Positions 1-64,000 of a DNA stretch of 64,000 nucleotides are shown here, piece after piece. The stretch spans positions 62,001 to 126,000 of the forward strand of contig CCMQ01000017.1 of assembly GCA_000751835.1 (NCBI GenBank), read 5' to 3'. This DNA comes from Necropsobacter rosorum (GTDB taxonomy: Bacteria; Pseudomonadota; Gammaproteobacteria; Enterobacterales; Pasteurellaceae). The notes beneath the pieces are model-generated. The model was given only the letters and a program-made list of their open reading frames with translations. It was not told the origin of the DNA and made no database searches. Made by a program: the position numbers and the translations under genes. Every line of letters begins with the position of its first letter. Positions within the stretch are counted from its first letter, which is position 1.

Positions 1-556
1 TGTCCTGTAGACGGGGATCCAGTTCACTGAGATCAATTGTTTTAATTTCGCTAAGATGTTCGCCGCCGAAACCGATCTGTTTGTTTTGTTTATCCAGAAA
101 TTTTGCCCCTAGTGCCTGTAACATACCGATTCCGCCATCGTTTGTTGCACTGCCGCCAAGTCCCAGAATGATTTTTTTCACGCCGAGATCAAGTGCAGCT
201 CTGATCAACTCACCGGTACCGAAACTGGTGGTTTTTAGCGGATTACGTTGTGCGCTGGGAACTAAATGTAAGCCGGATGCGGCGGCCATTTCGATGATCG
301 CAGTCTGATTGTCGCCGGACAGGCCGAAAAAGGCGGACACGTTGTTGCCTAACGGCGCACATACTTCGACATTAATCATTTTGCCTTGCGTTGCGTCCAC
401 CAGCGACTGTACTGTGCCTTCGCCGCCATCAGCCATCGGAATCTTGACATATTCGGCCGCGGGAAAAATCTTTTTTAACCCGATTTCGATAGCTTCGGCG
501 ACTTCCAGTGCCGTCAGACTTTCTTTGAAACTATCCGGAGCGATTACGAATTTCAT
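1..556 (-). CDS. glxK: Glycerate kinase, partial (C-terminus beyond the left edge)
   Basis: The minus-strand reading frame opens with ATG at 556 and stays open to base 1, so about 185 N-terminal residues are present of a family that is usually near 380. The product begins MKFVIAPDSFKESLTA and contains the glycine-rich GLGGSATNDGG segment typical of GlxK/GarK-type glycerate kinases, which phosphorylate D-glycerate with ATP to feed glycolysis. It starts 13 bases after the GntP-family permease gene and follows it on the same strand, so the two are probably co-transcribed under the CdaR-type regulator upstream. The truncation is only the window edge. Whether the product is 2- or 3-phosphoglycerate cannot be told from this part. 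Confidence 0.9.
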   Translation of the reverse strand, partial: MKFVIAPDSFKESLTALEVAEAIEIGLKKIFPAAEYVKIPMADGGEGTVQSLVDATQGKMINVEVCAPLGNNVSAFFGLSGDNQTAIIEMAAASGLHLVPSAQRNPLKTTSFGTGELIRAALDLGVKKIILGLGGSATNDGGIGMLQALGAKFLDKQNKQIGFGGEHLSEIKTIDLSELDPRLQD

Positions 557-569
557 GCTTGTTATCCTG

Positions 570-1946
570 TTACAGTAATATTAAGGAAAGTAGATAGACG
601 CTTAGCATACCGACAATCCCCATAATAAACGTGAGTGTGGTTTGGGTACGATAGCCTTGTTGCGGCGTCATTTTCGTAAAGTTTGTGACTACCCAGAAAT
701 AGCTGTCGTTGGCATGAGAAATACACATTGCGCCGGCCGCGATAGCCATGACCGTTAATGCGGCCGCCATTTCTGAGGTTAATCCCAGTGCATTCATGAG
801 TGAATCGCTTGCATCAAACATGCCCATAATGGCGGCGGTGGTAATCATGGCGACGGTTGAACTGCCTTGTGCGGTTTTCAATACCGCCGAGATGATGAAC
901 GGGAAGAAAATGCCGGCGGTACTGATAATATGCGCATTTTGTTTGATATATTCGACAAACCCGGCTTCGATAATCACTTTGCCCAACACGCCGCCTGCCG
1001 CGGTAATAAATAAAATCGGCCCGACAATTTTTAACGTCTCATTGGTTAGGTTGTCGAATTCAGCAATTTTATTTGAATTAAGCAGTAAAAAGACGGAGAA
1101 AATAACGCCGACGGCTAATGCGATAATCGGATTACCGAGAAATTGGATTAGCGTTCCCACAGCGCCTTCCAAACCGATAATTTTCGCAATGGAACCTAAT
1201 GCCATTAACAGAATCGGCATCAAGATTGGCGCCAGACTAAGAAAGCCGCTCGGTAATTTGCCGTATTGCTTGATTAACTCATCATAGCTTTGCGTAATAA
1301 GGCTATCGGCTTCGACCTCCGATAACGTCACGCTTTTACCGATTTGTTTTGCGAAAATATAACTGGCGATCAGCACGGGCAGGGAAGCAACGATCCCCAT
1401 GAGAATCACCAATAATAAATTATGGCTTAAACCTACCGCACCGGCCACGGCAATCGGGCCCGGTGTCGGCGGAATAAAGACATGGGCTGTGTATAAACCG
1501 GCGCTCAATGCTACGGCCATGCCAACCGGATTTGCAGCGATTTTTTTACGAATAGCCTCACGGATAGGATTTAATACCACAAATCCGCTGTCGCAGAATA
1601 CGGGGATACCGACGACCCACCCCATAATTAACATGGCAAGTTCCGGACGTTTCTGACCCACCACATTGACCACCATATCGGCCAATTTAAGTGCCGCGCC
1701 GGTTTTTTCCAATACCGTACCGATAATTGCGCCGAAAATGATAACAATCCCGATACTTTTAAATGTGCCGCTGAAACCGTCACCGACAATCGCCGGAATT
1801 TTGTTTAAACTGATACCGGCCACTAGGGCGAGTGTCAGGGAGATTGTCATCAGCGCTAAGAATGGGTGAACTTTTAGTTTTGCGATCATCCAGATCATAA
1901 TGATGATGGCAATAATAAAACTGATAATCAGTGCTATACCGCTCAT
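570..1946 (-). CDS. GntP-family carboxylate permease (probably glycerate or gluconate)
   Basis: This 458-residue polytopic membrane protein has many hydrophobic segments from the N-terminus (MSGIALIISFIIAIIIM) to the C-terminus. It carries GntP-family features such as VVGIPVFCDSGFVVLNPI and the SHANDSYFWVV segment near the end. GntP proteins are inner-membrane H+ symporters for gluconate and related sugar acids. Here the neighbours are a sugar-diacid regulator gene upstream and glycerate kinase downstream, so glycerate or a sugar acid converted to it is the likely substrate; that is inference from context. An AGGAG-type ribosome site precedes the ATG at 1946. H. influenzae has, from memory, the same three-gene order. 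Confidence 0.85.
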   Translation of the reverse strand: MSGIALIISFIIAIIIMIWMIAKLKVHPFLALMTISLTLALVAGISLNKIPAIVGDGFSGTFKSIGIVIIFGAIIGTVLEKTGAALKLADMVVNVVGQKRPELAMLIMGWVVGIPVFCDSGFVVLNPIREAIRKKIAANPVGMAVALSAGLYTAHVFIPPTPGPIAVAGAVGLSHNLLLVILMGIVASLPVLIASYIFAKQIGKSVTLSEVEADSLITQSYDELIKQYGKLPSGFLSLAPILMPILLMALGSIAKIIGLEGAVGTLIQFLGNPIIALAVGVIFSVFLLLNSNKIAEFDNLTNETLKIVGPILFITAAGGVLGKVIIEAGFVEYIKQNAHIISTAGIFFPFIISAVLKTAQGSSTVAMITTAAIMGMFDASDSLMNALGLTSEMAAALTVMAIAAGAMCISHANDSYFWVVTNFTKMTPQQGYRTQTTLTFIMGIVGMLSVYLLSLILL

Positions 1947-2016
1947 AGAAAACTCCTTACGTTGTTGAGAATCCTATTGCAGATTATTATTGCTTTAAGC
2001 TAAAAATGCTTCGTTG

Positions 2017-2061
2017 AAAAATACAATAAAACAACGCTAAATGTTATTTTATTGTATTTTT
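2017..2061. promoter_or_regulatory. Perfect 15-bp inverted repeat between cdaR and the permease gene
   Basis: AAAAATACAATAAAA at 2017-2031 is exactly complementary to TTTTATTGTATTTTT at 2047-2061, with a 15-base spacer. The repeat lies 8 bases after the cdaR stop and about 70 bases upstream of the permease start. It could be an operator for CdaR, or an AT-rich hairpin ending cdaR transcription, since a short T run follows on the minus strand. The sequence alone does not decide. Confidence 0.55.
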
Positions 2062-2069
2062 GTCTAGTT

Positions 2070-3167
2070 TCATTGAGTCAGAACAGTGCTTAAATATAAG
2101 ATGAATAAATCATCTATCTTATTGAACGACAAAGAAGTTATTTGCGTGATTTTATTGAGACGATAGCGCAGTGTATTAATGTGAATGAACAGTTTTTGGC
2201 TAGTGAGAGTCAGATCACAGTTTGATAAAAAATATTGTTGCAACGTTTTGCGTAATTGCTGATGCGGATCCTGACAATATAATTTTTGCAACGGTTTTAA
2301 CAACTCCTCCGCTTGCCAGGAGTTAGCCAAATTATCCAGCAGCACCGGCAGTTGATGTTGTTCAAAAAAATAAAAGGTTCGTTTCGGATAACATTTTTGT
2401 CCGTAATTTAAGGTGCTGAGTGCCGTTTTATAGGAAAAATGCAGTTTGAACTCGTTGTCTAAATTCGCGCCGACCGCAATTTTATAGCTGTGGGGCGGGC
2501 TGTCCGGCGGCAATAATTGATCAAGCTGTTTAGTGTCGGTTTGTTGGGCAAGTGTCAGAACCGCCACGGTATTGAGCGATAAAATCGCCAGATGATGATT
2601 GAAGTGCGGTTGATTTAAATAGGTTACCAGTTCCTGTAATTGTTCGCTGGAAGATTGACAGAGTTTAATAATGACAACCACATAAGGCAAATCAAGATCA
2701 ATATTGAAGAATGCGGCCTGAGCTTTCATCCGGCTAATGTGCTGTTTTTCATTCAATAAATGTAAAATAAATTCCTCTTTATAGCGATACGCCCAACGTT
2801 CCTGCTCCAACAAAATCTGTTGTTCAATAATCAGCTCGGCGGTCATTTTAACCAGCTCCGCATAGGAACGGACTTTTTCCGGTTCACCGGAAATTCCTAC
2901 CACACCGAGCGTTTTCCCTAAATAGTTAATCGGCACATTAATACCCGGCTTAGCTTCAAAATTCCATTTTTGCGCCAGTTCCTCATCAATTTCCACCACT
3001 CGGTTTTCCCGAATGGCAAGCACGGCGCCGATATGTTTCTGACTGAGGCGTGAACTGTCGCCGGAGGCAATGATAATACCGTTTTTATCCATAACATTGA
3101 CGGAGTTGTGGATAATATTCATCGCCCGTTTTACGATTTTCTGTGCTGTTTGTTTATTCAGTTCCAT
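2070..3167 (-). CDS. cdaR: CdaR/SdaR-type sugar diacid regulator
   Basis: The 365-residue product has the two-part CdaR layout. An N-terminal sugar-diacid recognition region (about residues 3-140) contains ASGDSSRLSQKHIGAVLAI and VVGISGEP, and a C-terminal PucR-type helix-turn-helix contains LTSQKLFIHINTLRYRLNKI in the last 50 residues. In E. coli CdaR activates glucarate, galactarate and glycerate genes. Here it is followed on the same strand by a GntP-type permease and glycerate kinase, its probable targets. An inverted repeat between cdaR and the permease is a candidate binding site. The start at 3167 gives the conserved MELNKQTAQKIV opening. Confidence 0.88.
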   Translation of the reverse strand: MELNKQTAQKIVKRAMNIIHNSVNVMDKNGIIIASGDSSRLSQKHIGAVLAIRENRVVEIDEELAQKWNFEAKPGINVPINYLGKTLGVVGISGEPEKVRSYAELVKMTAELIIEQQILLEQERWAYRYKEEFILHLLNEKQHISRMKAQAAFFNIDLDLPYVVVIIKLCQSSSEQLQELVTYLNQPHFNHHLAILSLNTVAVLTLAQQTDTKQLDQLLPPDSPPHSYKIAVGANLDNEFKLHFSYKTALSTLNYGQKCYPKRTFYFFEQHQLPVLLDNLANSWQAEELLKPLQKLYCQDPHQQLRKTLQQYFLSNCDLTLTSQKLFIHINTLRYRLNKITQITSLSFNKIDDLFILYLSTVLTQ

Positions 3168-3241
3168 TCACCGAACCTTGCCTGATTGCTGAGATTGAGA
3201 TAAATACTACGCTAAATCGTACCGCACTTGATAATATCTCA

Positions 3242-3269
3242 TTGCTTTTTCCCCGCTCAATGTTAAAAT
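3242..3269 (+). promoter_or_regulatory. Likely sigma-70 promoter of rpsO with extended -10
   Basis: TTGCTT at 3242-3247 and TAAAAT at 3264-3269 are separated by 16 bases, with TGT directly before the -10 hexamer (extended -10). The predicted transcript would start near 3276 and carry a leader of about 70 bases. In that leader AACGAT-GT-ATCGTT (3307-3320) is a perfect short inverted repeat, a possible part of an S15 autoregulatory leader. Confidence 0.55.
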
Positions 3270-3347
3270 TCACACTTCTTTGTCGTCGCTGAGTTAGAGA
3301 TCGGCGAACGATGTATCGTTAACTTCCCGATTATTGAGGATTATATT

Positions 3348-3617
3348 ATGTCTCTAAGTACAGAAAAAAAAGCGGAAATTGTTGCCGAATTCGGTCGTGA
3401 TGCGAAAGATACCGGTTCTTCCGAAGTGCAAATCGCGTTATTAACTGCACAAATCAACCACTTACAGGCTCACTTTGCGGAGCACAAAAAAGACCACCAT
3501 GGTCGCCGTGGTTTATTACGCATGGTTTCCCGTCGTCGTAAACTGTTGGATTATTTAAAACGTACCAATCTTGAACTTTACACTTCTACGATTGCACGTT
3601 TAGGTTTACGTCGCTAA
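3348..3617 (+). CDS. rpsO: 30S ribosomal protein S15
   Basis: The 89-residue product [20 protein letters not shown]... has the full length and all conserved S15 motifs, including [41 protein letters not shown] and the RLGLRR end. S15 binds 16S rRNA early in assembly of the 30S platform. GAGGA stands 8 bases before the ATG. The gene has its own promoter and a strong terminator, so it looks monocistronic; pnp, its partner in E. coli, is not next to it here. S15 usually represses its own translation through its leader. Confidence 0.98.
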
Positions 3618-3641
3618 TTATTGAGCGTAAGTTCAAAGTCG

Positions 3642-3670
3642 AAAGCTCTCGTGAAAACGGGAGCTTTTTT
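3642..3670 (+). terminator. Rho-independent terminator of rpsO
   Basis: AAAGCTCTCG (3642-3651) pairs with CGGGAGCTTT (3658-3667) with one G-T pair and a short loop, and runs into a T tract ending at 3670. Confidence 0.85.
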
Positions 3671-3692
3671 GTTATGCGTTGTTGCCTGTCTG

Positions 3693-3731
3693 AAAGTGCG
3701 GTGATTTTTGATCGAAAATTAACCGCACTTT
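3693..3731. repeat. Inverted pair of uptake signal sequences between rpsO and mrp
   Basis: AAAGTGCGGT at 3693-3702 and its exact complement ACCGCACTTT at 3722-3731 can form a 10-bp stem. The pair lies just beyond the mrp stop on the minus strand and ends in a T run in that direction, so it may double as the mrp terminator, a common arrangement in Pasteurellaceae. Confidence 0.75.
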
Positions 3732-3739
3732 TGCGAGGT

Positions 3740-4864
3740 TTATTTCACTTCTTTAAACATGATCTCACCCGGAATGACATCGCCCTGCCAGTAGAGTTCG
3801 GCGGCGACCTTTTCCGCCAGTTGCAGGAAGGAACGGGTGATTTCGCTGTCCGGCGCGGACACTACGGTCGGCGTGCCGTTATCCATATCTTCACGCAAAC
3901 GGATATGCAGCGGTTGTTGGGATAAAACGTTGACCTGATATTTTTCCGCCATTTTTTGCGCGCCGCCGGTGCCGAAAATCGGTTCCTGATGACCGCAGTG
4001 GCTGCAAATGTGAACCGACATATTTTCCACAATGCCCAATACCGGTACGGCAACCCGCTGGAACATGGCGACGCCTTTGATGGCATCGATTAAGGCGATA
4101 TCCTGCGGCGTGGTGACCACAATCGCGCCGGTCACCGGAATTTGCTGCGACAGGGTCAGCTGAATATCGCCGGTGCCCGGCGGCATATCAATGACCAGAT
4201 AATCCAGCTCGGTGCCGTCTTTCGCCCATAAGGTTTCCTGTAATAACTGATTTAATGCGCTGCTTGCCATCGGGCCGCGCCAGATGGTAGCGCTGTCGGC
4301 CTCCATCAGAAAGCCGATGGAATTGGCGAGCAGGCCGTAAGCCCGAATCGGATCGATATGTTTGTTGTCCGGTGAGGTCGGACGCTGATCGGCCACCCCC
4401 AACATATGCGGAATCGACGGGCCGTAAATATCCGCATCCAGAATGCCGACATGCGCGCCTTGCGCCTGCAAAGCCAGCGCCAGATTGACCGCAATGGTCG
4501 ATTTGCCGACCCCGCCTTTGCCGGAGGTCACCGCGATAATGTTTTTGACCCCTTTGACCGCCGGGTGATTATTGGCGCGTTTTAAGGTGGCGATTTGGTA
4601 GTTTAGCAGCCATTTAATTTGCGTGGTGTCAGTGATTTTCTGCAACGGCTCGGAAAGTGCGGTCTGTAATTGGGCAAATCCGCTATTCCAGGCAAAAGGC
4701 ATGGTGATTTCAACCCGTAAAATCGCGCCGCCTTTTTCCACTTTTTTTACCGCATTTAACGCCGTCAGATCCTGGTGCAGCGTCGGGTGCCGGAATTGTT
4801 GGAAAAGCGACTGAATCTGCTGTTTTTGCGTGTCAGTCAGATTGTCAGAAAAGAAAATAGCCAT
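3740..4864 (-). CDS. apbC: Mrp/ApbC iron-sulfur cluster carrier P-loop ATPase
   Basis: This 374-residue protein has an N-terminal MIP18-like region (about 1-95) and then a ParA/Mrp-type ATPase whose deviant Walker A motif SGKGGVGKST lies at 114-123. LDADIYGPSIPHMLG and DYLVIDMPPGTGD follow. A CSHC pair in the C-terminal third is the cluster-binding CxxC of this family. Mrp/ApbC proteins bind a 4Fe-4S cluster at a dimer interface and pass it to apo-enzymes in the cytosol. The gene is divergent from metG, as in E. coli. No defects are seen. Confidence 0.95.
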   Translation of the reverse strand: MAIFFSDNLTDTQKQQIQSLFQQFRHPTLHQDLTALNAVKKVEKGGAILRVEITMPFAWNSGFAQLQTALSEPLQKITDTTQIKWLLNYQIATLKRANNHPAVKGVKNIIAVTSGKGGVGKSTIAVNLALALQAQGAHVGILDADIYGPSIPHMLGVADQRPTSPDNKHIDPIRAYGLLANSIGFLMEADSATIWRGPMASSALNQLLQETLWAKDGTELDYLVIDMPPGTGDIQLTLSQQIPVTGAIVVTTPQDIALIDAIKGVAMFQRVAVPVLGIVENMSVHICSHCGHQEPIFGTGGAQKMAEKYQVNVLSQQPLHIRLREDMDNGTPTVVSAPDSEITRSFLQLAEKVAAELYWQGDVIPGEIMFKEVK

Positions 4865-5031
4865 AACTTATTATTCCTTTAAGCTGGTGAGGTAAATTCG
4901 TCGGCTATATTTAAACATGCCGAATCGGCCGTGTTAAGTCAAAATTGTGAAAAGTGCGGTTGAACTGGAAAAAATACCGTGAATCAGGTAAAATCTAGGC
5001 CGATTTTTTTGAGGAGAAAGGTAGATAAATC

Positions 5032-7074
5032 ATGTCAAATCCGGCGCGTAAAATTTTGGTCACCTGCGCATTGCCTTATGCCAACGGTCCGATTCATTTA
5101 GGTCATATGTTAGAACATATTCAGGCGGATATCTGGGTGCGTTTTCAGCGCATGCGCGGCAACGAAATTTATTTTGTCTGCGCCGACGATGCGCACGGCA
5201 CGCCGATTATGCTGAAAGCGGATCAAATGGGCATTACGCCGGAACAGCTGATTGCTGAGGTGCAGCAAAGCCATATGGCGGATTTTGCCGGCTTTAATAT
5301 CAGTTTTGATAATTATCATTCCACTCACAGCGACGAAAATAAAATTTTATCCGAAACCATTTATCAGCGGCTGAAAACCAACGGCTTTATTAAAAGCCGT
5401 ACCATTTCCCAGTTGTTTGACCCGGAAAAAGGCATGTTTTTGCCGGATCGCTTCGTAAAAGGCACCTGCCCGAAATGCAAATCGCCGGATCAGTACGGCG
5501 ATAATTGTGAGGTCTGCTCGGCCACATACAGCCCGACGGAGCTGATTAACCCGCGCTCGACGGTTTCCGGCGCCACACCGGTATTAAAAGAAAGCGAACA
5601 TTTTTTCTTTGACCTGCCGAGTTTCGAAGCGATGCTGAAAGACTGGATCAATTCCGGCACGCTGCAGCAGGAAGTGGCCAATAAAATGCGCGAATGGTTC
5701 GATGCCGGCTTGCAGCAATGGGATATTTCCCGCGATGCGCCGTATTTCGGGTTTAAAATTCCGCACACGCAGGACAAATATTTTTACGTCTGGCTGGATG
5801 CGCCGATCGGTTATATGGCGTCGTTTAAAAACCTTTGTGATAAAAAGGGCGGTATTGATTTCGACAGTTTCTGGCGCCAGGACAGCGAAACCGAGCTTTA
5901 TCATTTTATCGGCAAAGATATTATGTATTTCCATTCCCTGTTCTGGCCAGCGATGCTGGAAGGTGCGGGGCTGCGCAAGCCGAACAATATTTTCGTGCAC
6001 GGCTATGTGACGGTAAACGGCGAGAAAATGTCTAAATCGCGCGGCACCTTTATTCAGGCGGCGACTTATCTGAAACATTTGGATCCGGAATGCCTGCGTT
6101 ATTATTATGCGGCCAAACTGAGCAATCGGATTGATGATCTGGATTTGAATCTGCAAGATTTCGTGCAGCGCGTCAATACGGATCTGGTGAATAAACTGGT
6201 TAATCTGGCCTCCCGCAATGCCGGTTTTATTCATAAACGGTTTAATGGTCAATTAGCGGATAAATTGGAAGATGAAGCATTATTTGCCGAATTTACCGCA
6301 CAATCGGAACAGATCGCGACTTATTATGAACAACGCGAATATGCTAAAGCGGTGCGCGAAATTATGGCGCTGACCGATAAAGCGAATAAATATGTGGATG
6401 AAAAAGCGCCGTGGATCATCGCCAAGCAAGCAGAGCGTGAGGCTGAATTACAGCAGGTTTGCTCCATGGGCATTCAGCTGTTCCGCCTGCTTATCGGGTA
6501 TCTGAAACCGATTCTGCCGCAACTGGCGGAACGGGCGGAGGCGTTCCTGCAAACGGAACTGAGCTGGGATAATTTAACCTCGCCGTTGCTGGCGCACCAA
6601 ATCGCGCCGTTTAAAGCCTTGTTTGCACGGTTGGAGATGAAACAAATCGACACCATGATCGAGGCATCAAAAGCGGAGAATGCGCAGGTCAGCCAAAGTG
6701 CGGTCAAAAATACCGCCGTTTCGGCGCCGATTGAACCTTTTGAAGCGACCATCGGCATTGAGGAGTTTGCCAAACTGGATTTGCGGGTGGCGAAAGTGCT
6801 GAAATGCGAAGCGGTGCCGGAAAGCAATAAACTGCTTAAGTTTAGCCTGGATTTAGGCGTTGAAACCCGTCAGGTATTTTCCGGTATTAAAGCCGCTTAT
6901 ACGAAACCGCAGGAACTGGAAGGACGTTTGGTGATTATGGTGGCGAATCTGACACCTCGCAAGATGAAATTCGGCGTTTCCGAAGGGATGATTTTATCGG
7001 CCGGTAGCGGCGGCAGCGATTTGTTCCTGCTGGATGCGGATGCGGGCGCACAGCCGGGCAGCCGGGTGAAATAA
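5032..7074 (+). CDS. metG: Methionyl-tRNA synthetase
   Basis: The 680-residue class I aminoacyl-tRNA synthetase carries the HLGH form of the HIGH motif at residues 22-25 and KMSKS at 332-336. A zinc knuckle ([17 protein letters not shown]) lies in the connective peptide. A C-terminal EMAP/Trbp111-type tRNA-binding domain begins near residue 575 ([12 protein letters not shown]). It charges tRNA-Met in the cytosol, and the tail domain makes the enzyme dimeric in this family. An AAAGG ribosome site precedes the ATG. The gene is transcribed away from mrp and ends in a terminator shared with mnmC. Confidence 0.98.
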
Positions 7075-7094
7075 TCCGCCGCAAACAGAGTCAT

Positions 7095-7130
7095 AATCCC
7101 TTATCCTGTTGCAGGATAAGGGATTTTTTT
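7095..7130. terminator. Bidirectional terminator between metG and mnmC
   Basis: AATCCCTTATCCTG (7095-7108) pairs with CAGGATAAGGGATT (7111-7124) around a TTG loop and is followed by a T run to 7130. The mnmC stop abuts it on the other strand. Confidence 0.85.
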
Positions 7131-9151
7131 CAGCTAATCGGCGTGCCTTTCAGTAATTTACGCATCCAGCTGCGGTTGGCGCTTAAATGCTGCATAATAT
7201 CTTCACTTAACGGCAAGGGTTCGCCGTAAATCAAAGAGGCCAGCGTTTCGCCTAATAGCGGTGCGGAGGTTAATCCGCGTGAGCCCAGCGCACCTATCAG
7301 ATACAGATTCGGGTAATTCGCCGCATGTTTTATCGTTTGCCGCCGGCGGCGCAGGTTAAACAGATTCCGATAATCTGCGGTTTGTTGCTGAAAATCCGGC
7401 ACGTTTCCCACCATCGGAATACGATCGCGCACCGCACAGCGCACGCCGACCCGCGCCAGATTGCCCGAAGTATCCACCTCGTTCACCCAATCCACCGGCG
7501 CCAGATTACGCTGAATTTTGTGCTGGTTTTCCTGCTGTTCCTGCGGGCTGAAACGGCGATCCGCATTATCGCGCACATGGCTTGCGCCGATGCAATGACT
7601 GCTTTTCGCCTGATCCGCCGGCGTGAGATAGCCGTCATAACACAACACCGTTTTAAGTTTCAGCAGATTCGCCGAGGTGGGAATCTGGCTGACCTGTCCG
7701 CGTACCGGATAAAGCGGCAGTTTTGCCGTTTGAGAAAATTGAGTCAGCCGATGGCCGTTGGCCAGCACCGCGACGCAATGCGTGAACTGCGCGCCATCGG
7801 CATTAGTCAGCTGCCAGCCGCCGGCAAGCGGCGAAAGTGCGGTGATTTTTTGCGCAGTTTTGATGATAAGCCCCTGCTGCTGTAAATGGGCGAACATCGT
7901 CTGCACAAACTGACGCGGTGCCAGCCAGCCGCCTTGCGCAATAAAACCGCCGCCGCACGGCAGGGGCAATCCCACCGTTTCGCTGAGCGCCTTTTGATCG
8001 AGTAAGCGGAATAACGCCGGCGGCCAGTCACAGGCAGAAATTTTGCCTAATTTAACCGCACTTTTTTGATCGTAGGCGCACAGCGCCACGCCGCAAAACT
8101 GATGTTCAAATGCAATATCTTGCGCAATCGCCCGGCGCAGTTGCTGTTGTCCGTAGGCGAAGGCGTGGATATAAAAACGAATATTGCGCAGGTCGTCATC
8201 GCTGAGCTGCGGGTAAAACGCGCCCTGTTTGTTGCCGGAGGCGTTCAGCGCAGGTTGTTCGTCCTCGCAATAGAGCGTGACGCGGGCGCCGCGCTGCAAC
8301 AGGGAAAGTGCGGTGAATAATGAGGCGATTCCGCCGCCGATTACCGCGACATCCGGCTTTGACTCGAAATGCGCCGGCTGCGCCAGATACCAAGGTGTAT
8401 TGATGGCAGGCGCCGGGGCGTCATGGGGTTTAATGCCATGCAGACATTCGCGTTTTTGACCGAACCCCTTGCGTTTGCTGACCTCGAATCCCGCCTGTTG
8501 CAGCCCTTTACGCACGGCACCGGCGGCGGTAAAGGTGGCGAAGGTGCCTTGCGGTTTGGTGTAGCGGTACATGTTGCGATACAGCTCATCGTTCCACATT
8601 TGCGGATTTTTCGCCGGCGAAAAACCGTCAAGAAACCAAGCGTCGATGCGCTGGCACATATAATCCCCCAGCTGCGGCAGGTTATCGGCAATATCGCCGA
8701 ACCACACATCCAGCGTAGTTTCGGCAAAATGCAGGCGATAACAGCCGGCGATCGGCTCCGGCCAGTCCTGTTGCAGCTGTTGCGCCAGCTCGCTGAATTC
8801 CGGATAGGCGCGGTGAATCTCGGCCAGCTGCGCGGCGGACAGCGGATATTTTTCAAAGGAAATAAAAAACAGGCGCGTCAGCGGCGAGTGCGGATAATCA
8901 CGGCGAAAGCGACGAAACAGCGCCGTGGCGGCGAAAAAATTCAAGCCGGTGCCGAAGCCGGTTTCGGCGATGACAAAATGCCGTTGGCGACATTGTTGCC
9001 AGCGCGACCAAAGTTGATTGCCCTGCAAAAACACATAACGGCTTTCCTGCAAGCCGTCCTGATTGGAAAAATACACATCGTCGAAGCGGGCGGAGACCGG
9101 CGTGTTCGCCTGATTAAAATAGATCTCGGCGGGAGTAACGTGAAGGCGCAT
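7130..9151 (-). CDS. mnmC: Bifunctional tRNA mnm5(s2)U34 biosynthesis protein MnmC
   Basis: This 673-residue fusion has both MnmC domains. The N-terminal SAM-dependent methyltransferase (MnmC2) has [10 protein letters not shown] at 63-72 and [12 protein letters not shown] at 175-186. The C-terminal FAD-dependent oxidoreductase (MnmC1) has the dinucleotide-binding GGGIAS at 272-277. The oxidase part removes the carboxymethyl group of cmnm5(s2)U34 and the methyltransferase part methylates the resulting amine, giving the wobble base mnm5(s2)U. AAAGGA lies 8-10 bases before the ATG at 9151. Three uptake sequences fall inside the gene. It is divergent from fabB, the arrangement also known in E. 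coli. Confidence 0.95.
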
Positions 9152-9167
9152 GTCGCTGTCCTTTGTG

Positions 9168-9190
9168 GGAAAAATTTCTTTTGCTATAAT
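9168..9190 (+). promoter_or_regulatory. Likely fabB promoter with extended -10
   Basis: TGCTATAAT (9182-9190) is a perfect extended -10 element. The -35 region about 16-17 bases upstream (TTGTGG or TTTGTG) is weak, as often seen with extended -10 promoters. The leader to fabB would be about 110 bases. Confidence 0.5.
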
Positions 9191-9308
9191 AGCGGAATTT
9201 TCCGCATTGGTCGAACCTTCAAAGAAATACTTGCAATATTTTCATTTCGTAGTAAGTTAGCGACCGTGTTCTTATTTTTAACCGTCAAACACATTAAGGA
9301 AATGATCT

Positions 9309-10529
9309 ATGAAAAGAGCAGTGATTACGGGCTTCGGTGTAATCTCCAGTATCGGCAATAATAAAGATGAGGTGCTGGCCTCATTGAAAGCGGGTAAATC
9401 AGGTATTGAAGCGGTACCTTCTTTCATTGAAATGGGCATGCGCAGCCACATCGCCGGTACCATTAAGTTAAATCCTGCAGAATTCATTGATCGCAAAGTG
9501 TATCGTTTTATGGGCGATGCCGCGGCCTATGCTTACCTTTCTATGAAAGAAGCGATTGAAGATGCCGGGCTGAGCGCAGAGCAGGTGTCTAATGATCGTA
9601 CCGGTCTTGTGATCGGCGCCGGTACCGGTTCGGCGCATAATCAGCTGGTTGCCTGCGATGCGGTGCGCGGCCCGCGCGGCATTAAAGCGGTCGGCCCTTA
9701 TGCGGTGACCAAAACCATGGCCTCCAGCGTGTCCGCCTGTCTGGCCACTCCATATAAAATCCGCGGCGTGAATTACAGTATCAGCTCCGCCTGCGCAACC
9801 TCGGCGCATTGTATCGGGAATGCGCTGGAATTAATTCAGCTGGGTAAACAGGATATTGTGTTTGCCGGCGGCGCGGAAGAATTGTCTTGGGAATGCGCCA
9901 CTGAATTTGACGCCATGGGCGCGGTATCCACGAAATATAACGATACCCCGACCAAAGCCTCCCGCGCGTATGACGCCAACCGTGACGGCTTCGTAATTGC
10001 CGGCGGCGGTGCGGTCGTGGTGGTCGAAGAGCTGGAACATGCGCTGGCACGCGGTGCCAAAATCTATGCGGAAATCGTCGGTTACGGCGCGACTTCCGAC
10101 GGTTATGATATGGTTGCGCCGAGCGGTGAAGGTGCGGAACGTTGTATGAAACAGGCGATGGCAACCGTAGATACGCCGATCGATTATATTAATGTACACG
10201 GTACTTCTACTCCGGTCGGCGATGTAAAAGAGCTGGGTGCGATTAAAAATGTATTCGGCGACAACGTGCCGCCGCTTTCCTCCACCAAATCCATGACCGG
10301 CCACTCGTTAGGCGCGGCGGGTGCCCATGAGGCGATTTACAGTTTGTTGATGCTGGAACACGATTTTATCGCACCGAGTATCAATATCGAAACGCTGGAT
10401 GAGCAGGCGGCGGGCATGAATATCGTGACCGAAACGAAAGAAAACGCCGGTTTGCGCACGGTTATGTCAAACAGTTTCGGCTTCGGCGGTACCAACGCCG
10501 CGCTGGTATTCAGACGTTACAGCAAATAA
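9309..10529 (+). CDS. fabB: 3-oxoacyl-[acyl-carrier-protein] synthase I
   Basis: The 406-residue product is a full-length beta-ketoacyl-ACP synthase with the Cys-His-His triad. Cys162 lies in [12 protein letters not shown], His297 in [11 protein letters not shown] and His332 in [13 protein letters not shown], almost the same positions as in E. coli FabB. It extends acyl-ACP with malonyl-ACP and is the branch that elongates unsaturated intermediates in type II fatty acid synthesis. AAGGA lies 7 bases before the ATG. A terminator follows directly, so the gene is a single-gene unit. Confidence 0.97.
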
Positions 10530-10550
10530 TAATTTGCGCACAAAACAGAT

Positions 10551-10577
10551 AATGCGGCATTTTAGCCGCATTTTTTT
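10551..10577 (+). terminator. Rho-independent terminator of fabB
   Basis: AATGCGGC (10551-10558) pairs with GCCGCATT (10565-10572) and continues into a T run to 10577. Confidence 0.85.
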
Positions 10578-10681
10578 CGCCTGTGGTTTATGAGCAATAG
10601 TGCGCAGGATACGGATTAACATGAGCGATAGGCGAAAAACAGGCGTAATTTCCACCGCACTTTTTATCGCTCAAGAGGCGG

Positions 10682-11926
<1,245 letters not shown>

Positions 11927-11943
<17 letters not shown>

Positions 11944-11964
11944 ATTAATGAATAAAAATTCGTT
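11927..11964. promoter_or_regulatory. Tandem ARG boxes (ArgR operator) upstream of argD
   Basis: TGAATATTTAGTCA (11929-11942) matches the ARG-box core TGAATwwwwATTCA at 13 of 14 positions, and TGAATAAAAATTCG (11949-11962) also at 13 of 14. Their centres are 20 bp apart, so the two 18-bp boxes are separated by 2 bp, the spacing used by hexameric ArgR. The second box reaches the last codons of tldD. Confidence 0.75.
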
Positions 11965-13411
11965 AATTGGTGCCGCCCACCGTAATGCGGTCAATTTTTA
12001 ATGCCGGCTGACCGACACCGACCGGAACGCTTTGTCCTTCTTTGCCGCAAACGCCGATACCGTGATCCAGCTCCACGCTGTCCGCCACCATGGACACATT
12101 CTGCATCACTTCAATGCCGCTGCCGATTAGGGTTGCGCCTTTTACCGGTTTGCTGATTTTGCCCTTTTCGATTAAGTAAGCTTCCGAGGTGGAAAACACG
12201 AATTTGCCGGAGGTAATATCCACCTGCCCGCCACCGAAGTGCGGTGCGAAAATGCCGCGATCGACAGAGGCGATCAGATCGTCAAACCGGCTTTGCCCGG
12301 CCAGCATGTAAGTATTGGTCATGCGCGGCATCGGCAGATGCGCATAGCTTTCGCGGCGTCCGTTGCCCGTCGGCGGCATGCCCATCAGGCGCGCATTCAT
12401 TTTATCCTGCATATAGCCTTGCAAAATACCGTCTTTAATCAGCACATTGCGCCGGCTCGGCACGCCTTCATCGTCAACGGTAAGCGAACCGCGGCGATCC
12501 GGCAGCGTGCCGTCGTCAACAATCGTACACAGCGGCGAGGTCACCAGCTCGCCGAGTTTCCCGCTGAACAATGAGCTTTGTTTGCGGTTGAAATCGCCTT
12601 CCAGACCGTGTCCCACCGCTTCGTGCAATAAGACGCCCGGCCAGCCTGCGCCTAAAATCACCGGCATGGCGCCGGCCGGAGCGGGAACCGCATTCAGATT
12701 AACCAGTGCCTGACGAACCGCCTGTTTGGCGAAATAGACCGCGCGGATTTCGCCCTGATACGGCTGTAGGAGCCAATCCAGCGCAAAACGTCCGCCGGCA
12801 CCGGCACCGCCGCGCTCACGTTTGCCGTCCTGTTCCACCAGCACCGACACCGATAACCGCACCAACGGGCGGATATCCGCCGCCAGCGTACCGTCGGTGG
12901 CGGTGATGAGGATTTCTTCATACACGGCGCTTAACCCCGCCGACACCTGTGTGACGCGCGGATCTTCCGCCCGCGCCGTGCGATCCACCAAATGCAGCAA
13001 CTCGATTTTCTGTGCTTTACTCAGACTATCCAGCGGGTTTAAGGCGGCGTAGCGTAAGGTCGGTGTAACCGCATTAAAGCGTTGTACCCTGAGCGGTTGA
13101 GTCGCTTGTGCCGGCGCGATACCTTTCACCGCATCGGCGCATTGCTGTAACGTGGTGAGATTGATTTGATCCGAATAGGCAAAACCGGTTTTTTCGCCGC
13201 TGACGGCGCGTACGCCGACGCCGCGATCGATATGGAAACCGCCTTCTTTGATAATGCCGTCTTCCAGCACCCAGTTTTCGTCCTGGCTGAGTTGAAAATA
13301 CAGATCCGCATAATCGATATGGCGCCGGGCAAGGCGATCAAAGATATTGGATAAATCTTGCAGAGATAAATTGCTTTGGCCAAGCAGGCTTTGGGTGACG
13401 TTGTTTAACAT
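11963..13411 (-). CDS. tldD: TldD metalloprotease subunit
   Basis: The 482-residue product has the TldD zinc motif HEAVGH at 263-268, followed by the GLEGD segment of the family, and the [35 protein letters not shown] region near the C-terminus is also conserved. TldD forms a heterodimer with TldE/PmbA, encoded at 62.4-63.8 kb in this window. The pair cleaves unfolded peptides and takes part in CcdA degradation and in maturation of peptide antibiotics such as microcin B17. It lies between rng and argD on the same strand. Confidence 0.95.
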
Positions 13412-13573
13412 AGTTTTCTCATGGATTGGCGATCAGCTCGCCGCACGGCATTCGCCGGTGGGAAGGGCGACATGTTCCGATTCGGTTTGCTGATCGCAAT
13501 AATAATTAAATAAAATCAAAGGGATAAAACATCAAAAAACGGATGAACGGCAGGTTAATTTTGCCGGGCGGCA

Positions 13574-13600
13574 GAAAAAGTGCGGTCGTTTTTTCGCACG
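13574..13600 (-). terminator. Terminator downstream of rng, built on an uptake sequence
   Basis: GTGCG (13580-13584) pairs with CGCAC (13595-13599). Read on the minus strand the hairpin is followed by five T residues (13579-13575). The uptake core AAGTGCGGT at 13578-13586 forms one arm. Confidence 0.55.
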
Positions 13601-13617
13601 TTTTTTACCGTTTATGC

Positions 13618-15093
13618 TTACATTACCACCACGTCAAACTGTTCCTGATGATAGAACACTTCGGTTTTGATTTGAATCTGTTTGCCGATAAACACTTCCA
13701 GCTCCGCGACCAGACCGTGACTTTCCTCATTAATCAGATAATCCGCCACCGCTCTTGAGGCATACACCACAAACTGTTCGCTGGAAAATAAATGATGCAC
13801 GCGGATGATTTCGCGCATGATTTCGTAGCAGACGGTTTCCACCGTTTTCACCCGGCCGCGTCCTTTGCAGGCGGGGCATTCACCGCATAATACATGTTCC
13901 AGACTTTCCCGCGTGCGTTTACGGGTCATCTCCACCAGTCCGAGCTGAGTAAAGCCGTTGACACTGGTTTTTACCCGATCTTTTGACAGCGCCTCCTGCA
14001 ACGATTCCAGCACGCGGGCGCGGTGTTCTTCGGTTTGCATATCGATAAAATCAATGATGATAATGCCGCCCAGATTGCGCAGTTGCAATTGCTGTGCGAT
14101 CGCCTTGGTGGCTTCGATATTGGTGTTGAAGATGGTTTCTTCCAGATTGCGGTGACCGACGAATGCGCCGGTATTAATATCAATGGTGGTCATCGCTTCG
14201 GTCTGTTCGATAATCAGATACCCGCCGGATTTTAAATTTACCCGGGTATCCAGCGCGGTCTGAATGGCGGCTTCGACGCCATAAACGTCGAACAGCGGCT
14301 GACTGCCGGAATACAGCACCAGCTTATCCGTTAAGGTCGGCATAAATTCCGCGGTGAACTGACTGACTTCGGTAAAACACAGTTTCGAGTCGATGCGGAT
14401 TTTTTCCAGACCGGCGCCGATAAAATCGCGCAAAATCCGTTGGGTCAGCGCCAGTTCGCCGTATAACATGGAACGGGTCGGGTATTTGCCACGGCGTTCC
14501 ATCACTTTTCGCCACAAGCGTTTCAGAAAATCCGCATCCTGTTTCAGATCATCTTCCGTCGCCCCTTCGGCGGCAGTGCGGATGATAAAGCCGCCCAGTT
14601 CGTCACAAAGCGGCAATACCAGCTCTTTTAGCCGTCCGCGCTCTTCTTCGCTTTCAATCCGCTGCGAGACGCCGACATGGCTGTTTTCCGGCATAAACAC
14701 CAAATAGCGGGAGGGCAGGGTGATATCGGTTGTCAGCCGTGCGCCTTTGGTGCCGAGCGGGTCTTTCACCACCTGCACCACGATATCCTGACCTTCGCGA
14801 ACCAATTCGGCGATATCTTTGACGATAAACTGCTTTTTCTCGTTTTCGTCAACACATTCGGTGTGCGATACGATATCCGAGGCGTGCAAAAATGCCGCTT
14901 TTTCTAAGCCGATATCCACAAACGCCGATTGCATGCCCGGCAGCACGCGCGTGACCCGCCCTTTGTAAATGTTGCCTACGATACCCCGTTTTGCCTGACG
15001 CTCAATATGAACTTCTTTTAAAATCCCTGTGTCCACTAACGCGATACGGGTTTCGTTCGGCGTTACGTTCACCAATAATTCGACAGATTCCAT
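13618..15093 (-). CDS. rng: Ribonuclease G
   Basis: The 491-residue protein has the RNase E/G catalytic half only. An S1-type RNA-binding domain near residues 37-120 (GNIYKGRVTRVLPGMQSAFVDIG) is followed by the metal-binding acidic segments TTIDINTG and IIIDFIDM and the zinc-link CPACKGRG, in the usual order. Its length fits RNase G, not the much longer RNase E. It is a 5'-end-sensing endoribonuclease for 16S rRNA 5' maturation and mRNA decay. In E. coli it also lies near tldD. It is divergent from putP. Confidence 0.95.
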   Translation of the reverse strand: MESVELLVNVTPNETRIALVDTGILKEVHIERQAKRGIVGNIYKGRVTRVLPGMQSAFVDIGLEKAAFLHASDIVSHTECVDENEKKQFIVKDIAELVREGQDIVVQVVKDPLGTKGARLTTDITLPSRYLVFMPENSHVGVSQRIESEEERGRLKELVLPLCDELGGFIIRTAAEGATEDDLKQDADFLKRLWRKVMERRGKYPTRSMLYGELALTQRILRDFIGAGLEKIRIDSKLCFTEVSQFTAEFMPTLTDKLVLYSGSQPLFDVYGVEAAIQTALDTRVNLKSGGYLIIEQTEAMTTIDINTGAFVGHRNLEETIFNTNIEATKAIAQQLQLRNLGGIIIIDFIDMQTEEHRARVLESLQEALSKDRVKTSVNGFTQLGLVEMTRKRTRESLEHVLCGECPACKGRGRVKTVETVCYEIMREIIRVHHLFSSEQFVVYASRAVADYLINEESHGLVAELEVFIGKQIQIKTEVFYHQEQFDVVVM

Positions 15094-15238
15094 AACTAAA
15101 AATGAATTAAAATTTATTATTTACCGGACGTTAGTCTAGCGAAAAGGAAAATAGAATAATAGTACCAAATAGGGTAAAATGCGACCTTTGTCAAATTTTT
15201 ATACTATAAAATAGCGTTTAAATAGCTTTTGTGAGGTC

Positions 15239-16756
15239 GTGATGTTTGGATTGGATCCGACGCTGATTACCTTTGTGGTTTATATTTTGGGGATGTTGCT
15301 GATAGGGGTACTGGCATATTATTACACGAATAGTCTGTCCGATTATATTCTCGGCGGGCGCCGCTTAGGCAGCTTTGTCACCGCGATGTCGGCGGGCGCG
15401 TCGGATATGTCCGGCTGGCTGTTGATGGGATTGCCCGGCGCGGTTTATCTGACCGGACTGGTGGAAGGCTGGATCGCACTCGGGCTGACGCTGGGCGCGT
15501 ATTTAAACTGGCTGTTTGTGGCCGGACGGCTGCGGGTCTATACCGAAATCAACAATAACGCGTTGACGTTGCCGGAATATTTTCATCATCGTTTCGGCGC
15601 CGGTCGCAGTACGCTGAAAATCGTTTCCGCCTCGGTGATTCTGGTTTTTTTCACCATTTATTGCGCCTCCGGTGTGGTGGCCGGCGCCAAATTGTTTCAG
15701 AATCTGTTTGCGGTGCAATATTCCACCGCACTTTGGTACGGCGCATTCGCCACCATTGCTTATACGTTTATCGGCGGTTTTCTGGCGGTCAGCTGGACGG
15801 ATACAATTCAGGCCACATTGATGATTTTTGCCTTGATTCTCACGCCGGTGATGGTGATCGTCGCTCTCGGCGGAATTGACGCATTAAGTGCGGTGCTAAA
15901 TCAGGCGGAATCCGTGGCACACAAGGATTTCACCGATATCTTCGGCCAAACGACCACTTTGGGCTTGTTAAGTCTGGCCGCCTGGGGGCTGGGCTATTTC
16001 GGGCAGCCGCATATTCTGGCGCGTTTTATGGCGGCGGACAGCGTAAAATCCTTAACCAATGCGCGCCGCATCAGTATTACTTGGATGATTCTCTGTTTAG
16101 TCGGCGCCATCGGCATCGGTTTTTTCGGTATCGCGTATTTTTACGCTCAGCCGCAGGCGGCGGCAACGGTCAATCAGGAACCGGAACAGGTATTTATCGA
16201 ATTGGCCAAACTGCTGTTTAATCCTTGGATTGCCGGCGTGCTGCTGTCGGCCATTCTGGCGGCGGTGATGAGTACCCTGAGCTGCCAGCTGCTGATTTCC
16301 TCCAGCGCTATCAGCGAGGACTTTTACAAAGGCTTTATTCGCCCGCAGGCATCGGAAAAAGAACTGGTCTGGCTGGGACGTGCGATGGTATTGCTGATTG
16401 CGGCCGTCGCCATTTGGATCGCGCAGGATGAACACAGCAAAGTGCTGCAACTGGTGCAGTTTGCCTGGGCGGGCTTCGGCAGCGCATTCGGGCCGGTGGT
16501 GCTGTTTTCTCTGTTCTGGAAACGTATGACCGCTTCTGCCGCGCTGGCGGGAATGTTGGTCGGGGCGCTGACCGTGTTCGGCTGGAAAAGCGTGATTGCG
16601 CCGACAAGTCCGTGGTACGGCGTCTATGAAATGATACCGGGGTTCGGCGCCGCCTGCCTTGCGATTATCGCCGTATCGTTACTGTCCGCCGCGCCGGAAG
16701 CGGCTGTTATCAACACCTTCGAACAGGCCAAAAAGGCTTATAAAGAGGCATTATGA
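15239..16756 (+). CDS. putP: Sodium/proline symporter
   Basis: The 505-residue inner-membrane protein belongs to the sodium:solute symporter family, with about 13 hydrophobic segments. The proline-transporter segment [18 protein letters not shown] near residue 60 includes the Asp linked to sodium binding in PutP. AGGTC lies shortly before the ATG. No putA is next to it. The last bases overlap the first codon of cmoB (ATGA), so the two genes are co-transcribed although they are functionally unrelated. Confidence 0.92.
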
Positions 16757-17718
16757 TTGATTTTCGTCCGTTTTATCAACAAATCGCTGTGGGAGAGTTA
16801 TCTGCGTGGCTGGAAACCTTACCGCGGCAACTGAAACAATGGGAAAGCCAGACTCACGGCGATTATGCTAAATGGGCAAAACTGATTGATTTTCTACCGC
16901 ACTTAACGGCGGATCGGATTGAGCTGAAAAGTGCGGTCAGATCCGAGCGCGATTTTGCCCTTTGCGCCGGCGAGCGGCAGCGGATTATTCATCATCTTAA
17001 ACAGTTAATGCCGTGGCGCAAAGGGCCGTATGAGTTGCACGGCATTCATATCGATTGTGAATGGCGATCGGATTTTAAATGGCAGCGCGTTCTGCCCCAT
17101 CTGGCGCCGTTGCAGGATCGCATCGTGTTGGATGTGGGCTGCGGCAGCGGTTATCATATGTGGCGGATGCTCGGCGAGGGCGCCAAAACCGTGGTGGGCA
17201 TTGATCCGACGGAATTGTTTCTGTGTCAGTTTGAAGCGGTGCGCAAATTACTGAACAATGATCGCCGCGCCAATCTGATTCCGCTGGGTATTGAACAGAT
17301 GCAACCGCTGGGGGTATTCGATACGGTCTTTTCTATGGGCGTGTTGTATCACCGCAAATCGCCGTTTGAGCATCTCACTCAGTTGAGAAATCAGCTGCGC
17401 AACGGCGGCGAACTGGTGCTGGAAACGCTGGTGGTGGACGGCGATGTCAATACGGTACTGGTGCCGGCGGATCGTTATGCCAAAATGAAAAACGTTTATT
17501 TTATTCCTTCCGTTGCGGCGTTAATCCGCTGGTTGGAAAAAGCGGGATTCCGGCAGGTGCGCTGCGTTGATGTAGCGGTGACGAGCCTGCAGGAGCAGCG
17601 CAAAACCGAGTGGCTGGAAAATGAAAGCCTGATTGATTTTCTTGATCCGCAGGATCACGGTAAAACCATTGAAGGCTATCCCGCGCCGAAAAGAGCGGTG
17701 ATTTTGGCGAATAAATAA
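16753..17718 (+). CDS. cmoB: tRNA U34 carboxymethyltransferase
   Basis: The 321-residue SAM-type methyltransferase fold carries [16 protein letters not shown] near residues 122-137 and the CmoB signatures [21 protein letters not shown] and [13 protein letters not shown]. CmoB transfers a carboxymethyl group from carboxy-S-adenosylmethionine to ho5U34, giving cmo5U in tRNAs that read family codon boxes. CmoA, which makes the cofactor, is not in the window. The start overlaps the putP stop by four bases. Two uptake sequences lie inside the gene. Confidence 0.95.
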
Positions 17719-17743
17719 TGCCGACAACGGCAGAAACAGGCTC

Positions 17744-17783
17744 AAAAAAATGCACCCTGAGCGGTTGTTCCGCTGGCGGGTGC
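17744..17783 (-). terminator. Terminator of glnA
   Basis: GCACCC...AGCGG (17752-17765) pairs with CCGCT...GGGTGC (17770-17783). On the minus strand the stem is followed by seven T residues (17750-17744). On the plus strand no T run follows, so it serves glnA. Confidence 0.75.
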
Positions 17784-17813
17784 AAAGTCCGTATTAACTG
17801 ATGCTAACGGCGA

Positions 17814-19232
17814 TTACGCGTAGTACATCTCAAATTCCACCGGGTGCGGTGTCATATTCAGACGTTCCACTTCTTTGCGTTTCATGGCGATAAAGGTCTC
17901 AACAAATTCCTTGCTGAATACGCCGCCCTGAATTAAGAATTCATAATCGTTTTGCAGACTGTTCAGCGCTTCTTCCAGAGAACTGGATACCGCCGGGATT
18001 TCTTTCAGTTCTTCCGGCGGCAGATCGTAAAGATTTTTATCCATCGCATCGCCCGGATGAATTTTATTGATAATACCGTCCAGACCCGCCATTAACAGCG
18101 CCGAGAACGCCAAATACGGGTTGGCCAGCGGATCCGGGAAGCGGGCTTCGATACGGATGGCTTTCGGACTAGTAACCGCCGGAATACGGATTGAGGCGGA
18201 ACGGTTGCTGGCGGAATAAGCCAGTAATACCGGCGCTTCAAAACCCGGCACCAAACGTTTGTAGGAGTTGGTGGACGGATTGGTGAACGCGTTCAGCGCT
18301 TTGGCATGTTTGATGATACCGCCGATATAATACAGCGCGGTTTCGGAAAGTCCGGCATATTTATCACCCTGGAAGATATTTTTGCCGTCTTTACTCAGCG
18401 ACATATTGCAGTGCATGCCCGAGCCGTTGTCGCCGGTGATCGGTTTCGGCATAAAGCAGGCGGTTTTACCGTGTTCGGCGGCAACATTCTGTACCACATA
18501 TTTATAAATCTGAGTTTCGTCGGCTTTTAAGGTCAGCGAATTGAAACGGGTGGCGATTTCGTTTTGTCCTGCGGTGGCGACTTCATGGTGATGCGCTTCG
18601 ATAACCAAGCCCATTTCTTCCAGCAGCAGACACATTTCGGAACGCAGATCATGAGCCGTGTCATTCGGCGCCACCGCGCAATAGCCGCCTTTTTTCAGCG
18701 GGCGGTAAGCGTTGTTGCCGTCTTCGTAGCGTTTGTTGGTGTTCCAGGCGGCTTCAATGTCATCCACCACATAGGAATTACCGTTCATGGACGCCTCGAA
18801 GCGCACATCGTCAAATAAGAAAAATTCCGGTTCCGGGCCGAAGAACACGTTGTCGGCGATACCGGTGGAACGCATATAGTTTTCCGCGCGGGCGGCGATT
18901 GAACGCGGGTCGCGATCGTAACTTTGCATGGTGCTCGGTTCATAAATGCTGCAACGCAGGGATAAGGTCGGGATTTGCGCGAAAGGATCGACCACCGCGG
19001 TTTCGGCAATCGGCATTAACAGCATATCCGCTTTATTGATGGCCTTCCAGCCTTCCACGGATGAACCGTCGAACATTTTACCGTCTTCAAACAGGTCTTC
19101 ATCGACCAGACTGACGGGCAGTGAGACGCCGTGTTCTTTACCCTTGATATCGGTAAAGCGCAGAAGAACGAATTTGATGTCGTTTTCTTCAATCAGTTTG
19201 AATACATTCGCAACAGCAGCTGCTTTTGACAT
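17814..19232 (-). CDS. glnA: Glutamine synthetase type I
   Basis: The 472-residue enzyme makes glutamine from glutamate, ammonia and ATP. Conserved parts include [24 protein letters not shown], the [11 protein letters not shown] site and the adenylylation loop [11 protein letters not shown] with its Tyr. The adenylylatable Tyr suggests control by GlnE-type covalent modification. I placed the start at ATG 19232 ([13 protein letters not shown]), which has AGAGGA at good spacing; a longer frame from 19289 adds 19 residues that are not family-like. It is transcribed away from typA, as in E. coli. No NtrC or sigma-54 site was recognised upstream. Confidence 0.97.
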
Positions 19233-19585
19233 AAGATAATCCTCTATAAATAAGATGGGTGAATTCGGACGTTGTGTATTATAAAGCACGTTGCTAAAAA
19301 TAACATATCATTTATAAAAAACAAGTGTTAATTTGAAATTAATTAATAAAATTATTTATTTTATGTGATTTTATTTAATTTAATTGCTGTTTTGTTATTT
19401 CCATTTTAATTAAAGCCGCTTTTATTGAATTGATACCCGGTCCGCCATCATGTGGAGCCGTATTATTTAATAGCCCGCCAATCGAAAAAGTTGTATAATC
19501 TGCCACCTTTCGAATAATGCCCGTTTATTGTGCATTGTCCGTTGCTGCAAAAATCCCTTTTATTGAATAGATTAAGAATCATCAA
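19233..19585. other. AT-rich intergenic region between glnA and typA
   Basis: No ORF or RNA gene is visible in these 353 bases. They must hold the divergent glnA and typA promoters. For typA a TATAAT is present at 19494-19499 with a weak -35. The stretch 19310-19420 is almost pure A/T. Confidence 0.6.
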
Positions 19586-21436
19586 ATGACAGAAACAATT
19601 GATATTAATAAATTGCGTAATATCGCAATTATCGCTCACGTTGACCACGGTAAAACGACGCTGGTGGATAAACTTCTGCAACAATCCGGTACGCTGGAAG
19701 CCAGCCGCACCGACACCGACGAACGGGTAATGGATTCCAACGATTTGGAAAAAGAACGCGGCATTACGATTCTGGCCAAAAATACCGCGATCAACTGGAA
19801 CGGTTATCGTATTAATATCGTGGACACCCCGGGACACGCGGACTTCGGCGGCGAAGTGGAGCGCGTGCTTTCGATGGTGGACAGCGTCCTGTTAGTGGTG
19901 GACGCCTTTGACGGCCCGATGCCGCAAACCCGTTTTGTGACGCAAAAAGCCTTTTCGCACGGCTTAAAGCCGATTGTGGTGATTAATAAAGTGGATCGCC
20001 CGGGCGCGCGTCCGGACTGGGTGGTGGATCAGGTTTTCGATTTGTTCGTCAATCTGGGCGCCACCGACGAACAACTGGATTTTCCGATTATCTACGCCTC
20101 CGCGCTTAACGGTGTTGCCGGTTTGGAACATGAAGCGCTGGCCGCGGATATGACGCCGCTGTTCGAAGCGATTGTTAAATATGTCGCACCGCCGCAGGTC
20201 GAACTGAATGCCCCGTTCCAGATGCAGATTTCCCAACTGGATTACAATAATTATGTAGGCGTGATCGGTATCGGGCGGATTAAACGCGGCGCGGTCAAAC
20301 CGAATCAGGCGGTGACCATTATCGACAGCGCCGGCAAAACCCGCAACGGCAAAATCGGTCAGGTACTGGGGCATCTCGGCCTGCAACGCTATGAAGAAGA
20401 TCTGGCGCAGGCGGGCGATATTGTGGCGATTACCGGTCTGGGCGAGCTGAATATTTCCGATACTGTTTGCGACATTAATAGTGTGGAAGCGCTGCCGGCG
20501 CTGACCGTGGACGAACCGACGGTCACCATGTTTTTTTGTGTGAATACCTCGCCGTTCTGCGGTAAAGAGGGCAAATTCGTCACCTCCCGTCAGATTCTGG
20601 AACGCCTGAATAAAGAATTGGTGCACAATGTGGCGCTGCGGGTGGAAGAAACCCAGAATCCGGACGAATTCCGGGTGTCCGGGCGCGGCGAACTGCACCT
20701 TTCCGTGTTGATCGAAAATATGCGCCGCGAAGGCTATGAGCTGGCGGTATCCCGTCCGAAAGTGATTTATAAAGAAGAAAACGGCCGCAAACAGGAGCCG
20801 TTCGAACAGGTGACCATCGATATTGAGGAACAGCACCAGGGCGCCGTGATGGAAGCGCTGGGTATCCGCAAAGGCGAAGTGAAAGACATGATTCCGGACG
20901 GCAAAGGTCGTACCCGACTGGAATATGTGATCCCAAGCCGCGGTTTGATCGGTTTCCGCAACGAATTTATGACCATGACTTCCGGTACCGGTTTGCTGTA
21001 TTCCACTTTCAGCCATTATGATGATGTGAAAGCGGGCGACATCGGACAGCGCAAAAACGGCGTGTTGATTTCAAACGCCACCGGTAAAGCGCTGGCTTAC
21101 GCCTTATGGGGATTGCAGGAACGCGGTAAACTGATGATCGACCACGGGGTTGAAGTGTATGAAGGGCAGATTATCGGTATTCACAGCCGTTCCAACGATC
21201 TGACCGTAAACTGTCTGCAAGGTAAAAAGCTGACCAATATGCGCGCCTCCGGTAAGGACGATGCGATTCAGCTGACCACGCCGATTAAGTTCTCCCTTGA
21301 ACAGGCCATTGAGTTTATCGACGACGATGAATTGGTGGAAGTGACGCCGGTTTCCATCCGTATCCGTAAGAAACTGTTGACGGAAATGGATCGCAAACGC
21401 GCCAACCGCACCACGACCAGCACCAGCACGCATTAA
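19586..21436 (+). CDS. typA: Ribosome-associated GTPase TypA/BipA
   Basis: The 616-residue translational GTPase starts with [21 protein letters not shown] (G1) and continues with [22 protein letters not shown] (G3) and [10 protein letters not shown] (G4). EF-G-like beta-barrel and alpha/beta domains and the BipA-specific C-terminal domain follow. BipA acts on the ribosome in 50S assembly and in stress or low-temperature growth. It sits alone between its promoter region and a strong terminator and is divergent from glnA, an arrangement conserved in enterobacteria. Confidence 0.97.
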
Positions 21437-21451
21437 GTGTAAAAACGATGA

Positions 21452-21490
21452 AAAAAAGCACCGCACTTCATAAAAGTGTGGTGCTTTTTT
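21452..21490 (+). terminator. Terminator of typA containing an uptake sequence
   Basis: AAAAAAGCACCGCACTT (21452-21468) pairs with AAGTGTGGTGCTTTTTT (21474-21490) with one wobble. The left arm contains the uptake core ACCGCACTT. Confidence 0.85.
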
Positions 21491-21628
21491 ATCCCGAATT
21501 TTTATCTCCCGCATACTGTTTATTCCTAAAACGGTTTCGGCCTGAAAATATCTTTTTCCGGCATGAACTTTTATTTTGCCCGTCCGTCTAATGCCTGCGT
21601 AACCACTAACGATTTTAGCAGGATTTTT

Positions 21629-23254
21629 ATGTTTCGATTTCCACGTTTGCATTTAACCAGCTCGGCGCTGATTGCGCTGACAGCGCTGTATTTTACCTTG
21701 GTACTGAATTTCGCCTTTTACAGCAAAGTGCTGGCGCTTCATCCGTTTAGCGGTAAGCCGGAAGATTATTTCTTGCTGACCGTGCCGTTTTTCGTGTTTT
21801 TCACGTTGAATGCCGTTTTTCAGCTCTTGGCGCTGCCGCTGCTGCATAAAATCATTATGCCACTGTTGCTGATTATCAGCGCGGCGATTGCGTACAGCGA
21901 AGTTTTTCTGGATGTGTATTTCACCACGGATATGCTGGAAAACGTGTTGCAAACCACGCCGGCGGAAAGCGCGCGCATGGTAACCTGGCAGTATGTGGGG
22001 TGGATTGTGCTGTTCGGGCTGCTGCCGGCGTTGTTGTATCTGGCGGTGAAGGTGGATTACCGCCGCACCGTTGCGGAAATCGGTTTCCGGCTCGGCGCCA
22101 TTGTGCTTTCTGCGCTGGTGATTGTCGGCATCGCAAAATTTTTCTTTCAGGATTACGCCGCCTTTGTGCGTAACAATAAACCGGTGGTGAACCTGATTCT
22201 GCCGTCAAACTTTATTACGGCGGGCGTGAATAAACTCAAACGCCTGCGCGATGCAAACCGGCCGTATGAGCAGATCGGGCTGGACGCACAGCAGGCAAAA
22301 CCGGATCCTTATCGCCATTTCACCGTGATTGTGGTGGGCGAAACCACCCGCGCGCAAAACTGGGGATTAAACGGTTATGCGCGGCAAACCACGCCGCAAC
22401 TGGCGGCGCGCGGCGACGAGGTGATTAATTTTAACCATGTTACCAGCTGCGGCACGGCGACGGCGGTGTCGGTGCCTTGTATGTTTTCTTTTTTGAACAA
22501 AGATCAGTACGACGGTTCCAAAGCGGAAAAAATGGATAATCTGCTGGATGTGCTGCAACGGGCGGGGGTGAATATTTTCTGGCTGGATAACAACAGCGAC
22601 TGCAAGGGCGTGTGTGTGCGCGTGCCGAATGAAACGGTGAATATGACACTGAAAGAATACTGCACCGAAGGCGAATGTCTGGATGAAGTGTTGCTGCGGG
22701 ATTTTGATAAAATCCTGAATGAAACCAATAAAGATACGGTGCTGATTTTGCATACTATCGGCAGCCACGGGCCGACCTATTACGAACGTTATACGCCGGC
22801 ATTCCGCAAATTTCTGCCCACCTGCGATACCAACCAGATCCAGAATTGCAGTAACGAACAGCTGGTGAATACCTATGACAACGGGATTTTGTATATTGAT
22901 AATTTCTTAAATACGGTGATCGGCAAACTGGAACACCGCGATGATCTGGAAAGTGCGGTCTATTATGTGTCCGATCACGGCGAATCCCTCGGTGAGAACG
23001 GCATGTATCTGCACGGCGCGCCTTACGCCATCGCACCGGAACAGCAAACCCGAGTGCCGATGATCTTCTGGTTCTCGAAAACCTGGCAAAAGAATGAGGG
23101 CGTCGATCTGGATTGCCTCAGAGCGCGGGCGAAAACCGAACCGTTTTCCCACGACAATTTATTCAGTACGGTTATCGGTATGATGGATATGAATTTAAAA
23201 ACCGCCGTTTACCAACCGCAGCTGGATATTCTGGCGGCCTGTAAACGCCATTAA
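21629..23254 (+). CDS. Phosphoethanolamine transferase, EptA-like sulfatase-fold membrane enzyme
   Basis: The protein has an N-terminal membrane part with about five hydrophobic segments (to about residue 175) and a periplasmic alkaline-phosphatase/sulfatase-fold domain. The latter carries the GETTRAQNWGLNGY nucleophile segment (Thr239/240), THE cysteine-rich loops DCKGVCV and CTEGECLDE, and the metal-binding SDHGESLGENG. Such enzymes move phosphoethanolamine from phosphatidylethanolamine to lipid A or LPS core sugars. The start at 21629 (MFRFPRLHLTSS, 541 residues) is chosen because AGGA precedes it at good spacing; an ATG at 21563 adds an unlikely 22-residue tail. Which LPS position it modifies cannot be read from sequence. 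Confidence 0.88.
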   Translation: MFRFPRLHLTSSALIALTALYFTLVLNFAFYSKVLALHPFSGKPEDYFLLTVPFFVFFTLNAVFQLLALPLLHKIIMPLLLIISAAIAYSEVFLDVYFTTDMLENVLQTTPAESARMVTWQYVGWIVLFGLLPALLYLAVKVDYRRTVAEIGFRLGAIVLSALVIVGIAKFFFQDYAAFVRNNKPVVNLILPSNFITAGVNKLKRLRDANRPYEQIGLDAQQAKPDPYRHFTVIVVGETTRAQNWGLNGYARQTTPQLAARGDEVINFNHVTSCGTATAVSVPCMFSFLNKDQYDGSKAEKMDNLLDVLQRAGVNIFWLDNNSDCKGVCVRVPNETVNMTLKEYCTEGECLDEVLLRDFDKILNETNKDTVLILHTIGSHGPTYYERYTPAFRKFLPTCDTNQIQNCSNEQLVNTYDNGILYIDNFLNTVIGKLEHRDDLESAVYYVSDHGESLGENGMYLHGAPYAIAPEQQTRVPMIFWFSKTWQKNEGVDLDCLRARAKTEPFSHDNLFSTVIGMMDMNLKTAVYQPQLDILAACKRH

Positions 23255-23324
23255 CGCGCCAAGTTCAAGCCCCGTCCGGCTGCGGAATTTGGCCGGGCGG
23301 GATGTAGAGGCGCTGAAAGTGCGG

Positions 23325-23804
23325 TTATTTTTTCGATTGTTTTTGTAACAGATAATCCAGCACCACCTGATGATGATCGCGGGTTTTGAATTTATCGAAA
23401 ACCCGTTCGATATTGCCCTGCTCATCAATCAAAAAGCTGATGCGGTGAATGCCGTCGAAGGTGCGTCCCATAAATTGCTTTTCGCCCCATACGCCGAACT
23501 GCTCGGCAACGTGATGATCCGCATCGGATAACAGAGTGAAATTTAAGGCTTTTTTCTCGCTAAACGCGGCCAGTTTTGACGGACTGTCGGGGCTGATGCC
23601 CACAACCGCCACGCCTAATTTATCCAGCTCGCTTTTGCTGTCGCGCAATCCACAGGCCTGTGTGGTACAGCCGGGCGTCAGCGCTTTAGGGTAAAAATAA
23701 ACCAGCACTTTTTTATCGGCAAAATCCGTCAGCGAAACCGGCGTGTTGTTTTGATCCGGCAGTTGAAAGTGCGGTGCGGGTGCGCCGGCGTTTAATCGGT
23801 TCAT
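23325..23804 (-). CDS. bcp: Thiol peroxidase Bcp (peroxiredoxin Q type)
   Basis: The 159-residue cytosolic peroxiredoxin has its peroxidatic Cys46 and resolving Cys51 in TPGCTTQACGLR, the five-residue spacing of the BCP/PrxQ class. It reduces hydrogen and organic peroxides with thioredoxin. An AAGGAG ribosome site precedes the ATG at 23804. It is divergent from dapA-bamC. Uptake sequences lie just after the stop and inside the first codons. Confidence 0.95.
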   Translation of the reverse strand: MNRLNAGAPAPHFQLPDQNNTPVSLTDFADKKVLVYFYPKALTPGCTTQACGLRDSKSELDKLGVAVVGISPDSPSKLAAFSEKKALNFTLLSDADHHVAEQFGVWGEKQFMGRTFDGIHRISFLIDEQGNIERVFDKFKTRDHHQVVLDYLLQKQSKK

Positions 23805-23943
23805 TTAAAATCTCCTTAAAAAATTTGTGCCATATCTAAAAAATGAAAAAAATCGCTTGCAAATTCAGGCTATTTTAGCGATCTTAAATAAACTTTTTCA
23901 AGCAGACTCGGCATCGATAACAAAAATAAATCTGGAGGTTTTT

Positions 23944-24840
23944 ATGACTGCGAGCAATCCTTTGTTTTTCGGCAGTATCACCGCAATGGTTACCCCGATG
24001 GACAATCACGGCGAAGTGGATTTCGACGCATTGGAAAAATTGGTTGAATATCATGTGGCGGCAGGAACGCACGGTATTGTGTCGGTAGGCACTACGGGCG
24101 AATCCGCCACTTTAAGCATTGAAGAAAATGTCAAGACCATCTTAAAAACCGTGGAATTTGCCGCCGGGCGGATTCCGGTTATCGCCGGCGCCGGGGCGAA
24201 CGCCACCAGCGAGGCAATCACCATGACCAAACTGTTGAATGACAGCGGCGTCGCCGGTTGTTTGTCCGTTGTGCCTTATTATAATAAACCGACTCAGGAA
24301 GGCATGTATCAGCATTTCAAGGCCATTGCCGAATGTACTGATTTACCGCAGATTTTATATAATGTGCCGGGGCGTACCGGCAGTGATATGCTACCGGAAA
24401 CCGTAGGGCGTCTGGCCGAAGTGAAAAATATCGTCGCGATTAAAGAAGCTACCGGCGATGTCAGTCGGGTGGCGAAAATCAAACGGCTGGCCGGTGAGGA
24501 ATTTATCGTGTTAAGCGGCGATGATGCCACCGGTCTGGAAAGCATGAAAGCCGGCGGCGAGGGCGTGATTTCCGTCACCAATAATGTGGCGGCGGCGGAT
24601 ATGGCGAAAATGTGTAATCTTGCGCTGGCCGGTAAATTTGAGGAAGCGGAAGCGATTAATCAGCGTCTGATGGCGTTGCATAAAAACCTGTTTATCGAAT
24701 CGAATCCGATTCCGGTTAAATGGGCGTGCTATAAACTGGGCTTAATTCCCGAACCGGTGCTGCGTTTACCGCTGACCACGTTAAGTGCCGGCGCGCAGCC
24801 GAAAGTGCTGGATGCCTTAAAAACCGCCGGTCTGCTATAA
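23944..24840 (+). CDS. dapA: 4-hydroxy-tetrahydrodipicolinate synthase
   Basis: The 298-residue TIM-barrel lyase has the Schiff-base Lys167 in [10 protein letters not shown], Tyr139 in [10 protein letters not shown] and the GTTGESATL loop. It condenses pyruvate with aspartate semialdehyde, the first committed step to diaminopimelate and lysine. The start at 23944 follows GGAGG; a longer frame from 23827 adds 39 residues without family likeness. It is followed by bamC with a terminator-like hairpin between, the dapA-bamC order seen in E. coli. Confidence 0.97.
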
Positions 24841-24856
24841 ACCGGTTTGATTTTTC

Positions 24857-24896
24857 GTTTAGGGTCTGCAGGATGGATGCAGGCCCTAAACTTTTT
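24857..24896 (+). terminator. Terminator/attenuator between dapA and bamC
   Basis: GTTTAGGG...TGCA (24857-24870) pairs with TGCAGGCCCTAAAC (24878-24891) with a small internal mismatch and a T run to 24896. It may separate bamC expression from dapA. Confidence 0.75.
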
Positions 24897-24978
24897 GTTT
24901 GATCTGTTGTCAAACACTGACGAAACAACATGGAACAGCGGGAACCCCCGCATTGATTTGAACCCGAGGAATACCTAT

Positions 24979-25983
24979 ATGAAAAAGTGGTTACTTACCG
25001 CGACGATATTAACGACGCTGACGGCTTGTTCCGTGAGTAACGAAAGCAAGCAGCAGTCTAATGATAATTTCGCTGAGAAAGGTCGTGATCTGCCGGCGTT
25101 TGTGCCATTGGCAAGCGGCGGCGTTACGCTGCCGAAACAGGATCAAACCTATCAGCTGCCGCAGGTTAAGGTGACACCGAGTCAAAGCGTGGATATCCGT
25201 CCGCCGACAATGCCGATTGCCATGATCAACAATTCGATCGCACAGTTTGACGGCGAGCGTTCGTTAATCGTGTATCCGCTGGAAAAACAGGAAGTCTATA
25301 ATTTAAAACAGGTGGAACGTTTACTGAAAGAGCAGGGCATTACCTATAGCGCGCAGAACGGTCAGCTGGTCACCGACTGGGCGCCGACCGGTCGGGCCGA
25401 CGATGTGGGCGATACCCAAATCCGTTATCAGATCGAACAGGTGGCGACCCGTGATGCAAGTGCGCTGGCGATTTCCGTATTGGATATGAAACGGGATAAT
25501 ATTATTTTCACCCCGAGCGTGACCGACAAGCAACGCTATACCTCGGATCGCTTAAATCAATTGGTGGGCGAGCTGAACAGCGCATACCGCAAACAGCAGC
25601 AGGATTTGAATAATGCGGTGCAGACGCCGATTCAGTCTGCATTAACCACCGATAACAACGGACGTACGGCGCTGGCGCTGGGCGCATCGTTTAATCAGGC
25701 TTGGGCAAGACTGGGCGGCGCATTGCCATTACTCGGTTTTGAGATTACAGCGGAAAACGGCGGTCGCGGTTATCGTGAACTGAAATATAAACCGTTGGAT
25801 GCCGATGAATGGCGGCGTTTCGGCGTGGCGAATCCGGAACTGGAAAAAGGTGCATATTCGATGCAGCTGAGCGCATTGGGCAAACAAAGTGCGGTGGTAA
25901 TTTCCGATGAAGACGGCAACGCATTATCCGGCGCGCCGGCACAGGCGATTTATCAGGCGATACAAAATATTTTAGCTAAATAA
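24979..25983 (+). CDS. bamC: Outer membrane assembly lipoprotein BamC (NlpB)
   Basis: The product is a 334-residue lipoprotein. The signal peptide MKKWLLTATILTTLTAC ends in a lipobox with Cys17. It resembles BamC in its N-terminal unstructured stretch (about 20-85) and two helix-grip domains. BamC is an accessory part of the BAM complex that inserts beta-barrel proteins in the outer membrane. I chose ATG 24979, which has GAGGA before it and gives a clean signal peptide; the frame is open further upstream. The place downstream of dapA is the classic nlpB position. Confidence 0.88.
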   Translation: MKKWLLTATILTTLTACSVSNESKQQSNDNFAEKGRDLPAFVPLASGGVTLPKQDQTYQLPQVKVTPSQSVDIRPPTMPIAMINNSIAQFDGERSLIVYPLEKQEVYNLKQVERLLKEQGITYSAQNGQLVTDWAPTGRADDVGDTQIRYQIEQVATRDASALAISVLDMKRDNIIFTPSVTDKQRYTSDRLNQLVGELNSAYRKQQQDLNNAVQTPIQSALTTDNNGRTALALGASFNQAWARLGGALPLLGFEITAENGGRGYRELKYKPLDADEWRRFGVANPELEKGAYSMQLSALGKQSAVVISDEDGNALSGAPAQAIYQAIQNILAK

Positions 25984-26002
25984 TGTAAAAACATAACAAA
26001 CG

Positions 26003-26036
26003 AAAAGACCGCACAGCTTAAAGTGCGGTCTTTTTT
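26003..26036. terminator. Bidirectional terminator after bamC, containing an uptake sequence
   Basis: AAAAGACCGCAC (26003-26014) pairs with GTGCGGTCTTTT (26023-26034) and runs into T residues. The right arm holds AAGTGCGGT at 26021-26029. Confidence 0.85.
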
Positions 26037-26074
26037 GGGTGAGTTTTTCGGTCGGCAAAAAGTGATGCTTGAAA

Positions 26075-26094
26075 CGGTGGGACAATTCCCACCG
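26075..26094 (-). terminator. Hairpin just after mglC
   Basis: CGGTGGGA (26075-26082) pairs exactly with TCCCACCG (26087-26094), loop CAAT. It lies 10 bases beyond the mglC stop and is followed on the minus strand only by TTTC, so it is a weak terminator or an mRNA end stabiliser. Confidence 0.5.
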
Positions 26095-26104
26095 CATCGC
26101 AGAA

Positions 26105-27112
26105 TTATTTTTTCTTGGCGTATTTCAGCGAGTCGATGGCGACCGCCAGAATGATGATGCTGCCTTTGATGATATATTGCCAGTAAGGATTAACACCGAT
26201 ATAGGTCAGCCCGTAGTTGATCACGGTAAAGATCAATACCCCGGTAACCACCCCGATAATGGTACCGACACCGCCGGCAAAGGAAACCCCGCCCACCACG
26301 CAGGCGGCAATGGCATCCATTTCATACATAAAGCCTAAGTTGTTGGTCGCACTGCCGATACGGCCGGCTTCCAGCATCCCGCCGAAGGCGTAGAACACGC
26401 CGGCTAAGGTGTAGATAACCAGCAGATTGCGCACCACATTTACCCCGGAAACACGCGCCGCTTCAGGATTACCGCCGATGGCGAAAATATTTTTACCGAA
26501 ACGGGTTTTGTTCCAGAGTATCCACATAATCACGGTGGCGATAGCCGCATAAATGGTAATATACGACAGCTTAAAGGAACCGAGCCGGAAAAAGCCCTGC
26601 GCAAAGGTGGAAAAACTTTCGGTAAAACCGGCAATCGGCGAGGAACCTACCGCATCGTAGTACAGCGAGTTAATGCCATAGACGATGATCATGGTGCCCA
26701 TGGTAGCGATAAACGGCGTGACGTTCAATACGGCAATCACGAAACCGTTGAGCAGGCCAATCACGGCACCGACCGCACAAACCGCCAGAATCACGACGGG
26801 AATCGGCAATTCCGGCAGCTCCGGAAATACGCGGTTCAGATTTTCCATCGATTGCAGCATGGTGGCGGACACCACGGCGGCCAGACCGACCTGACGACCG
26901 GCGGATAAGTCGGTACCCTGTACCACCAGTAGGCCGGCGATACCCAATGCGATAATCAGACGCACGGAAGATTGAGTCAGAATATTACTGAAATTCATCA
27001 CGTTCAGGAACGTCGGGTCTTGCGAAATAATAATTAAAAGCAGGATTAACAACACGAAATAAATCGCGTTCTGTTTAAAGAAATCCCAGGTTTTATGTGG
27101 TTTAACGGCCAT
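26105..27112 (-). CDS. mglC: Galactose/methyl galactoside ABC transporter permease
   Basis: The 335-residue inner-membrane permease is very close to E. coli MglC along its whole length, for example ILTQSSVRLIIALGIAGLL, GTDLSAGRQVGLAAVVSAT, FATMGTMIIVYGINSLYYD-like segments and a GVNPYWQYIIKG end. It forms the channel of the MglBAC importer. The ATG at 27112 (MAVKPHKTWDF) has AAGGA at good spacing; an in-frame TTG at 27130 is less likely. Last gene of mglBAC. Confidence 0.96.
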   Translation of the reverse strand: MAVKPHKTWDFFKQNAIYFVLLILLLIIISQDPTFLNVMNFSNILTQSSVRLIIALGIAGLLVVQGTDLSAGRQVGLAAVVSATMLQSMENLNRVFPELPELPIPVVILAVCAVGAVIGLLNGFVIAVLNVTPFIATMGTMIIVYGINSLYYDAVGSSPIAGFTESFSTFAQGFFRLGSFKLSYITIYAAIATVIMWILWNKTRFGKNIFAIGGNPEAARVSGVNVVRNLLVIYTLAGVFYAFGGMLEAGRIGSATNNLGFMYEMDAIAACVVGGVSFAGGVGTIIGVVTGVLIFTVINYGLTYIGVNPYWQYIIKGSIIILAVAIDSLKYAKKK

Positions 27113-27136
27113 AATGCTATTCCTTTTCAACGCTTG

Positions 27137-28657
27137 TTATAAATATTTGGCGGCAAGCTGCAAGATCTCCTCTTGCGAGGTTTTCGCCGTTTCCACGATA
27201 CCGGCGACCTTACCGTTGCTCATCACTAAAATACGATCGGTAATGCCTAATAGTTCCGGCATTTCGGACGAGATCATAATAATTCCCTTGTCTTTTTGCG
27301 CCAGCTGCATAATTAACTGATAAATTTCATATTTTGCTCCGACATCAATGCCGCGGGTCGGTTCGTCCAGCATCAGAATTTCCGGCTGGGTCAGCAGCCA
27401 GCGGCCGATAACCACTTTTTGCTGATTACCGCCGGACAGCGAACCGATCGTGGTTTTATGGGACGGCGTTTTGACATTCATCGCATCGATGACCCATTGG
27501 GTGTCGCTTTTCATTTTTTTATTACTCAGCAATCCCCATGAACTGATATAGGATTTCATATTCGAAATCAAAGAGTTGAACTCGATGCTCAGATTGGCGT
27601 AAATGCCGGTGGAGCGGCGTTCTTCAGTGACTAAGGCAAAACCGTTATTAATCGCTTCAAGTGCGGTGTGATTTTTCACGGTTTTTCCGTTCAGCTTAAC
27701 CGTACCGCCGCTGCGCTCGCGCACGCCGAAAATGGTTTCCACGATATCGGTACGTTTCGCGCCGACCAGCCCGGCAACGCCCAGAATTTCGCCTTTGCGC
27801 AGCTCAAAACTGACATCCTGAATGGAAGGCTGGTTTTTGGCGCTCAGATGTTCCACTTCCAGAATCACTTCTTTCGGGGCGTTGGTTTTTTCCGGGAAAC
27901 GCTGAGTGAGTTCGCGTCCCACCATCATAGCGACAATGCCGTCCATGGTGGAACCTTTAACCGGCACGGTGTTGATCCATTTGCCGTCGCGCAGAATCGT
28001 GATTTCATCGCAAATCTTGAAAATTTCATCCATTTTATGGGAAATATAAATAATGCCGCAGCCACGCTGTTTCAGTTTGGCGATGATTTTAAACAGGTGA
28101 TCCACCTCCTTTTCCGACAGGGAAGAGGTCGGTTCGTCCATAATGACGATTTTGGCATGATAAGAAAAGGCTTTGGCGATTTCGATCATCTGCATTTGGG
28201 AAACGGACAGATTGGCAACCTTTTCTTTCGGATCGATTTTAATATCCAGTTCGTCGAAAATCGCTTTGGTATCGCGGTACATTTTGGCATGATCGATGAA
28301 CGGCCCTTTTAACGGATAGCGACCCAGCCACAGGTTATCCATTACATTGCGCTGACGCACCAGATTCAGTTCCTGATGCACCATGGAGATCCCGTTTTCA
28401 AGCGCTTCTTTCGAGGTTTTAAAATTGACGGGTTGATTGAGGAACAAAATGTCCCCTTCGTCTTTGGCATAAATGCCGAATAAACATTTTAATAATGTGG
28501 ATTTACCCGCCCCGTTTTCCCCCATCAGGGCGTGAACCGAATGCGAACGTACGGTCAGATTGGCGTGATCCAGCGCTTTCACACCGGGAAAGGATTTGCT
28601 GACATTTGTCATGGTGAGCAGCACTTCGCCGTCTTGAGTTTGAGTGTGTACTGTCAT
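27137..28657 (-). CDS. mglA: Galactose/methyl galactoside ABC transporter ATP-binding protein
   Basis: The 506-residue protein is a duplicated ABC ATPase, as usual for carbohydrate uptake ATPases of this class. The first cassette has [25 protein letters not shown] and [11 protein letters not shown]; the second has [13 protein letters not shown] (the usual degenerate Walker A), LSGGNQQKV and [11 protein letters not shown]. It powers MglC-mediated galactose import. ATG 28657 gives the E. coli length; the frame can be extended by four codons to a GTG. The gene lies 51 bases after mglB, with a hairpin between, and 24 bases before mglC. Confidence 0.97.
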
Positions 28658-28674
28658 CTCCAACCTCACAGAAA

Positions 28675-28694
28675 AGGGGAGACGGATCTCCCCT
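28675..28694 (-). terminator. Intercistronic hairpin between mglB and mglA
   Basis: AGGGGAGA (28675-28682) pairs perfectly with TCTCCCCT (28687-28694) around a 4-base loop, and TTTT follows on the minus strand. A partial terminator or mRNA 3' stabiliser here would give more binding protein than transporter. Confidence 0.65.
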
Positions 28695-28708
28695 GATGAT
28701 TACGACTA

Positions 28709-29701
28709 TTATTTTAAAAACTCGGCTAAATTATCTTGATCGATGCCGACATAAGGAATGCGCACTACGCGATCCTGTAGTTTCCAGTCGGTACCTTCGG
28801 TGGCGGCTTTTCCGTGCGCCAGATTATCCGATAACTGCACTACGGCTTTCGCCTGATTGACACCGTCGTTCAATACGGTACCGGCAATTTCGCCTTTTTT
28901 AATCAGCTGCAGCACTTCCGGTAAGGCGTCCACCCCGAAGATCGGCAGTTTTTTACCGTGCGCTTTGGTGGCTTCCAGCGCGCCCATCGCCATGCCGTCG
29001 TTATTGGTGATAATCACTTCAATATCGTTGGCTTTGGAACTGGACAGCCAGGCATCGGTTTTATCTTTGGCCATTGCCGCATCCCACATGCCGGTATCGA
29101 TAAATAACTGCTCGGTCGGAATGCCTTGGCTGTTTAACTGCTCGATAACGTATTTGGTACGCGCTTCGGCATCGGGATGACCCGGTTCACCTTTTAACAG
29201 GACATATTGAATTTTGCCGTCTTTATTTAAATCATATGCCGGATTGGCTTTCCAGTGTTTCGCAATCAAATCGCCCTGAATCAGACCGGATTCTTTCGGA
29301 TCGGTGCCCACATAATAAGCGTTGTCATAACTGCCGATGGCTTTAGCGCCCGGATCTTTATTAAAGAACACCACCGGAATATCATCCGGTTTGGCTTTAT
29401 TGATAATCGTCGGGGCGGCCGCCGGGTCAACAAGGTTAATCGCTAAGGCTTTGACGCCGCGGGAAAGTAATACATCAACCTGGTCATTTTGAATGGATTG
29501 CGCATTTTGTGAATCGTTCATCAGCAGTTCAACGTCTTTAAGCTGTTTCGCCTCTTTATCGATTTCCTTACGCATCAGTGACATAAAGTTATCATCATAT
29601 TTGTAAATGGTTACACCGATACGGGTTGCCGCTTGTGCTGCAGTGGTGGCAAGGCTTAAACCTACGGCGAAAGCGACCGCACTTAATACTGTTTTTTTCA
29701 T
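28709..29701 (-). CDS. mglB: Galactose/glucose-binding periplasmic protein
   Basis: The 330-residue precursor has a Sec signal peptide of about 24 residues ([16 protein letters not shown]...AQA). The mature part is a type I periplasmic binding protein ([36 protein letters not shown]) closely like MglB. It delivers galactose or glucose to MglAC and in enterobacteria also to the Trg chemoreceptor. ATG 29701 follows AAGGAG; an upstream in-frame start at 29722 would spoil the signal peptide. First gene of mglBAC, behind a CRP/GalS-type promoter. Confidence 0.97.
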
Positions 29702-29770
29702 AAAAACGCTCCTTGAGTACATTGATGATCAGTTGATGGATATTACGCTGTGAGCCTCAGGTCATACCAG

Positions 29771-29820
29771 CGTTTAGAGCATATAGGAAAAGCGGGAGGA
29801 AGACTGTGATCGCTCTCACA
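29771..29820 (-). promoter_or_regulatory. Class II CRP-dependent mglB promoter
   Basis: TGTGATCGCTCTCACA (29805-29820) is a perfect CRP half-site pair. On the minus strand TATGCT (29783-29778) is a -10 element, giving a start near 29771 and placing the CRP centre at -41.5, the class II position also used by the E. coli mgl promoter. Confidence 0.75.
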
Positions 29821-29823
29821 TTT

Positions 29824-29839
29824 ATGAAAGCGATTACAA
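29824..29839. promoter_or_regulatory. GalR/GalS operator upstream of mglB
   Basis: ATGAAAGCGATTACAA fits the GTGnAAnCGnTTnCAC consensus except at the outermost bases. Its centre is about -60.5 from the predicted mglB start, next to the CRP site. Confidence 0.7.
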
Positions 29840-29854
29840 AACAATGCCGAAAAA

Positions 29855-29870
29855 TGTGATCCGGATCACG
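29855..29870. promoter_or_regulatory. Second CRP site upstream of mglB
   Basis: TGTGATCCGGATCACG is one base from a perfect CRP site. It lies 50 bp (centre to centre) upstream of the first site and directly beyond the galS stop. Confidence 0.65.
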
Positions 29871-29872
29871 TC

Positions 29873-30874
29873 TCAGGCGAAATTGCCGGTGGAAAAACGT
29901 CTGACTAATGTGGGATTAAACTGGATATGTTCGGGCGTTTTTATGCTTTTATCGACTAAACTTAACGCCAGATTAGCGGCATAACTCGCCATTAAATCAA
30001 TAGGATAGCGAATGGTAGTGAGTTTCGGAATAAGGTATCTGGCAATCGGCATATCATCAAAACCGATAATGGAAAACTGTTTCGGCACATTGATATTATT
30101 TTCACTCAAAACGGAAATTGCACCGGCCGCCATACTGTCGTTATAGGCAACCACCGCAGTCAGATCGGAATTGTAACTTAACAGATTGATCATCGCCTCC
30201 TCGCCGCCTTCAAAATCGGGGCTGCTGTGTGTGATCATATGTTCTTTGACGGACAGCGCATAATGCCGAAGGGCGCTCAGATAGCCCTCGATGCGTTCCG
30301 TTTCATCGGTGATTTTATGGTTGGAACCGATGTAACCGATATTTTTATGCCCCAACCCAATCAGCATTTCCGTTGCCGAAAAGGTGCCTTTGCGGTTATC
30401 CAGACTGACGCAGCGTTTCTCATAACCGCGCACGATACGGTTAATAATCACCATGCCCGGAATTTTGCTCAGATAATCGCGCAGCTCATCATCACTGAGG
30501 GCTTTGGAATGCACCACCAGACAGCTGCAACGCTTACGCAGCAGGGTGTCGATAGCCTTGCGTTCCTTTTCCGCGTTGTGATAGCCGATACCGATTAAAA
30601 TGGTTTTCTGATGCTCCTCGGCGACCTTATCCACCGCTTTGACCAAAATCGCAAAGAAAGGATCGGTCACGTCCGTCACCACTACGCCGATGGTGTCCGT
30701 ATTCTGCAATGCAAGCGCCTGTGCGTTGGCATTCGGGCGATAACCCAGTTTTTCCACCGCACTTTGCACCGCCAGACGCGCCTTTTTACTGGATGACGGA
30801 TGATTATTCAATACACGGGAGACGGTGGCGACGGAAACGCCGGCCTGTTCCGCCACATCACGAATCGTAATCAT
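29873..30874 (-). CDS. galS: LacI-family galactose repressor/isorepressor
   Basis: The 333-residue LacI-family regulator begins with the helix-turn-helix [22 protein letters not shown] and continues with a periplasmic-binding-like effector domain ([45 protein letters not shown]). It lies between mglBAC and the divergent galTKM operon, and both flanks carry GalR/GalS-type operators, so it should repress both in the absence of galactose. GalS and GalR cannot be separated by sequence alone; the position beside mgl favours GalS. ATG 30874 is used because AAATGCAGGAAA-type spacing and the HTH at residue 2 fit best. Confidence 0.93.
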
Positions 30875-30933
30875 AGCATTTTCCTGCATTTTAGATTAAT
30901 AGGCTGCCTATATGATATATAAAACCGATAAAA

Positions 30934-30949
30934 TTGAAAGCGGTTACGT
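30934..30949. promoter_or_regulatory. GalR/GalS operator 1 in the galS-galT intergenic region
   Basis: TTGAAAGCGGTTACGT keeps the central GnAAnCGnTTnC pattern of the GalR/GalS operator. It is 60 bases upstream of the galS start and could serve repression of galS itself as well as of galT. Confidence 0.6.
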
Positions 30950-30997
30950 TGAAAAAGCGGGGTTAACCGGCAAAAAAATCCGACTTTTTACCAATTT

Positions 30998-31046
30998 TGT
31001 GATCTGGATAATGGTTTATTTTTTTTTATCTGCTATCTTATGCAGC
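30998..31046 (+). promoter_or_regulatory. galT promoter: CRP half-site plus extended -10
   Basis: TGTGATCTGGATAATG (30998-31013) has one perfect CRP half and a degraded second half. TGCTATCTT (31031-31039) is an extended -10 like that of E. coli galP1. The predicted start near 31046 places CRP at about -41. Confidence 0.55.
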
Positions 31047-31053
31047 GATCTCT

Positions 31054-31069
31054 TTGTAACCGTTTTCAT
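31054..31069. promoter_or_regulatory. GalR/GalS operator 2, inside the galT leader
   Basis: TTGTAACCGTTTTCAT is, on the minus strand, ATGAAAACGGTTACAA, close to GTGnAAnCGnTTnCAC. Its centre is 120 bp from operator 1. Confidence 0.65.
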
Positions 31070-31084
31070 TTTTGAGAGGTGATT

Positions 31085-32128
31085 ATGACAGAAGCATTTA
31101 TCCCGACCGAACATCCGCATCGTCGTTATAATCCGCTGACGGCGCAATGGGTGCTGGTTTCGCCTCACCGCGCAAAACGGCCGTGGCAAGGGCAGCAGGA
31201 AAAAACGGCGGAAGAACAAAAACCGGCTTACGATCCCGCCTGTTATCTTTGTCCGGGCAACCGGCGCATCAGCGGCGAACAAAATCCGGTTTACCATAAA
31301 CCTTTTGTGTTTAAAAACGATTTTTCCGCCTTGCTGGAAGACACGCCAACTCCGCCGGAAAGCGCCGATCCCCTGTTCAGAAGCGCACCGGCGCGGGGAG
31401 AAAGCCGGGTGGTGTGCTTTTCGCCGGATCACAGCAAAACCTTGCCGTTGCTTAGCGTCGATGAGATCAGCGAAGTGATTCGGGTATGGCAACAGCAGTT
31501 AAACGAGCTGGGACAAAAATATCAATGGGTACAGATTTTTGAAAATAAAGGCGCCGCCATGGGCTGCTCGAATCCGCACCCGCACGGTCAAATTTGGGCG
31601 AACAGTTTTTTACCGAACGAAGTGGCGCGTGAAGATGCGACGCAGCGTGAGTATTTACGCCGGCACGGTTCGGTGCTGTTAGTGGATTATGTACAGCGCG
31701 AACTGGCGTTAAACGAACGCATCGTCGTGCAAACCGACCATTGGGTCGCGCTGGTGCCTTATTGGGCGGTCTGGCCGTTTGAAACCCTGCTGCTGCCGAA
31801 AACTCAGATTAAGCGCTTAACCGAGATGACGGCGGCACAAACGCAGGATCTGGCCGTTGCGCTGAAAAAACTGACCACCAAATACGACAATCTGTTTAAT
31901 GTTTCCTTTCCGTATTCCATGGGCTTTCATGCCGCGCCGTTTAACGGTGAGGAGAATGCGCACTGGCAGCTGCACGCGCATTTTTATCCGCCGTTACTGC
32001 GCTCGGCGACGGTGCGTAAGTTTATGGTGGGATACGAAATGCTGGGCGAAAGCCAGCGGGATCTGACGGCGGAACAGGCAGCGGCGCGCTTACGGGAATT
32101 GAGCGAAACGCATTATAAAGAGCAATAA
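31085..32128 (+). CDS. galT: Galactose-1-phosphate uridylyltransferase
   Basis: The 347-residue enzyme of the Leloir pathway has the active-site [11 protein letters not shown] with its histidine nucleophile, the zinc-binding CYLCPGN near residue 54, and the FSYSMGFH-like C-terminal segment ([12 protein letters not shown]). It exchanges UMP between UDP-glucose and galactose-1-phosphate. ATG 31085 follows GAGAGG at six bases; the frame can begin two codons earlier with GTG. First gene of galTKM; galE is not in the window. Confidence 0.97.
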
Positions 32129-32145
32129 TAAGAGGATACGGCAAA

Positions 32146-32175
32146 GGCGCATCAGCCCTAAAGGCGAGCTGCGCC
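32146..32175 (+). other. Hairpin in the galT-galK spacer
   Basis: GGCGCA (32146-32151) pairs with TGCGCC (32170-32175), with an inner GCC/GGC pair. There is no T run, so it is not a standard terminator. The 153-base spacer also holds an uptake sequence (32244-32252) and no ORF. Confidence 0.45.
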
Positions 32176-32281
32176 GGCGTCGGTAAAGTACGAATATCTT
32201 ATTGATTCCCGCGGAAAAATCATCATAAACGGCGGCGTTTTAGACCGCACTTTGAAAAATCAGTTTATTTGGAGAAAGAGA

Positions 32282-33439
32282 ATGAATCCTCAGCAGACCG
32301 CAACAGGCTTATTCAGTGAAAAATTTAACCGCACTTCAACCCATCATGTTTACGCGCCGGGACGGGTGAATATTATCGGCGAACATACGGATTATAACGA
32401 TGGCTTTGTGATGCCGTGCGCCATTAACTACGGCACGGCGATCAGCGGTGCGAAACGCCATGACCATATTTTTAAAGTGTATGCGGCGGATTTTGATCAG
32501 TTTGATGAATTCCGGCTGGATCAGGAAATTGTGCCGAATCCGGCACAGAAATGGACGGGCTATGTGCGCGGCGTGGTGAAATTTATTCAGCAGCGCTGTC
32601 CGACATTCAGTCAGGGCGCGGATTTGGTAATCAGCGGCAATGTGCCGTTATCTGCCGGGCTGAGTTCTTCCGCCTCGCTGGAAGTGGCGGTGGGCAAATT
32701 CTGCCAGCAGCTCGGCTCATTGCCGCTAACCGATACGGAAATCGCATTAATCGGGCAACAGGCGGAAAATCAGTTTGTCGGCGCCAATTGCGGCAATATG
32801 GATCAGCTGATTTCCGCGCTGGGGCAGCAAGATCATTTATTGCTGATTGATTGCCGTTCACTGGATACCACGCCGATCCCGATACCGCACAATGCGGCGG
32901 TGATGATTATCAATTCGCATGTGAAACATGATCTGGTCAGCGGCGAATACAATACCCGCCGCCGGCAATGCGAACGGGCGGCGGCATTTTTCGGGGTGAA
33001 GGCGCTGCGTGATGTGTCGCTGGCACAATTTAAACAGAAAGAGAAGGAATTGGCGGCGCTGGATGCGGAAACGGCAAAACGGGCGAAACATGTGATTAGC
33101 GAAAATCAGCGGGTACTGGAGGCGGCACAGGCGTTGCGGCAGGGCGATTTATCCCGCTTGGGCGAATTAATGGCGCAATCGCATGCCTCTATGCGCGATG
33201 ATTTCGCCATCACCGTACCGGAAATTGATTTTCTGGTGGAACTGGCGCAGACCGCACTTGGCGACCGCGGCGGAGCGCGTATGACCGGCGGCGGCTTCGG
33301 CGGTTGTATCGTGGCGGTGGCGCCGGAGGATTGTGTGGCGGCGGTGCGCAACATGATTGCCGATAATTACGAAAAACAAACCGGGCTGAAGGAAGATTTT
33401 TATGTCTGCACGGCTTCGCAAGGAGTTACCGTATGCTAA
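32282..33439 (+). CDS. galK: Galactokinase
   Basis: The 385-residue GHMP kinase has the galactokinase signature [15 protein letters not shown] near residue 23, the ATP-binding [17 protein letters not shown] and the C-terminal [15 protein letters not shown]. It phosphorylates galactose at C1. The start at 32282 follows TTGGAG; the frame is open ten codons further up but without family likeness. galM begins 7 bases before its stop, so the two are translationally coupled. Confidence 0.97.
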
Positions 33440-34461
33440 GACAATATACGCAAGCGACGGCGCCGGACGGTCAGCCGTTTCGTGTTTTTAGTTTAACCAA
33501 CCATAATGGCATGCAGATTCGCCTGATGGACTGGGGCGCAAGCTGGCTTTCCTGTCAGGTGCCGGTGGGCGGACAATTGCGCGAAATGCTGCTGGGCTGT
33601 CGGCTACAGGATTACCCGACCCAGCAGGCTTATCTGGGCGCGACGATCGGGCGCTACGCCAATCGCATCGGCGGGGCGCGCTTTCGTTTAAACGGCGAAA
33701 CGGTGAAATTGACCGCCAATCAGGGCCGACATCAGCTGCACGGCGGACGCGGTTTTGATCAGCTGCGCTGGCAAGTGGAAAAGTGCGGTGAAAATTTCGT
33801 GCGTTTTTGCCATTTTTCAGCGCATGGTGATCAGGGCTTTCCGGGCAATGTCCGCGTAGGCGTAACCTACCGTTTAAGCGAGGATAATGCGGTATCGATC
33901 GAGTTTGATGCCGTTGCGGATCGGGACACGCCGCTTAATCTGACTAACCACGCTTATTTTAATCTGAATGATGCGGAAAACGGCATGGATATTCGCGCCC
34001 ACTCGCTGCAATTGAACGCGGATTATTTTTTGCCGGTGGACGGCGACGGCATTCCGAACGCGCCGTTAAAAGCGGTGCGCTACAGCAGTTTTGATTTTAC
34101 TGATGAAAAGCCTATCGGACTGGATTTTATGCAGGAAGAACAGCATATCACCAAGGGATACGATCATGCTTTTCTGCTCAACGGACCACCGGACAAACCT
34201 TGCGCGATTCTGACCGCACTTGACCGCTCCGCCACATTGCAAGTGTTTACCTCGCAGCCGGCATTACAGGTGTACAGCGGTAATTTTCTCGGCGCCACAC
34301 CGCGGCGCGACGGCGGACATTATGCGGATTATGCCGGTATCGCCCTGGAAACCCAAGCGCTGCCCGATACGCCGAATCATCCGGAATGGTGGCGTTTCGG
34401 CGGGATAAGCAAGGCCGGACGGCCATACCGTCATTGGACCAGATTCCGCTTTTCCTGTTAA
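33433..34461 (+). CDS. galM: Aldose 1-epimerase (mutarotase)
   Basis: The 342-residue enzyme has the mutarotase motifs [13 protein letters not shown], the catalytic-His segment LTNHAYFNL and the catalytic-Glu region [16 protein letters not shown]. It interconverts alpha- and beta-galactose so that galactokinase gets the alpha form. It overlaps galK by seven bases and ends the galTKM operon at a terminator. Confidence 0.95.
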
Positions 34462-34477
34462 GCCTTAAAATAAGAGG

Positions 34478-34509
34478 GCCTGCGCTGAATCCGCAGGCGT
34501 TTTTATTTT
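34478..34509 (+). terminator. Terminator of galTKM
   Basis: GCCTGCG (34478-34484) pairs with CGCAGGC (34492-34498), followed by GTTTTTATTTT. Confidence 0.85.
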
Positions 34510-34572
34510 GCTATCGCTGATAAAATATGATAATTTCCCCCTGTCGATACGACGGTAATGTATTAAATAAGT

Positions 34573-35475
34573 ATGAACAACGAAGAAAATTCACATCAAG
34601 CGGAAAACAGCACAAAAAAAAGCTTTTTTCAGTCCCTTTTCGGCCGCTTTTTTCAGGGCGAACTTAAAAATCGTGATGAACTGGTGGAAGTGATCCGAGA
34701 TTCCGAACAAAATGAACTGATCGATCTGGATACGCGCGAGATGATCGAAGGCGTAATGGAAATCGCCGAGTTGCGCGTGCGCGATATTATGATTCCGCGC
34801 TCGCAGATTATTTTTATCGAAACCGCACAGGATCAGGATTCCTGCCTGCAAACCATTATTGAAAGCGCCCATTCCCGCTTTCCGGTGATCAACGGCGAGC
34901 GCGATAATATCGCCGGTATTCTGCATGCCAAGGATTTACTCCGTTTTTTGCATTCCGACGCGGAGCAATTTGACTTGCTGCCGCTGCTGCGCCCGGCGGT
35001 GATTGTGCCCGAAAGTAAACGGGTGGATCGCATGCTGAAGGATTTTCGCTCCGAACGTTTTCATATGGCGATTGTGGTGGACGAGTTCGGCGCGGTGTCC
35101 GGTTTGGTGACGATTGAAGATATTCTGGAACAAATCGTCGGCGATATTGAAGACGAATTCGATGAAGAAGACGTGGTGGATATCCGTCAACTGTCGCGCC
35201 ATACTTATACGGTACGCGCGTTGACCGACATTGATGATTTCAATCAACAGTTCAGCACCGATTTTGCCGATGAGGAAGTGGATACCATCGGCGGGCTGGT
35301 TATGCAGGCGTTCGGTTATCTGCCGAAACGCGGGGAAGAAATCACGCTCGGCAAGTTAGACTTTAAAATCACCTCGGCGGACAGTCGCCGCATTATTCAG
35401 TTAAGAGTCACGGTGCCGGACGAGCAGCTGGCGGAAATGGAAAAAACCGAAGACAACACAGACGATCATTCATGA
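34573..35475 (+). CDS. corC: CorC-type CBS-domain protein (magnesium/cobalt efflux)
   Basis: The 300-residue soluble protein has two CBS domains (about 65-190; [14 protein letters not shown] and [36 protein letters not shown]) and a C-terminal CorC/HlyC transporter-associated domain (about 205-285). No membrane segment is present. In enterobacteria CorC takes part in Mg2+/Co2+ efflux. It overlaps lnt by four bases, the conserved corC-lnt pair. Confidence 0.92.
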
Positions 35476-37010
35476 AAAATTATGTTATCTATCTTATCGC
35501 GTTGATCAGCGGGGGATTAGGCGTGTTCGCCTTTTCCCCTTTTGATCTTTGGGGCTTGGCCTATCTTTCGTTACTCGGTTTGTTGTGGGTCGCCAAAACT
35601 GCACGCAAAAAGACCGCACTTTGCGCCGCATTTCTGTGGGGCATGAGCTTTTTCACCTTCGGCGTGAACTGGCTGCATGTCAGTATTCACCAATTCGGCG
35701 GCGCGCCGTTGTGGCTCAGCTATTTGCTGGTGTTGCTGCTGGCGGCTTATTTATCGTTATATCCCTTGTTGTTCGTTTATCTGGTGCGGCGTTTTCAAGT
35801 TCGCAGTGCGGCGATTTTCCCGGTGATCTGGACTTTTACGGAGTTTTTGCGCGGTTGGGTTTTCACCGGTTTCCCGTGGCTGCAATTCGGCTATACCCAG
35901 ATCGACAGCCCTTTTGCCGGGCTGGCGCCGCTGTTCGGCGTGGAAGGGCTGACCTTTTTCGTGATGTGGGTCAGTGCGGTCGTGTTCAACATTATTTGTG
36001 CCTTATGGCAAGCACCGCGCAAACCGGCCGTCGTTCTCTCCAACCTGTTGTTATTATTGCTGATCGGCGCTTTAAGCGGGCTGTCCTCTTCGCTGAGTTA
36101 TGTTAAAAATGCGGCGGATAAAGCGCTGACGGTAACGCTGATTCAGGGCAATATCGAGCAGAATTTGAAGTGGGATCCTGATTATGTTTATCAAACCTTT
36201 GAAATTTACAGCAAATTAATTAATCAGCAACTGGGAAAAACTGATCTCATCATCTTGCCGGAAGCCGCGTTACCGCTGTGGGAAAATGAGATTCAGCCTT
36301 TTTTCAACACCTTACAACAGGCCGCGCAGCAAGCGGGCAGCGAGCTGATTATCGGCACCGTTTATGAGGATGAACGTCACGGTAAGTTATTGAATTCCAT
36401 TATTAATGTCGGTAACGCGCAATATCCGTACCGCCCGGATAGTGCAAACCGTTACAGTAAACATCATCTGGTGCCTTTCGGTGAATATGTGCCGCTGGAA
36501 ACACTGCTGCGTCCGCTCGGCAGCGTGTTTAATCTGCCGATGTCGGCGTTTCAGAGCGGGGATAAAATTCAGCCGCCGCTCGTGGCAAAAAACCGCCGTT
36601 TCACTCCGGCGATTTGTTATGAAATTATTTTCGGCGCCCAGTTACAGCAGAATTTACGCAGCGAGAGCGATTTTATCCTGACGGTTTCCAATGACGCTTG
36701 GTTCGGCGACAGTATCGGCCCGTGGCAGCATTTGCAAATGGCGCGTATGCGCGCACTGGAAACCGGCAAACCGGTAATCCGCGCGACCAATACCGGCATT
36801 ACGGTATTTATCGATGCCGGCGGCAAGATCACGGCACAGGCGCCGCAATTTATCGAAACCACGCTCACGCAAAAAATCGCCCCGACACAGGGAAAAACCC
36901 CCTATGCCGCATTCGGCGCCATGCCGCTGTATCTGTTAAGCGTGTTGCTGGTCGCATTACGCGGTATGGGGCTGCTGATAAAACGCCGATGGCTGAAAAG
37001 TGCGGTGTAA
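35472..37010 (+). CDS. lnt: Apolipoprotein N-acyltransferase
   Basis: The 512-residue inner-membrane enzyme has about seven hydrophobic segments (to about residue 215) and a periplasmic nitrilase domain with the catalytic Glu264 ([13 protein letters not shown]), a Lys in [15 protein letters not shown] and Cys382 (AICYEIIFG). It adds the third acyl chain to lipoproteins, the step before Lol sorting. Its start overlaps the corC stop (ATGA). An uptake sequence covers the last codons. Confidence 0.96.
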
Positions 37011-37029
37011 ATTTGCCGGATTTAATGAA

Positions 37030-37057
37030 AAACACCAAGTTCTCGGACTTGGTGTTT
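37030..37057. terminator. Terminator between lnt and infA
   Basis: AAACACCAAGT (37030-37040) pairs with ACTTGGTGTTT (37047-37057). The T run is better on the minus strand (TTTTT after the stem), so it mainly ends infA, but it can also stop lnt. Confidence 0.75.
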
Positions 37058-37071
37058 CTGAGGGGAACCTA

Positions 37072-37725
<654 letters not shown>

Positions 37726-38514
37726 ATGAATAAATTGAAAGGTAAACTTCAGCGTTTTTATGCGTTTGATGAATTATTAAAGCAACTTGTTCTTCGTGAT
37801 ATTAAATTAAAATATCGACGCAGTTATTTAGGATATCTTTGGAGCATCCTTAATCCTTTATTGTTAATGACAGTTCTGGTATTGGTATTTTCTAATTTAT
37901 TTCAGCGCAATGTGCCTAATTTTCCGCTTTATTTAATTTCAGGACAGATTCTTTTTTATTTTATGGTTGAAGCTACCAATTCCTCGGTAACTTCGATTCG
38001 AAATAATTCTTCGTTAATTAAAAAAACCTATGTACCTAAATATATTTTCACTTTATCGAAAGTAGGTAGCTCGGTGATGAACTTACTGTTTTCTTTAGGA
38101 GCGTTACTTTTGGTGATGATTTTTACTCGGGCCGAGGTTTCTTGGTATTTGCTATTGGCACCATTTGTTCTTATTCAAGTAGCTACATTTAGCCTTGGAA
38201 TTAGCTTGTTTTTAGCAGCGTTTACCGTATTTTTCCGTGATATTCAGTATTTATGGGGCGTTTTTACTACTATGTGGATGTATATGACGCCTATTTTTTA
38301 TCCTACCTCGATTATTCCTGAACGATTTCTTGCTTGGTATAAAGGATTGAATCCGATGTATTGGTATATCGAACAATTCAGAGATATTATTCTTTATACT
38401 AAAATGCCACATCCCGAATCAATAATGATTGGATGTTCAATCGCATTGGTATCTTTGATCTTAGGTACTTGGTATTTTAATAAAAAACAAGATGAATTTA
38501 TTTTATACATATGA
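37726..38514 (+). CDS. wzm: Polysaccharide ABC exporter, membrane subunit (Wzm type)
   Basis: The 262-residue ABC-2-type permease has about six membrane segments and the family pattern near its N-terminus, LVLRDIKLKYRRSYLGYLWSILNPLLLM, then VFFRDIQYLWGVFTTMWMYMTPIFYP and LNPMYWYIEQFRDIIL. Such subunits (Wzm, KpsM, TagG) export undecaprenyl-linked O-antigen, capsule or teichoic acid across the inner membrane. It is the first gene after the promoter and overlaps the ATPase gene by four bases. The family assignment is firm; the exact polymer is not known. Confidence 0.85.
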   Translation: MNKLKGKLQRFYAFDELLKQLVLRDIKLKYRRSYLGYLWSILNPLLLMTVLVLVFSNLFQRNVPNFPLYLISGQILFYFMVEATNSSVTSIRNNSSLIKKTYVPKYIFTLSKVGSSVMNLLFSLGALLLVMIFTRAEVSWYLLLAPFVLIQVATFSLGISLFLAAFTVFFRDIQYLWGVFTTMWMYMTPIFYPTSIIPERFLAWYKGLNPMYWYIEQFRDIILYTKMPHPESIMIGCSIALVSLILGTWYFNKKQDEFILYI

Positions 38515-39251
38515 AAGATAATACTATTGTGAAAGTAACAGATGTTACTGTACGCTTTAATAAAGCAACCGAGAGTTATAACGGATTAAAAGAATATTTT
38601 ATTAAAATGCTAAAAGGGGAACTGATGTTCCAAGAATTTTTGGCATTGAAAGATATTAATTTGGATATCAAACGCGGAGAATCATGGGGTTTAGTGGGGG
38701 CTAACGGTTCTGGTAAGTCCACATTGCTTAAACTTATCTGCGGTATTTTGAAACCTTATAAAGGCAGTGTTGAAGTATATGGTCGTATTTCTCCGCTTAT
38801 TGAGTTGGGCGCAGGTTTTGATAAAGAATTAACAGCAAGAGAAAATATTTATTTGAACGGAGCGTTATTAGGCCATAAAAAAGCCTTTATGCAGAAACAT
38901 TTTGATGAAATTATTGATTTTGCCGGGTTACAAGACTTTGTTGATGTACCAATAAAAAACTTTTCGTCCGGTATGTCCGCCCGTTTAGGGTTTTCAGTGG
39001 CGACAATTGTAAAACCGGAAATTTTAATTGTCGATGAAGTGTTGGCTGTTGGCGATCAGGCTTTTCAAGAAAAATGTAAGAAAAGAATGACGGAGATGCT
39101 TTCAGATGGAACGACGTTATTATTCGTTTCCCATTCTATTAATCAAGTTAAACAATTGTGCCAAAAAGCGGTTTGGCTTGACAAGGGAATTATGAAAGCG
39201 ATAGGAAGTACAGAAGAGGTGCTTCCTTTGTATGTGAACAGTACTAAGTAG
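38511..39251 (+). CDS. wzt: Polysaccharide ABC exporter, ATP-binding subunit (Wzt type, short form)
   Basis: The 246-residue ABC ATPase has Walker A GANGSGKST at 63-71, signature SSGMS at 152-156 and Walker B ILIVDE at 171-176. SPLIELGAGFDKELTARENIYLNG is the segment typical of O-antigen and teichoic-acid exporters. It ends soon after the nucleotide-binding domain, so the C-terminal carbohydrate-binding domain of E. coli O8/O9a Wzt is absent. Export is therefore probably not gated by a terminal modification read by Wzt. Paired with the permease by a four-base overlap. Confidence 0.87.
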   Translation: MKDNTIVKVTDVTVRFNKATESYNGLKEYFIKMLKGELMFQEFLALKDINLDIKRGESWGLVGANGSGKSTLLKLICGILKPYKGSVEVYGRISPLIELGAGFDKELTARENIYLNGALLGHKKAFMQKHFDEIIDFAGLQDFVDVPIKNFSSGMSARLGFSVATIVKPEILIVDEVLAVGDQAFQEKCKKRMTEMLSDGTTLLFVSHSINQVKQLCQKAVWLDKGIMKAIGSTEEVLPLYVNSTK

Positions 39252-39258
39252 CTTATCA

Positions 39259-40683
39259 ATGTTTATGAAAAAACAGAGCATTTGTAAATATATTATGATC
39301 TTAGTTGATCTACTTACTTTTTTATTGTCGTTACCTTTTGCTCTGTTTATTATCCACAAATTTGGTGGTGATCTTAATGACTATATTCCGCTAACCGAAA
39401 TGGATGAGCGCTTTGTTATTCATTTACTGTTAAGCGGAATTTGTGCGTCTTGGTTTTGGGTACGCTTAAGACATTATACTTATCGCAAACCGTTTTGGTT
39501 TGAATTAAAAGAAATTATCAGAACGGTCGCCATATTCTCAATTATTGAGTTAGCAATTGTCGGTTTTTCTAAATTATACTTTTCGCGCTATGTTTGGGTG
39601 TTGACTTGGATGATAGCATTCTTTTTAGTGCCAACCGGGCGGGTTTTGGTTAAAAAATTATTAATAAAAACTAAAGTTTATTTAAAAAACACCATAATTA
39701 TTGGCAATAGTCAAAATGCGATCGATGCTTATAATGCTATTTGTAGCGAATCTTACCTTGGTCTGAATGTAAAATATTTTATTGCAGCGAAGCCTTCCCC
39801 GGAGCTTAAGATGTTGGGGATCGCTGTTATTCCTGACAGTAAAAATAATATCTGGCGTTTTTTTACTGAAAAGACCGACCAATTCATTATTGCATTAGAA
39901 GATGATGAAACAGAAAGTCGGGACGCATGGCTACGTTATCTGACAAAAAAATGTTATCGCTTTGTTTCTGTGGTTCCTGCACTAAGAGGATTGCCTCTAT
40001 ATAGCACAGATATGTCTTTTCTGTTTAGCCATGAAATTATCTTATTGCGTATTAATCATAACCTCGCGAAACGATCATCTAAAATTCTGAAAAGAAGCAT
40101 GGACATAGCCGTTTCATTTAGTTTGTTAGTGATACTATTTCCTTTTCTATTATTGATATATCTAATTATTTTTGTTACCGGGGGACAACCTTTGTACGGG
40201 CATACCAGAGTGGGATTAAATGGTAAGTTATTCAAGTGTTGGAAATTTAGGACAATGAAAAGAAATTCTGAGGAGTTATTGCAACAACTGTTTAAAAAAG
40301 ATGTAAAAGCTTATCAGCAGTGGAAGCAAGAATATAAACTGAAAAATGATCCCAGAATTACTTTTTTCGGTGCCTGGATGAGAAAACATAGTATAGATGA
40401 GCTTCCTCAGCTTTGGAATGTGTTAGTCGGACAAATGAGTTTAGTCGGCCCCAGACCTATTACTAAAAATGAATTGGAATATTATCAAGAAAATATTGAT
40501 TATTATTTAATCGCTAAGCCCGGTATGACAGGGTTATGGCAGGTATCTGGACGCAATAATGTTGATTACAGCACGCGTGTTTATTTTGATGCTTGGTATG
40601 TTAAGAATTGGTCGTTGTGGAATGATATTGCTATTTTATGTAAAACCGTACCAGCGGTTATACGCAAAAATGGTGCATATTGA
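39259..40683 (+). CDS. wbaP: Undecaprenyl-phosphate galactose/hexose phosphotransferase
   Basis: The 474-residue protein has the WbaP layout and length: four N-terminal membrane segments (to about residue 130), a central soluble region and, after a further membrane segment near 295, the catalytic phosphoglycosyltransferase domain (GHTRVGLNGKLFKCWKFRTM, RKHSIDELPQLWNVLVGQMSLVGPRP, KPGMTGLWQVSGRNNVDYSTRV). WbaP-type enzymes start the lipid-linked unit by moving Gal-1-P, less often another hexose-1-P, to undecaprenyl phosphate. A second ATG two codons in is an equally possible start. H. influenzae has a WbaP homologue in its hmg LPS locus, from memory. Confidence 0.9.
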   Translation: MFMKKQSICKYIMILVDLLTFLLSLPFALFIIHKFGGDLNDYIPLTEMDERFVIHLLLSGICASWFWVRLRHYTYRKPFWFELKEIIRTVAIFSIIELAIVGFSKLYFSRYVWVLTWMIAFFLVPTGRVLVKKLLIKTKVYLKNTIIIGNSQNAIDAYNAICSESYLGLNVKYFIAAKPSPELKMLGIAVIPDSKNNIWRFFTEKTDQFIIALEDDETESRDAWLRYLTKKCYRFVSVVPALRGLPLYSTDMSFLFSHEIILLRINHNLAKRSSKILKRSMDIAVSFSLLVILFPFLLLIYLIIFVTGGQPLYGHTRVGLNGKLFKCWKFRTMKRNSEELLQQLFKKDVKAYQQWKQEYKLKNDPRITFFGAWMRKHSIDELPQLWNVLVGQMSLVGPRPITKNELEYYQENIDYYLIAKPGMTGLWQVSGRNNVDYSTRVYFDAWYVKNWSLWNDIAILCKTVPAVIRKNGAY

Positions 40684-40728
40684 TTTCATAATTTTTTAGT
40701 GCGCAATAATATTTTTCGGAGAAAAATA

Positions 40729-43700
40729 ATGTCAAATATAGGTAGTCGTTTTAGAAAATTAATCACTGACCCTAAAACTACGATAAAGAAAATACATCAT
40801 AAATTTAAATATGATCGCAAAGGAGCCTGGTATTTAATTTCATCTGAGTTGAATGGTGATAGTAAGTTACTTTATCAGAAAGTCAGAAAACATTTGCCTT
40901 TGAAATATAAAGGTAGCAGTTATTTTACTATTATTTCTGCTTGTTATAATGTGGAAAAATACTTAGACGAGTATTTTAAAAGTATTGTTGCACAAAGTTT
41001 AGATTTTAAAAAACATATTCAAATTATTTGTGTAGATGATGGATCGCAAGATAATACTGCGGCCATTATTAAAAAATGGCAGAAAAATTATCCTAAAAAT
41101 ATTCATTACATTTATAAAGAAAATGGCGGCCAGGCATCTGCACGAAATTTAGGACTAGAATATGTTGAAACAGAATGGGTAACATTTATTGATCCTGATG
41201 ATTTTATATCGGCCGATTATTTTAGGGAGATAGATGATGCAATCAGTCTTGATCCTAGTTTACTTGTATTGGTTTCTAATCTTCAATTTTACATGGAATC
41301 TCAAGGCATTGTAAAAGATGGACATCCTTTAAAATTTAGATTTAAAAATAAGAAAAATAAATATAATATCCTAGATCTTAAAGATACGATTAATTTGTCA
41401 GCATCATCCAGTATGTTTAAAACTGATATTATTAAAAGTAATAATATTATGTTTGATCATAGGGTTAGACCGAACTTTGAAGACGGGAAATTTATTTCAG
41501 ATTATTCTCTCGTTTGTGGTAATGGTAGTTTGGTTTATCTGAAGGATTCTGTGTATTTTTATAGAAAGCGGCAAGATGAAAGTTCTACTATTGACACCTC
41601 TTGGACTAAGCTGGAAAAGTATAGCAATGTTCTTGAATTCGGTTTTATTCCGATGTTGGAAAATTACGCTAATAAATTTGGCTTAGTTCCTAAACATATC
41701 CAGAGAACTGCATTATATGATATGTCTTGGTATGTTAAATATCTGTTAAATAACAAAGAAAAAATTTCTTTTTTATCAGATGAACAAAAAAAATATTTTT
41801 TAGAATTATTAATAAAAATATTCTCTTTTATTGATCGAGATATTATTTTAAATTTTAATCTGGCCGGAATCTGGTTTATGCATAAAGTTGGTATGCTCGG
41901 TTTATTTAAACATGAACATATTAATAGTAATATTATTTATATTGAAAACATAGACAGAGAAAAAAAGCAGATTTTGCTTTCTTTTTATACCTATTTTGAT
42001 GAATTGGAATATATAGAATTAGGTGGTAAAGAAATTTTCCCAGTATATGGGAAAACAGTTATTAATAATTTTGGAAATAAATTCTTTGTAAAAGAAAAAA
42101 GATACTGGATTCAATTTAATGAATTAAATGATATTTTAAAAATTACATTAAATAAGAATAATGGCCGTATTTCTTTATTTGGAAAACAATATAAGGAAAT
42201 TAAAATATCAGAAATTATTTCTAGATTTAAACCATCTGAAAAATATGCATCAGATGATAGCTGGTTATTAATGGACAGAGATATACAGGCTGACGATAAT
42301 GCAGAACATTTATATCGATTTATCAAAAATAATTATCCGAGTAAAAAATGTTATTTTGCTTTAAATCGCAATTCTCATGATTGGCAGCGATTGGAAGATG
42401 AAGGTTTTAATCTTGTTGACTATGGTACAAAAGAATTTGAAAAAATACTTTGTCGTTGTTCTCGTATTATTAGTAGTCATTTAGATCGATATATAAATAA
42501 TTATTTTGGTGACGAATATCAGTATAGTAAAAAGTATGTATTTCTCCAACATGGAATTACTAAAGATGATATGTCCTCCTGGTTTAATGGAAAAAAGAAC
42601 TTGCAGTGTTTGATCACAAGTACTTTTTCAGAGTTTGCATCTATAGCAGATGGAGATAGTTATAAATTATGTCGTAAAGATGTTGTTCTGACTGGTTTTC
42701 CACGCCATGATGCCTTATTAGCCGGAAATCAGGCAGGGAGTAAAACTATATTAATAATGCCTACATGGCGGCAAAGCATTGTAGGGCATATTATAGCAAA
42801 CGGTAATCAAAGAGAATTAAATAAAGAATTTATGCTTACCGATTATGCTCAAAATTGGTCTGCAGTTTTACACTCTGATAGATTGAAAATGCTGAGTGAG
42901 AAGTACGGATATAAAGTGGTCTTTGCTCCTCATGCAAATATAGAACCTTATTTAGAACAGTTTACGGTTCCGGAATATATTTCTATATGGAGTGCTAAAA
43001 CATCTCATGAGAGTATTCAGGAATTGTTTCAAACATCTAAATTGATGATTACAGATTTTTCATCTGTTGCCTTTGAGATGGCTTATCTAAGAAAACTAGT
43101 TATTTATTTTCAATTTGATGCTAAAGAAGTTTTTTCATCACAATCGCATATCTATAAAAAAGGTTATTTTTCCTATGAGGAAAATGGTTTTGGTCCGGTT
43201 ACCGAAACTGCAGATGATTTATTAAATGAATTGGAAAAAGCATTAGAAAATAATGGTGAACCGTTAGAACCGTATAAGACTAGAATTGAAGAAACATTTC
43301 CATTTCGGGACGGTAAAAATTGTGAGCGGGTATATCAAGCAATTAAAGCACTGGATGAACCGGAAACAAAAGAAATTGATTTGGATGTTTTACAAGAGTT
43401 TGTTTGTTCCGCTTATAAAAATAGAATTTGGGATTCGTTATTTTCTCGTTGTGAGCTATTAGAAAAGTACGGTAATGAGAAGCAGCAAAGACAGGTACAA
43501 GATATTAAGCTCTACGCTCTAGCGAATACGTTTCAGTTTGAAACTTTAGAAACGACTCTAAAGGAATATACAGAATATAATCCTTTAGTTATCGAGATTA
43601 GAGCGATACAAATGTTTTTACAAGAGGAATGGCAACGAGCTATTGATTATTTAACTGCACTTTCCACATTAAACCGAGAGCAGCAATTTATGCTATTACG

Positions 43701-44535
43701 TTGTTATGCGGAATTAAAACAATCCGATGAATTAGAAAAAATAATTACCGGACTGTCAGATTTAACCTCAAACGAAAGAATCATTTGTAATTGTTGGTTA
43801 TTAGCAAGCCAAGATAATTGGGCTGCTGTTGCGGAACTTTTAAATGATAATATGGTGCAATTTACCCAACATGAGCTTGAATTTTATAAGCCGGAATTAT
43901 TGTTAGCTCGTGCGTTTAGAATGCTGGGACAGTATGATGATTGCCATAATCAGCTAGCGCATTATGAGAAATATACAAATGATGATTCCGATTGCCATAT
44001 AGAAATTGCACATTTGTCTTTTGCAAGACAAAAATATGGTAAAGTACTTAGTCAGTTGGCAAAAGCGTCTTTTGGAAATTTTGTTTATTTACCAAAATAT
44101 TCGTTAATTGAATTTTTAATTTCATTAGATAAAATTGATAAACTCAATGAGTTGAGTGAGCTGATTAATGAGATTATAGAAAAACGAGGCTATGATACGG
44201 ATATTTCATTAGTGATCGTAAATATTTTGGTCAAATATAAGGAATGGAAAAAAATATTATTATTGGCTCCTCCTCTTTATGAGCAAAGACCTGAAGAGGT
44301 TATTTATCCTTTGGTATTAGCAAATGTACGGATAGGATTAATTAAAGAAGCTTATAAACTGCATCTTAAGCCGACTTCGGATTCTTTATATGAGTATTGG
44401 GAAATTATATGTGATTTAGCATTGATCCAAGGTGATCTTGAATTGGCCCGATATTGTCTTTCCAATATGATTGCTATTTTTCCAGAGAGAAATAAAGAGG
44501 CTAATTTACAGAATTTAATATCACTATCTAAGTAA
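40729..44535 (+). CDS. GT2 glycosyltransferase fused to CDP-glycerol-type glycerophosphotransferase, with C-terminal repeat-like helices
   Basis: This very large protein has 1268 residues. Residues 65-320 form a GT-A family 2 glycosyltransferase (FTIISACYNVEKYLDEY, DDGS at 103-106, GGQASARNLGLEY, DPDD at 155-158). Residues about 510-890 form a TagF/TagB-like poly(glycerophosphate) transferase domain: FLQHGITKDD near 603, PHANIEPYL, and TDFSSVAFEMAYL near 773. The last 380 residues are helical and look like TPR-type repeats. It could add a sugar and a polyol phosphate in turn. No CDP-glycerol synthase (TagD) gene is nearby. The start at 40729 follows GGAG; an in-frame start at 40699 is possible. 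Confidence 0.8.
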   Translation: MSNIGSRFRKLITDPKTTIKKIHHKFKYDRKGAWYLISSELNGDSKLLYQKVRKHLPLKYKGSSYFTIISACYNVEKYLDEYFKSIVAQSLDFKKHIQIICVDDGSQDNTAAIIKKWQKNYPKNIHYIYKENGGQASARNLGLEYVETEWVTFIDPDDFISADYFREIDDAISLDPSLLVLVSNLQFYMESQGIVKDGHPLKFRFKNKKNKYNILDLKDTINLSASSSMFKTDIIKSNNIMFDHRVRPNFEDGKFISDYSLVCGNGSLVYLKDSVYFYRKRQDESSTIDTSWTKLEKYSNVLEFGFIPMLENYANKFGLVPKHIQRTALYDMSWYVKYLLNNKEKISFLSDEQKKYFLELLIKIFSFIDRDIILNFNLAGIWFMHKVGMLGLFKHEHINSNIIYIENIDREKKQILLSFYTYFDELEYIELGGKEIFPVYGKTVINNFGNKFFVKEKRYWIQFNELNDILKITLNKNNGRISLFGKQYKEIKISEIISRFKPSEKYASDDSWLLMDRDIQADDNAEHLYRFIKNNYPSKKCYFALNRNSHDWQRLEDEGFNLVDYGTKEFEKILCRCSRIISSHLDRYINNYFGDEYQYSKKYVFLQHGITKDDMSSWFNGKKNLQCLITSTFSEFASIADGDSYKLCRKDVVLTGFPRHDALLAGNQAGSKTILIMPTWRQSIVGHIIANGNQRELNKEFMLTDYAQNWSAVLHSDRLKMLSEKYGYKVVFAPHANIEPYLEQFTVPEYISIWSAKTSHESIQELFQTSKLMITDFSSVAFEMAYLRKLVIYFQFDAKEVFSSQSHIYKKGYFSYEENGFGPVTETADDLLNELEKALENNGEPLEPYKTRIEETFPFRDGKNCERVYQAIKALDEPETKEIDLDVLQEFVCSAYKNRIWDSLFSRCELLEKYGNEKQQRQVQDIKLYALANTFQFETLETTLKEYTEYNPLVIEIRAIQMFLQEEWQRAIDYLTALSTLNREQQFMLLRCYAELKQSDELEKIITGLSDLTSNERIICNCWLLASQDNWAAVAELLNDNMVQFTQHELEFYKPELLLARAFRMLGQYDDCHNQLAHYEKYTNDDSDCHIEIAHLSFARQKYGKVLSQLAKASFGNFVYLPKYSLIEFLISLDKIDKLNELSELINEIIEKRGYDTDISLVIVNILVKYKEWKKILLLAPPLYEQRPEEVIYPLVLANVRIGLIKEAYKLHLKPTSDSLYEYWEIICDLALIQGDLELARYCLSNMIAIFPERNKEANLQNLISLSK

Positions 44536-44540
44536 GTTTT

Positions 44541-44570
44541 AAAGAGTAGAATCATCTACTCTTTATTCTT
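44541..44570 (+). terminator. Terminator-like hairpin inside the polysaccharide cluster
   Basis: AAAGAGTAGA (44541-44550) pairs perfectly with TCTACTCTTT (44555-44564) with loop ATCA, followed by the T-rich ATTCTT. It would end or reduce transcription after the large transferase gene. Confidence 0.7.
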
Positions 44571-44587
44571 TATGTGAGTAATTATCT

Positions 44588-45823
44588 ATGATAGAAAAAA
44601 GAGAGCATAAATATAGAGCTAGTAATAGTGTTGAGATTATTTATAAATATAAACCTAGAAAATATGATTTTAATCACTTACTTATTGTTTTTTCAGGTTT
44701 TCTGCATAAATATCCGGGTAATTACGATTTTAATAATGCACTTGATGATTGCCCCGCAGATGTTATCTGGATTAATGATAACTTTGAAGAGATGTACACA
44801 TATTATCTCTGTATTAATATGGACTTTAAAGTTGAAGAGGCGGTTACAGAATTTATTAATTATAAAATAAAAGAGTTCGGATTAGATTATCAAAATGTAA
44901 CTATTACCGGGTTTTCAAAGGGTGGAAGTGCCGCATTATATTATGGTCTGAAATTGCCAGTCGCTAATATTGTAACAACTGTACCCCAAATAAAAATAGG
45001 AACTTATCTTGTTAATACTTGGGAGCATGTTGCGCGTCATATGATGGGGGAGCTAACAAAAGCTAAACAAGATTATTTAGACAAAATTATTATTAAGTTA
45101 TTAAAAAAAGAAAGATATTTTAATAAAAACATTTATCTTTTAACTTCTGAAGCGGATATTCAGTATGAACCTGAGATTAAACCGATATTAGAAGATTTAA
45201 GAAAATATTCTAATTTTAATTTGATTAAAACTTATTCGGTATTCTGTCGCGAACATAATCAGATTACATCTCATCATACGGCGATTTTACTTGGTTTATA
45301 TTATTGTTTGGCATCGGAAGCAACACCAATATTTCAGCATAATGAAGTTAACTTTTTTGGCTCACAGCCCTTGCCTTTATCATCAATGAAAAAGAAAGCT
45401 GAAGCTATTGTTGATACTAGAGGATTAAGTATAAAAGAAGATACTTTATTTATAGAAGGCGTTGCTATTTTACGAGGATATAATCTTATTGAGTATAAAG
45501 ATGTTGACTATCAACTGATTTTAAAAGGTAAGAAAACGATAAGAAAAACCTTGGCTAATTTGAATAAGCCTTATTTAACTAAAGAATTTTTTGATGGGAA
45601 AAATCTGGTTATTTATGATAAAGGATGGTTTACTACTCCTCAGAATCAAGGGATTGATATATCAGATATTCCGACAGATAAGTATGAGCTATTTATAAAA
45701 ATTTCAACTCATAGTATTTCCAAAAGACTTCCTTTAGTCACAAATAAGAATTTTAATAGAGAGAGTGAAAAGTATCATATTTCATCTGAAAATTCTAAAA
45801 TAATATTAGAACTAAAAAAATAG
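44588..45823 (+). CDS. Unassigned alpha/beta-hydrolase-like polysaccharide-locus protein
   Basis: The 411-residue protein is not recognised with certainty. Its N-terminal 240 residues look like an alpha/beta-hydrolase fold: a GFSKGG nucleophile elbow puts Ser110 after a beta strand (NVTITGFS), Asp190 lies in LLTSEADIQYEP and His229/230 in ITSHHTAILLGLYY, a plausible Ser-Asp-His triad in order. The remaining 170 residues are beta-rich and of unknown type. No signal peptide or membrane segment is seen, so it should act in the cytosol. It might be an esterase or acyltransferase acting on the polymer, or resemble Asp2/XcbB-type proteins; this is inference. It lies just after a terminator-like hairpin. 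Confidence 0.6.
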   Translation: MIEKREHKYRASNSVEIIYKYKPRKYDFNHLLIVFSGFLHKYPGNYDFNNALDDCPADVIWINDNFEEMYTYYLCINMDFKVEEAVTEFINYKIKEFGLDYQNVTITGFSKGGSAALYYGLKLPVANIVTTVPQIKIGTYLVNTWEHVARHMMGELTKAKQDYLDKIIIKLLKKERYFNKNIYLLTSEADIQYEPEIKPILEDLRKYSNFNLIKTYSVFCREHNQITSHHTAILLGLYYCLASEATPIFQHNEVNFFGSQPLPLSSMKKKAEAIVDTRGLSIKEDTLFIEGVAILRGYNLIEYKDVDYQLILKGKKTIRKTLANLNKPYLTKEFFDGKNLVIYDKGWFTTPQNQGIDISDIPTDKYELFIKISTHSISKRLPLVTNKNFNRESEKYHISSENSKIILELKK

Positions 45824-45877
45824 AAAAATTTATTTTATATATTTTAAAATCAAATTTATAGGTATTGTGGTGATAAT

Positions 45878-47593
45878 ATGTTAGACATGTTAAATAGACT
45901 TATATGTGCGGTTGTGAAGGGAATAAAAGATCCTAGGCTTGTTTTTAAGGTAATTAATTCTATAAAACAATATGGCATAAGATATACAATAAAAAAAATT
46001 ATATCCCCTTATCTTGGTGATAATAAGTTCGATCTGCCGGAAATAGATATATATAAACAGGATACTATCTATATTCTGACAACTAAGCATTGTTATTTTA
46101 TTGCAAGACTGCTTCAGATTAATTTTAATAAATTAGCGTTAAACGCAGAGATTATATTTAAGCCGCCTAAAGAAGGATTCGGCAAGGGATTACATTGTGT
46201 TATTTGTCCGCAGATGTTTAATCAGTTGCCGAATCACTATGTCGCATTTCAATTAGAACAATCCGTCAGTTCTCGTTGGTTTACACCGGAATATATTGAT
46301 AAGTTAAAAAATGCTTATTCAATATTTGACTATTCTCTGGATAACATTACTTATCTTCAGACTCAAGGACTGTCTTATCGGCAGATTTATTTTATGCCGC
46401 TTGCTTATCAAAAGGATTATTTTGCAGAGAAAGCGGTTCATGAACAGTATGACGTTTTATTTTATGGTGATATAAAGAACCAGCGCAGAAAGGCATATCT
46501 TGATGTGATTACAAAACGATTTAAAACTAAAGTGATAAAAAATGTATTTGCGGATGAACTATATAAAGAAATTAGTAAAGCTAAAATTATAGTCAATATT
46601 CATTATTATGATGACGCTTTATTAGAAACAACCCGGCTCTATGAATGCTTATCCCTTAATAAACTGATAATTTCAGAAACCAGTGTCGATCTAGAATTAC
46701 ATGATGAAATTAAAAATACGGTTGATTTTGTAGAAGTCGGCGATATTGATCAAATGTGTCAGCATATTACTTTCTGGTTAACGAATAGTGAATTGAGAGA
46801 GAAAAAAATTAAGAAAAATAGCGCTTATCTGCAGCAATCGAAAAATATGTTTGAATATTATTTTATGCGTTTTATGTTGGCAAACGATTGGTTGAGTTTT
46901 GCCGATTTTTATAAAATAGCCGGACATCACATCGAATTCAAACATGATTTTATTTGTCTAGGATTACCGGAATCGACGAAAAGAACACAAGCTTTTATGC
47001 AACAAAATCACAGGAATATTCAGATATTTCCGGGACTAAGGCATAAAAAGAGTTGGCTGGGATGCGGAATGAGTTATAAATTTATTCTGCAAAAGGCAAA
47101 GGATCTTGGTCTATATATGGTGACTGTTTGTGAAGATGATGTGGAATTTTTTCAGAATTTTGAGGAAGATTATATTGAAATAAAAAGATTTCTTGCGCAG
47201 GATAAACAATGGGATTTATTCTCCGGGCTTATTGCCGATGTCAGTGATCATATTAAAATTTTGAAAACGAAAAGGGAAGGCGATAAGGAGTATATTTATA
47301 TCGATAAAATGACCAGTATGGTGTTTAATATTTATTCACATCGTTTTTATGATAAGTTATTGTCATGGGATGAAAAGAACCATAATGTGGAAGAAAATAC
47401 CATTGATCGTTATCTGGAATCTCATGCTGATTGTGTGACCATAACGACAATTCCATATCTTGTGGGACACAAGGAAAATATTGAGTCCACGCTATGGGGA
47501 ATTAAAAATGATGTTTATTCTGAAATGATTAAAAATAGTGAGCGGAAATTAACTAATAAAGTAACAAAGTATAAAGACGATATAAAATGTTAA
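45878..47593 (+). CDS. Two-domain glycosyltransferase: CgeB-like N-terminal part and GT25-like C-terminal part
   Basis: The 571-residue protein joins two transferase-like halves. Residues about 60-330 resemble CgeB/GT4-type GT-B enzymes (VLFYGDIKNQRRKAYLD, DDALLETTRLYECLSLNKLIISE). Residues about 355-560 resemble family 25 LPS glycosyltransferases: WLGCGMSYKFILQKAKDLG and the acidic motif CEDDVEFF with EDD at 419-421 match the GCxxSHxxxxxxA...EDD pattern, though the usual His of SH is Tyr here. The cytosolic face of the inner membrane is its expected site. It overlaps the next gene by seven bases. Donor sugars are unknown. Confidence 0.7.
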   Translation: MLDMLNRLICAVVKGIKDPRLVFKVINSIKQYGIRYTIKKIISPYLGDNKFDLPEIDIYKQDTIYILTTKHCYFIARLLQINFNKLALNAEIIFKPPKEGFGKGLHCVICPQMFNQLPNHYVAFQLEQSVSSRWFTPEYIDKLKNAYSIFDYSLDNITYLQTQGLSYRQIYFMPLAYQKDYFAEKAVHEQYDVLFYGDIKNQRRKAYLDVITKRFKTKVIKNVFADELYKEISKAKIIVNIHYYDDALLETTRLYECLSLNKLIISETSVDLELHDEIKNTVDFVEVGDIDQMCQHITFWLTNSELREKKIKKNSAYLQQSKNMFEYYFMRFMLANDWLSFADFYKIAGHHIEFKHDFICLGLPESTKRTQAFMQQNHRNIQIFPGLRHKKSWLGCGMSYKFILQKAKDLGLYMVTVCEDDVEFFQNFEEDYIEIKRFLAQDKQWDLFSGLIADVSDHIKILKTKREGDKEYIYIDKMTSMVFNIYSHRFYDKLLSWDEKNHNVEENTIDRYLESHADCVTITTIPYLVGHKENIESTLWGIKNDVYSEMIKNSERKLTNKVTKYKDDIKC

Positions 47594-48504
47594 GCATAAC
47601 TCTTATTGTTCCGACTTTTAATGCTGGTGATTTGTGGGTTGAATGGATTGCACAATTAAAGCTTCAAACGATTCGAATTGAAGAAGTTATTGTGATTGAT
47701 TCCTCATCGGTAGATAACACGGCCAATTTAGCTAAACAGGCCGGTTTTTCGACTTATTGTATTGAGAAATCAGATTTTAATCATGGTCGGACGCGCAATC
47801 AAGCGGTAATGCTTTGTAAAAAGGACAGCGACATTTTGGTTTTTCTTACCCAAGATGCACTATTAGCAAGCGCAGATGCTTTGCAATGTTTAGTCAATTG
47901 TTTTAGTGACGCCTCGGTTTCAGCAGCTTATGGTCGTCAGCTGCCGCATAAAGATGCAAATCCTATTGCGGCACATGCCAGACTATTCAATTATCCCGCC
48001 CATTCAGTAACTAAGGAAAAACGTGATATTACTGAGTTGGGTATTAAAACGGCTTTTATGTCTAATTCATTTGCGGCTTATCGACGTTCTGTCTTTACCG
48101 CGTTGGGCGGATTTCCAAATGATGTTATTTTGGCAGAAGATATGTATTTGGCGGCTAAAATGATTTTAGCGAATTATAAAATTGCCTATTGCGCTGACGC
48201 TATGGTGTATCATTCCCATAATTATTCTTATTGTCAGGAAGTTAAACGTTATTTTGATACGGGAGTATTTCACGCCAAGGTGCGGTGGATAAAAGAAAAT
48301 TTTGGCGGCGTAAAGGGCGAGGGGAAAAAATTTGTTATTTCGGAATTGAAGTATTTGCTCAAGCATGCTCCATTATGGATCCCTAAAGCTATGCTGACGA
48401 CCTTGTTTAAAGCAATCGGGTTTAAATTGGGGTTGAACTGGAATAAACTGCCGAAATATATAATAAAAAAATGCAGTATGCATAAAGGTTATTGGGAAAG
48501 ATAA
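47587..48504 (+). CDS. GT2 glycosyltransferase, RfbN-type rhamnosyltransferase
   Basis: The 305-residue GT-A family 2 enzyme has the pattern of O-antigen rhamnosyltransferases: [14 protein letters not shown], the NHGRTRNQA segment, LTQDALLAS and the [19 protein letters not shown]...[10 protein letters not shown] run. The four dTDP-L-rhamnose genes follow directly, which supports rhamnose as donor; linkage and acceptor remain open. It overlaps the upstream gene by seven bases and lies only 8 bases before rfbB. Confidence 0.8.
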
Positions 48505-48512
48505 GGGAAATT

Positions 48513-49583
48513 ATGCGCAAGAAAATTTTAGTTACCGGGGGCGCCGGTTTTATTGGTTCCGCCGTGATTCGCCATATTATTACCGATACGCAGGATTCGG
48601 TTATCAATCTTGATAAGCTCACTTATGCCGGTAATTTAGAATCGCTCAAATCGGTAGAAAAACATGCTCGTTATGCTTTTGCGCAAGTTGATATATGTGA
48701 TAAGTCTGCATTGGAGCGCATTTTTACACAATATCAACCCGATGCTGTTATGCATTTAGCGGCGGAAAGTCATGTGGACCGCTCGATTGATAGTGCCGCG
48801 GCTTTTATTCAAACCAATATTGTGGGAACTTATACATTACTTGAAGTGGCACGCCATTATTGGGATGATTTATCCTTTGAAAAAAAAGAGGTTTTTCGTT
48901 TTCATCATATTTCAACGGACGAAGTTTATGGGGATTTAGAAAGTCGTACGGATTTATTTACTGAAACCACAGCTTATGCTCCAAGCAGTCCTTACTCCGC
49001 ATCAAAGGCCGCCAGTGATCATCTTGTGCGTGCATGGGGGAGAACTTATGGCTTGCCGATCATCGTGACAAATTGTTCCAATAATTACGGCCCTTTTCAT
49101 TTTCCTGAAAAGCTGATTCCATTAATGATTTTAAATGCCCTTGAGGGTAAGGCGTTACCGGTTTACGGTGACGGTCAACAAATTCGTGATTGGTTGTTTG
49201 TCGAGGATCACGCCCGAGCGTTGTATAAAGTTATTACGCAGGGAAAAGCGGGTGAAACTTATAATATTGGCGGACACAATGAAAAAACGAATATTGAGGT
49301 CGTGCGGAGTATCTGTCGTTTATTGGAAGAATTAGCGCCGAATAAACCGCAAGGTGTGGTTAACTATGAGGATTTGATCTTGTTTGTTGCAGACCGTCCG
49401 GGACATGATGTTCGTTATGCGATTGACGCGACCAAAATTAGTCGTGAACTTGGCTGGAAACCGCAAGAAACTTTTGAAAGTGGTATTCGTAAAACGGTGA
49501 ACTGGTATTTACATAATAAAACGTGGTGGCGCCGAGTGTTGGACGGTAGCTATAATCGTGAACGCTTAGGAGTAAGAAAATGA
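48513..49583 (+). CDS. rfbB: dTDP-glucose 4,6-dehydratase
   Basis: The 356-residue short-chain dehydrogenase/reductase has the NAD-binding [33 protein letters not shown] and the catalytic [10 protein letters not shown] (Tyr-x3-Lys). It makes dTDP-4-keto-6-deoxyglucose, step two of dTDP-L-rhamnose synthesis. ATG 48513 is favoured by an AGGGA site and by the family start; the frame opens at 48492. G+C content rises again from this gene on. Confidence 0.96.
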
Positions 49584-50458
49584 AAGGTATTATTCTGGCT
49601 GGCGGTAGCGGTACCCGTCTTTACCCTATTACCCGCGGTGTATCAAAACAGCTGTTGCCGGTTTATGACAAACCGATGATTTATTATCCGTTATCGGTGT
49701 TAATGTTAGCGGGTATTCGTGAGATTTTGATTATTACCACGCCTGAGGACAACGCCAGTTTTAAGCGTTTGTTGGGTGATGGTTCGGATTTCGGTATTTC
49801 GTTAAGTTATGCCATTCAACCAAGCCCTGATGGTTTAGCGCAGGCATTTTTGATCGGGGAAAAATTTATTGGTAATAGTTGTGTTTGCTTAGTATTAGGT
49901 GACAATATTTTTTATGGTCAACATTTTACCCAGACCTTAAAACAAGCCGCAAAGGATGCCGAGGCAGGAAAAGCGACTGTTTTCGGTTATCAGGTAAAAG
50001 ATCCTGAACGTTTTGGTGTATTAGCGTTTGATAATAACTTTAATGTACTGTCTATTGAAGAAAAACCGACAAAACCAAAATCGGATTGGGCAGTGACAGG
50101 CTTGTATTTTTATGATAATCGCGTGGTCGAATTGGCAAAGCAAGTACGACCTTCCGCCCGTGGCGAGCTGGAAATTACAACACTGAACAAAATGTATTTG
50201 AAAGACGGTTCTCTAAATGTACAGCTGCTGGGGCGTGGTTTTGCTTGGTTAGATACCGGTACGCATGAAAGTTTGCATGAAGCGGCGTCTTTTGTACGAA
50301 CTATTGAAAATGTACAGGATTTACATATTGCTTGTTTAGAAGAAATCGCTTGGCGTAATCATTGGTTAACGGCAGACCAGCTGAAAACTATTGCATATTC
50401 AATGAGTCAGAATGCTTATGGTCAATATTTATTACGCCTAATAAAAGACGATGAATAA
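49580..50458 (+). CDS. rfbA: Glucose-1-phosphate thymidylyltransferase
   Basis: The 292-residue nucleotidyltransferase has the N-terminal [29 protein letters not shown] signature split over residues 6-34 and [10 protein letters not shown]. It makes dTDP-glucose from dTTP and glucose-1-phosphate, the first step of the rhamnose route. The start overlaps the rfbB stop by four bases (ATGA). Confidence 0.97.
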
Positions 50459-51338
50459 CATGAAGCGATTTTTAGTTACCGGTTCAAAAGGTCAGGTAGG
50501 GCATTATGTGGTACAAAAGCTGACAGGAAAGGCGGAACTACTGGCCGTAAGCCATGATGAACTGGATATTACCGATGAAAGTGCGGTCAAAAAAATTGTC
50601 GAAAATTTTCGTCCGAATGCGATCATCAATGCTGCCGCCTATACCTCGGTAGATAGTGCCGAGAAGGACATTGCGCGTTGCGAAGCGGTTAATACAAAAG
50701 GTGCGGGAATGCTGGCCAACGCAGCACAACAGATTGACGCATTAATTTTGCATATTTCCACTGACTATATATTCAATGGTAAGCATAATGACTATTACAA
50801 AGAAACGGATCAACCTGACCCTCAAAATGTGTATGGACGCACAAAACTTGCAGGTGAAACAGCGGTAAGGCAAGCGAATCCGAAATCGATTATTTTGCGT
50901 ACTGCGTGGGTATTCGGCGAACATGGTAATAATTTTGTGAAAACAATGCTACGTTTAGGCAAAGAACGTGCCGAATTAGGCATTGTTGCCGATCAGATTG
51001 GTGGTCCGACGTATGCAGGCGATATTGCCGCTGCATTAATTAAAATCGCCTTTGATATTTTAAACGGTAAAACCGATGCGTTTGGTATTTATCATTTTAG
51101 CGGGCAGCCTTATGTCAGTTGGTTTGAATTTGCACGAACGATTTTTGCTGAGGCAAAAATGCAAAATATATTGGAAAATATACCGCACTTAAATGCAATT
51201 GCCACCAGTGATTATCCGACGCCGGCAAAACGCCCGGCAAATTCCCGCTTGGATTTAACCAAAATTCAGCAGACTTGGGGCATTGAGCCGAGCGATTGGA
51301 AAAAGGCGTTACAGAACTTAAAGGCATACGCAGAATGA
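50451..51338 (+). CDS. rfbD: dTDP-4-dehydrorhamnose reductase
   Basis: The 295-residue SDR-family enzyme has [11 protein letters not shown] near the N-terminus, [20 protein letters not shown] and the YGRTKLAGE active-site segment. It makes dTDP-L-rhamnose by reduction with NAD(P)H. The start overlaps rfbA by eight bases; an ATG three codons later (50460) is also possible. Two uptake sequences lie in the gene, the first ones after the 13.5-kb gap. Confidence 0.96.
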
Positions 51339-51877
51339 AAATTATCGAAACGAAAATCCCCGATGTAAAACTGTTAGAGCCACAAATTTTTGGTGATGAA
51401 CGTGGTTTTTTTATGGAAACCTTCCGCGACGAATGGTTTAAACAACATGTCGCCCAACGTACGTTCGTACAAGAAAATCATTCCAAATCCATCAAAGGCG
51501 TATTGCGCGGATTACACTATCAAACGGAAAATACGCAAGGTAAACTTGTGCGTGTGGTGCAAGGCGCAGTGCTTGATGTGGCGGTGGATTTACGCCGTAG
51601 TTCGCCAACATTTGGACAATGGGTCGGTGAAATTCTTTCTGCAGAAAACAAACGTCAACTTTGGGTTCCGGAGGGATTTGCGCACGGATTTTATGTGTTA
51701 AGTGAAACGGCGGAGTTTGTATATAAATGCACCGATTATTACAACCCAAAAGCCGAGCATTCTCTTATTTGGAACGATTCAACTGTCGCGATTGACTGGC
51801 AATTAGACGGAGAACCGAGTTTGTCGGCAAAAGATTTGGCGGGAAAAGTTTTATCTGAGGCCGTTTTATTTGAATAG
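51335..51877 (+). CDS. rfbC: dTDP-4-dehydrorhamnose 3,5-epimerase
   Basis: The 180-residue cupin enzyme has RGFFMETFRDEWF, GVLRGLHYQ and EGFAHGFYVLSE, the RmlC family pattern with the catalytic His in RGLHYQ. It epimerises dTDP-4-keto-6-deoxyglucose at C3 and C5. ATG 51335 overlaps the rfbD stop by four bases; a longer frame from 51296 is unlikely. Last gene of rfbBADC. Confidence 0.96.
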   Translation: MKIIETKIPDVKLLEPQIFGDERGFFMETFRDEWFKQHVAQRTFVQENHSKSIKGVLRGLHYQTENTQGKLVRVVQGAVLDVAVDLRRSSPTFGQWVGEILSAENKRQLWVPEGFAHGFYVLSETAEFVYKCTDYYNPKAEHSLIWNDSTVAIDWQLDGEPSLSAKDLAGKVLSEAVLFE

Positions 51878-51928
51878 CAAAATATTCTCATTTAATTTTT
51901 TATTAACAATTAAGACACAAATTGAAAA

Positions 51929-51957
51929 AACTGGTATAGTGCCGCTGTACCGGTTTT
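51929..51957 (+). terminator. Terminator after rfbC
   Basis: AACTGGTA (51929-51936) pairs with TACCGGTT (51948-51955) with one wobble, followed by TTTTTAT. It closes the polysaccharide locus just before pepB. Confidence 0.6.
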
Positions 51958-51976
51958 TATATATAGGAATAAAATT

Positions 51977-53281
51977 ATGAACATTTTGCTTTCTTTTGCG
52001 CCGGCGCCGGATTGCTGGGGCAATAATGCGTTGTTGAGTTTTGCCGATAATCAAGCGGTGATTCATGTAAAAAACAATGAAAAAAATGACCGCACTTTAA
52101 TTCAAAAGGCGGCGCGTAAGCTGCGCGGGCAGGGGATTAAAGAAGTCGAACTGATTGGCGAACAATGGGAGCTGGAGCATTGTTGGGCGTTTTATCAGGG
52201 CTTTTATAGCGCGAAACAGGATTACACCATTGAGTTTCCGCATTTGGCGGATGAACCGCAGGCGGAGTTGTTGGCGCGTATTCAATGCGGCGATTTTGTG
52301 CGTGAAATCATCAATTTACCGGCTTCATTGGTGACGCCGCAGGCATTAGCGCAGCGCGCGGCGGCATTTATTGAGGCGCAGGCGGCGGAATATGCCGATA
52401 AAAGTGCGGTGTCTTTTGAGATTATTTCGGCTGAGGAATTGGAAAAACAAGGCTATCACGGCATCTGGCAGGTGGGCAAAGCCTCAGCCAATAAACCGGC
52501 GATGTTACAGCTGGATTTTAATCCGAGCGGTGATCCCGATGCGCCGGTTTTTGCCTGTTTAGTCGGTAAGGGCATCACTTTCGACAGCGGCGGTTACAGC
52601 ATTAAGTCGAGCGAGACCATGAGCACGATGCGTACCGATATGGGCGGCGCGGCGTTGTTGACCGGCGCATTAGGCATGGCGATTGCCGGCGGGCTGGCGC
52701 GACGGGTGAAATTATATTTATGCTGTGCGGAAAATATGCTCAGCGGCAATGCCCTGAAACTGGGCGATATTATCACTTATGCCAACGGCATTCGCGCGGA
52801 AGTATTGAATACCGATGCGGAAGGGCGTTTGGTGCTGGCGGACGGGTTAATTGAAGCGGATAAACAGCGCCCGCAGTTGATTATCGATTGCGCGACTTTG
52901 ACCGGCGCGGCGAAAGTGGCGGTGGGCAATGATTATCATTCGGTGCTTTCCATGGATGATGAGTTGGTCGCGCAGTTGTTTGAAACGGCGAAATCCGTGC
53001 AGGAGCCTTTCTGGCGTTTGCCGTTTGAAGAATTTCACCGTTCGCAGATCAGCTCGAATTTCGCCGATATTGCGAATATCGGTTCCGTGCCGGTTGGTGC
53101 GGGGGCGAGCACGGCTACCGCCTTTTTATCTTATTTTGTTCAACAATATCAGAAACACTGGTTGCATATCGATTGTTCGGCGACATATCGTAAAGCGCCT
53201 GGCGATTTATGGGCGGCCGGCGCCACCGGTATCGGCGTGCAAACCTTGGCCAATTTTTTATTAGTGAAAGCGAACGGATAG
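51977..53281 (+). CDS. pepB: Aminopeptidase B (M17 family)
   Basis: The 434-residue M17 metallo-aminopeptidase has the catalytic [14 protein letters not shown] with its metal ligands and [14 protein letters not shown]. The length and N-terminal region fit PepB, not PepA. It removes N-terminal residues from peptides in the cytosol. It is followed by ndk after 21 bases. H. influenzae has, from memory, pepB-ndk beside its LPS hmg locus, matching the position here. Confidence 0.93.
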
Positions 53282-53302
53282 TGCAATAACGGGGGGACAT
53301 TT

Positions 53303-53728
53303 ATGGCGCAGGAACGGACATTATCCATCATTAAACCGGATGCGGTGGAGCGAAATCTTATCGGTCGGATTCTGGCAAGATTAGAACAGCACGGCTTTAA
53401 AATCGTTGCTACGAAAATGGTGCATTTAACCAGAGCGCAGGCGGAAGGATTTTATGCCGAACATGAGGGCAAAAGCTTTTTTGCCGATCTGGTGGAATAT
53501 ATGATTTCCGCACCGGTGCTGGTCAGTGTGCTGGAGAAGGAAAACGCAGTAAAAAACTACCGCACTTTAATGGGCGCAACGGACCCGGCTATGGCGGAGG
53601 AAGGCACGCTGCGCCGCGAGTTTGCGCAGAGTAAAAGCCGCAATTCGGTACACGGTTCCGACAGTCTGCCAAGTGCAGAACGTGAGATCGCCTATTTTTT
53701 TGTGGAATCGGAGATCTGCCCGCGCTAA
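53303..53728 (+). CDS. ndk: Nucleoside diphosphate kinase
   Basis: The 141-residue enzyme has [17 protein letters not shown] and the active-site NSVHGSDS with the phosphorylated His. It moves gamma-phosphate from ATP to other (d)NDPs, including dTDP needed for dTDP-rhamnose. A strong GGGGGGA ribosome site precedes the ATG. It is co-directional with pepB and ends at a terminator. Confidence 0.97.
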
Positions 53729-53774
53729 AGGCGGTTGCCGCCGCGCGCAACGATATTTCATCGGCTTAACAGTC

Positions 53775-53809
53775 AAACGCCGCATAATCAGTGCATTGTG
53801 CGGCGTTTT
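53775..53809 (+). terminator. Terminator of pepB-ndk
   Basis: AAACGCCGCA (53775-53784) pairs with TGCGGCGTTT (53799-53808) around a 14-base loop, ending in T residues. Confidence 0.75.
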
Positions 53810-53880
53810 GTTTGCAGTTAAACCACATGCTTTACGTCGGTTACGGTTTTACCTCATGTCTGTTCGCTCCGAAATAGCGC

Positions 53881-53932
53881 TTGCCTTTTAAGTCAAAAAG
53901 CGTATTATAGCCGTCCAGACGGAAAAACATCC
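53881..53932 (+). promoter_or_regulatory. metK promoter with tandem met-box-like octamers
   Basis: TTGCCT (53881-53886) and TATTAT (53903-53908) are 16 bases apart. Directly after the -10, three contiguous octamers AGCCGTCC, AGACGGAA and AAACATCC (53909-53932) match the MetJ box AGACGTCT at 6, 5 and 5 of 8 positions. That is the expected MetJ operator place, over the transcription start. Confidence 0.45.
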
Positions 53933-53958
53933 AAATGTAGAGCGAATAAAGGAATCTT

Positions 53959-55113
53959 ATGTCATCATATTTATTTACTTCCGAATCCGTATCGGAAGGT
54001 CATCCGGATAAAATCGCCGATCAGATCTCCGATGCGGTATTAGACGAAATCCTAAAACAGGATCCGAAAGCGCGCGTTGCCTGCGAAACCTATGTGAAAA
54101 CCGGTATGGCGCTGGTGGGCGGTGAAATTACCACCTCGGCGTGGGTGGATATTGAAAGCCTGACCCGTCAGGTGATTTGCGACATCGGCTACGAGCATTC
54201 TGATATGGGATTTGACGGGCATTCCTGCGCGGTGCTGAATGCCATCGGTAAACAGTCCGCCGATATTAATCAGGGGGTGGATCGCGGAAATCCGCTGGAG
54301 CAGGGCGCGGGCGACCAGGGCATTATGTTCGGTTATGCCACCAATGAAACGGATGTGCTAATGCCGGCGGCGATTACCTACGCCCATCGTTTGATGGAAC
54401 GGCAGGCACAGGTGCGCAAAAACGGCACGCTGAGCTGGCTGCGCCCGGATGCGAAAAGCCAGCTGACGCTGAAATACGATAATCATCACATCGTCGGTGT
54501 GGATGCCGTGGTGCTTTCCACTCAACACAGCGATGACGTCAGCCAGAAAACCGTGCATGAAGGCGTGATGGAGGAAATCATCAAGTCGGTGCTGCCGAGT
54601 GAGTGGCTGTCTAAAGAAACCAAATTTTTTATCAATCCGACCGGGCGTTTTGTGATCGGCGGACCGATGGGCGATTGCGGTTTAACCGGACGTAAAATTA
54701 TTGTCGATACCTACGGCGGGGCGGCACGCCACGGCGGCGGGGCGTTTTCTGGTAAAGATCCGTCGAAAGTCGACCGTTCTGCGGCTTATGCGGCGCGCTA
54801 TGTGGCGAAAAATATCGTGGCGGCCGGTTTAGCACAGCGCTGCGAGATTCAGTTGTCTTACGCCATCGGCGTTGCCGAACCGACATCGATTATGATCGAA
54901 ACCTTCGGCACGGCGAAAGTGAGCGAAGCCCTCTTGGTGAAATTAGTGCGCGAATTTTTTGATTTGCGTCCTTACGGCTTAATCAACATGCTGGATTTAA
55001 TTCAGCCGATTTATCGCCAGACCGCGGCTTACGGTCATTTCGGGCGTGAGCAGTTCCCGTGGGAAAAAACCGATCGCGCCCAAGAACTGCGCGCGGCCGC
55101 CGGATTAAAATAA
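53959..55113 (+). CDS. metK: S-adenosylmethionine synthetase
   Basis: The 384-residue enzyme has [20 protein letters not shown], the [11 protein letters not shown] hexapeptide region and the [16 protein letters not shown] signature. It makes S-adenosylmethionine from methionine and ATP, the donor for MnmC and other methylases. AAGGA lies 8 bases before the ATG. MetJ-type control is suggested by the upstream octamers. Confidence 0.98.
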
Positions 55114-55124
55114 CCTTGTTGCTG

Positions 55125-55159
55125 CCGGCGCGGACAAACGTGCGCGCCGGTTGTTTTTT
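55125..55159 (+). terminator. Terminator of metK, running into the sprT start
   Basis: CCGGCGCG (55125-55132) pairs with CGCGCCGG (55143-55150), followed by TTGTTTTTT to 55159. The next base is the A of the sprT ATG. Confidence 0.8.
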
Positions 55160-55666
55160 ATGCAAACCGCCGAGTTTCGTCAGCTTAATATGCAGGTTGT
55201 GCGTAAGTTAAACGCCGGTTTACAGCTTGCCGAACAGCATTTTAACCGCACTTTTCCGGTGCCGACGGTCAACTATCGCCTGCGCGGAGTAAAAGCGGGC
55301 GTCGCCTATCCCGAACACAATGAAATCAGACTGAACCGCACCTTATTGCTGGAAAATCCGCACGCCTTTATTGCTCAGGTGGTGTGGCATGAGCTGGCGC
55401 ACCTTATCGTCTATCAGGTTTTCGGCCGGGTAAAACCGCACGGTGCGCAATGGCGCGCGGTGATGACGGACATTTTCCATTTGCCGGCGCAGACCTGCCA
55501 CCGCTTTAACGTGCAAAATGTGCAGGGTAAAACCTTTGCGTACCAATGCGCCTGCCAGACCCATTATTTGACCTTAAGACGGCATAATAAAGTGCAAAAG
55601 GAAAGTGCGGTGTATTTTTGCCGCAAATGCGGCCGGCAACTATCCTTAGTGAATACAAAGAATTAG
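55160..55666 (+). CDS. sprT: SprT family zinc-metalloprotease-like protein
   Basis: The 168-residue protein has the SprT zinc motif HELAH ([13 protein letters not shown]), the [10 protein letters not shown] segment and C-terminal Cys pairs ([26 protein letters not shown]) that bind a second zinc. Its cellular role is poorly known; SprT was named for a link to bolA expression in E. coli. E. coli also has sprT in the metK region. The ATG at 55160 sits directly after the T run of the metK terminator and has no visible ribosome site; a TTG at 55151 lies inside it. Translation or transcription of this gene may be unusual. Confidence 0.88.
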
Positions 55667-55732
55667 ATGAATTCTCCGGCCGACTATGCTATATTTCTTC
55701 ACGCTTAATGACTGTTCAAAAGGAGTAAGTAC

Positions 55733-56302
55733 ATGAAAAAATCATTATTGGCTATCGTTATTGCTGCGTCGGGCGTGGCGGCGACGGCACAGGCAAACTG
55801 GTATGTTGAGGGTGATTTAGGCTATTCTAAAATCAAAACCTCCGGCTTGCATTACGGAGAAATTAATAAAAGCAAGTTTACCCCGAGCGTAATCGTCGGG
55901 TACAAATTTGTGGACTGGCGTTTGGCCGCGGACTATACCCATTACGGTAAATCGGAATACAGTTATGGCGGGGTAGGCAACGGTGAGCTGAAAATCCACA
56001 GTTTCGGTTTTTCCGCCATTTATGATCTGAATTTAAATACGGATCTGAAACCGTATATCGGGGTTCGCTTAGCGTCGAATCTGGTTAAAGTGGATGAATT
56101 TTATCGGGCCGGCAACGGCAATGTGTATTCCTATAGCGAAGATTCGACCCGCTTCGGTTACGGTGCCTTTGCCGGTGCGGCTTATCAGCTGGCGCCGAAC
56201 TGGGCGTTGACCGGGACGGTGGAGTATAACCGTTTAGGCAAAGTCAATGATGTTAAAATCAATCAATATGGCGCCAAAGTCGGTTTGCGCTACACATTCT
56301 GA
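55733..56302 (+). CDS. Opacity-family outer-membrane beta-barrel protein
   Basis: The 189-residue precursor has a signal peptide of about 21 residues (cleavage after AQA) and alternating beta-strand sequence, with a terminal Phe (VGLRYTF) as in outer-membrane barrels. Strand patterns such as WYVEGDLGYSKI, VIVGYKFVDWRLAADYTHYG and PYIGVRLASNLV fit the eight-stranded opacity/OmpX-like family, which Haemophilus also carries. Its role may be adhesion or membrane stability; none is shown here. AAAGGAG lies at good distance before the ATG. Confidence 0.85.
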   Translation: MKKSLLAIVIAASGVAATAQANWYVEGDLGYSKIKTSGLHYGEINKSKFTPSVIVGYKFVDWRLAADYTHYGKSEYSYGGVGNGELKIHSFGFSAIYDLNLNTDLKPYIGVRLASNLVKVDEFYRAGNGNVYSYSEDSTRFGYGAFAGAAYQLAPNWALTGTVEYNRLGKVNDVKINQYGAKVGLRYTF

Positions 56303-56320
56303 TTGTTTTCCCTCAACGGA

Positions 56321-56350
56321 AAAAAGTGCGGTAATTTTTACCGCACTTTT
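56321..56350 (+). terminator. Terminator formed by an inverted uptake-sequence pair
   Basis: AAAAAGTGCGGTAA (56321-56334) pairs exactly with TTACCGCACTTTT (56338-56350). Both arms contain the uptake core, and the hairpin ends in four T residues. Confidence 0.8.
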
Positions 56351-56440
56351 GCGTTCAGCGAGTTTTATTCCGTTTCACTTTTCTTTTTTCCATCACTTTC
56401 CCGTTAGCGCAAAAATTGCTCAATTAGCGACGTGATTGCG

Positions 56441-56468
56441 CTTGAAATCTCGGTATTTGCTCTTATAT
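56441..56468 (+). promoter_or_regulatory. Likely sigma-32 heat-shock promoter of htpG
   Basis: CTTGAAA (56441-56447) is a perfect sigma-32 -35 element. After 13 bases TCTTATAT (56461-56468) matches CCCCATAT at 5 of 8 positions. The location 32 bases upstream of htpG supports it. Confidence 0.6.
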
Positions 56469-56499
56469 ACGGAAACATTCAGTCAGAGAGGAAATTATT

Positions 56500-58383
56500 A
56501 TGAGCAAAAATCAGGAAACCCGCGGGTTTCAATCGGAAGTCAAACAACTGTTACATTTAATGATCCATTCGCTGTATTCCAATAAAGAAATTTTCTTACG
56601 CGAATTGATCTCAAATGCGTCGGATGCGGCGGATAAATTACGTTTTAAGGCCTTATCCGCACCGGAATTATACGAAGGCGACGGCGAGTTGAAAGTGCGC
56701 ATCAGCTTTGATGAAGCGAAAGGCACGCTGACCGTCAGCGATAACGGTATCGGGATGACCCGCGAACAGGCGATTGACCATTTGGGTACGATTGCGAAAT
56801 CCGGAACGAAAGAATTTTTAACCGCACTTGGCAGCGATCAGGCGAAAGACAGCCAGTTAATCGGGCAGTTCGGGGTCGGTTTTTATTCCGCTTTTATTGT
56901 GGCGGATAAAGTCAGCGTGAAAACCCGTGCGGCCGGCGAAAGTGCCGATAAAGGCGTATTGTGGGAATCCGCCGGCGAAGGCGATTATACCGTCGCGGAT
57001 ATTGAGAAAAAAACGCGCGGTACGGAAATCACATTGCATCTGCGCGAGGACGAAAAAGAATTTGCCAACGAATGGCGGCTGCGCGAAATTATCGGTAAAT
57101 ATTCCGATCATATCGGCTTGCCGGTGGAAATTCTGAGCAAAGAGCATGATGAGGAAGGCAAGGAAACCGGCGTCAAATGGGAGAAAATCAATAAAGCGCA
57201 GGCACTTTGGACGCGGGCGAAAGGCGATATTTCGGATGACGAATACAAAGAATTTTACAAACATCTGAGCCATGATTTTGCCGATCCGCTGTTGTGGACG
57301 CACAATAAAGTGGAAGGCAATCAGGAATATACCAGCCTGTTGTATGTGCCGTCGAAAGCGCCTTGGGATCTGTTTAACCGTGAGCACAAACACGGGCTGA
57401 AACTCTATGTGCAGCGCGTATTTATTATGGACGATGCGGAACAGTTTATGCCGAATTATCTGCGTTTTATGCGCGGGTTGATCGACAGTAACGATTTGCC
57501 ATTAAACGTATCGCGTGAAATCCTACAGGATAACAAAGTCACCGCGGCGCTGCGTAAAGCGCTGACTAAACGGTCGCTGCAAATGCTGGAAAAACTGGCG
57601 CAGGACGATAAGGAAAAATATCAGCAATTCTGGAACGAATTCGGCTTGGTGTTGAAAGAAGGCCCGGCAGAAGATTTTGCCAACAAAGATGCGATTGCCA
57701 AATTATTGCGTTTCGCTTCCAGCAAAAACGACAGCAGTGAGCAGAATGTGTCGCTGGAAGAATATGTGGCGCGCATGAAAGCGGGACAAAAAGGCATTTA
57801 TTATATTACCGCCGACAGCTATATCGCGGCCAAAAACAGCCCGCACTTGGAACTGTTTAACAAGAAAGACATTGAAGTGTTGTTGCTATCGGATCGGATT
57901 GACGAATGGATGTTAAGCTATCTCACCGAATTCGACGGCAAACCGTTGCAGCCGATCACCAAAGCGGATCTGGATTTAGGCGAGCTGGCAGATAAGGAAG
58001 AAGAACAGCAAAAAGCGCAGGATGAAGCCTTCGGTTCGTTTGTGGAACGGGTGAAAACCCTACTTGGCGACCGAGTGAAAGCGGTGCGTCTGACTCATCG
58101 TCTGACCGATACGCCGGCGGTCGTTTCTACCGATAACGATCAAATGACCACGCAAATGGCGAAACTGTTTGCCGCGGCGGGACAAAGCGTGCCGGAGGTG
58201 AAATATACCTTTGAGCTGAATCCGACGCATCCGCTGGTGAAGAAAACCGCCGATATTGCCGATCAGGACGAATTCGCCGACTGGGTGGAATTGTTGCTGG
58301 AGCAGGCGATGCTGGCGGAGCGCGGCGCGTTGGAAAATCCGACCGCATTTATTAAGCGTGTAAACCGGTTGTTATCTGAGTGA
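56500..58383 (+). CDS. htpG: Chaperone HtpG (Hsp90)
   Basis: The 627-residue protein has the Hsp90 N-terminal ATPase ([42 protein letters not shown]), a middle domain ([13 protein letters not shown]) and a C-terminal dimerisation domain. The eukaryotic charged linker and MEEVD tail are missing, as normal for HtpG. It is a cytosolic ATP-dependent chaperone working with DnaK. AGAGAGG precedes the ATG. A sigma-32-type promoter lies upstream. Confidence 0.98.
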
Positions 58384-58458
58384 ATTTAGATAGAATATAG
58401 TGTTGCGCGCCCTTGTGGCGGCAGCACTTATTTTTTGCACGTTTTATAAGGACAACCT

Positions 58459-58725
58459 ATGAAAAACATTCTGTTAGTGACGCTGTTATTGTTATCGGCC
58501 TGTTCAATGCGCGGTTATCAAACAGAAAAATTATCGCCAAGTTGTCAGATTTATTTTGCACATATCGAACGGAATTTAGCCCAATCCACATTGCCGGCAG
58601 AGAAACTGGCGGAAATAACACGCGGCTTTGACAATACCAAAGCCGGGCTGAAAACGCTGTCCGCCGCGGGACAGGAAAAAATCTGCCGCTTGCGTCTGGC
58701 GCAGTTGGCGTCGCGGAAAAAATAA
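58459..58725 (+). CDS. Small lipoprotein of unknown function
   Basis: The 88-residue product begins MKNILLVTLLLLSACS, a type II signal peptide with the lipidated Cys15. The mature part of 73 residues has two more Cys (29 and 76) that could form a disulfide, and is mainly helical. I do not recognise the family. Ser16 after the Cys suggests outer-membrane sorting by the Lol rule. AAGGA precedes the ATG. A CCGG hairpin with T run follows, so it may be its own unit or part of the htpG transcript. Confidence 0.75.
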   Translation: MKNILLVTLLLLSACSMRGYQTEKLSPSCQIYFAHIERNLAQSTLPAEKLAEITRGFDNTKAGLKTLSAAGQEKICRLRLAQLASRKK

Positions 58726-58728
58726 TAC

Positions 58729-58753
58729 CGACCGGCTTTTTCCGGCGTTTTTT
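58729..58753 (+). terminator. Short terminator after the small lipoprotein gene
   Basis: CGACCGG (58729-58735) pairs with CCGGCG (58742-58747) with one bulged A, followed by six T residues. Confidence 0.6.
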
Positions 58754-58764
58754 GGGATGAGACA

Positions 58765-59481
58765 ATGACATTATTTGTTGCCTGCGGCAATATTCAACAA
58801 CCTTATCCGCTACAGGATATCCCCGCCGATTTATTCACTGACGAATTATTATTGCCGTCGAACGGGAATCCCCGTGTGCGACAACGTCATCGTTGCCGTT
58901 GGGTGGCGCATTTTCTGTTGTGGAAACTGTTAAAAAAAGCGCAAATTAATACCGCACTTTTAGGCCGGATTTACCGTACCGCGTCCGGTCGCCCGCAGTT
59001 TCCAATCCCTCATATTGATTTTAACATCAGCCATTGCGGCGATTGGGTGGCGGTTATTTTACAGATTGGCAACCAACATCAGCACAGTGTCGTCGGCATT
59101 GATATCGAATATGCACAAAAAGCGCGCAATTACACCGCACTTTTAGGTCATTTTGCCTCGGAGTGCGAGCAGCAGTGGTTTTTGCGCCAGCAGGATGCGG
59201 CGGGTAGTTTTTATCGTATCTGGTGTTTGCGCGAAGCGGTGCTGAAGTCGCAGGGCGTGGGGATCGTAAAATTATCGGAAGTGCGGCATGATCCGCTTAA
59301 TTTATCACTGCATTCGGCCTATTGTCCGCGCGGGCAGCTGTTGTTCAGCGCGCAGTTTCCGTTTTATCTGGCTTTTTTCACTAACCTCGGCTTCGCCGCC
59401 TTGCAATGCTTTCGTTGGGATGGTGAGGGCTTAGCGGCGGAAAAACTGCAACATCCGTTAATCTATTCGGTAAATTATTGA
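58765..59481 (+). CDS. 4'-phosphopantetheinyl transferase (Sfp/AcpT type)
   Basis: The 238-residue protein has the two motifs of the Sfp-type superfamily: VVGIDIEYAQKARNY near residue 110 and FYRIWCLREAVLKSQGVG near residue 150, with the metal-binding Asp/Glu and the catalytic Lys. It should transfer 4'-phosphopantetheine from CoA to a carrier-protein serine. With no secondary-metabolite genes nearby, fatty acid ACP is the likely partner, as proposed for organisms that use an Sfp-type enzyme in place of AcpS; that is inference. Two uptake sequences lie in it. It precedes hflKC, as in H. influenzae from memory. Confidence 0.85.
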   Translation: MTLFVACGNIQQPYPLQDIPADLFTDELLLPSNGNPRVRQRHRCRWVAHFLLWKLLKKAQINTALLGRIYRTASGRPQFPIPHIDFNISHCGDWVAVILQIGNQHQHSVVGIDIEYAQKARNYTALLGHFASECEQQWFLRQQDAAGSFYRIWCLREAVLKSQGVGIVKLSEVRHDPLNLSLHSAYCPRGQLLFSAQFPFYLAFFTNLGFAALQCFRWDGEGLAAEKLQHPLIYSVNY

Positions 59482-59488
59482 GCCGGCG

Positions 59489-59516
59489 CTTTAAAATCAT
59501 AAAATCGCCCCTACAT
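59489..59516 (+). promoter_or_regulatory. Possible sigma-32 promoter upstream of hflKC
   Basis: CTTTAAA (59489-59495) is one base from the sigma-32 -35 CTTGAAA, and CCCCTACAT (59508-59516) resembles the CCCCATnT -10. The spacer of 12 is slightly short. Confidence 0.35.
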
Positions 59517-59592
59517 AATCAAGACTTTCATTAGACTTAGTGTGATATTTTGTTTAGACTGTGTAACAATTTTTTGACAAATGGAGAGAAGC

Positions 59593-60825
59593 ATGTCCTT
59601 TAACGGTTCAGATCAAGATCCTTGGGGTAAGCCAGGCAGTAACGGAAAAAAGCCTGAGAATAATCAGCCGAATGACGGTAAGCAAAAACCGGATTGGGGG
59701 GATAATTCGGCGCGGGATAATCAGCAGTCGCCGCCCGATCTCGAAGAGGTGTTCAGCAATCTGCTGAAAAAACTGGGGGGCGGTAATAATAAAAACGGCG
59801 GCAGTAAAAAACCGTCGTTTAATGCGGGTAAACTGTTGCCGATTGCGGTTGCCGCCGGTCTTATTTTGTGGGGTGTCAGCGGATTGTACACGGTCAAAGA
59901 AGCGGAACGCGGCGTGGTGCTGCGTTTCGGTCAGCTGCATTCTATCGTTCAGCCCGGTCTGAACTGGAAACCGACCTTTGTGGATCGCGTGGTGCCGGTC
60001 AATGTGGAGCAGGTCAAAGAGCTGAGAACGCAGGGTTCTATGCTGACGCAGGATGAAAATATGGTGAAAGTGGAAATGACGGTGCAATACCGTGTGCAGG
60101 ACCCCGCCAAATACCTGTTCAGCGTCAGCAATGCGGATGATAGCCTGAATCAGGCCACGGACAGTGCGTTGCGATATGTTATCGGGCATATGTCGATGGA
60201 CGATATTTTAACCACCGGGCGGGCGATTGTGCGTGAAAATACCTGGAAAGCGCTGAAGGATATTATTCAGCCTTACAATATGGGGCTGGACATTTTAGAT
60301 GTGAACTTCCAGTTCGCGCGTCCGCCGGAAGAAGTTAAAGCGGCCTTTGATGACGCCATCAAGGCGCAGGAAGACGAACAGCGTTATATCCGTGAAGCGG
60401 AGGCCTATGCCCGTGAGCAGGAACCTATCGCCCGTGGTGACGCGCAGCGCATTATTGAAGAAGCGACGGCATATAAAGATCAAATCGTGCTGAATGCGCA
60501 GGGGGAAGTGGAACGTTTCCGCCGTTTATTGCCGGAGTTTAAAGCGGCGCCGGATTTATTGCGTGAACGCCTGTATATTCAAACCATGGAAAAAGTCATG
60601 GCCAATACGCCGAAAGTGATGCTGGACGGCAATAACGGTAACAATCTGACCGTGTTACCGCTGGAACAGATTTTAACCGGCAAACGGGCCAATGCCGCAT
60701 CGACCGAGAAGCCGAAAAACGACGCTCAGCAAAGTGCGGTGAATTCCAAGCCGGTTTATGCGGAAAATAATCATTCGTCAAATACCTCGCACAATCCGGA
60801 AAATCGTCAAGGGAGATTTAATTAA
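59593..60825 (+). CDS. hflK: Membrane protease modulator HflK
   Basis: The 410-residue SPFH/band-7 protein has a Gly/Asn-rich N-terminal cytosolic tail, one membrane segment near residues 78-98 (LLPIAVAAGLILWGVSGLY), the band-7 domain (EAERGVVLRFGQLHSIVQPGLNWKP) and a coiled-coil-like Glu/Ala-rich part. HflK and HflC form a large complex around FtsH and limit its protease activity. ATG 59593 follows GGAGAG; ATG 59581 in frame is less likely. It overlaps hflC by one base. Confidence 0.95.
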   Translation: MSFNGSDQDPWGKPGSNGKKPENNQPNDGKQKPDWGDNSARDNQQSPPDLEEVFSNLLKKLGGGNNKNGGSKKPSFNAGKLLPIAVAAGLILWGVSGLYTVKEAERGVVLRFGQLHSIVQPGLNWKPTFVDRVVPVNVEQVKELRTQGSMLTQDENMVKVEMTVQYRVQDPAKYLFSVSNADDSLNQATDSALRYVIGHMSMDDILTTGRAIVRENTWKALKDIIQPYNMGLDILDVNFQFARPPEEVKAAFDDAIKAQEDEQRYIREAEAYAREQEPIARGDAQRIIEEATAYKDQIVLNAQGEVERFRRLLPEFKAAPDLLRERLYIQTMEKVMANTPKVMLDGNNGNNLTVLPLEQILTGKRANAASTEKPKNDAQQSAVNSKPVYAENNHSSNTSHNPENRQGRFN

Positions 60826-61721
60826 TGCGTAAATTTTTAACTCCGGTCATTATTGTTCTGATCGCCGTGATTTATTCAAGCATTGTGATCGTAGATGAAG
60901 GTACCCGCGGCATTATGCTGCGTTTCGGCAAAGTGCAGCGGGATGCGGATAATAAAGTGGTGGTGTATAACCCGGGACTGCATTTTAAAATTCCGTTTAT
61001 CGACAGCATTACGGTGCTGGACGCCCGTATTCGTACCTTAGACGGACAGGCCGATCGTTTCGTAACCGTCGAGAAAAAGGATTTGCTGGTGGATTCCTAT
61101 GTGAAATGGCGGGTGAGCGATTTCGGTCGTTTCTTTACCGCAACCGGCGGTGGGGATTATACGCAGGCGTCGAATTTACTGCGTCGTAAAGTCAACGATC
61201 GCCTGCGTTCCGAAATCGGTTCCCGCACGATCAAGGATATTGTTTCCGGAACACGCGGCGAGTTAATGGCCGGTGCGAAAAAAGCCTTGAATAACGGGCA
61301 GGACAGTACCTCGGAACTGGGTATTGAAGTCATCGATGTGCGGGTGAAACAGATTAATCTGCCGGATGAAGTGTCATCTTCCATTTATCAGCGCATGCGT
61401 GCCGAACGTGATGCGGTGGCGCGCGAACACCGTTCGCAGGGGAAAGAAAAGGCCGCATTTATTCAGGCCGATGTGGATCGTAAAGTCACCTTGATCCTTG
61501 CCAATGCGAATAAAACCGCGCAGGAATTACGCGGTAACGGTGATGCCGCGGCGGCCAAACTGTATGCCGAGGCGTTTAGCGGGGAGCCGGAGTTTTACAG
61601 CTTCGTGCGCAGTATGAAAGCCTATGAAAACAGCTTTGCCAAACCGGATAATATGATGATTTTAAAACCGGACAGCGACTTTTTCCGCTTTATGCAGGCG
61701 CCGGGTAAATCGCTAAACTAA
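60825..61721 (+). CDS. hflC: Membrane protease modulator HflC
   Basis: The 298-residue SPFH protein begins with a membrane anchor (LTPVIIVLIAVIYSSIVIV), followed by the band-7 domain (GTRGIMLRFGKV, NPGLHFKIPFIDSI) and a coiled-coil region (SSIYQRMRAERDAVAREHRSQGKEKAAFIQAD). It partners HflK in the FtsH-associated complex. The ATG shares its first A with the hflK stop TAA, so the genes are translationally coupled. Confidence 0.96.
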   Translation: MRKFLTPVIIVLIAVIYSSIVIVDEGTRGIMLRFGKVQRDADNKVVVYNPGLHFKIPFIDSITVLDARIRTLDGQADRFVTVEKKDLLVDSYVKWRVSDFGRFFTATGGGDYTQASNLLRRKVNDRLRSEIGSRTIKDIVSGTRGELMAGAKKALNNGQDSTSELGIEVIDVRVKQINLPDEVSSSIYQRMRAERDAVAREHRSQGKEKAAFIQADVDRKVTLILANANKTAQELRGNGDAAAAKLYAEAFSGEPEFYSFVRSMKAYENSFAKPDNMMILKPDSDFFRFMQAPGKSLN

Positions 61722-61722
61722 G

Positions 61723-61761
61723 AAAAAACAGGGTGAACGTTGATGCTCACCCTGTTTTTTT
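61723..61761. terminator. Bidirectional terminator between hflC and darP
   Basis: AAAAAACAGGGTGA (61723-61736) pairs with TCACCCTGTTTTTT (61747-61760). A/T runs on both sides fit termination in both directions; the darP stop lies at its edge. Confidence 0.85.
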
Positions 61762-62293
61762 ATTCCGTTAAGATTAATGCTTTTAAATACTGATAAATTT
61801 CCCGGTAGGCTTTCGGCGCTTTGTGCTGCTCGTTTTCTTTCTGTGCCGCGCGCAGCAGATGACGTAAATGCTGGCGATCCGCCTGCGGGTAATCGGCGAG
61901 CAGCCGCGTTAGTGCCTCGTCGCCTTTGGCAATCAGTTCATCGCGCAGTTGTTCCAAGTTATGCAGCATGGCCTGTTGATGATTATGCCGGTTTTCGATT
62001 TTGTCCAGCGCCTCCTGAATCGGGGCGACATCGGTGTTGCGCAACAGTTTTCCGATATATTGCAGCTGCCGGCGTTTGGCTTCTTTCTGTAAACGGCGGG
62101 CAAGATCTATCGCCTCCGACAGGCTATCATCCAGCGGGATTTTAGTTAAATTGGTTTGAGTTAAATTCACCAGTTTTTCGCCCAGCTTTTTTAACGCTTC
62201 GGCATCCCGCTTGATTTCGCTTTTGCTGACCCAGATTATCTCTTCTTCCTGTTCTGCTTCCCAATCAAAGACGTCTTTTTTGCGTTTTGACAT
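61760..62293 (-). CDS. darP: Ribosome-associated protein DarP (YjgA, DUF615)
   Basis: The 177-residue, highly charged protein matches the YjgA/DUF615 family (IIWVSKSEIKRDAEALKKLGEKL, IPLDDSLSEAIDLARRLQKEAKRRQLQYIGKLLR). In E. coli YjgA/DarP binds late 50S precursors and helps maturation of the peptidyl transferase centre. ATG 62293 (MSKRKKDVFDW) follows AGGA at good spacing; an in-frame ATG five codons up is less likely. It is divergent from pmbA, as in E. coli. Confidence 0.92.
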   Translation of the reverse strand: MSKRKKDVFDWEAEQEEEIIWVSKSEIKRDAEALKKLGEKLVNLTQTNLTKIPLDDSLSEAIDLARRLQKEAKRRQLQYIGKLLRNTDVAPIQEALDKIENRHNHQQAMLHNLEQLRDELIAKGDEALTRLLADYPQADRQHLRHLLRAAQKENEQHKAPKAYREIYQYLKALILTE

Positions 62294-62409
62294 AATTACA
62301 TCCTGCATTAAACTAAAAACGCGGTTAGTTTAGCATAATTCCGTCCGTATTAGCGAGATGACGTAAAATAAGCTAAAATGCGCAACATGTTTAATACCAA
62401 GGTTTTAAT

Positions 62410-63765
62410 ATGGAAAATCAACAAAATCCGACCGCACTTTTAAAGCAGCAGGAACAGGCGCTGCGCGAGGCGGTCGTTTATGCGCTGGATGTGGCGCAAA
62501 AAGCCGGTGCCGGCGCGGAAGTGTCGGTAACGAAAGTCAGCGGATTATCCGTTTCCGCCCGTTTACAGGAAATTGAAAACGTCGAGTTTAACAATGATGG
62601 TGCGCTGGGCATTTCGGTGTATTTGGGTCAGCAAAAAGGCAATGCCTCAACCTCGGATTTAAGCCGCGATGCGATTAAACGTGCGGTGGAAGCGGCGCTG
62701 GCTATCGCGCGATATACGTCCGCCGACGCGTGTGCCGGTCTGGCGGAACGGGAATTAATGGCATTTGAGGCGCCGGATTTGGCGCTTTATCATCACGCGG
62801 ATATTGATGTGGCGCGTGCGGTGGAACTGGCGCTGCAAACAGAACAGGCCGCGCTGGATTATGATAAGCGGATCGTAAACAGTGAGGGCGCGGCGTTTAA
62901 TTCTCACACCGGAGTTCGGGTTTATGGCAACAGTTACGGGATGCTGCAAAGTTATCTGTCGAGCCGTTATTCTTTGTCCTGTTCGATGATCGCCGGGCAT
63001 GAAGATCAACTGGAGCGGGATTATGAATATACGGTGGCGCGGGATATGCGGAAGCTGGAAACCCCCGATTGGGTAGGCGCACGGTGCGCGCAGAAAACGC
63101 TGGCCCGTCTGCAACCGCAAAAAATTGCAACGCAGACCGTGCCGGTGATATTTTTAAATGATGTGGCGACCGGCTTATTCGGTCATTTGGCGGCGGCGAT
63201 CAGCGGCGGCAGTTTGTACCGTAAAGCCAGTTTTTTGCTCGATCGGTTGGGCAGCCAAATTTTACCGGATTGGTTTCAGCTCAGTGAGCGACCGCATTTA
63301 ATCGGTCAGCTGGCATCTTCCCCGTTTGACAGCGAAGGGGTCAGAACGGTTGCGCGCGAGATTATTGCACGCGGTATTCTGCAAACCTATTTATTAACCA
63401 GTTACAGCGCAAGAAAACTGGGGATGCAAACTACCGGCCATGCCGGCGGGATTCACAACTGGCTGGTTAAACCGAATTTAAGCGGAGGATTGACCGCACT
63501 TTTACGCCGCATGGGGCGCGGTTTGCTGGTGACGGAGTTAATGGGGCAGGGCGTGAATCCGGTGACTGGTGATTATTCCCGCGGTGCCGGCGGCTTTTGG
63601 GTAGAAAACGGTGAGATTCAGTATCCGGTGGCGGAAATTACCATTGCCGGTCAATTGACGGATATGCTGCGTAATATCGTGGCGGTAGCCGATGATATTG
63701 AAACGCGGTCTAACATTCAGACCGGCTCGGTATTGCTGGAGGCGATGAAAGTATCGGGCAATTAA
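62410..63765 (+). CDS. pmbA: TldE/PmbA, partner subunit of TldD
   Basis: The 451-residue TldD/PmbA-family protein lacks the HExxxH zinc motif that TldD has, as usual for this subunit; the matching region reads [24 protein letters not shown]. The C-terminal [25 protein letters not shown] is conserved. With TldD (12.0-13.4 kb) it makes the heterodimeric peptidase. An uptake sequence covers codons 8-10 and another lies near the end. It is divergent from darP. Confidence 0.94.
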
Positions 63766-63773
63766 ATTTTATA

Positions 63774-63792
63774 AATGAGAATAATTCTTATT
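63774..63792. promoter_or_regulatory. Fur box over an sRNA-type promoter
   Basis: AATGAGAATAATTCTTATT is a 9-1-9 inverted repeat with 8 of 9 pairs, and agrees with the Fur consensus GATAATGATAATCATTATC at 12 of 19 positions. It overlaps the -35 hexamer by two bases. Confidence 0.7.
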
Positions 63793-63818
63793 GACATTAA
63801 AATCGATTTTGCTACAAT
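63791..63818 (+). promoter_or_regulatory. Strong sigma-70 promoter behind pmbA
   Basis: TTGACA (63791-63796) and TACAAT (63813-63818) are spaced by 16 bases. A start near 63825 is expected. Confidence 0.75.
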
Positions 63819-63824
63819 GACCGC

Positions 63825-63955
63825 GTTTGTTAAGTATTGCGATTAAAAATGATTGGGTAGAGGTCGTTTTTAAGATACTCCAAACAAAAGTAGAGTAGAA
63901 AGTAAATTCGTTAGGGTATTTGAAAAGCTGGAGTTTATACTTCAGCTTTTTTTTT
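63825..63955 (+). ncRNA. Candidate Fur-regulated small RNA (about 130 nt)
   Basis: Between a consensus promoter with Fur box and a strong terminator lies a stretch of about 130 bases with no plausible ORF on the plus strand. This is the architecture of iron-responsive sRNAs such as RyhB, and of HrrF described in nontypeable H. influenzae. The start is estimated from the -10 position. I cannot show sequence homology to a known sRNA. Alternatively it is the leader of a gene beyond the window, but the terminator argues against that. Confidence 0.6.
63923..63955 (+). terminator. Strong terminator of the sRNA candidate
   Basis: AAAAGCTGGAG (63923-63933) pairs with CTTCAGCTTTT (63940-63950) over 11 pairs with one wobble and loop TTTATA. 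The T run goes to 63955. Confidence 0.85.
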
Positions 63956-63957
63956 GC

Positions 63958-64000
63958 TACAATACGCGGCACTTATTCGCAGCGCAAAGATAACTTACTG
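63958..64000 (+). promoter_or_regulatory. Possible further promoter -10 at the right edge
   Basis: TACAAT (63958-63963) is followed by a GC-rich discriminator (ACGCGGC), as in stable-RNA promoters. The -35 region overlaps the terminator and is weak. What it drives lies beyond the window. Confidence 0.35.

What the first reader, a model, noticed from the sequence alone, without database searches (positions are those of the whole stretch)
40729..44535. GT2 plus TagF-like phosphotransferase plus helical repeat in one 1268-residue protein
A sugar transferase and a CDP-glycerol-type phosphotransferase in one chain, encoded next to an ABC exporter, suggest a polymer with polyol-phosphate linkages, similar in plan to wall teichoic acid or to the glycerol-phosphate capsules of some Pasteurellaceae. 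The substrate cannot be read off, and no CDP-glycerol synthase is nearby. The C-terminal 380 helical residues have no clear function and could hold a partner protein or measure chain length.
Basis: partly seen in the sequence, partly recalled or inferred. Interest (0 to 1): 0.6.

Follow-up and report, generated by a model that had tools for sequence, protein, structure and literature searches.

The report
Capsule-type polymerase in an O-antigen locus
The large protein is a known type of sugar-phosphate chain-building enzyme, normally used for bacterial capsules, which here sits in a gene set that looks built for the O-antigen of lipopolysaccharide; it most likely links sugars through sugar-phosphate bridges and not through glycerol or ribitol phosphate.

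Summary
In detail: 40729-44535 encodes 1268 residues, GT2/GT-A, then TagF fold, then TPR-like helices. The arrangement is published: it is the GT-A/TagF-like/TPR plan of capsule polymerases such as Cps1B (PMC5974469), with similar motif spacing. In that subgroup the TagF-like part transfers hexose-1-phosphate from UDP-sugars. This fits a genome without a detected CDP-glycerol or CDP-ribitol synthase. Across 140 Pasteurellaceae genomes such a synthase occurs in 1 of 16 genomes with window-type polymerases, against 18 of 19 with other TagF proteins. So polyol phosphate is unlikely. The uncommon part is the context. Most Pasteurellaceae relatives sit in group 2 capsule loci beside a Stealth-family gene. 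The window has WbaP, Wzm/Wzt and rmlBADC next to pepB, no capsule genes, and a WaaL-like gene beside fba elsewhere in the genome, as in known Pasteurellaceae ABC-type O-antigen systems (PMC3989065). Three other Pasteurellaceae genomes have the polymerase with such Wzm/Wzt genes; one origin for all is rejected. Best reading: a cytoplasmic poly(oligosaccharide-phosphate) polymerase working on undecaprenyl-PP, with export by Wzm/Wzt and ligation to lipopolysaccharide. New variant of a known kind; chemistry untested.

The parts
40729..44535 (+). GT-A / TagF-like / TPR polymerase, 1268 residues
40924..41628 (+). GT-A (GT2) domain, residues ~66-300; DxD at D155/D157, ED at E251/D252
   Evidence: Pfam 67-228; fold match to TarS, Z 28.1; motif conservation
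41932..42192 (+). small beta module between GT-A and TagF, residues ~402-488
   Evidence: strands in the model
42232..43362 (+). TagF-like domain, residues ~502-878; catalytic-type His H608 and H735
   Evidence: PF04464; Z 28.4 to TagF 3l7j; each His kept in 87 of 89 rows
43369..44535 (+). TPR-like helical domain, residues ~881-1268
37726..38514 (+). Wzm-type ABC-2 permease
   Evidence: PF01061; 72-74% identity to Wzm of L060, L065 and L066
38511..39251 (+). Wzt-type ATPase, 246 residues, too short for a C-terminal sugar-binding domain
   Evidence: PF00005; best NCBIfam hits are teichoic acid export (TagH-type) and galactan Wzt models, below cut-off; 82-83% identity to Wzt of L060, L065 and L066
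39259..40683 (+). WbaP-like undecaprenyl-phosphate hexose-1-phosphate transferase
   Evidence: TIGR03022 471.6 bits, cut-off 403
44588..45823 (+). XcbB/CpsF- and Asp2-like alpha/beta hydrolase, possible O-acetyltransferase
   Evidence: weak NCBIfam/Pfam hits, all below cut-off; homologue within 6 kb of the polymerase in 12 of 81 other loci
45878..47593 (+). glycosyltransferase with a Glyco_trans_1_2 part at its cut-off and a weak GT25-like part
47587..48504 (+). GT2 glycosyltransferase, possible rhamnosyltransferase
   Evidence: PF00535; the rhamnose assignment is inference from the adjacent rml genes
48516..51877 (+). rmlB, rmlA, rmlD, rmlC: dTDP-L-rhamnose supply
   Evidence: each over its TIGRFAM equivalog cut-off

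Best explanation
The protein is a bifunctional, probably processive polymerase of the GT-A/TagF-like family, working in an ABC-transporter-dependent O-antigen pathway. WbaP puts a hexose-1-phosphate on undecaprenyl phosphate, and the small glycosyltransferases add an adapter, possibly with rhamnose. The polymerase then alternates two steps in the cytoplasm: its GT-A domain adds a hexose with inversion, and its TagF-like domain adds a hexose-1-phosphate from a UDP-sugar, releasing UMP. The chain is thus a poly(oligosaccharide phosphate). The TPR domain holds the enzyme together as an oligomer and on its acceptor. The XcbB/Asp2-like protein may O-acetylate the chain. Wzm/Wzt exports it, and the WaaL-like ligase next to fba moves it to the lipid A core. 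Shown: gene content, predicted folds, conserved catalytic-type residues, absence of capsule genes and CDP-polyol synthases at the thresholds used. Inferred: donor sugars, linkage, priming, attachment to LPS, role of TPR.
For: Fold and motifs. Same plan as Cps1B (1246 aa; D133/D135, H587, H717): here 1268 aa with D155/D157, H608, H735. Hexose-1-phosphate: tested GT-A/TagF enzymes make sugar-phosphate polymers from UDP-sugars (PMC5974469); in this genome no TagD over cut-off, the one weak hit being HldE, and IspD only as the 231-aa gene, the two weak hits being GlmU and GalU; synthase in 1 of 16 genomes with window-type polymerases versus 18 of 19 with other TagF proteins, the one exception having its TagD beside a second, TagF/GT-B polymerase. 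O-antigen route: WbaP over cut-off; Wzm/Wzt 72-83% identical to those of three similar loci; no PF05159 and no Stealth CR2 (positive in G139 and G007) in the genome; no KpsC/S, CpxC/D or Stealth-type partner in the window; WaaL-like gene beside fba, as in H. parainfluenzae strain 15, where wbaP and waaL mutants lose O-antigen (PMC3989065). Locus next to pepB, also a border of the H. parainfluenzae O-antigen locus. G+C 0.345 against 0.50 outside, as expected for an exchanged surface-antigen locus. A same-genus genome has another O-antigen-type locus at the same lnt-pepB site.
Against: No biochemically tested enzyme was compared by sequence; Cps1B, CslB and Ccs2 sequences were not held. Fusion of GT2 to TagF does not by itself mean hexose phosphate: L035/L156 (G049) encodes a GT2-TagF fusion one gene away from an IspD-SDR (CDP-ribitol type) gene, though it is not of the window type. 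H. parainfluenzae O-antigen loci are bordered by glnA, the window's by lnt. Two of the three similar genomes, G009 and G007, also have KpsC/KpsS elsewhere, so whole-genome absence of capsule genes is seen only in G000 and G031. WbaP was not seen in the stretch held for G031. Attachment to LPS and repeat structure are unproved. 26 of 89 rows could not be given a context, some on short contigs.
Confidence: 0.65

Rival explanations
1. The TagF-like domain uses CDP-glycerol or CDP-ribitol, so the polymer is a polyol-phosphate (teichoic-acid-like) chain.
For: PF04464 family name; fold match to TagF and TarL; true TagF+TagD pair at the same site in a same-genus genome; a GT2-TagF fusion one gene from a CDP-ribitol type synthase in G049.
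Against: No synthase found in a genome rated 100% complete; window-type polymerases lack one in 15 of 16 genomes; the 18 window-type TagF domains form one group apart from those with a synthase.
Confidence: 0.08
2. The polymer is a capsule-like chain that uses the Und-PP/Wzm/Wzt route but is not ligated to LPS, or is anchored to another acceptor.
For: The polymerase is nested among capsule enzymes and keeps a TPR tail of capsule-type length.
Against: WaaL-like gene beside fba as in known O-antigen strains; no KpsC/KpsS in the genome and no Cpx-type export genes in the window.
Confidence: 0.15
3. The protein is not the chain polymerase: it adds one phosphate-linked cap or side unit to a rhamnose-containing chain made by the other transferases.
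For: Two further transferase genes and rmlBADC in the locus.
Against: Its characterised relatives of the same architecture polymerise alone without added primer (PMC5974469). One neighbour, 45878-47593, also has two weakly matched transferase parts, so the argument from being the only two-activity enzyme is not strict.
Confidence: 0.1

Closest known systems
Cps1B of Actinobacillus pleuropneumoniae serotype 1 and other GT-A/TagF-like capsule polymerases (CslB, Cps12B, Ccs2; PMC5974469)
   Same: domain order, length, DxD and two His at almost the same spacing, C-terminal TPR domain
   Different: those work in group 2 capsule loci; this one sits with WbaP and Wzm/Wzt, without KpsC/S, Cpx-type export genes or a Stealth-family neighbour
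Group 2 (ABC-type) O-antigen loci of Haemophilus parainfluenzae (PMC3989065)
   Same: Wzm, Wzt without a C-terminal extension, WbaP-like enzyme, pepB border, separate waaL next to fba
   Different: no TagF-like polymerase is mentioned for these loci in the sections and passages I read; the lnt border and rmlADC differ
Gram-positive wall teichoic acid pathway (TagO/A/B/F/GH)
   Same: undecaprenyl carrier, TagF-fold polymerase, ABC export of the finished chain
   Different: no CDP-polyol synthase found; probable sugar-1-phosphate units; probable transfer to LPS
Cps3D/Cps7D and C. jejuni HS1.09 (TagF/GT-B polymerases; PMC11666461, PMC11924219)
   Same: TagF-like domain (Z 25.8 to 8qoy) and a TPR domain
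   Different: GT-B partner, N-terminal TPR, CDP-glycerol donor

Membership tests
GT-A/TagF-like polymerase protein family (Cps1B type) | N-terminal GT-A domain with DxD | tested here: met
GT-A/TagF-like polymerase protein family (Cps1B type) | TagF-fold domain with two catalytic-type histidines | tested here: met
   H608/H735, each in 87 of 89 rows; Z 28.4 to TagF
GT-A/TagF-like polymerase protein family (Cps1B type) | TPR domain (in the majority of members) | tested here: met
GT-A/TagF-like polymerase protein family (Cps1B type) | glycosyl plus hexose-1-phosphate transferase activity | not testable with these tools
   needs purified enzyme
Group 2 capsule polymerase | gene lies in a kps/cpx capsule locus with KpsC/KpsS in the genome | tested here: not met
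Group 2 capsule polymerase | Stealth-family gene beside the polymerase, as seen here in the 13 Pasteurellaceae capsule loci (an observed companion, not a published definition) | tested here: not met
   (positive in G139 and G007)
ABC-dependent O-antigen locus | Wzm/Wzt exporter and phosphoglycosyl transferase in the locus | tested here: met
ABC-dependent O-antigen locus | O-antigen ligase in the genome | tested here: met
   PF04932 (Wzy_C, shared by ligases and polymerases) over cut-off, beside fba; ligase rather than polymerase rests on that position
ABC-dependent O-antigen locus | polymer found on LPS | not testable with these tools
   needs LPS analysis
Wall teichoic acid (polyol phosphate) polymerase TagF/TarL | CDP-glycerol or CDP-ribitol supply | tested here: not met
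   weak hits are HldE, GlmU and GalU; IspD itself is a 231-aa frame

The most novel reading that the evidence does not exclude
A capsule-type poly(oligosaccharide phosphate) polymerase has been moved, at least twice among Pasteurellaceae lineages, between the phospholipid-Kdo capsule route and undecaprenyl-PP, giving LPS O-antigens whose chain is built through sugar-1-phosphate bridges by a single TagF-like enzyme and exported by Wzm/Wzt: a wall-teichoic-acid logic on LPS. The polymerase would then be indifferent to its lipid primer, and the Stealth-family partner needed only for the capsule route.
Probability: 0.55. Interest if true: 0.6.

Novelty: new variant of a known kind. Interest (0 to 1): 0.48.

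Why it matters
How capsule polymers are joined to their lipid anchor was an open question recently addressed with transition transferases (PMC11666461). Natural relatives that work without the capsule linker genes would show which parts of the enzyme are tied to the primer. G007 carries both types: a capsule copy with a Stealth-family gene beside it and an O-type copy without one. The architecture also lets one predict phosphate-bridged O-antigens from sequence, relevant to serotyping and to glycoconjugate antigens.

Tried and rejected
Polyol phosphate as main reading: rejected for lack of a CDP-polyol synthase. Group 2 capsule: rejected. Novel domain fusion: rejected, the architecture is published (PMC5974469). 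The rule 'GT2 fused to TagF means hexose phosphate' was tested and is not general: L035/L156 (G049) is a GT2-TagF fusion one gene from an IspD-SDR gene. G037 is a TagF genome without a detected synthase; its protein groups with the CDP-ribitol type and its assembly has about 160 contigs. Of the 18 synthase-positive genomes with other TagF proteins, 9 have TagD over cut-off, 4 have TagD only below cut-off (110-130 bits, in 443-461-residue frames) and 5 have an IspD-like domain in a long frame; IspD-SDR was confirmed by Pfam in 4 of these 5, the fifth, G123, being a fragment with a partial TagF hit too. The p-value treats related genomes as independent and is descriptive. A JUMPstart/ops-like element was searched for in the window (pattern recalled) and not found beyond chance. 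The quick tree put the window with L060's first polymerase, but the careful tree gave no support for that pairing. The 'capsule' label for several Psychrobacter loci rests on partial KpsC-like hits only. The name CpxC for the 371-residue protein of L059 rests on position and size (no Pfam hit). That the Stealth-family neighbour is the transition transferase of the capsule route is my inference; the word does not occur in PMC11666461. Stealth CR2 rang in none of the 14 named control genomes, so G139 and G007 served as positive controls. Not found in print: in searches of the open-access PMC library I saw no paper placing a TagF-like polymerase in an ABC-type O-antigen locus, judging by listings and the papers opened; most subscription papers are not held. 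Papers: PMC5974469 (abstract, sections 4, 7, 8, 13, passages), PMC11666461 (abstract, section 14, passages), PMC3989065 (abstract, sections 23, 24, 29, 36, passages), PMC11924219, PMC11231755, PMC13171606, PMC2175527, PMC11481780, PMC11672688 (passages only); the others only as search listings.
Full report
What was checked. The frame 40729-44535 is intact. Pfam gives Glycos_transf_2 at residues 67-228 and Glyphos_transf (PF04464) at 512-872, both far over cut-off, and only weak TPR-type hits further on. Two AlphaFold models were made from the window protein and relatives from named genomes: residues 490-1268 (pLDDT 87.7, pTM 0.52) and 55-1250 (pLDDT 89.6, pTM 0.78). In the larger model the N-terminal part matches TarS, TarP and RmlT (Z 25-28) and the TagF part matches TagF (Z 28.4), the A. 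pleuropneumoniae serotype 3 enzyme 8qoy (25.8), TarL (25.6) and the capsule multienzyme 8a0c (25.2; Bcs3 by recall). The C-terminal part matches TPR subunits of APC/C at Z 25.4, well above the level of about 13 that the tool gives as possibly meaningless for helical repeats. A small beta module lies between GT-A and TagF.

The architecture is known. Litschko and co-workers (PMC5974469) described capsule polymerases with a GT-A/TagF-like or a TagF-like/GT-B plan, mostly with a TPR domain. Cps1B has 1246 residues, essential D133/D135, H587 and H717, and its TPR domain was removed by ending at 858. The window protein has 1268 residues, D155/D157, H608 and H735, and helices from about 881. Among 89 polymerase rows (window included; 7 duplicate loci and short or weak rows dropped beforehand), H608 is kept in 87, H735 in 87, D155 in 79 and D157 in 81 (gaps count as not kept).

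Hexose phosphate, not polyol phosphate. In the published GT-A/TagF-like enzymes the polymers are oligosaccharides joined by phosphate and made from UDP-sugars, while TagF/GT-B enzymes use CDP-glycerol (PMC5974469; HS1.09 in PMC11924219). The window's genome has no TagD over cut-off; the one weak hit is HldE. IspD is found as a 231-residue frame, and the two weak hits are GlmU and GalU. Over 140 Pasteurellaceae genomes, PF04464 is over cut-off in 35. Of these, 16 match the window protein over its TagF part (a 17th genome, G099, matched only the GT2 part). A TagD- or TarI-type gene occurs in 1 of the 16 and in 18 of the other 19; 4 of the 18 rest on TagD hits below cut-off. The one exception, G009, has its TagD beside a separate TagF/GT-B polymerase. 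G037 is the case without a synthase. The TagF domains of the window type (18 of 36 rows; one of 37 rows was not retrieved by the profile) form one group with support 100/99, in a tree with some long branches outside it. Against a simple rule, L035/L156 (G049) is a GT2-TagF fusion one gene from an IspD-SDR gene, but G049 has no match to the window protein.

The context is the unusual part. The family is Pasteurellaceae because contigs of several handles have the lengths of named records, such as G139 (Volucribacter), G009 (Actinobacillus vicugnae) and G042 (A. porcinus). Among the 16 genomes, 13 have the polymerase in a capsule locus with Cpx-type export genes and a homologue of the Stealth-type gene next to it; KpsC/KpsS lie in the same stretch in 9 of the 13 (G024 through L107). 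Stealth CR2 was confirmed by Pfam in 7 of 7 of these neighbours tested. Four genomes (G000, G031, G009, G007) have the polymerase with O-antigen-type Wzm/Wzt, G007 being in both lists. Wzm/Wzt of these loci are 72-83% identical to the window's. WbaP-like enzymes (about 62% identical) were seen in L065 and L066; the stretch held for L060 ends before such a gene could be seen. L060 lies, like the window, after galM-corC-lnt. The window's genome and G031 have no PF05159, while G009 and G007 have it elsewhere. Stealth CR2 is absent in G000, G031, G009 and G100 and present in G139 and G007, in the latter at the capsule copy only. In the wider set of 89 rows, 53 were labelled capsule, 10 Wzm/Wzt type and 26 other; the Wzm/Wzt rows include one Photobacterium and four Actinomycetota.

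Why O-antigen. PMC3989065 shows for Haemophilus parainfluenzae that O-antigen loci lie between glnA and pepB, that one group uses Wzm/Wzt and a WbaP-like enzyme, that wbaP and waaL mutants of strain 15 lose O-antigen, and that waaL lies between fba and orfH. The window's locus lies between lnt and pepB, and the genome's single PF04932 gene lies beside a class II fructose-bisphosphate aldolase gene. The locus has 34.5% G+C against 50% outside. The same-genus genome G100 has, at the same lnt-pepB site, a different locus with Wzz, a Wzx-type flippase, WbaP, glf and a stand-alone TagF with a TagD over cut-off. That is what a polyol-phosphate O-antigen locus would look like; the window's locus lacks the TagD.

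History. In a careful tree of 26 rows, holding the five O-type rows (four genomes) together is rejected (p-AU 0.0004), also without the long-branched one (0.0003). The labels came from gene context, but I had seen the quick tree before the test. More than one move between contexts is therefore likely; the tree cannot give the direction, though the O-type rows lie among capsule rows, and the nearest branching around the window is not resolved. The tail beyond residue 880 is 389 residues in the window and 192 in L060's first polymerase, but 92 or fewer in the other eight Wzm/Wzt-context rows; 24 of 53 capsule rows have 371-426. A full TPR domain is thus not a general feature of the Wzm/Wzt-context polymerases.

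Mechanism. WbaP starts a chain on undecaprenyl phosphate. Adapter sugars, perhaps rhamnose, follow. The polymerase then alternates GT-A transfer and TagF-type hexose-1-phosphate transfer. TPR promotes oligomerisation (shown for Cps1B) and possibly processivity and primer use (shown for Cps3D and Cps7D, PMC11666461). The XcbB/Asp2-like neighbour, with homologues near the polymerase in 12 of 81 other loci, may O-acetylate. Wzm/Wzt exports, WaaL ligates. All activity steps are inference from family knowledge.

Verdict. The finding is real and well described. Its polyol reading is unlikely, its fusion is published, and its context is a new variant: a capsule-type polymerase in an O-antigen pathway.

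Noticed in passing
L060 13381-16059: A second window-type polymerase directly after the intact one, with a degenerate GT-A active site (DxD to NxN, ED to SG) but both TagF-type histidines kept.
   Followed up: partly
window 44540-44565: A perfect 11-bp hairpin (loop of 4) right after the polymerase stop codon and before the next gene; possible attenuator.
   Followed up: no
window 44588-45823: XcbB/CpsF- and Asp2-like alpha/beta hydrolase; homologues lie near the polymerase in 12 of 81 other loci.
   Followed up: partly
L156 1397-6270 (G049; polymerase also L035): A different GT2-TagF fusion of 779 residues, one gene from an IspD-SDR (CDP-ribitol type) gene.
   Followed up: partly
L114, L119, L133: Eggerthellaceae (Actinomycetota) carry window-type GT-A/TagF polymerases in stretches that also encode Wzt/TagH-like ATPases.
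   Followed up: no
L071 (G100, same genus): The same lnt-pepB site holds a Wzz/Wzx-type O-antigen locus with stand-alone TagF, TagD and glf.
   Followed up: partly
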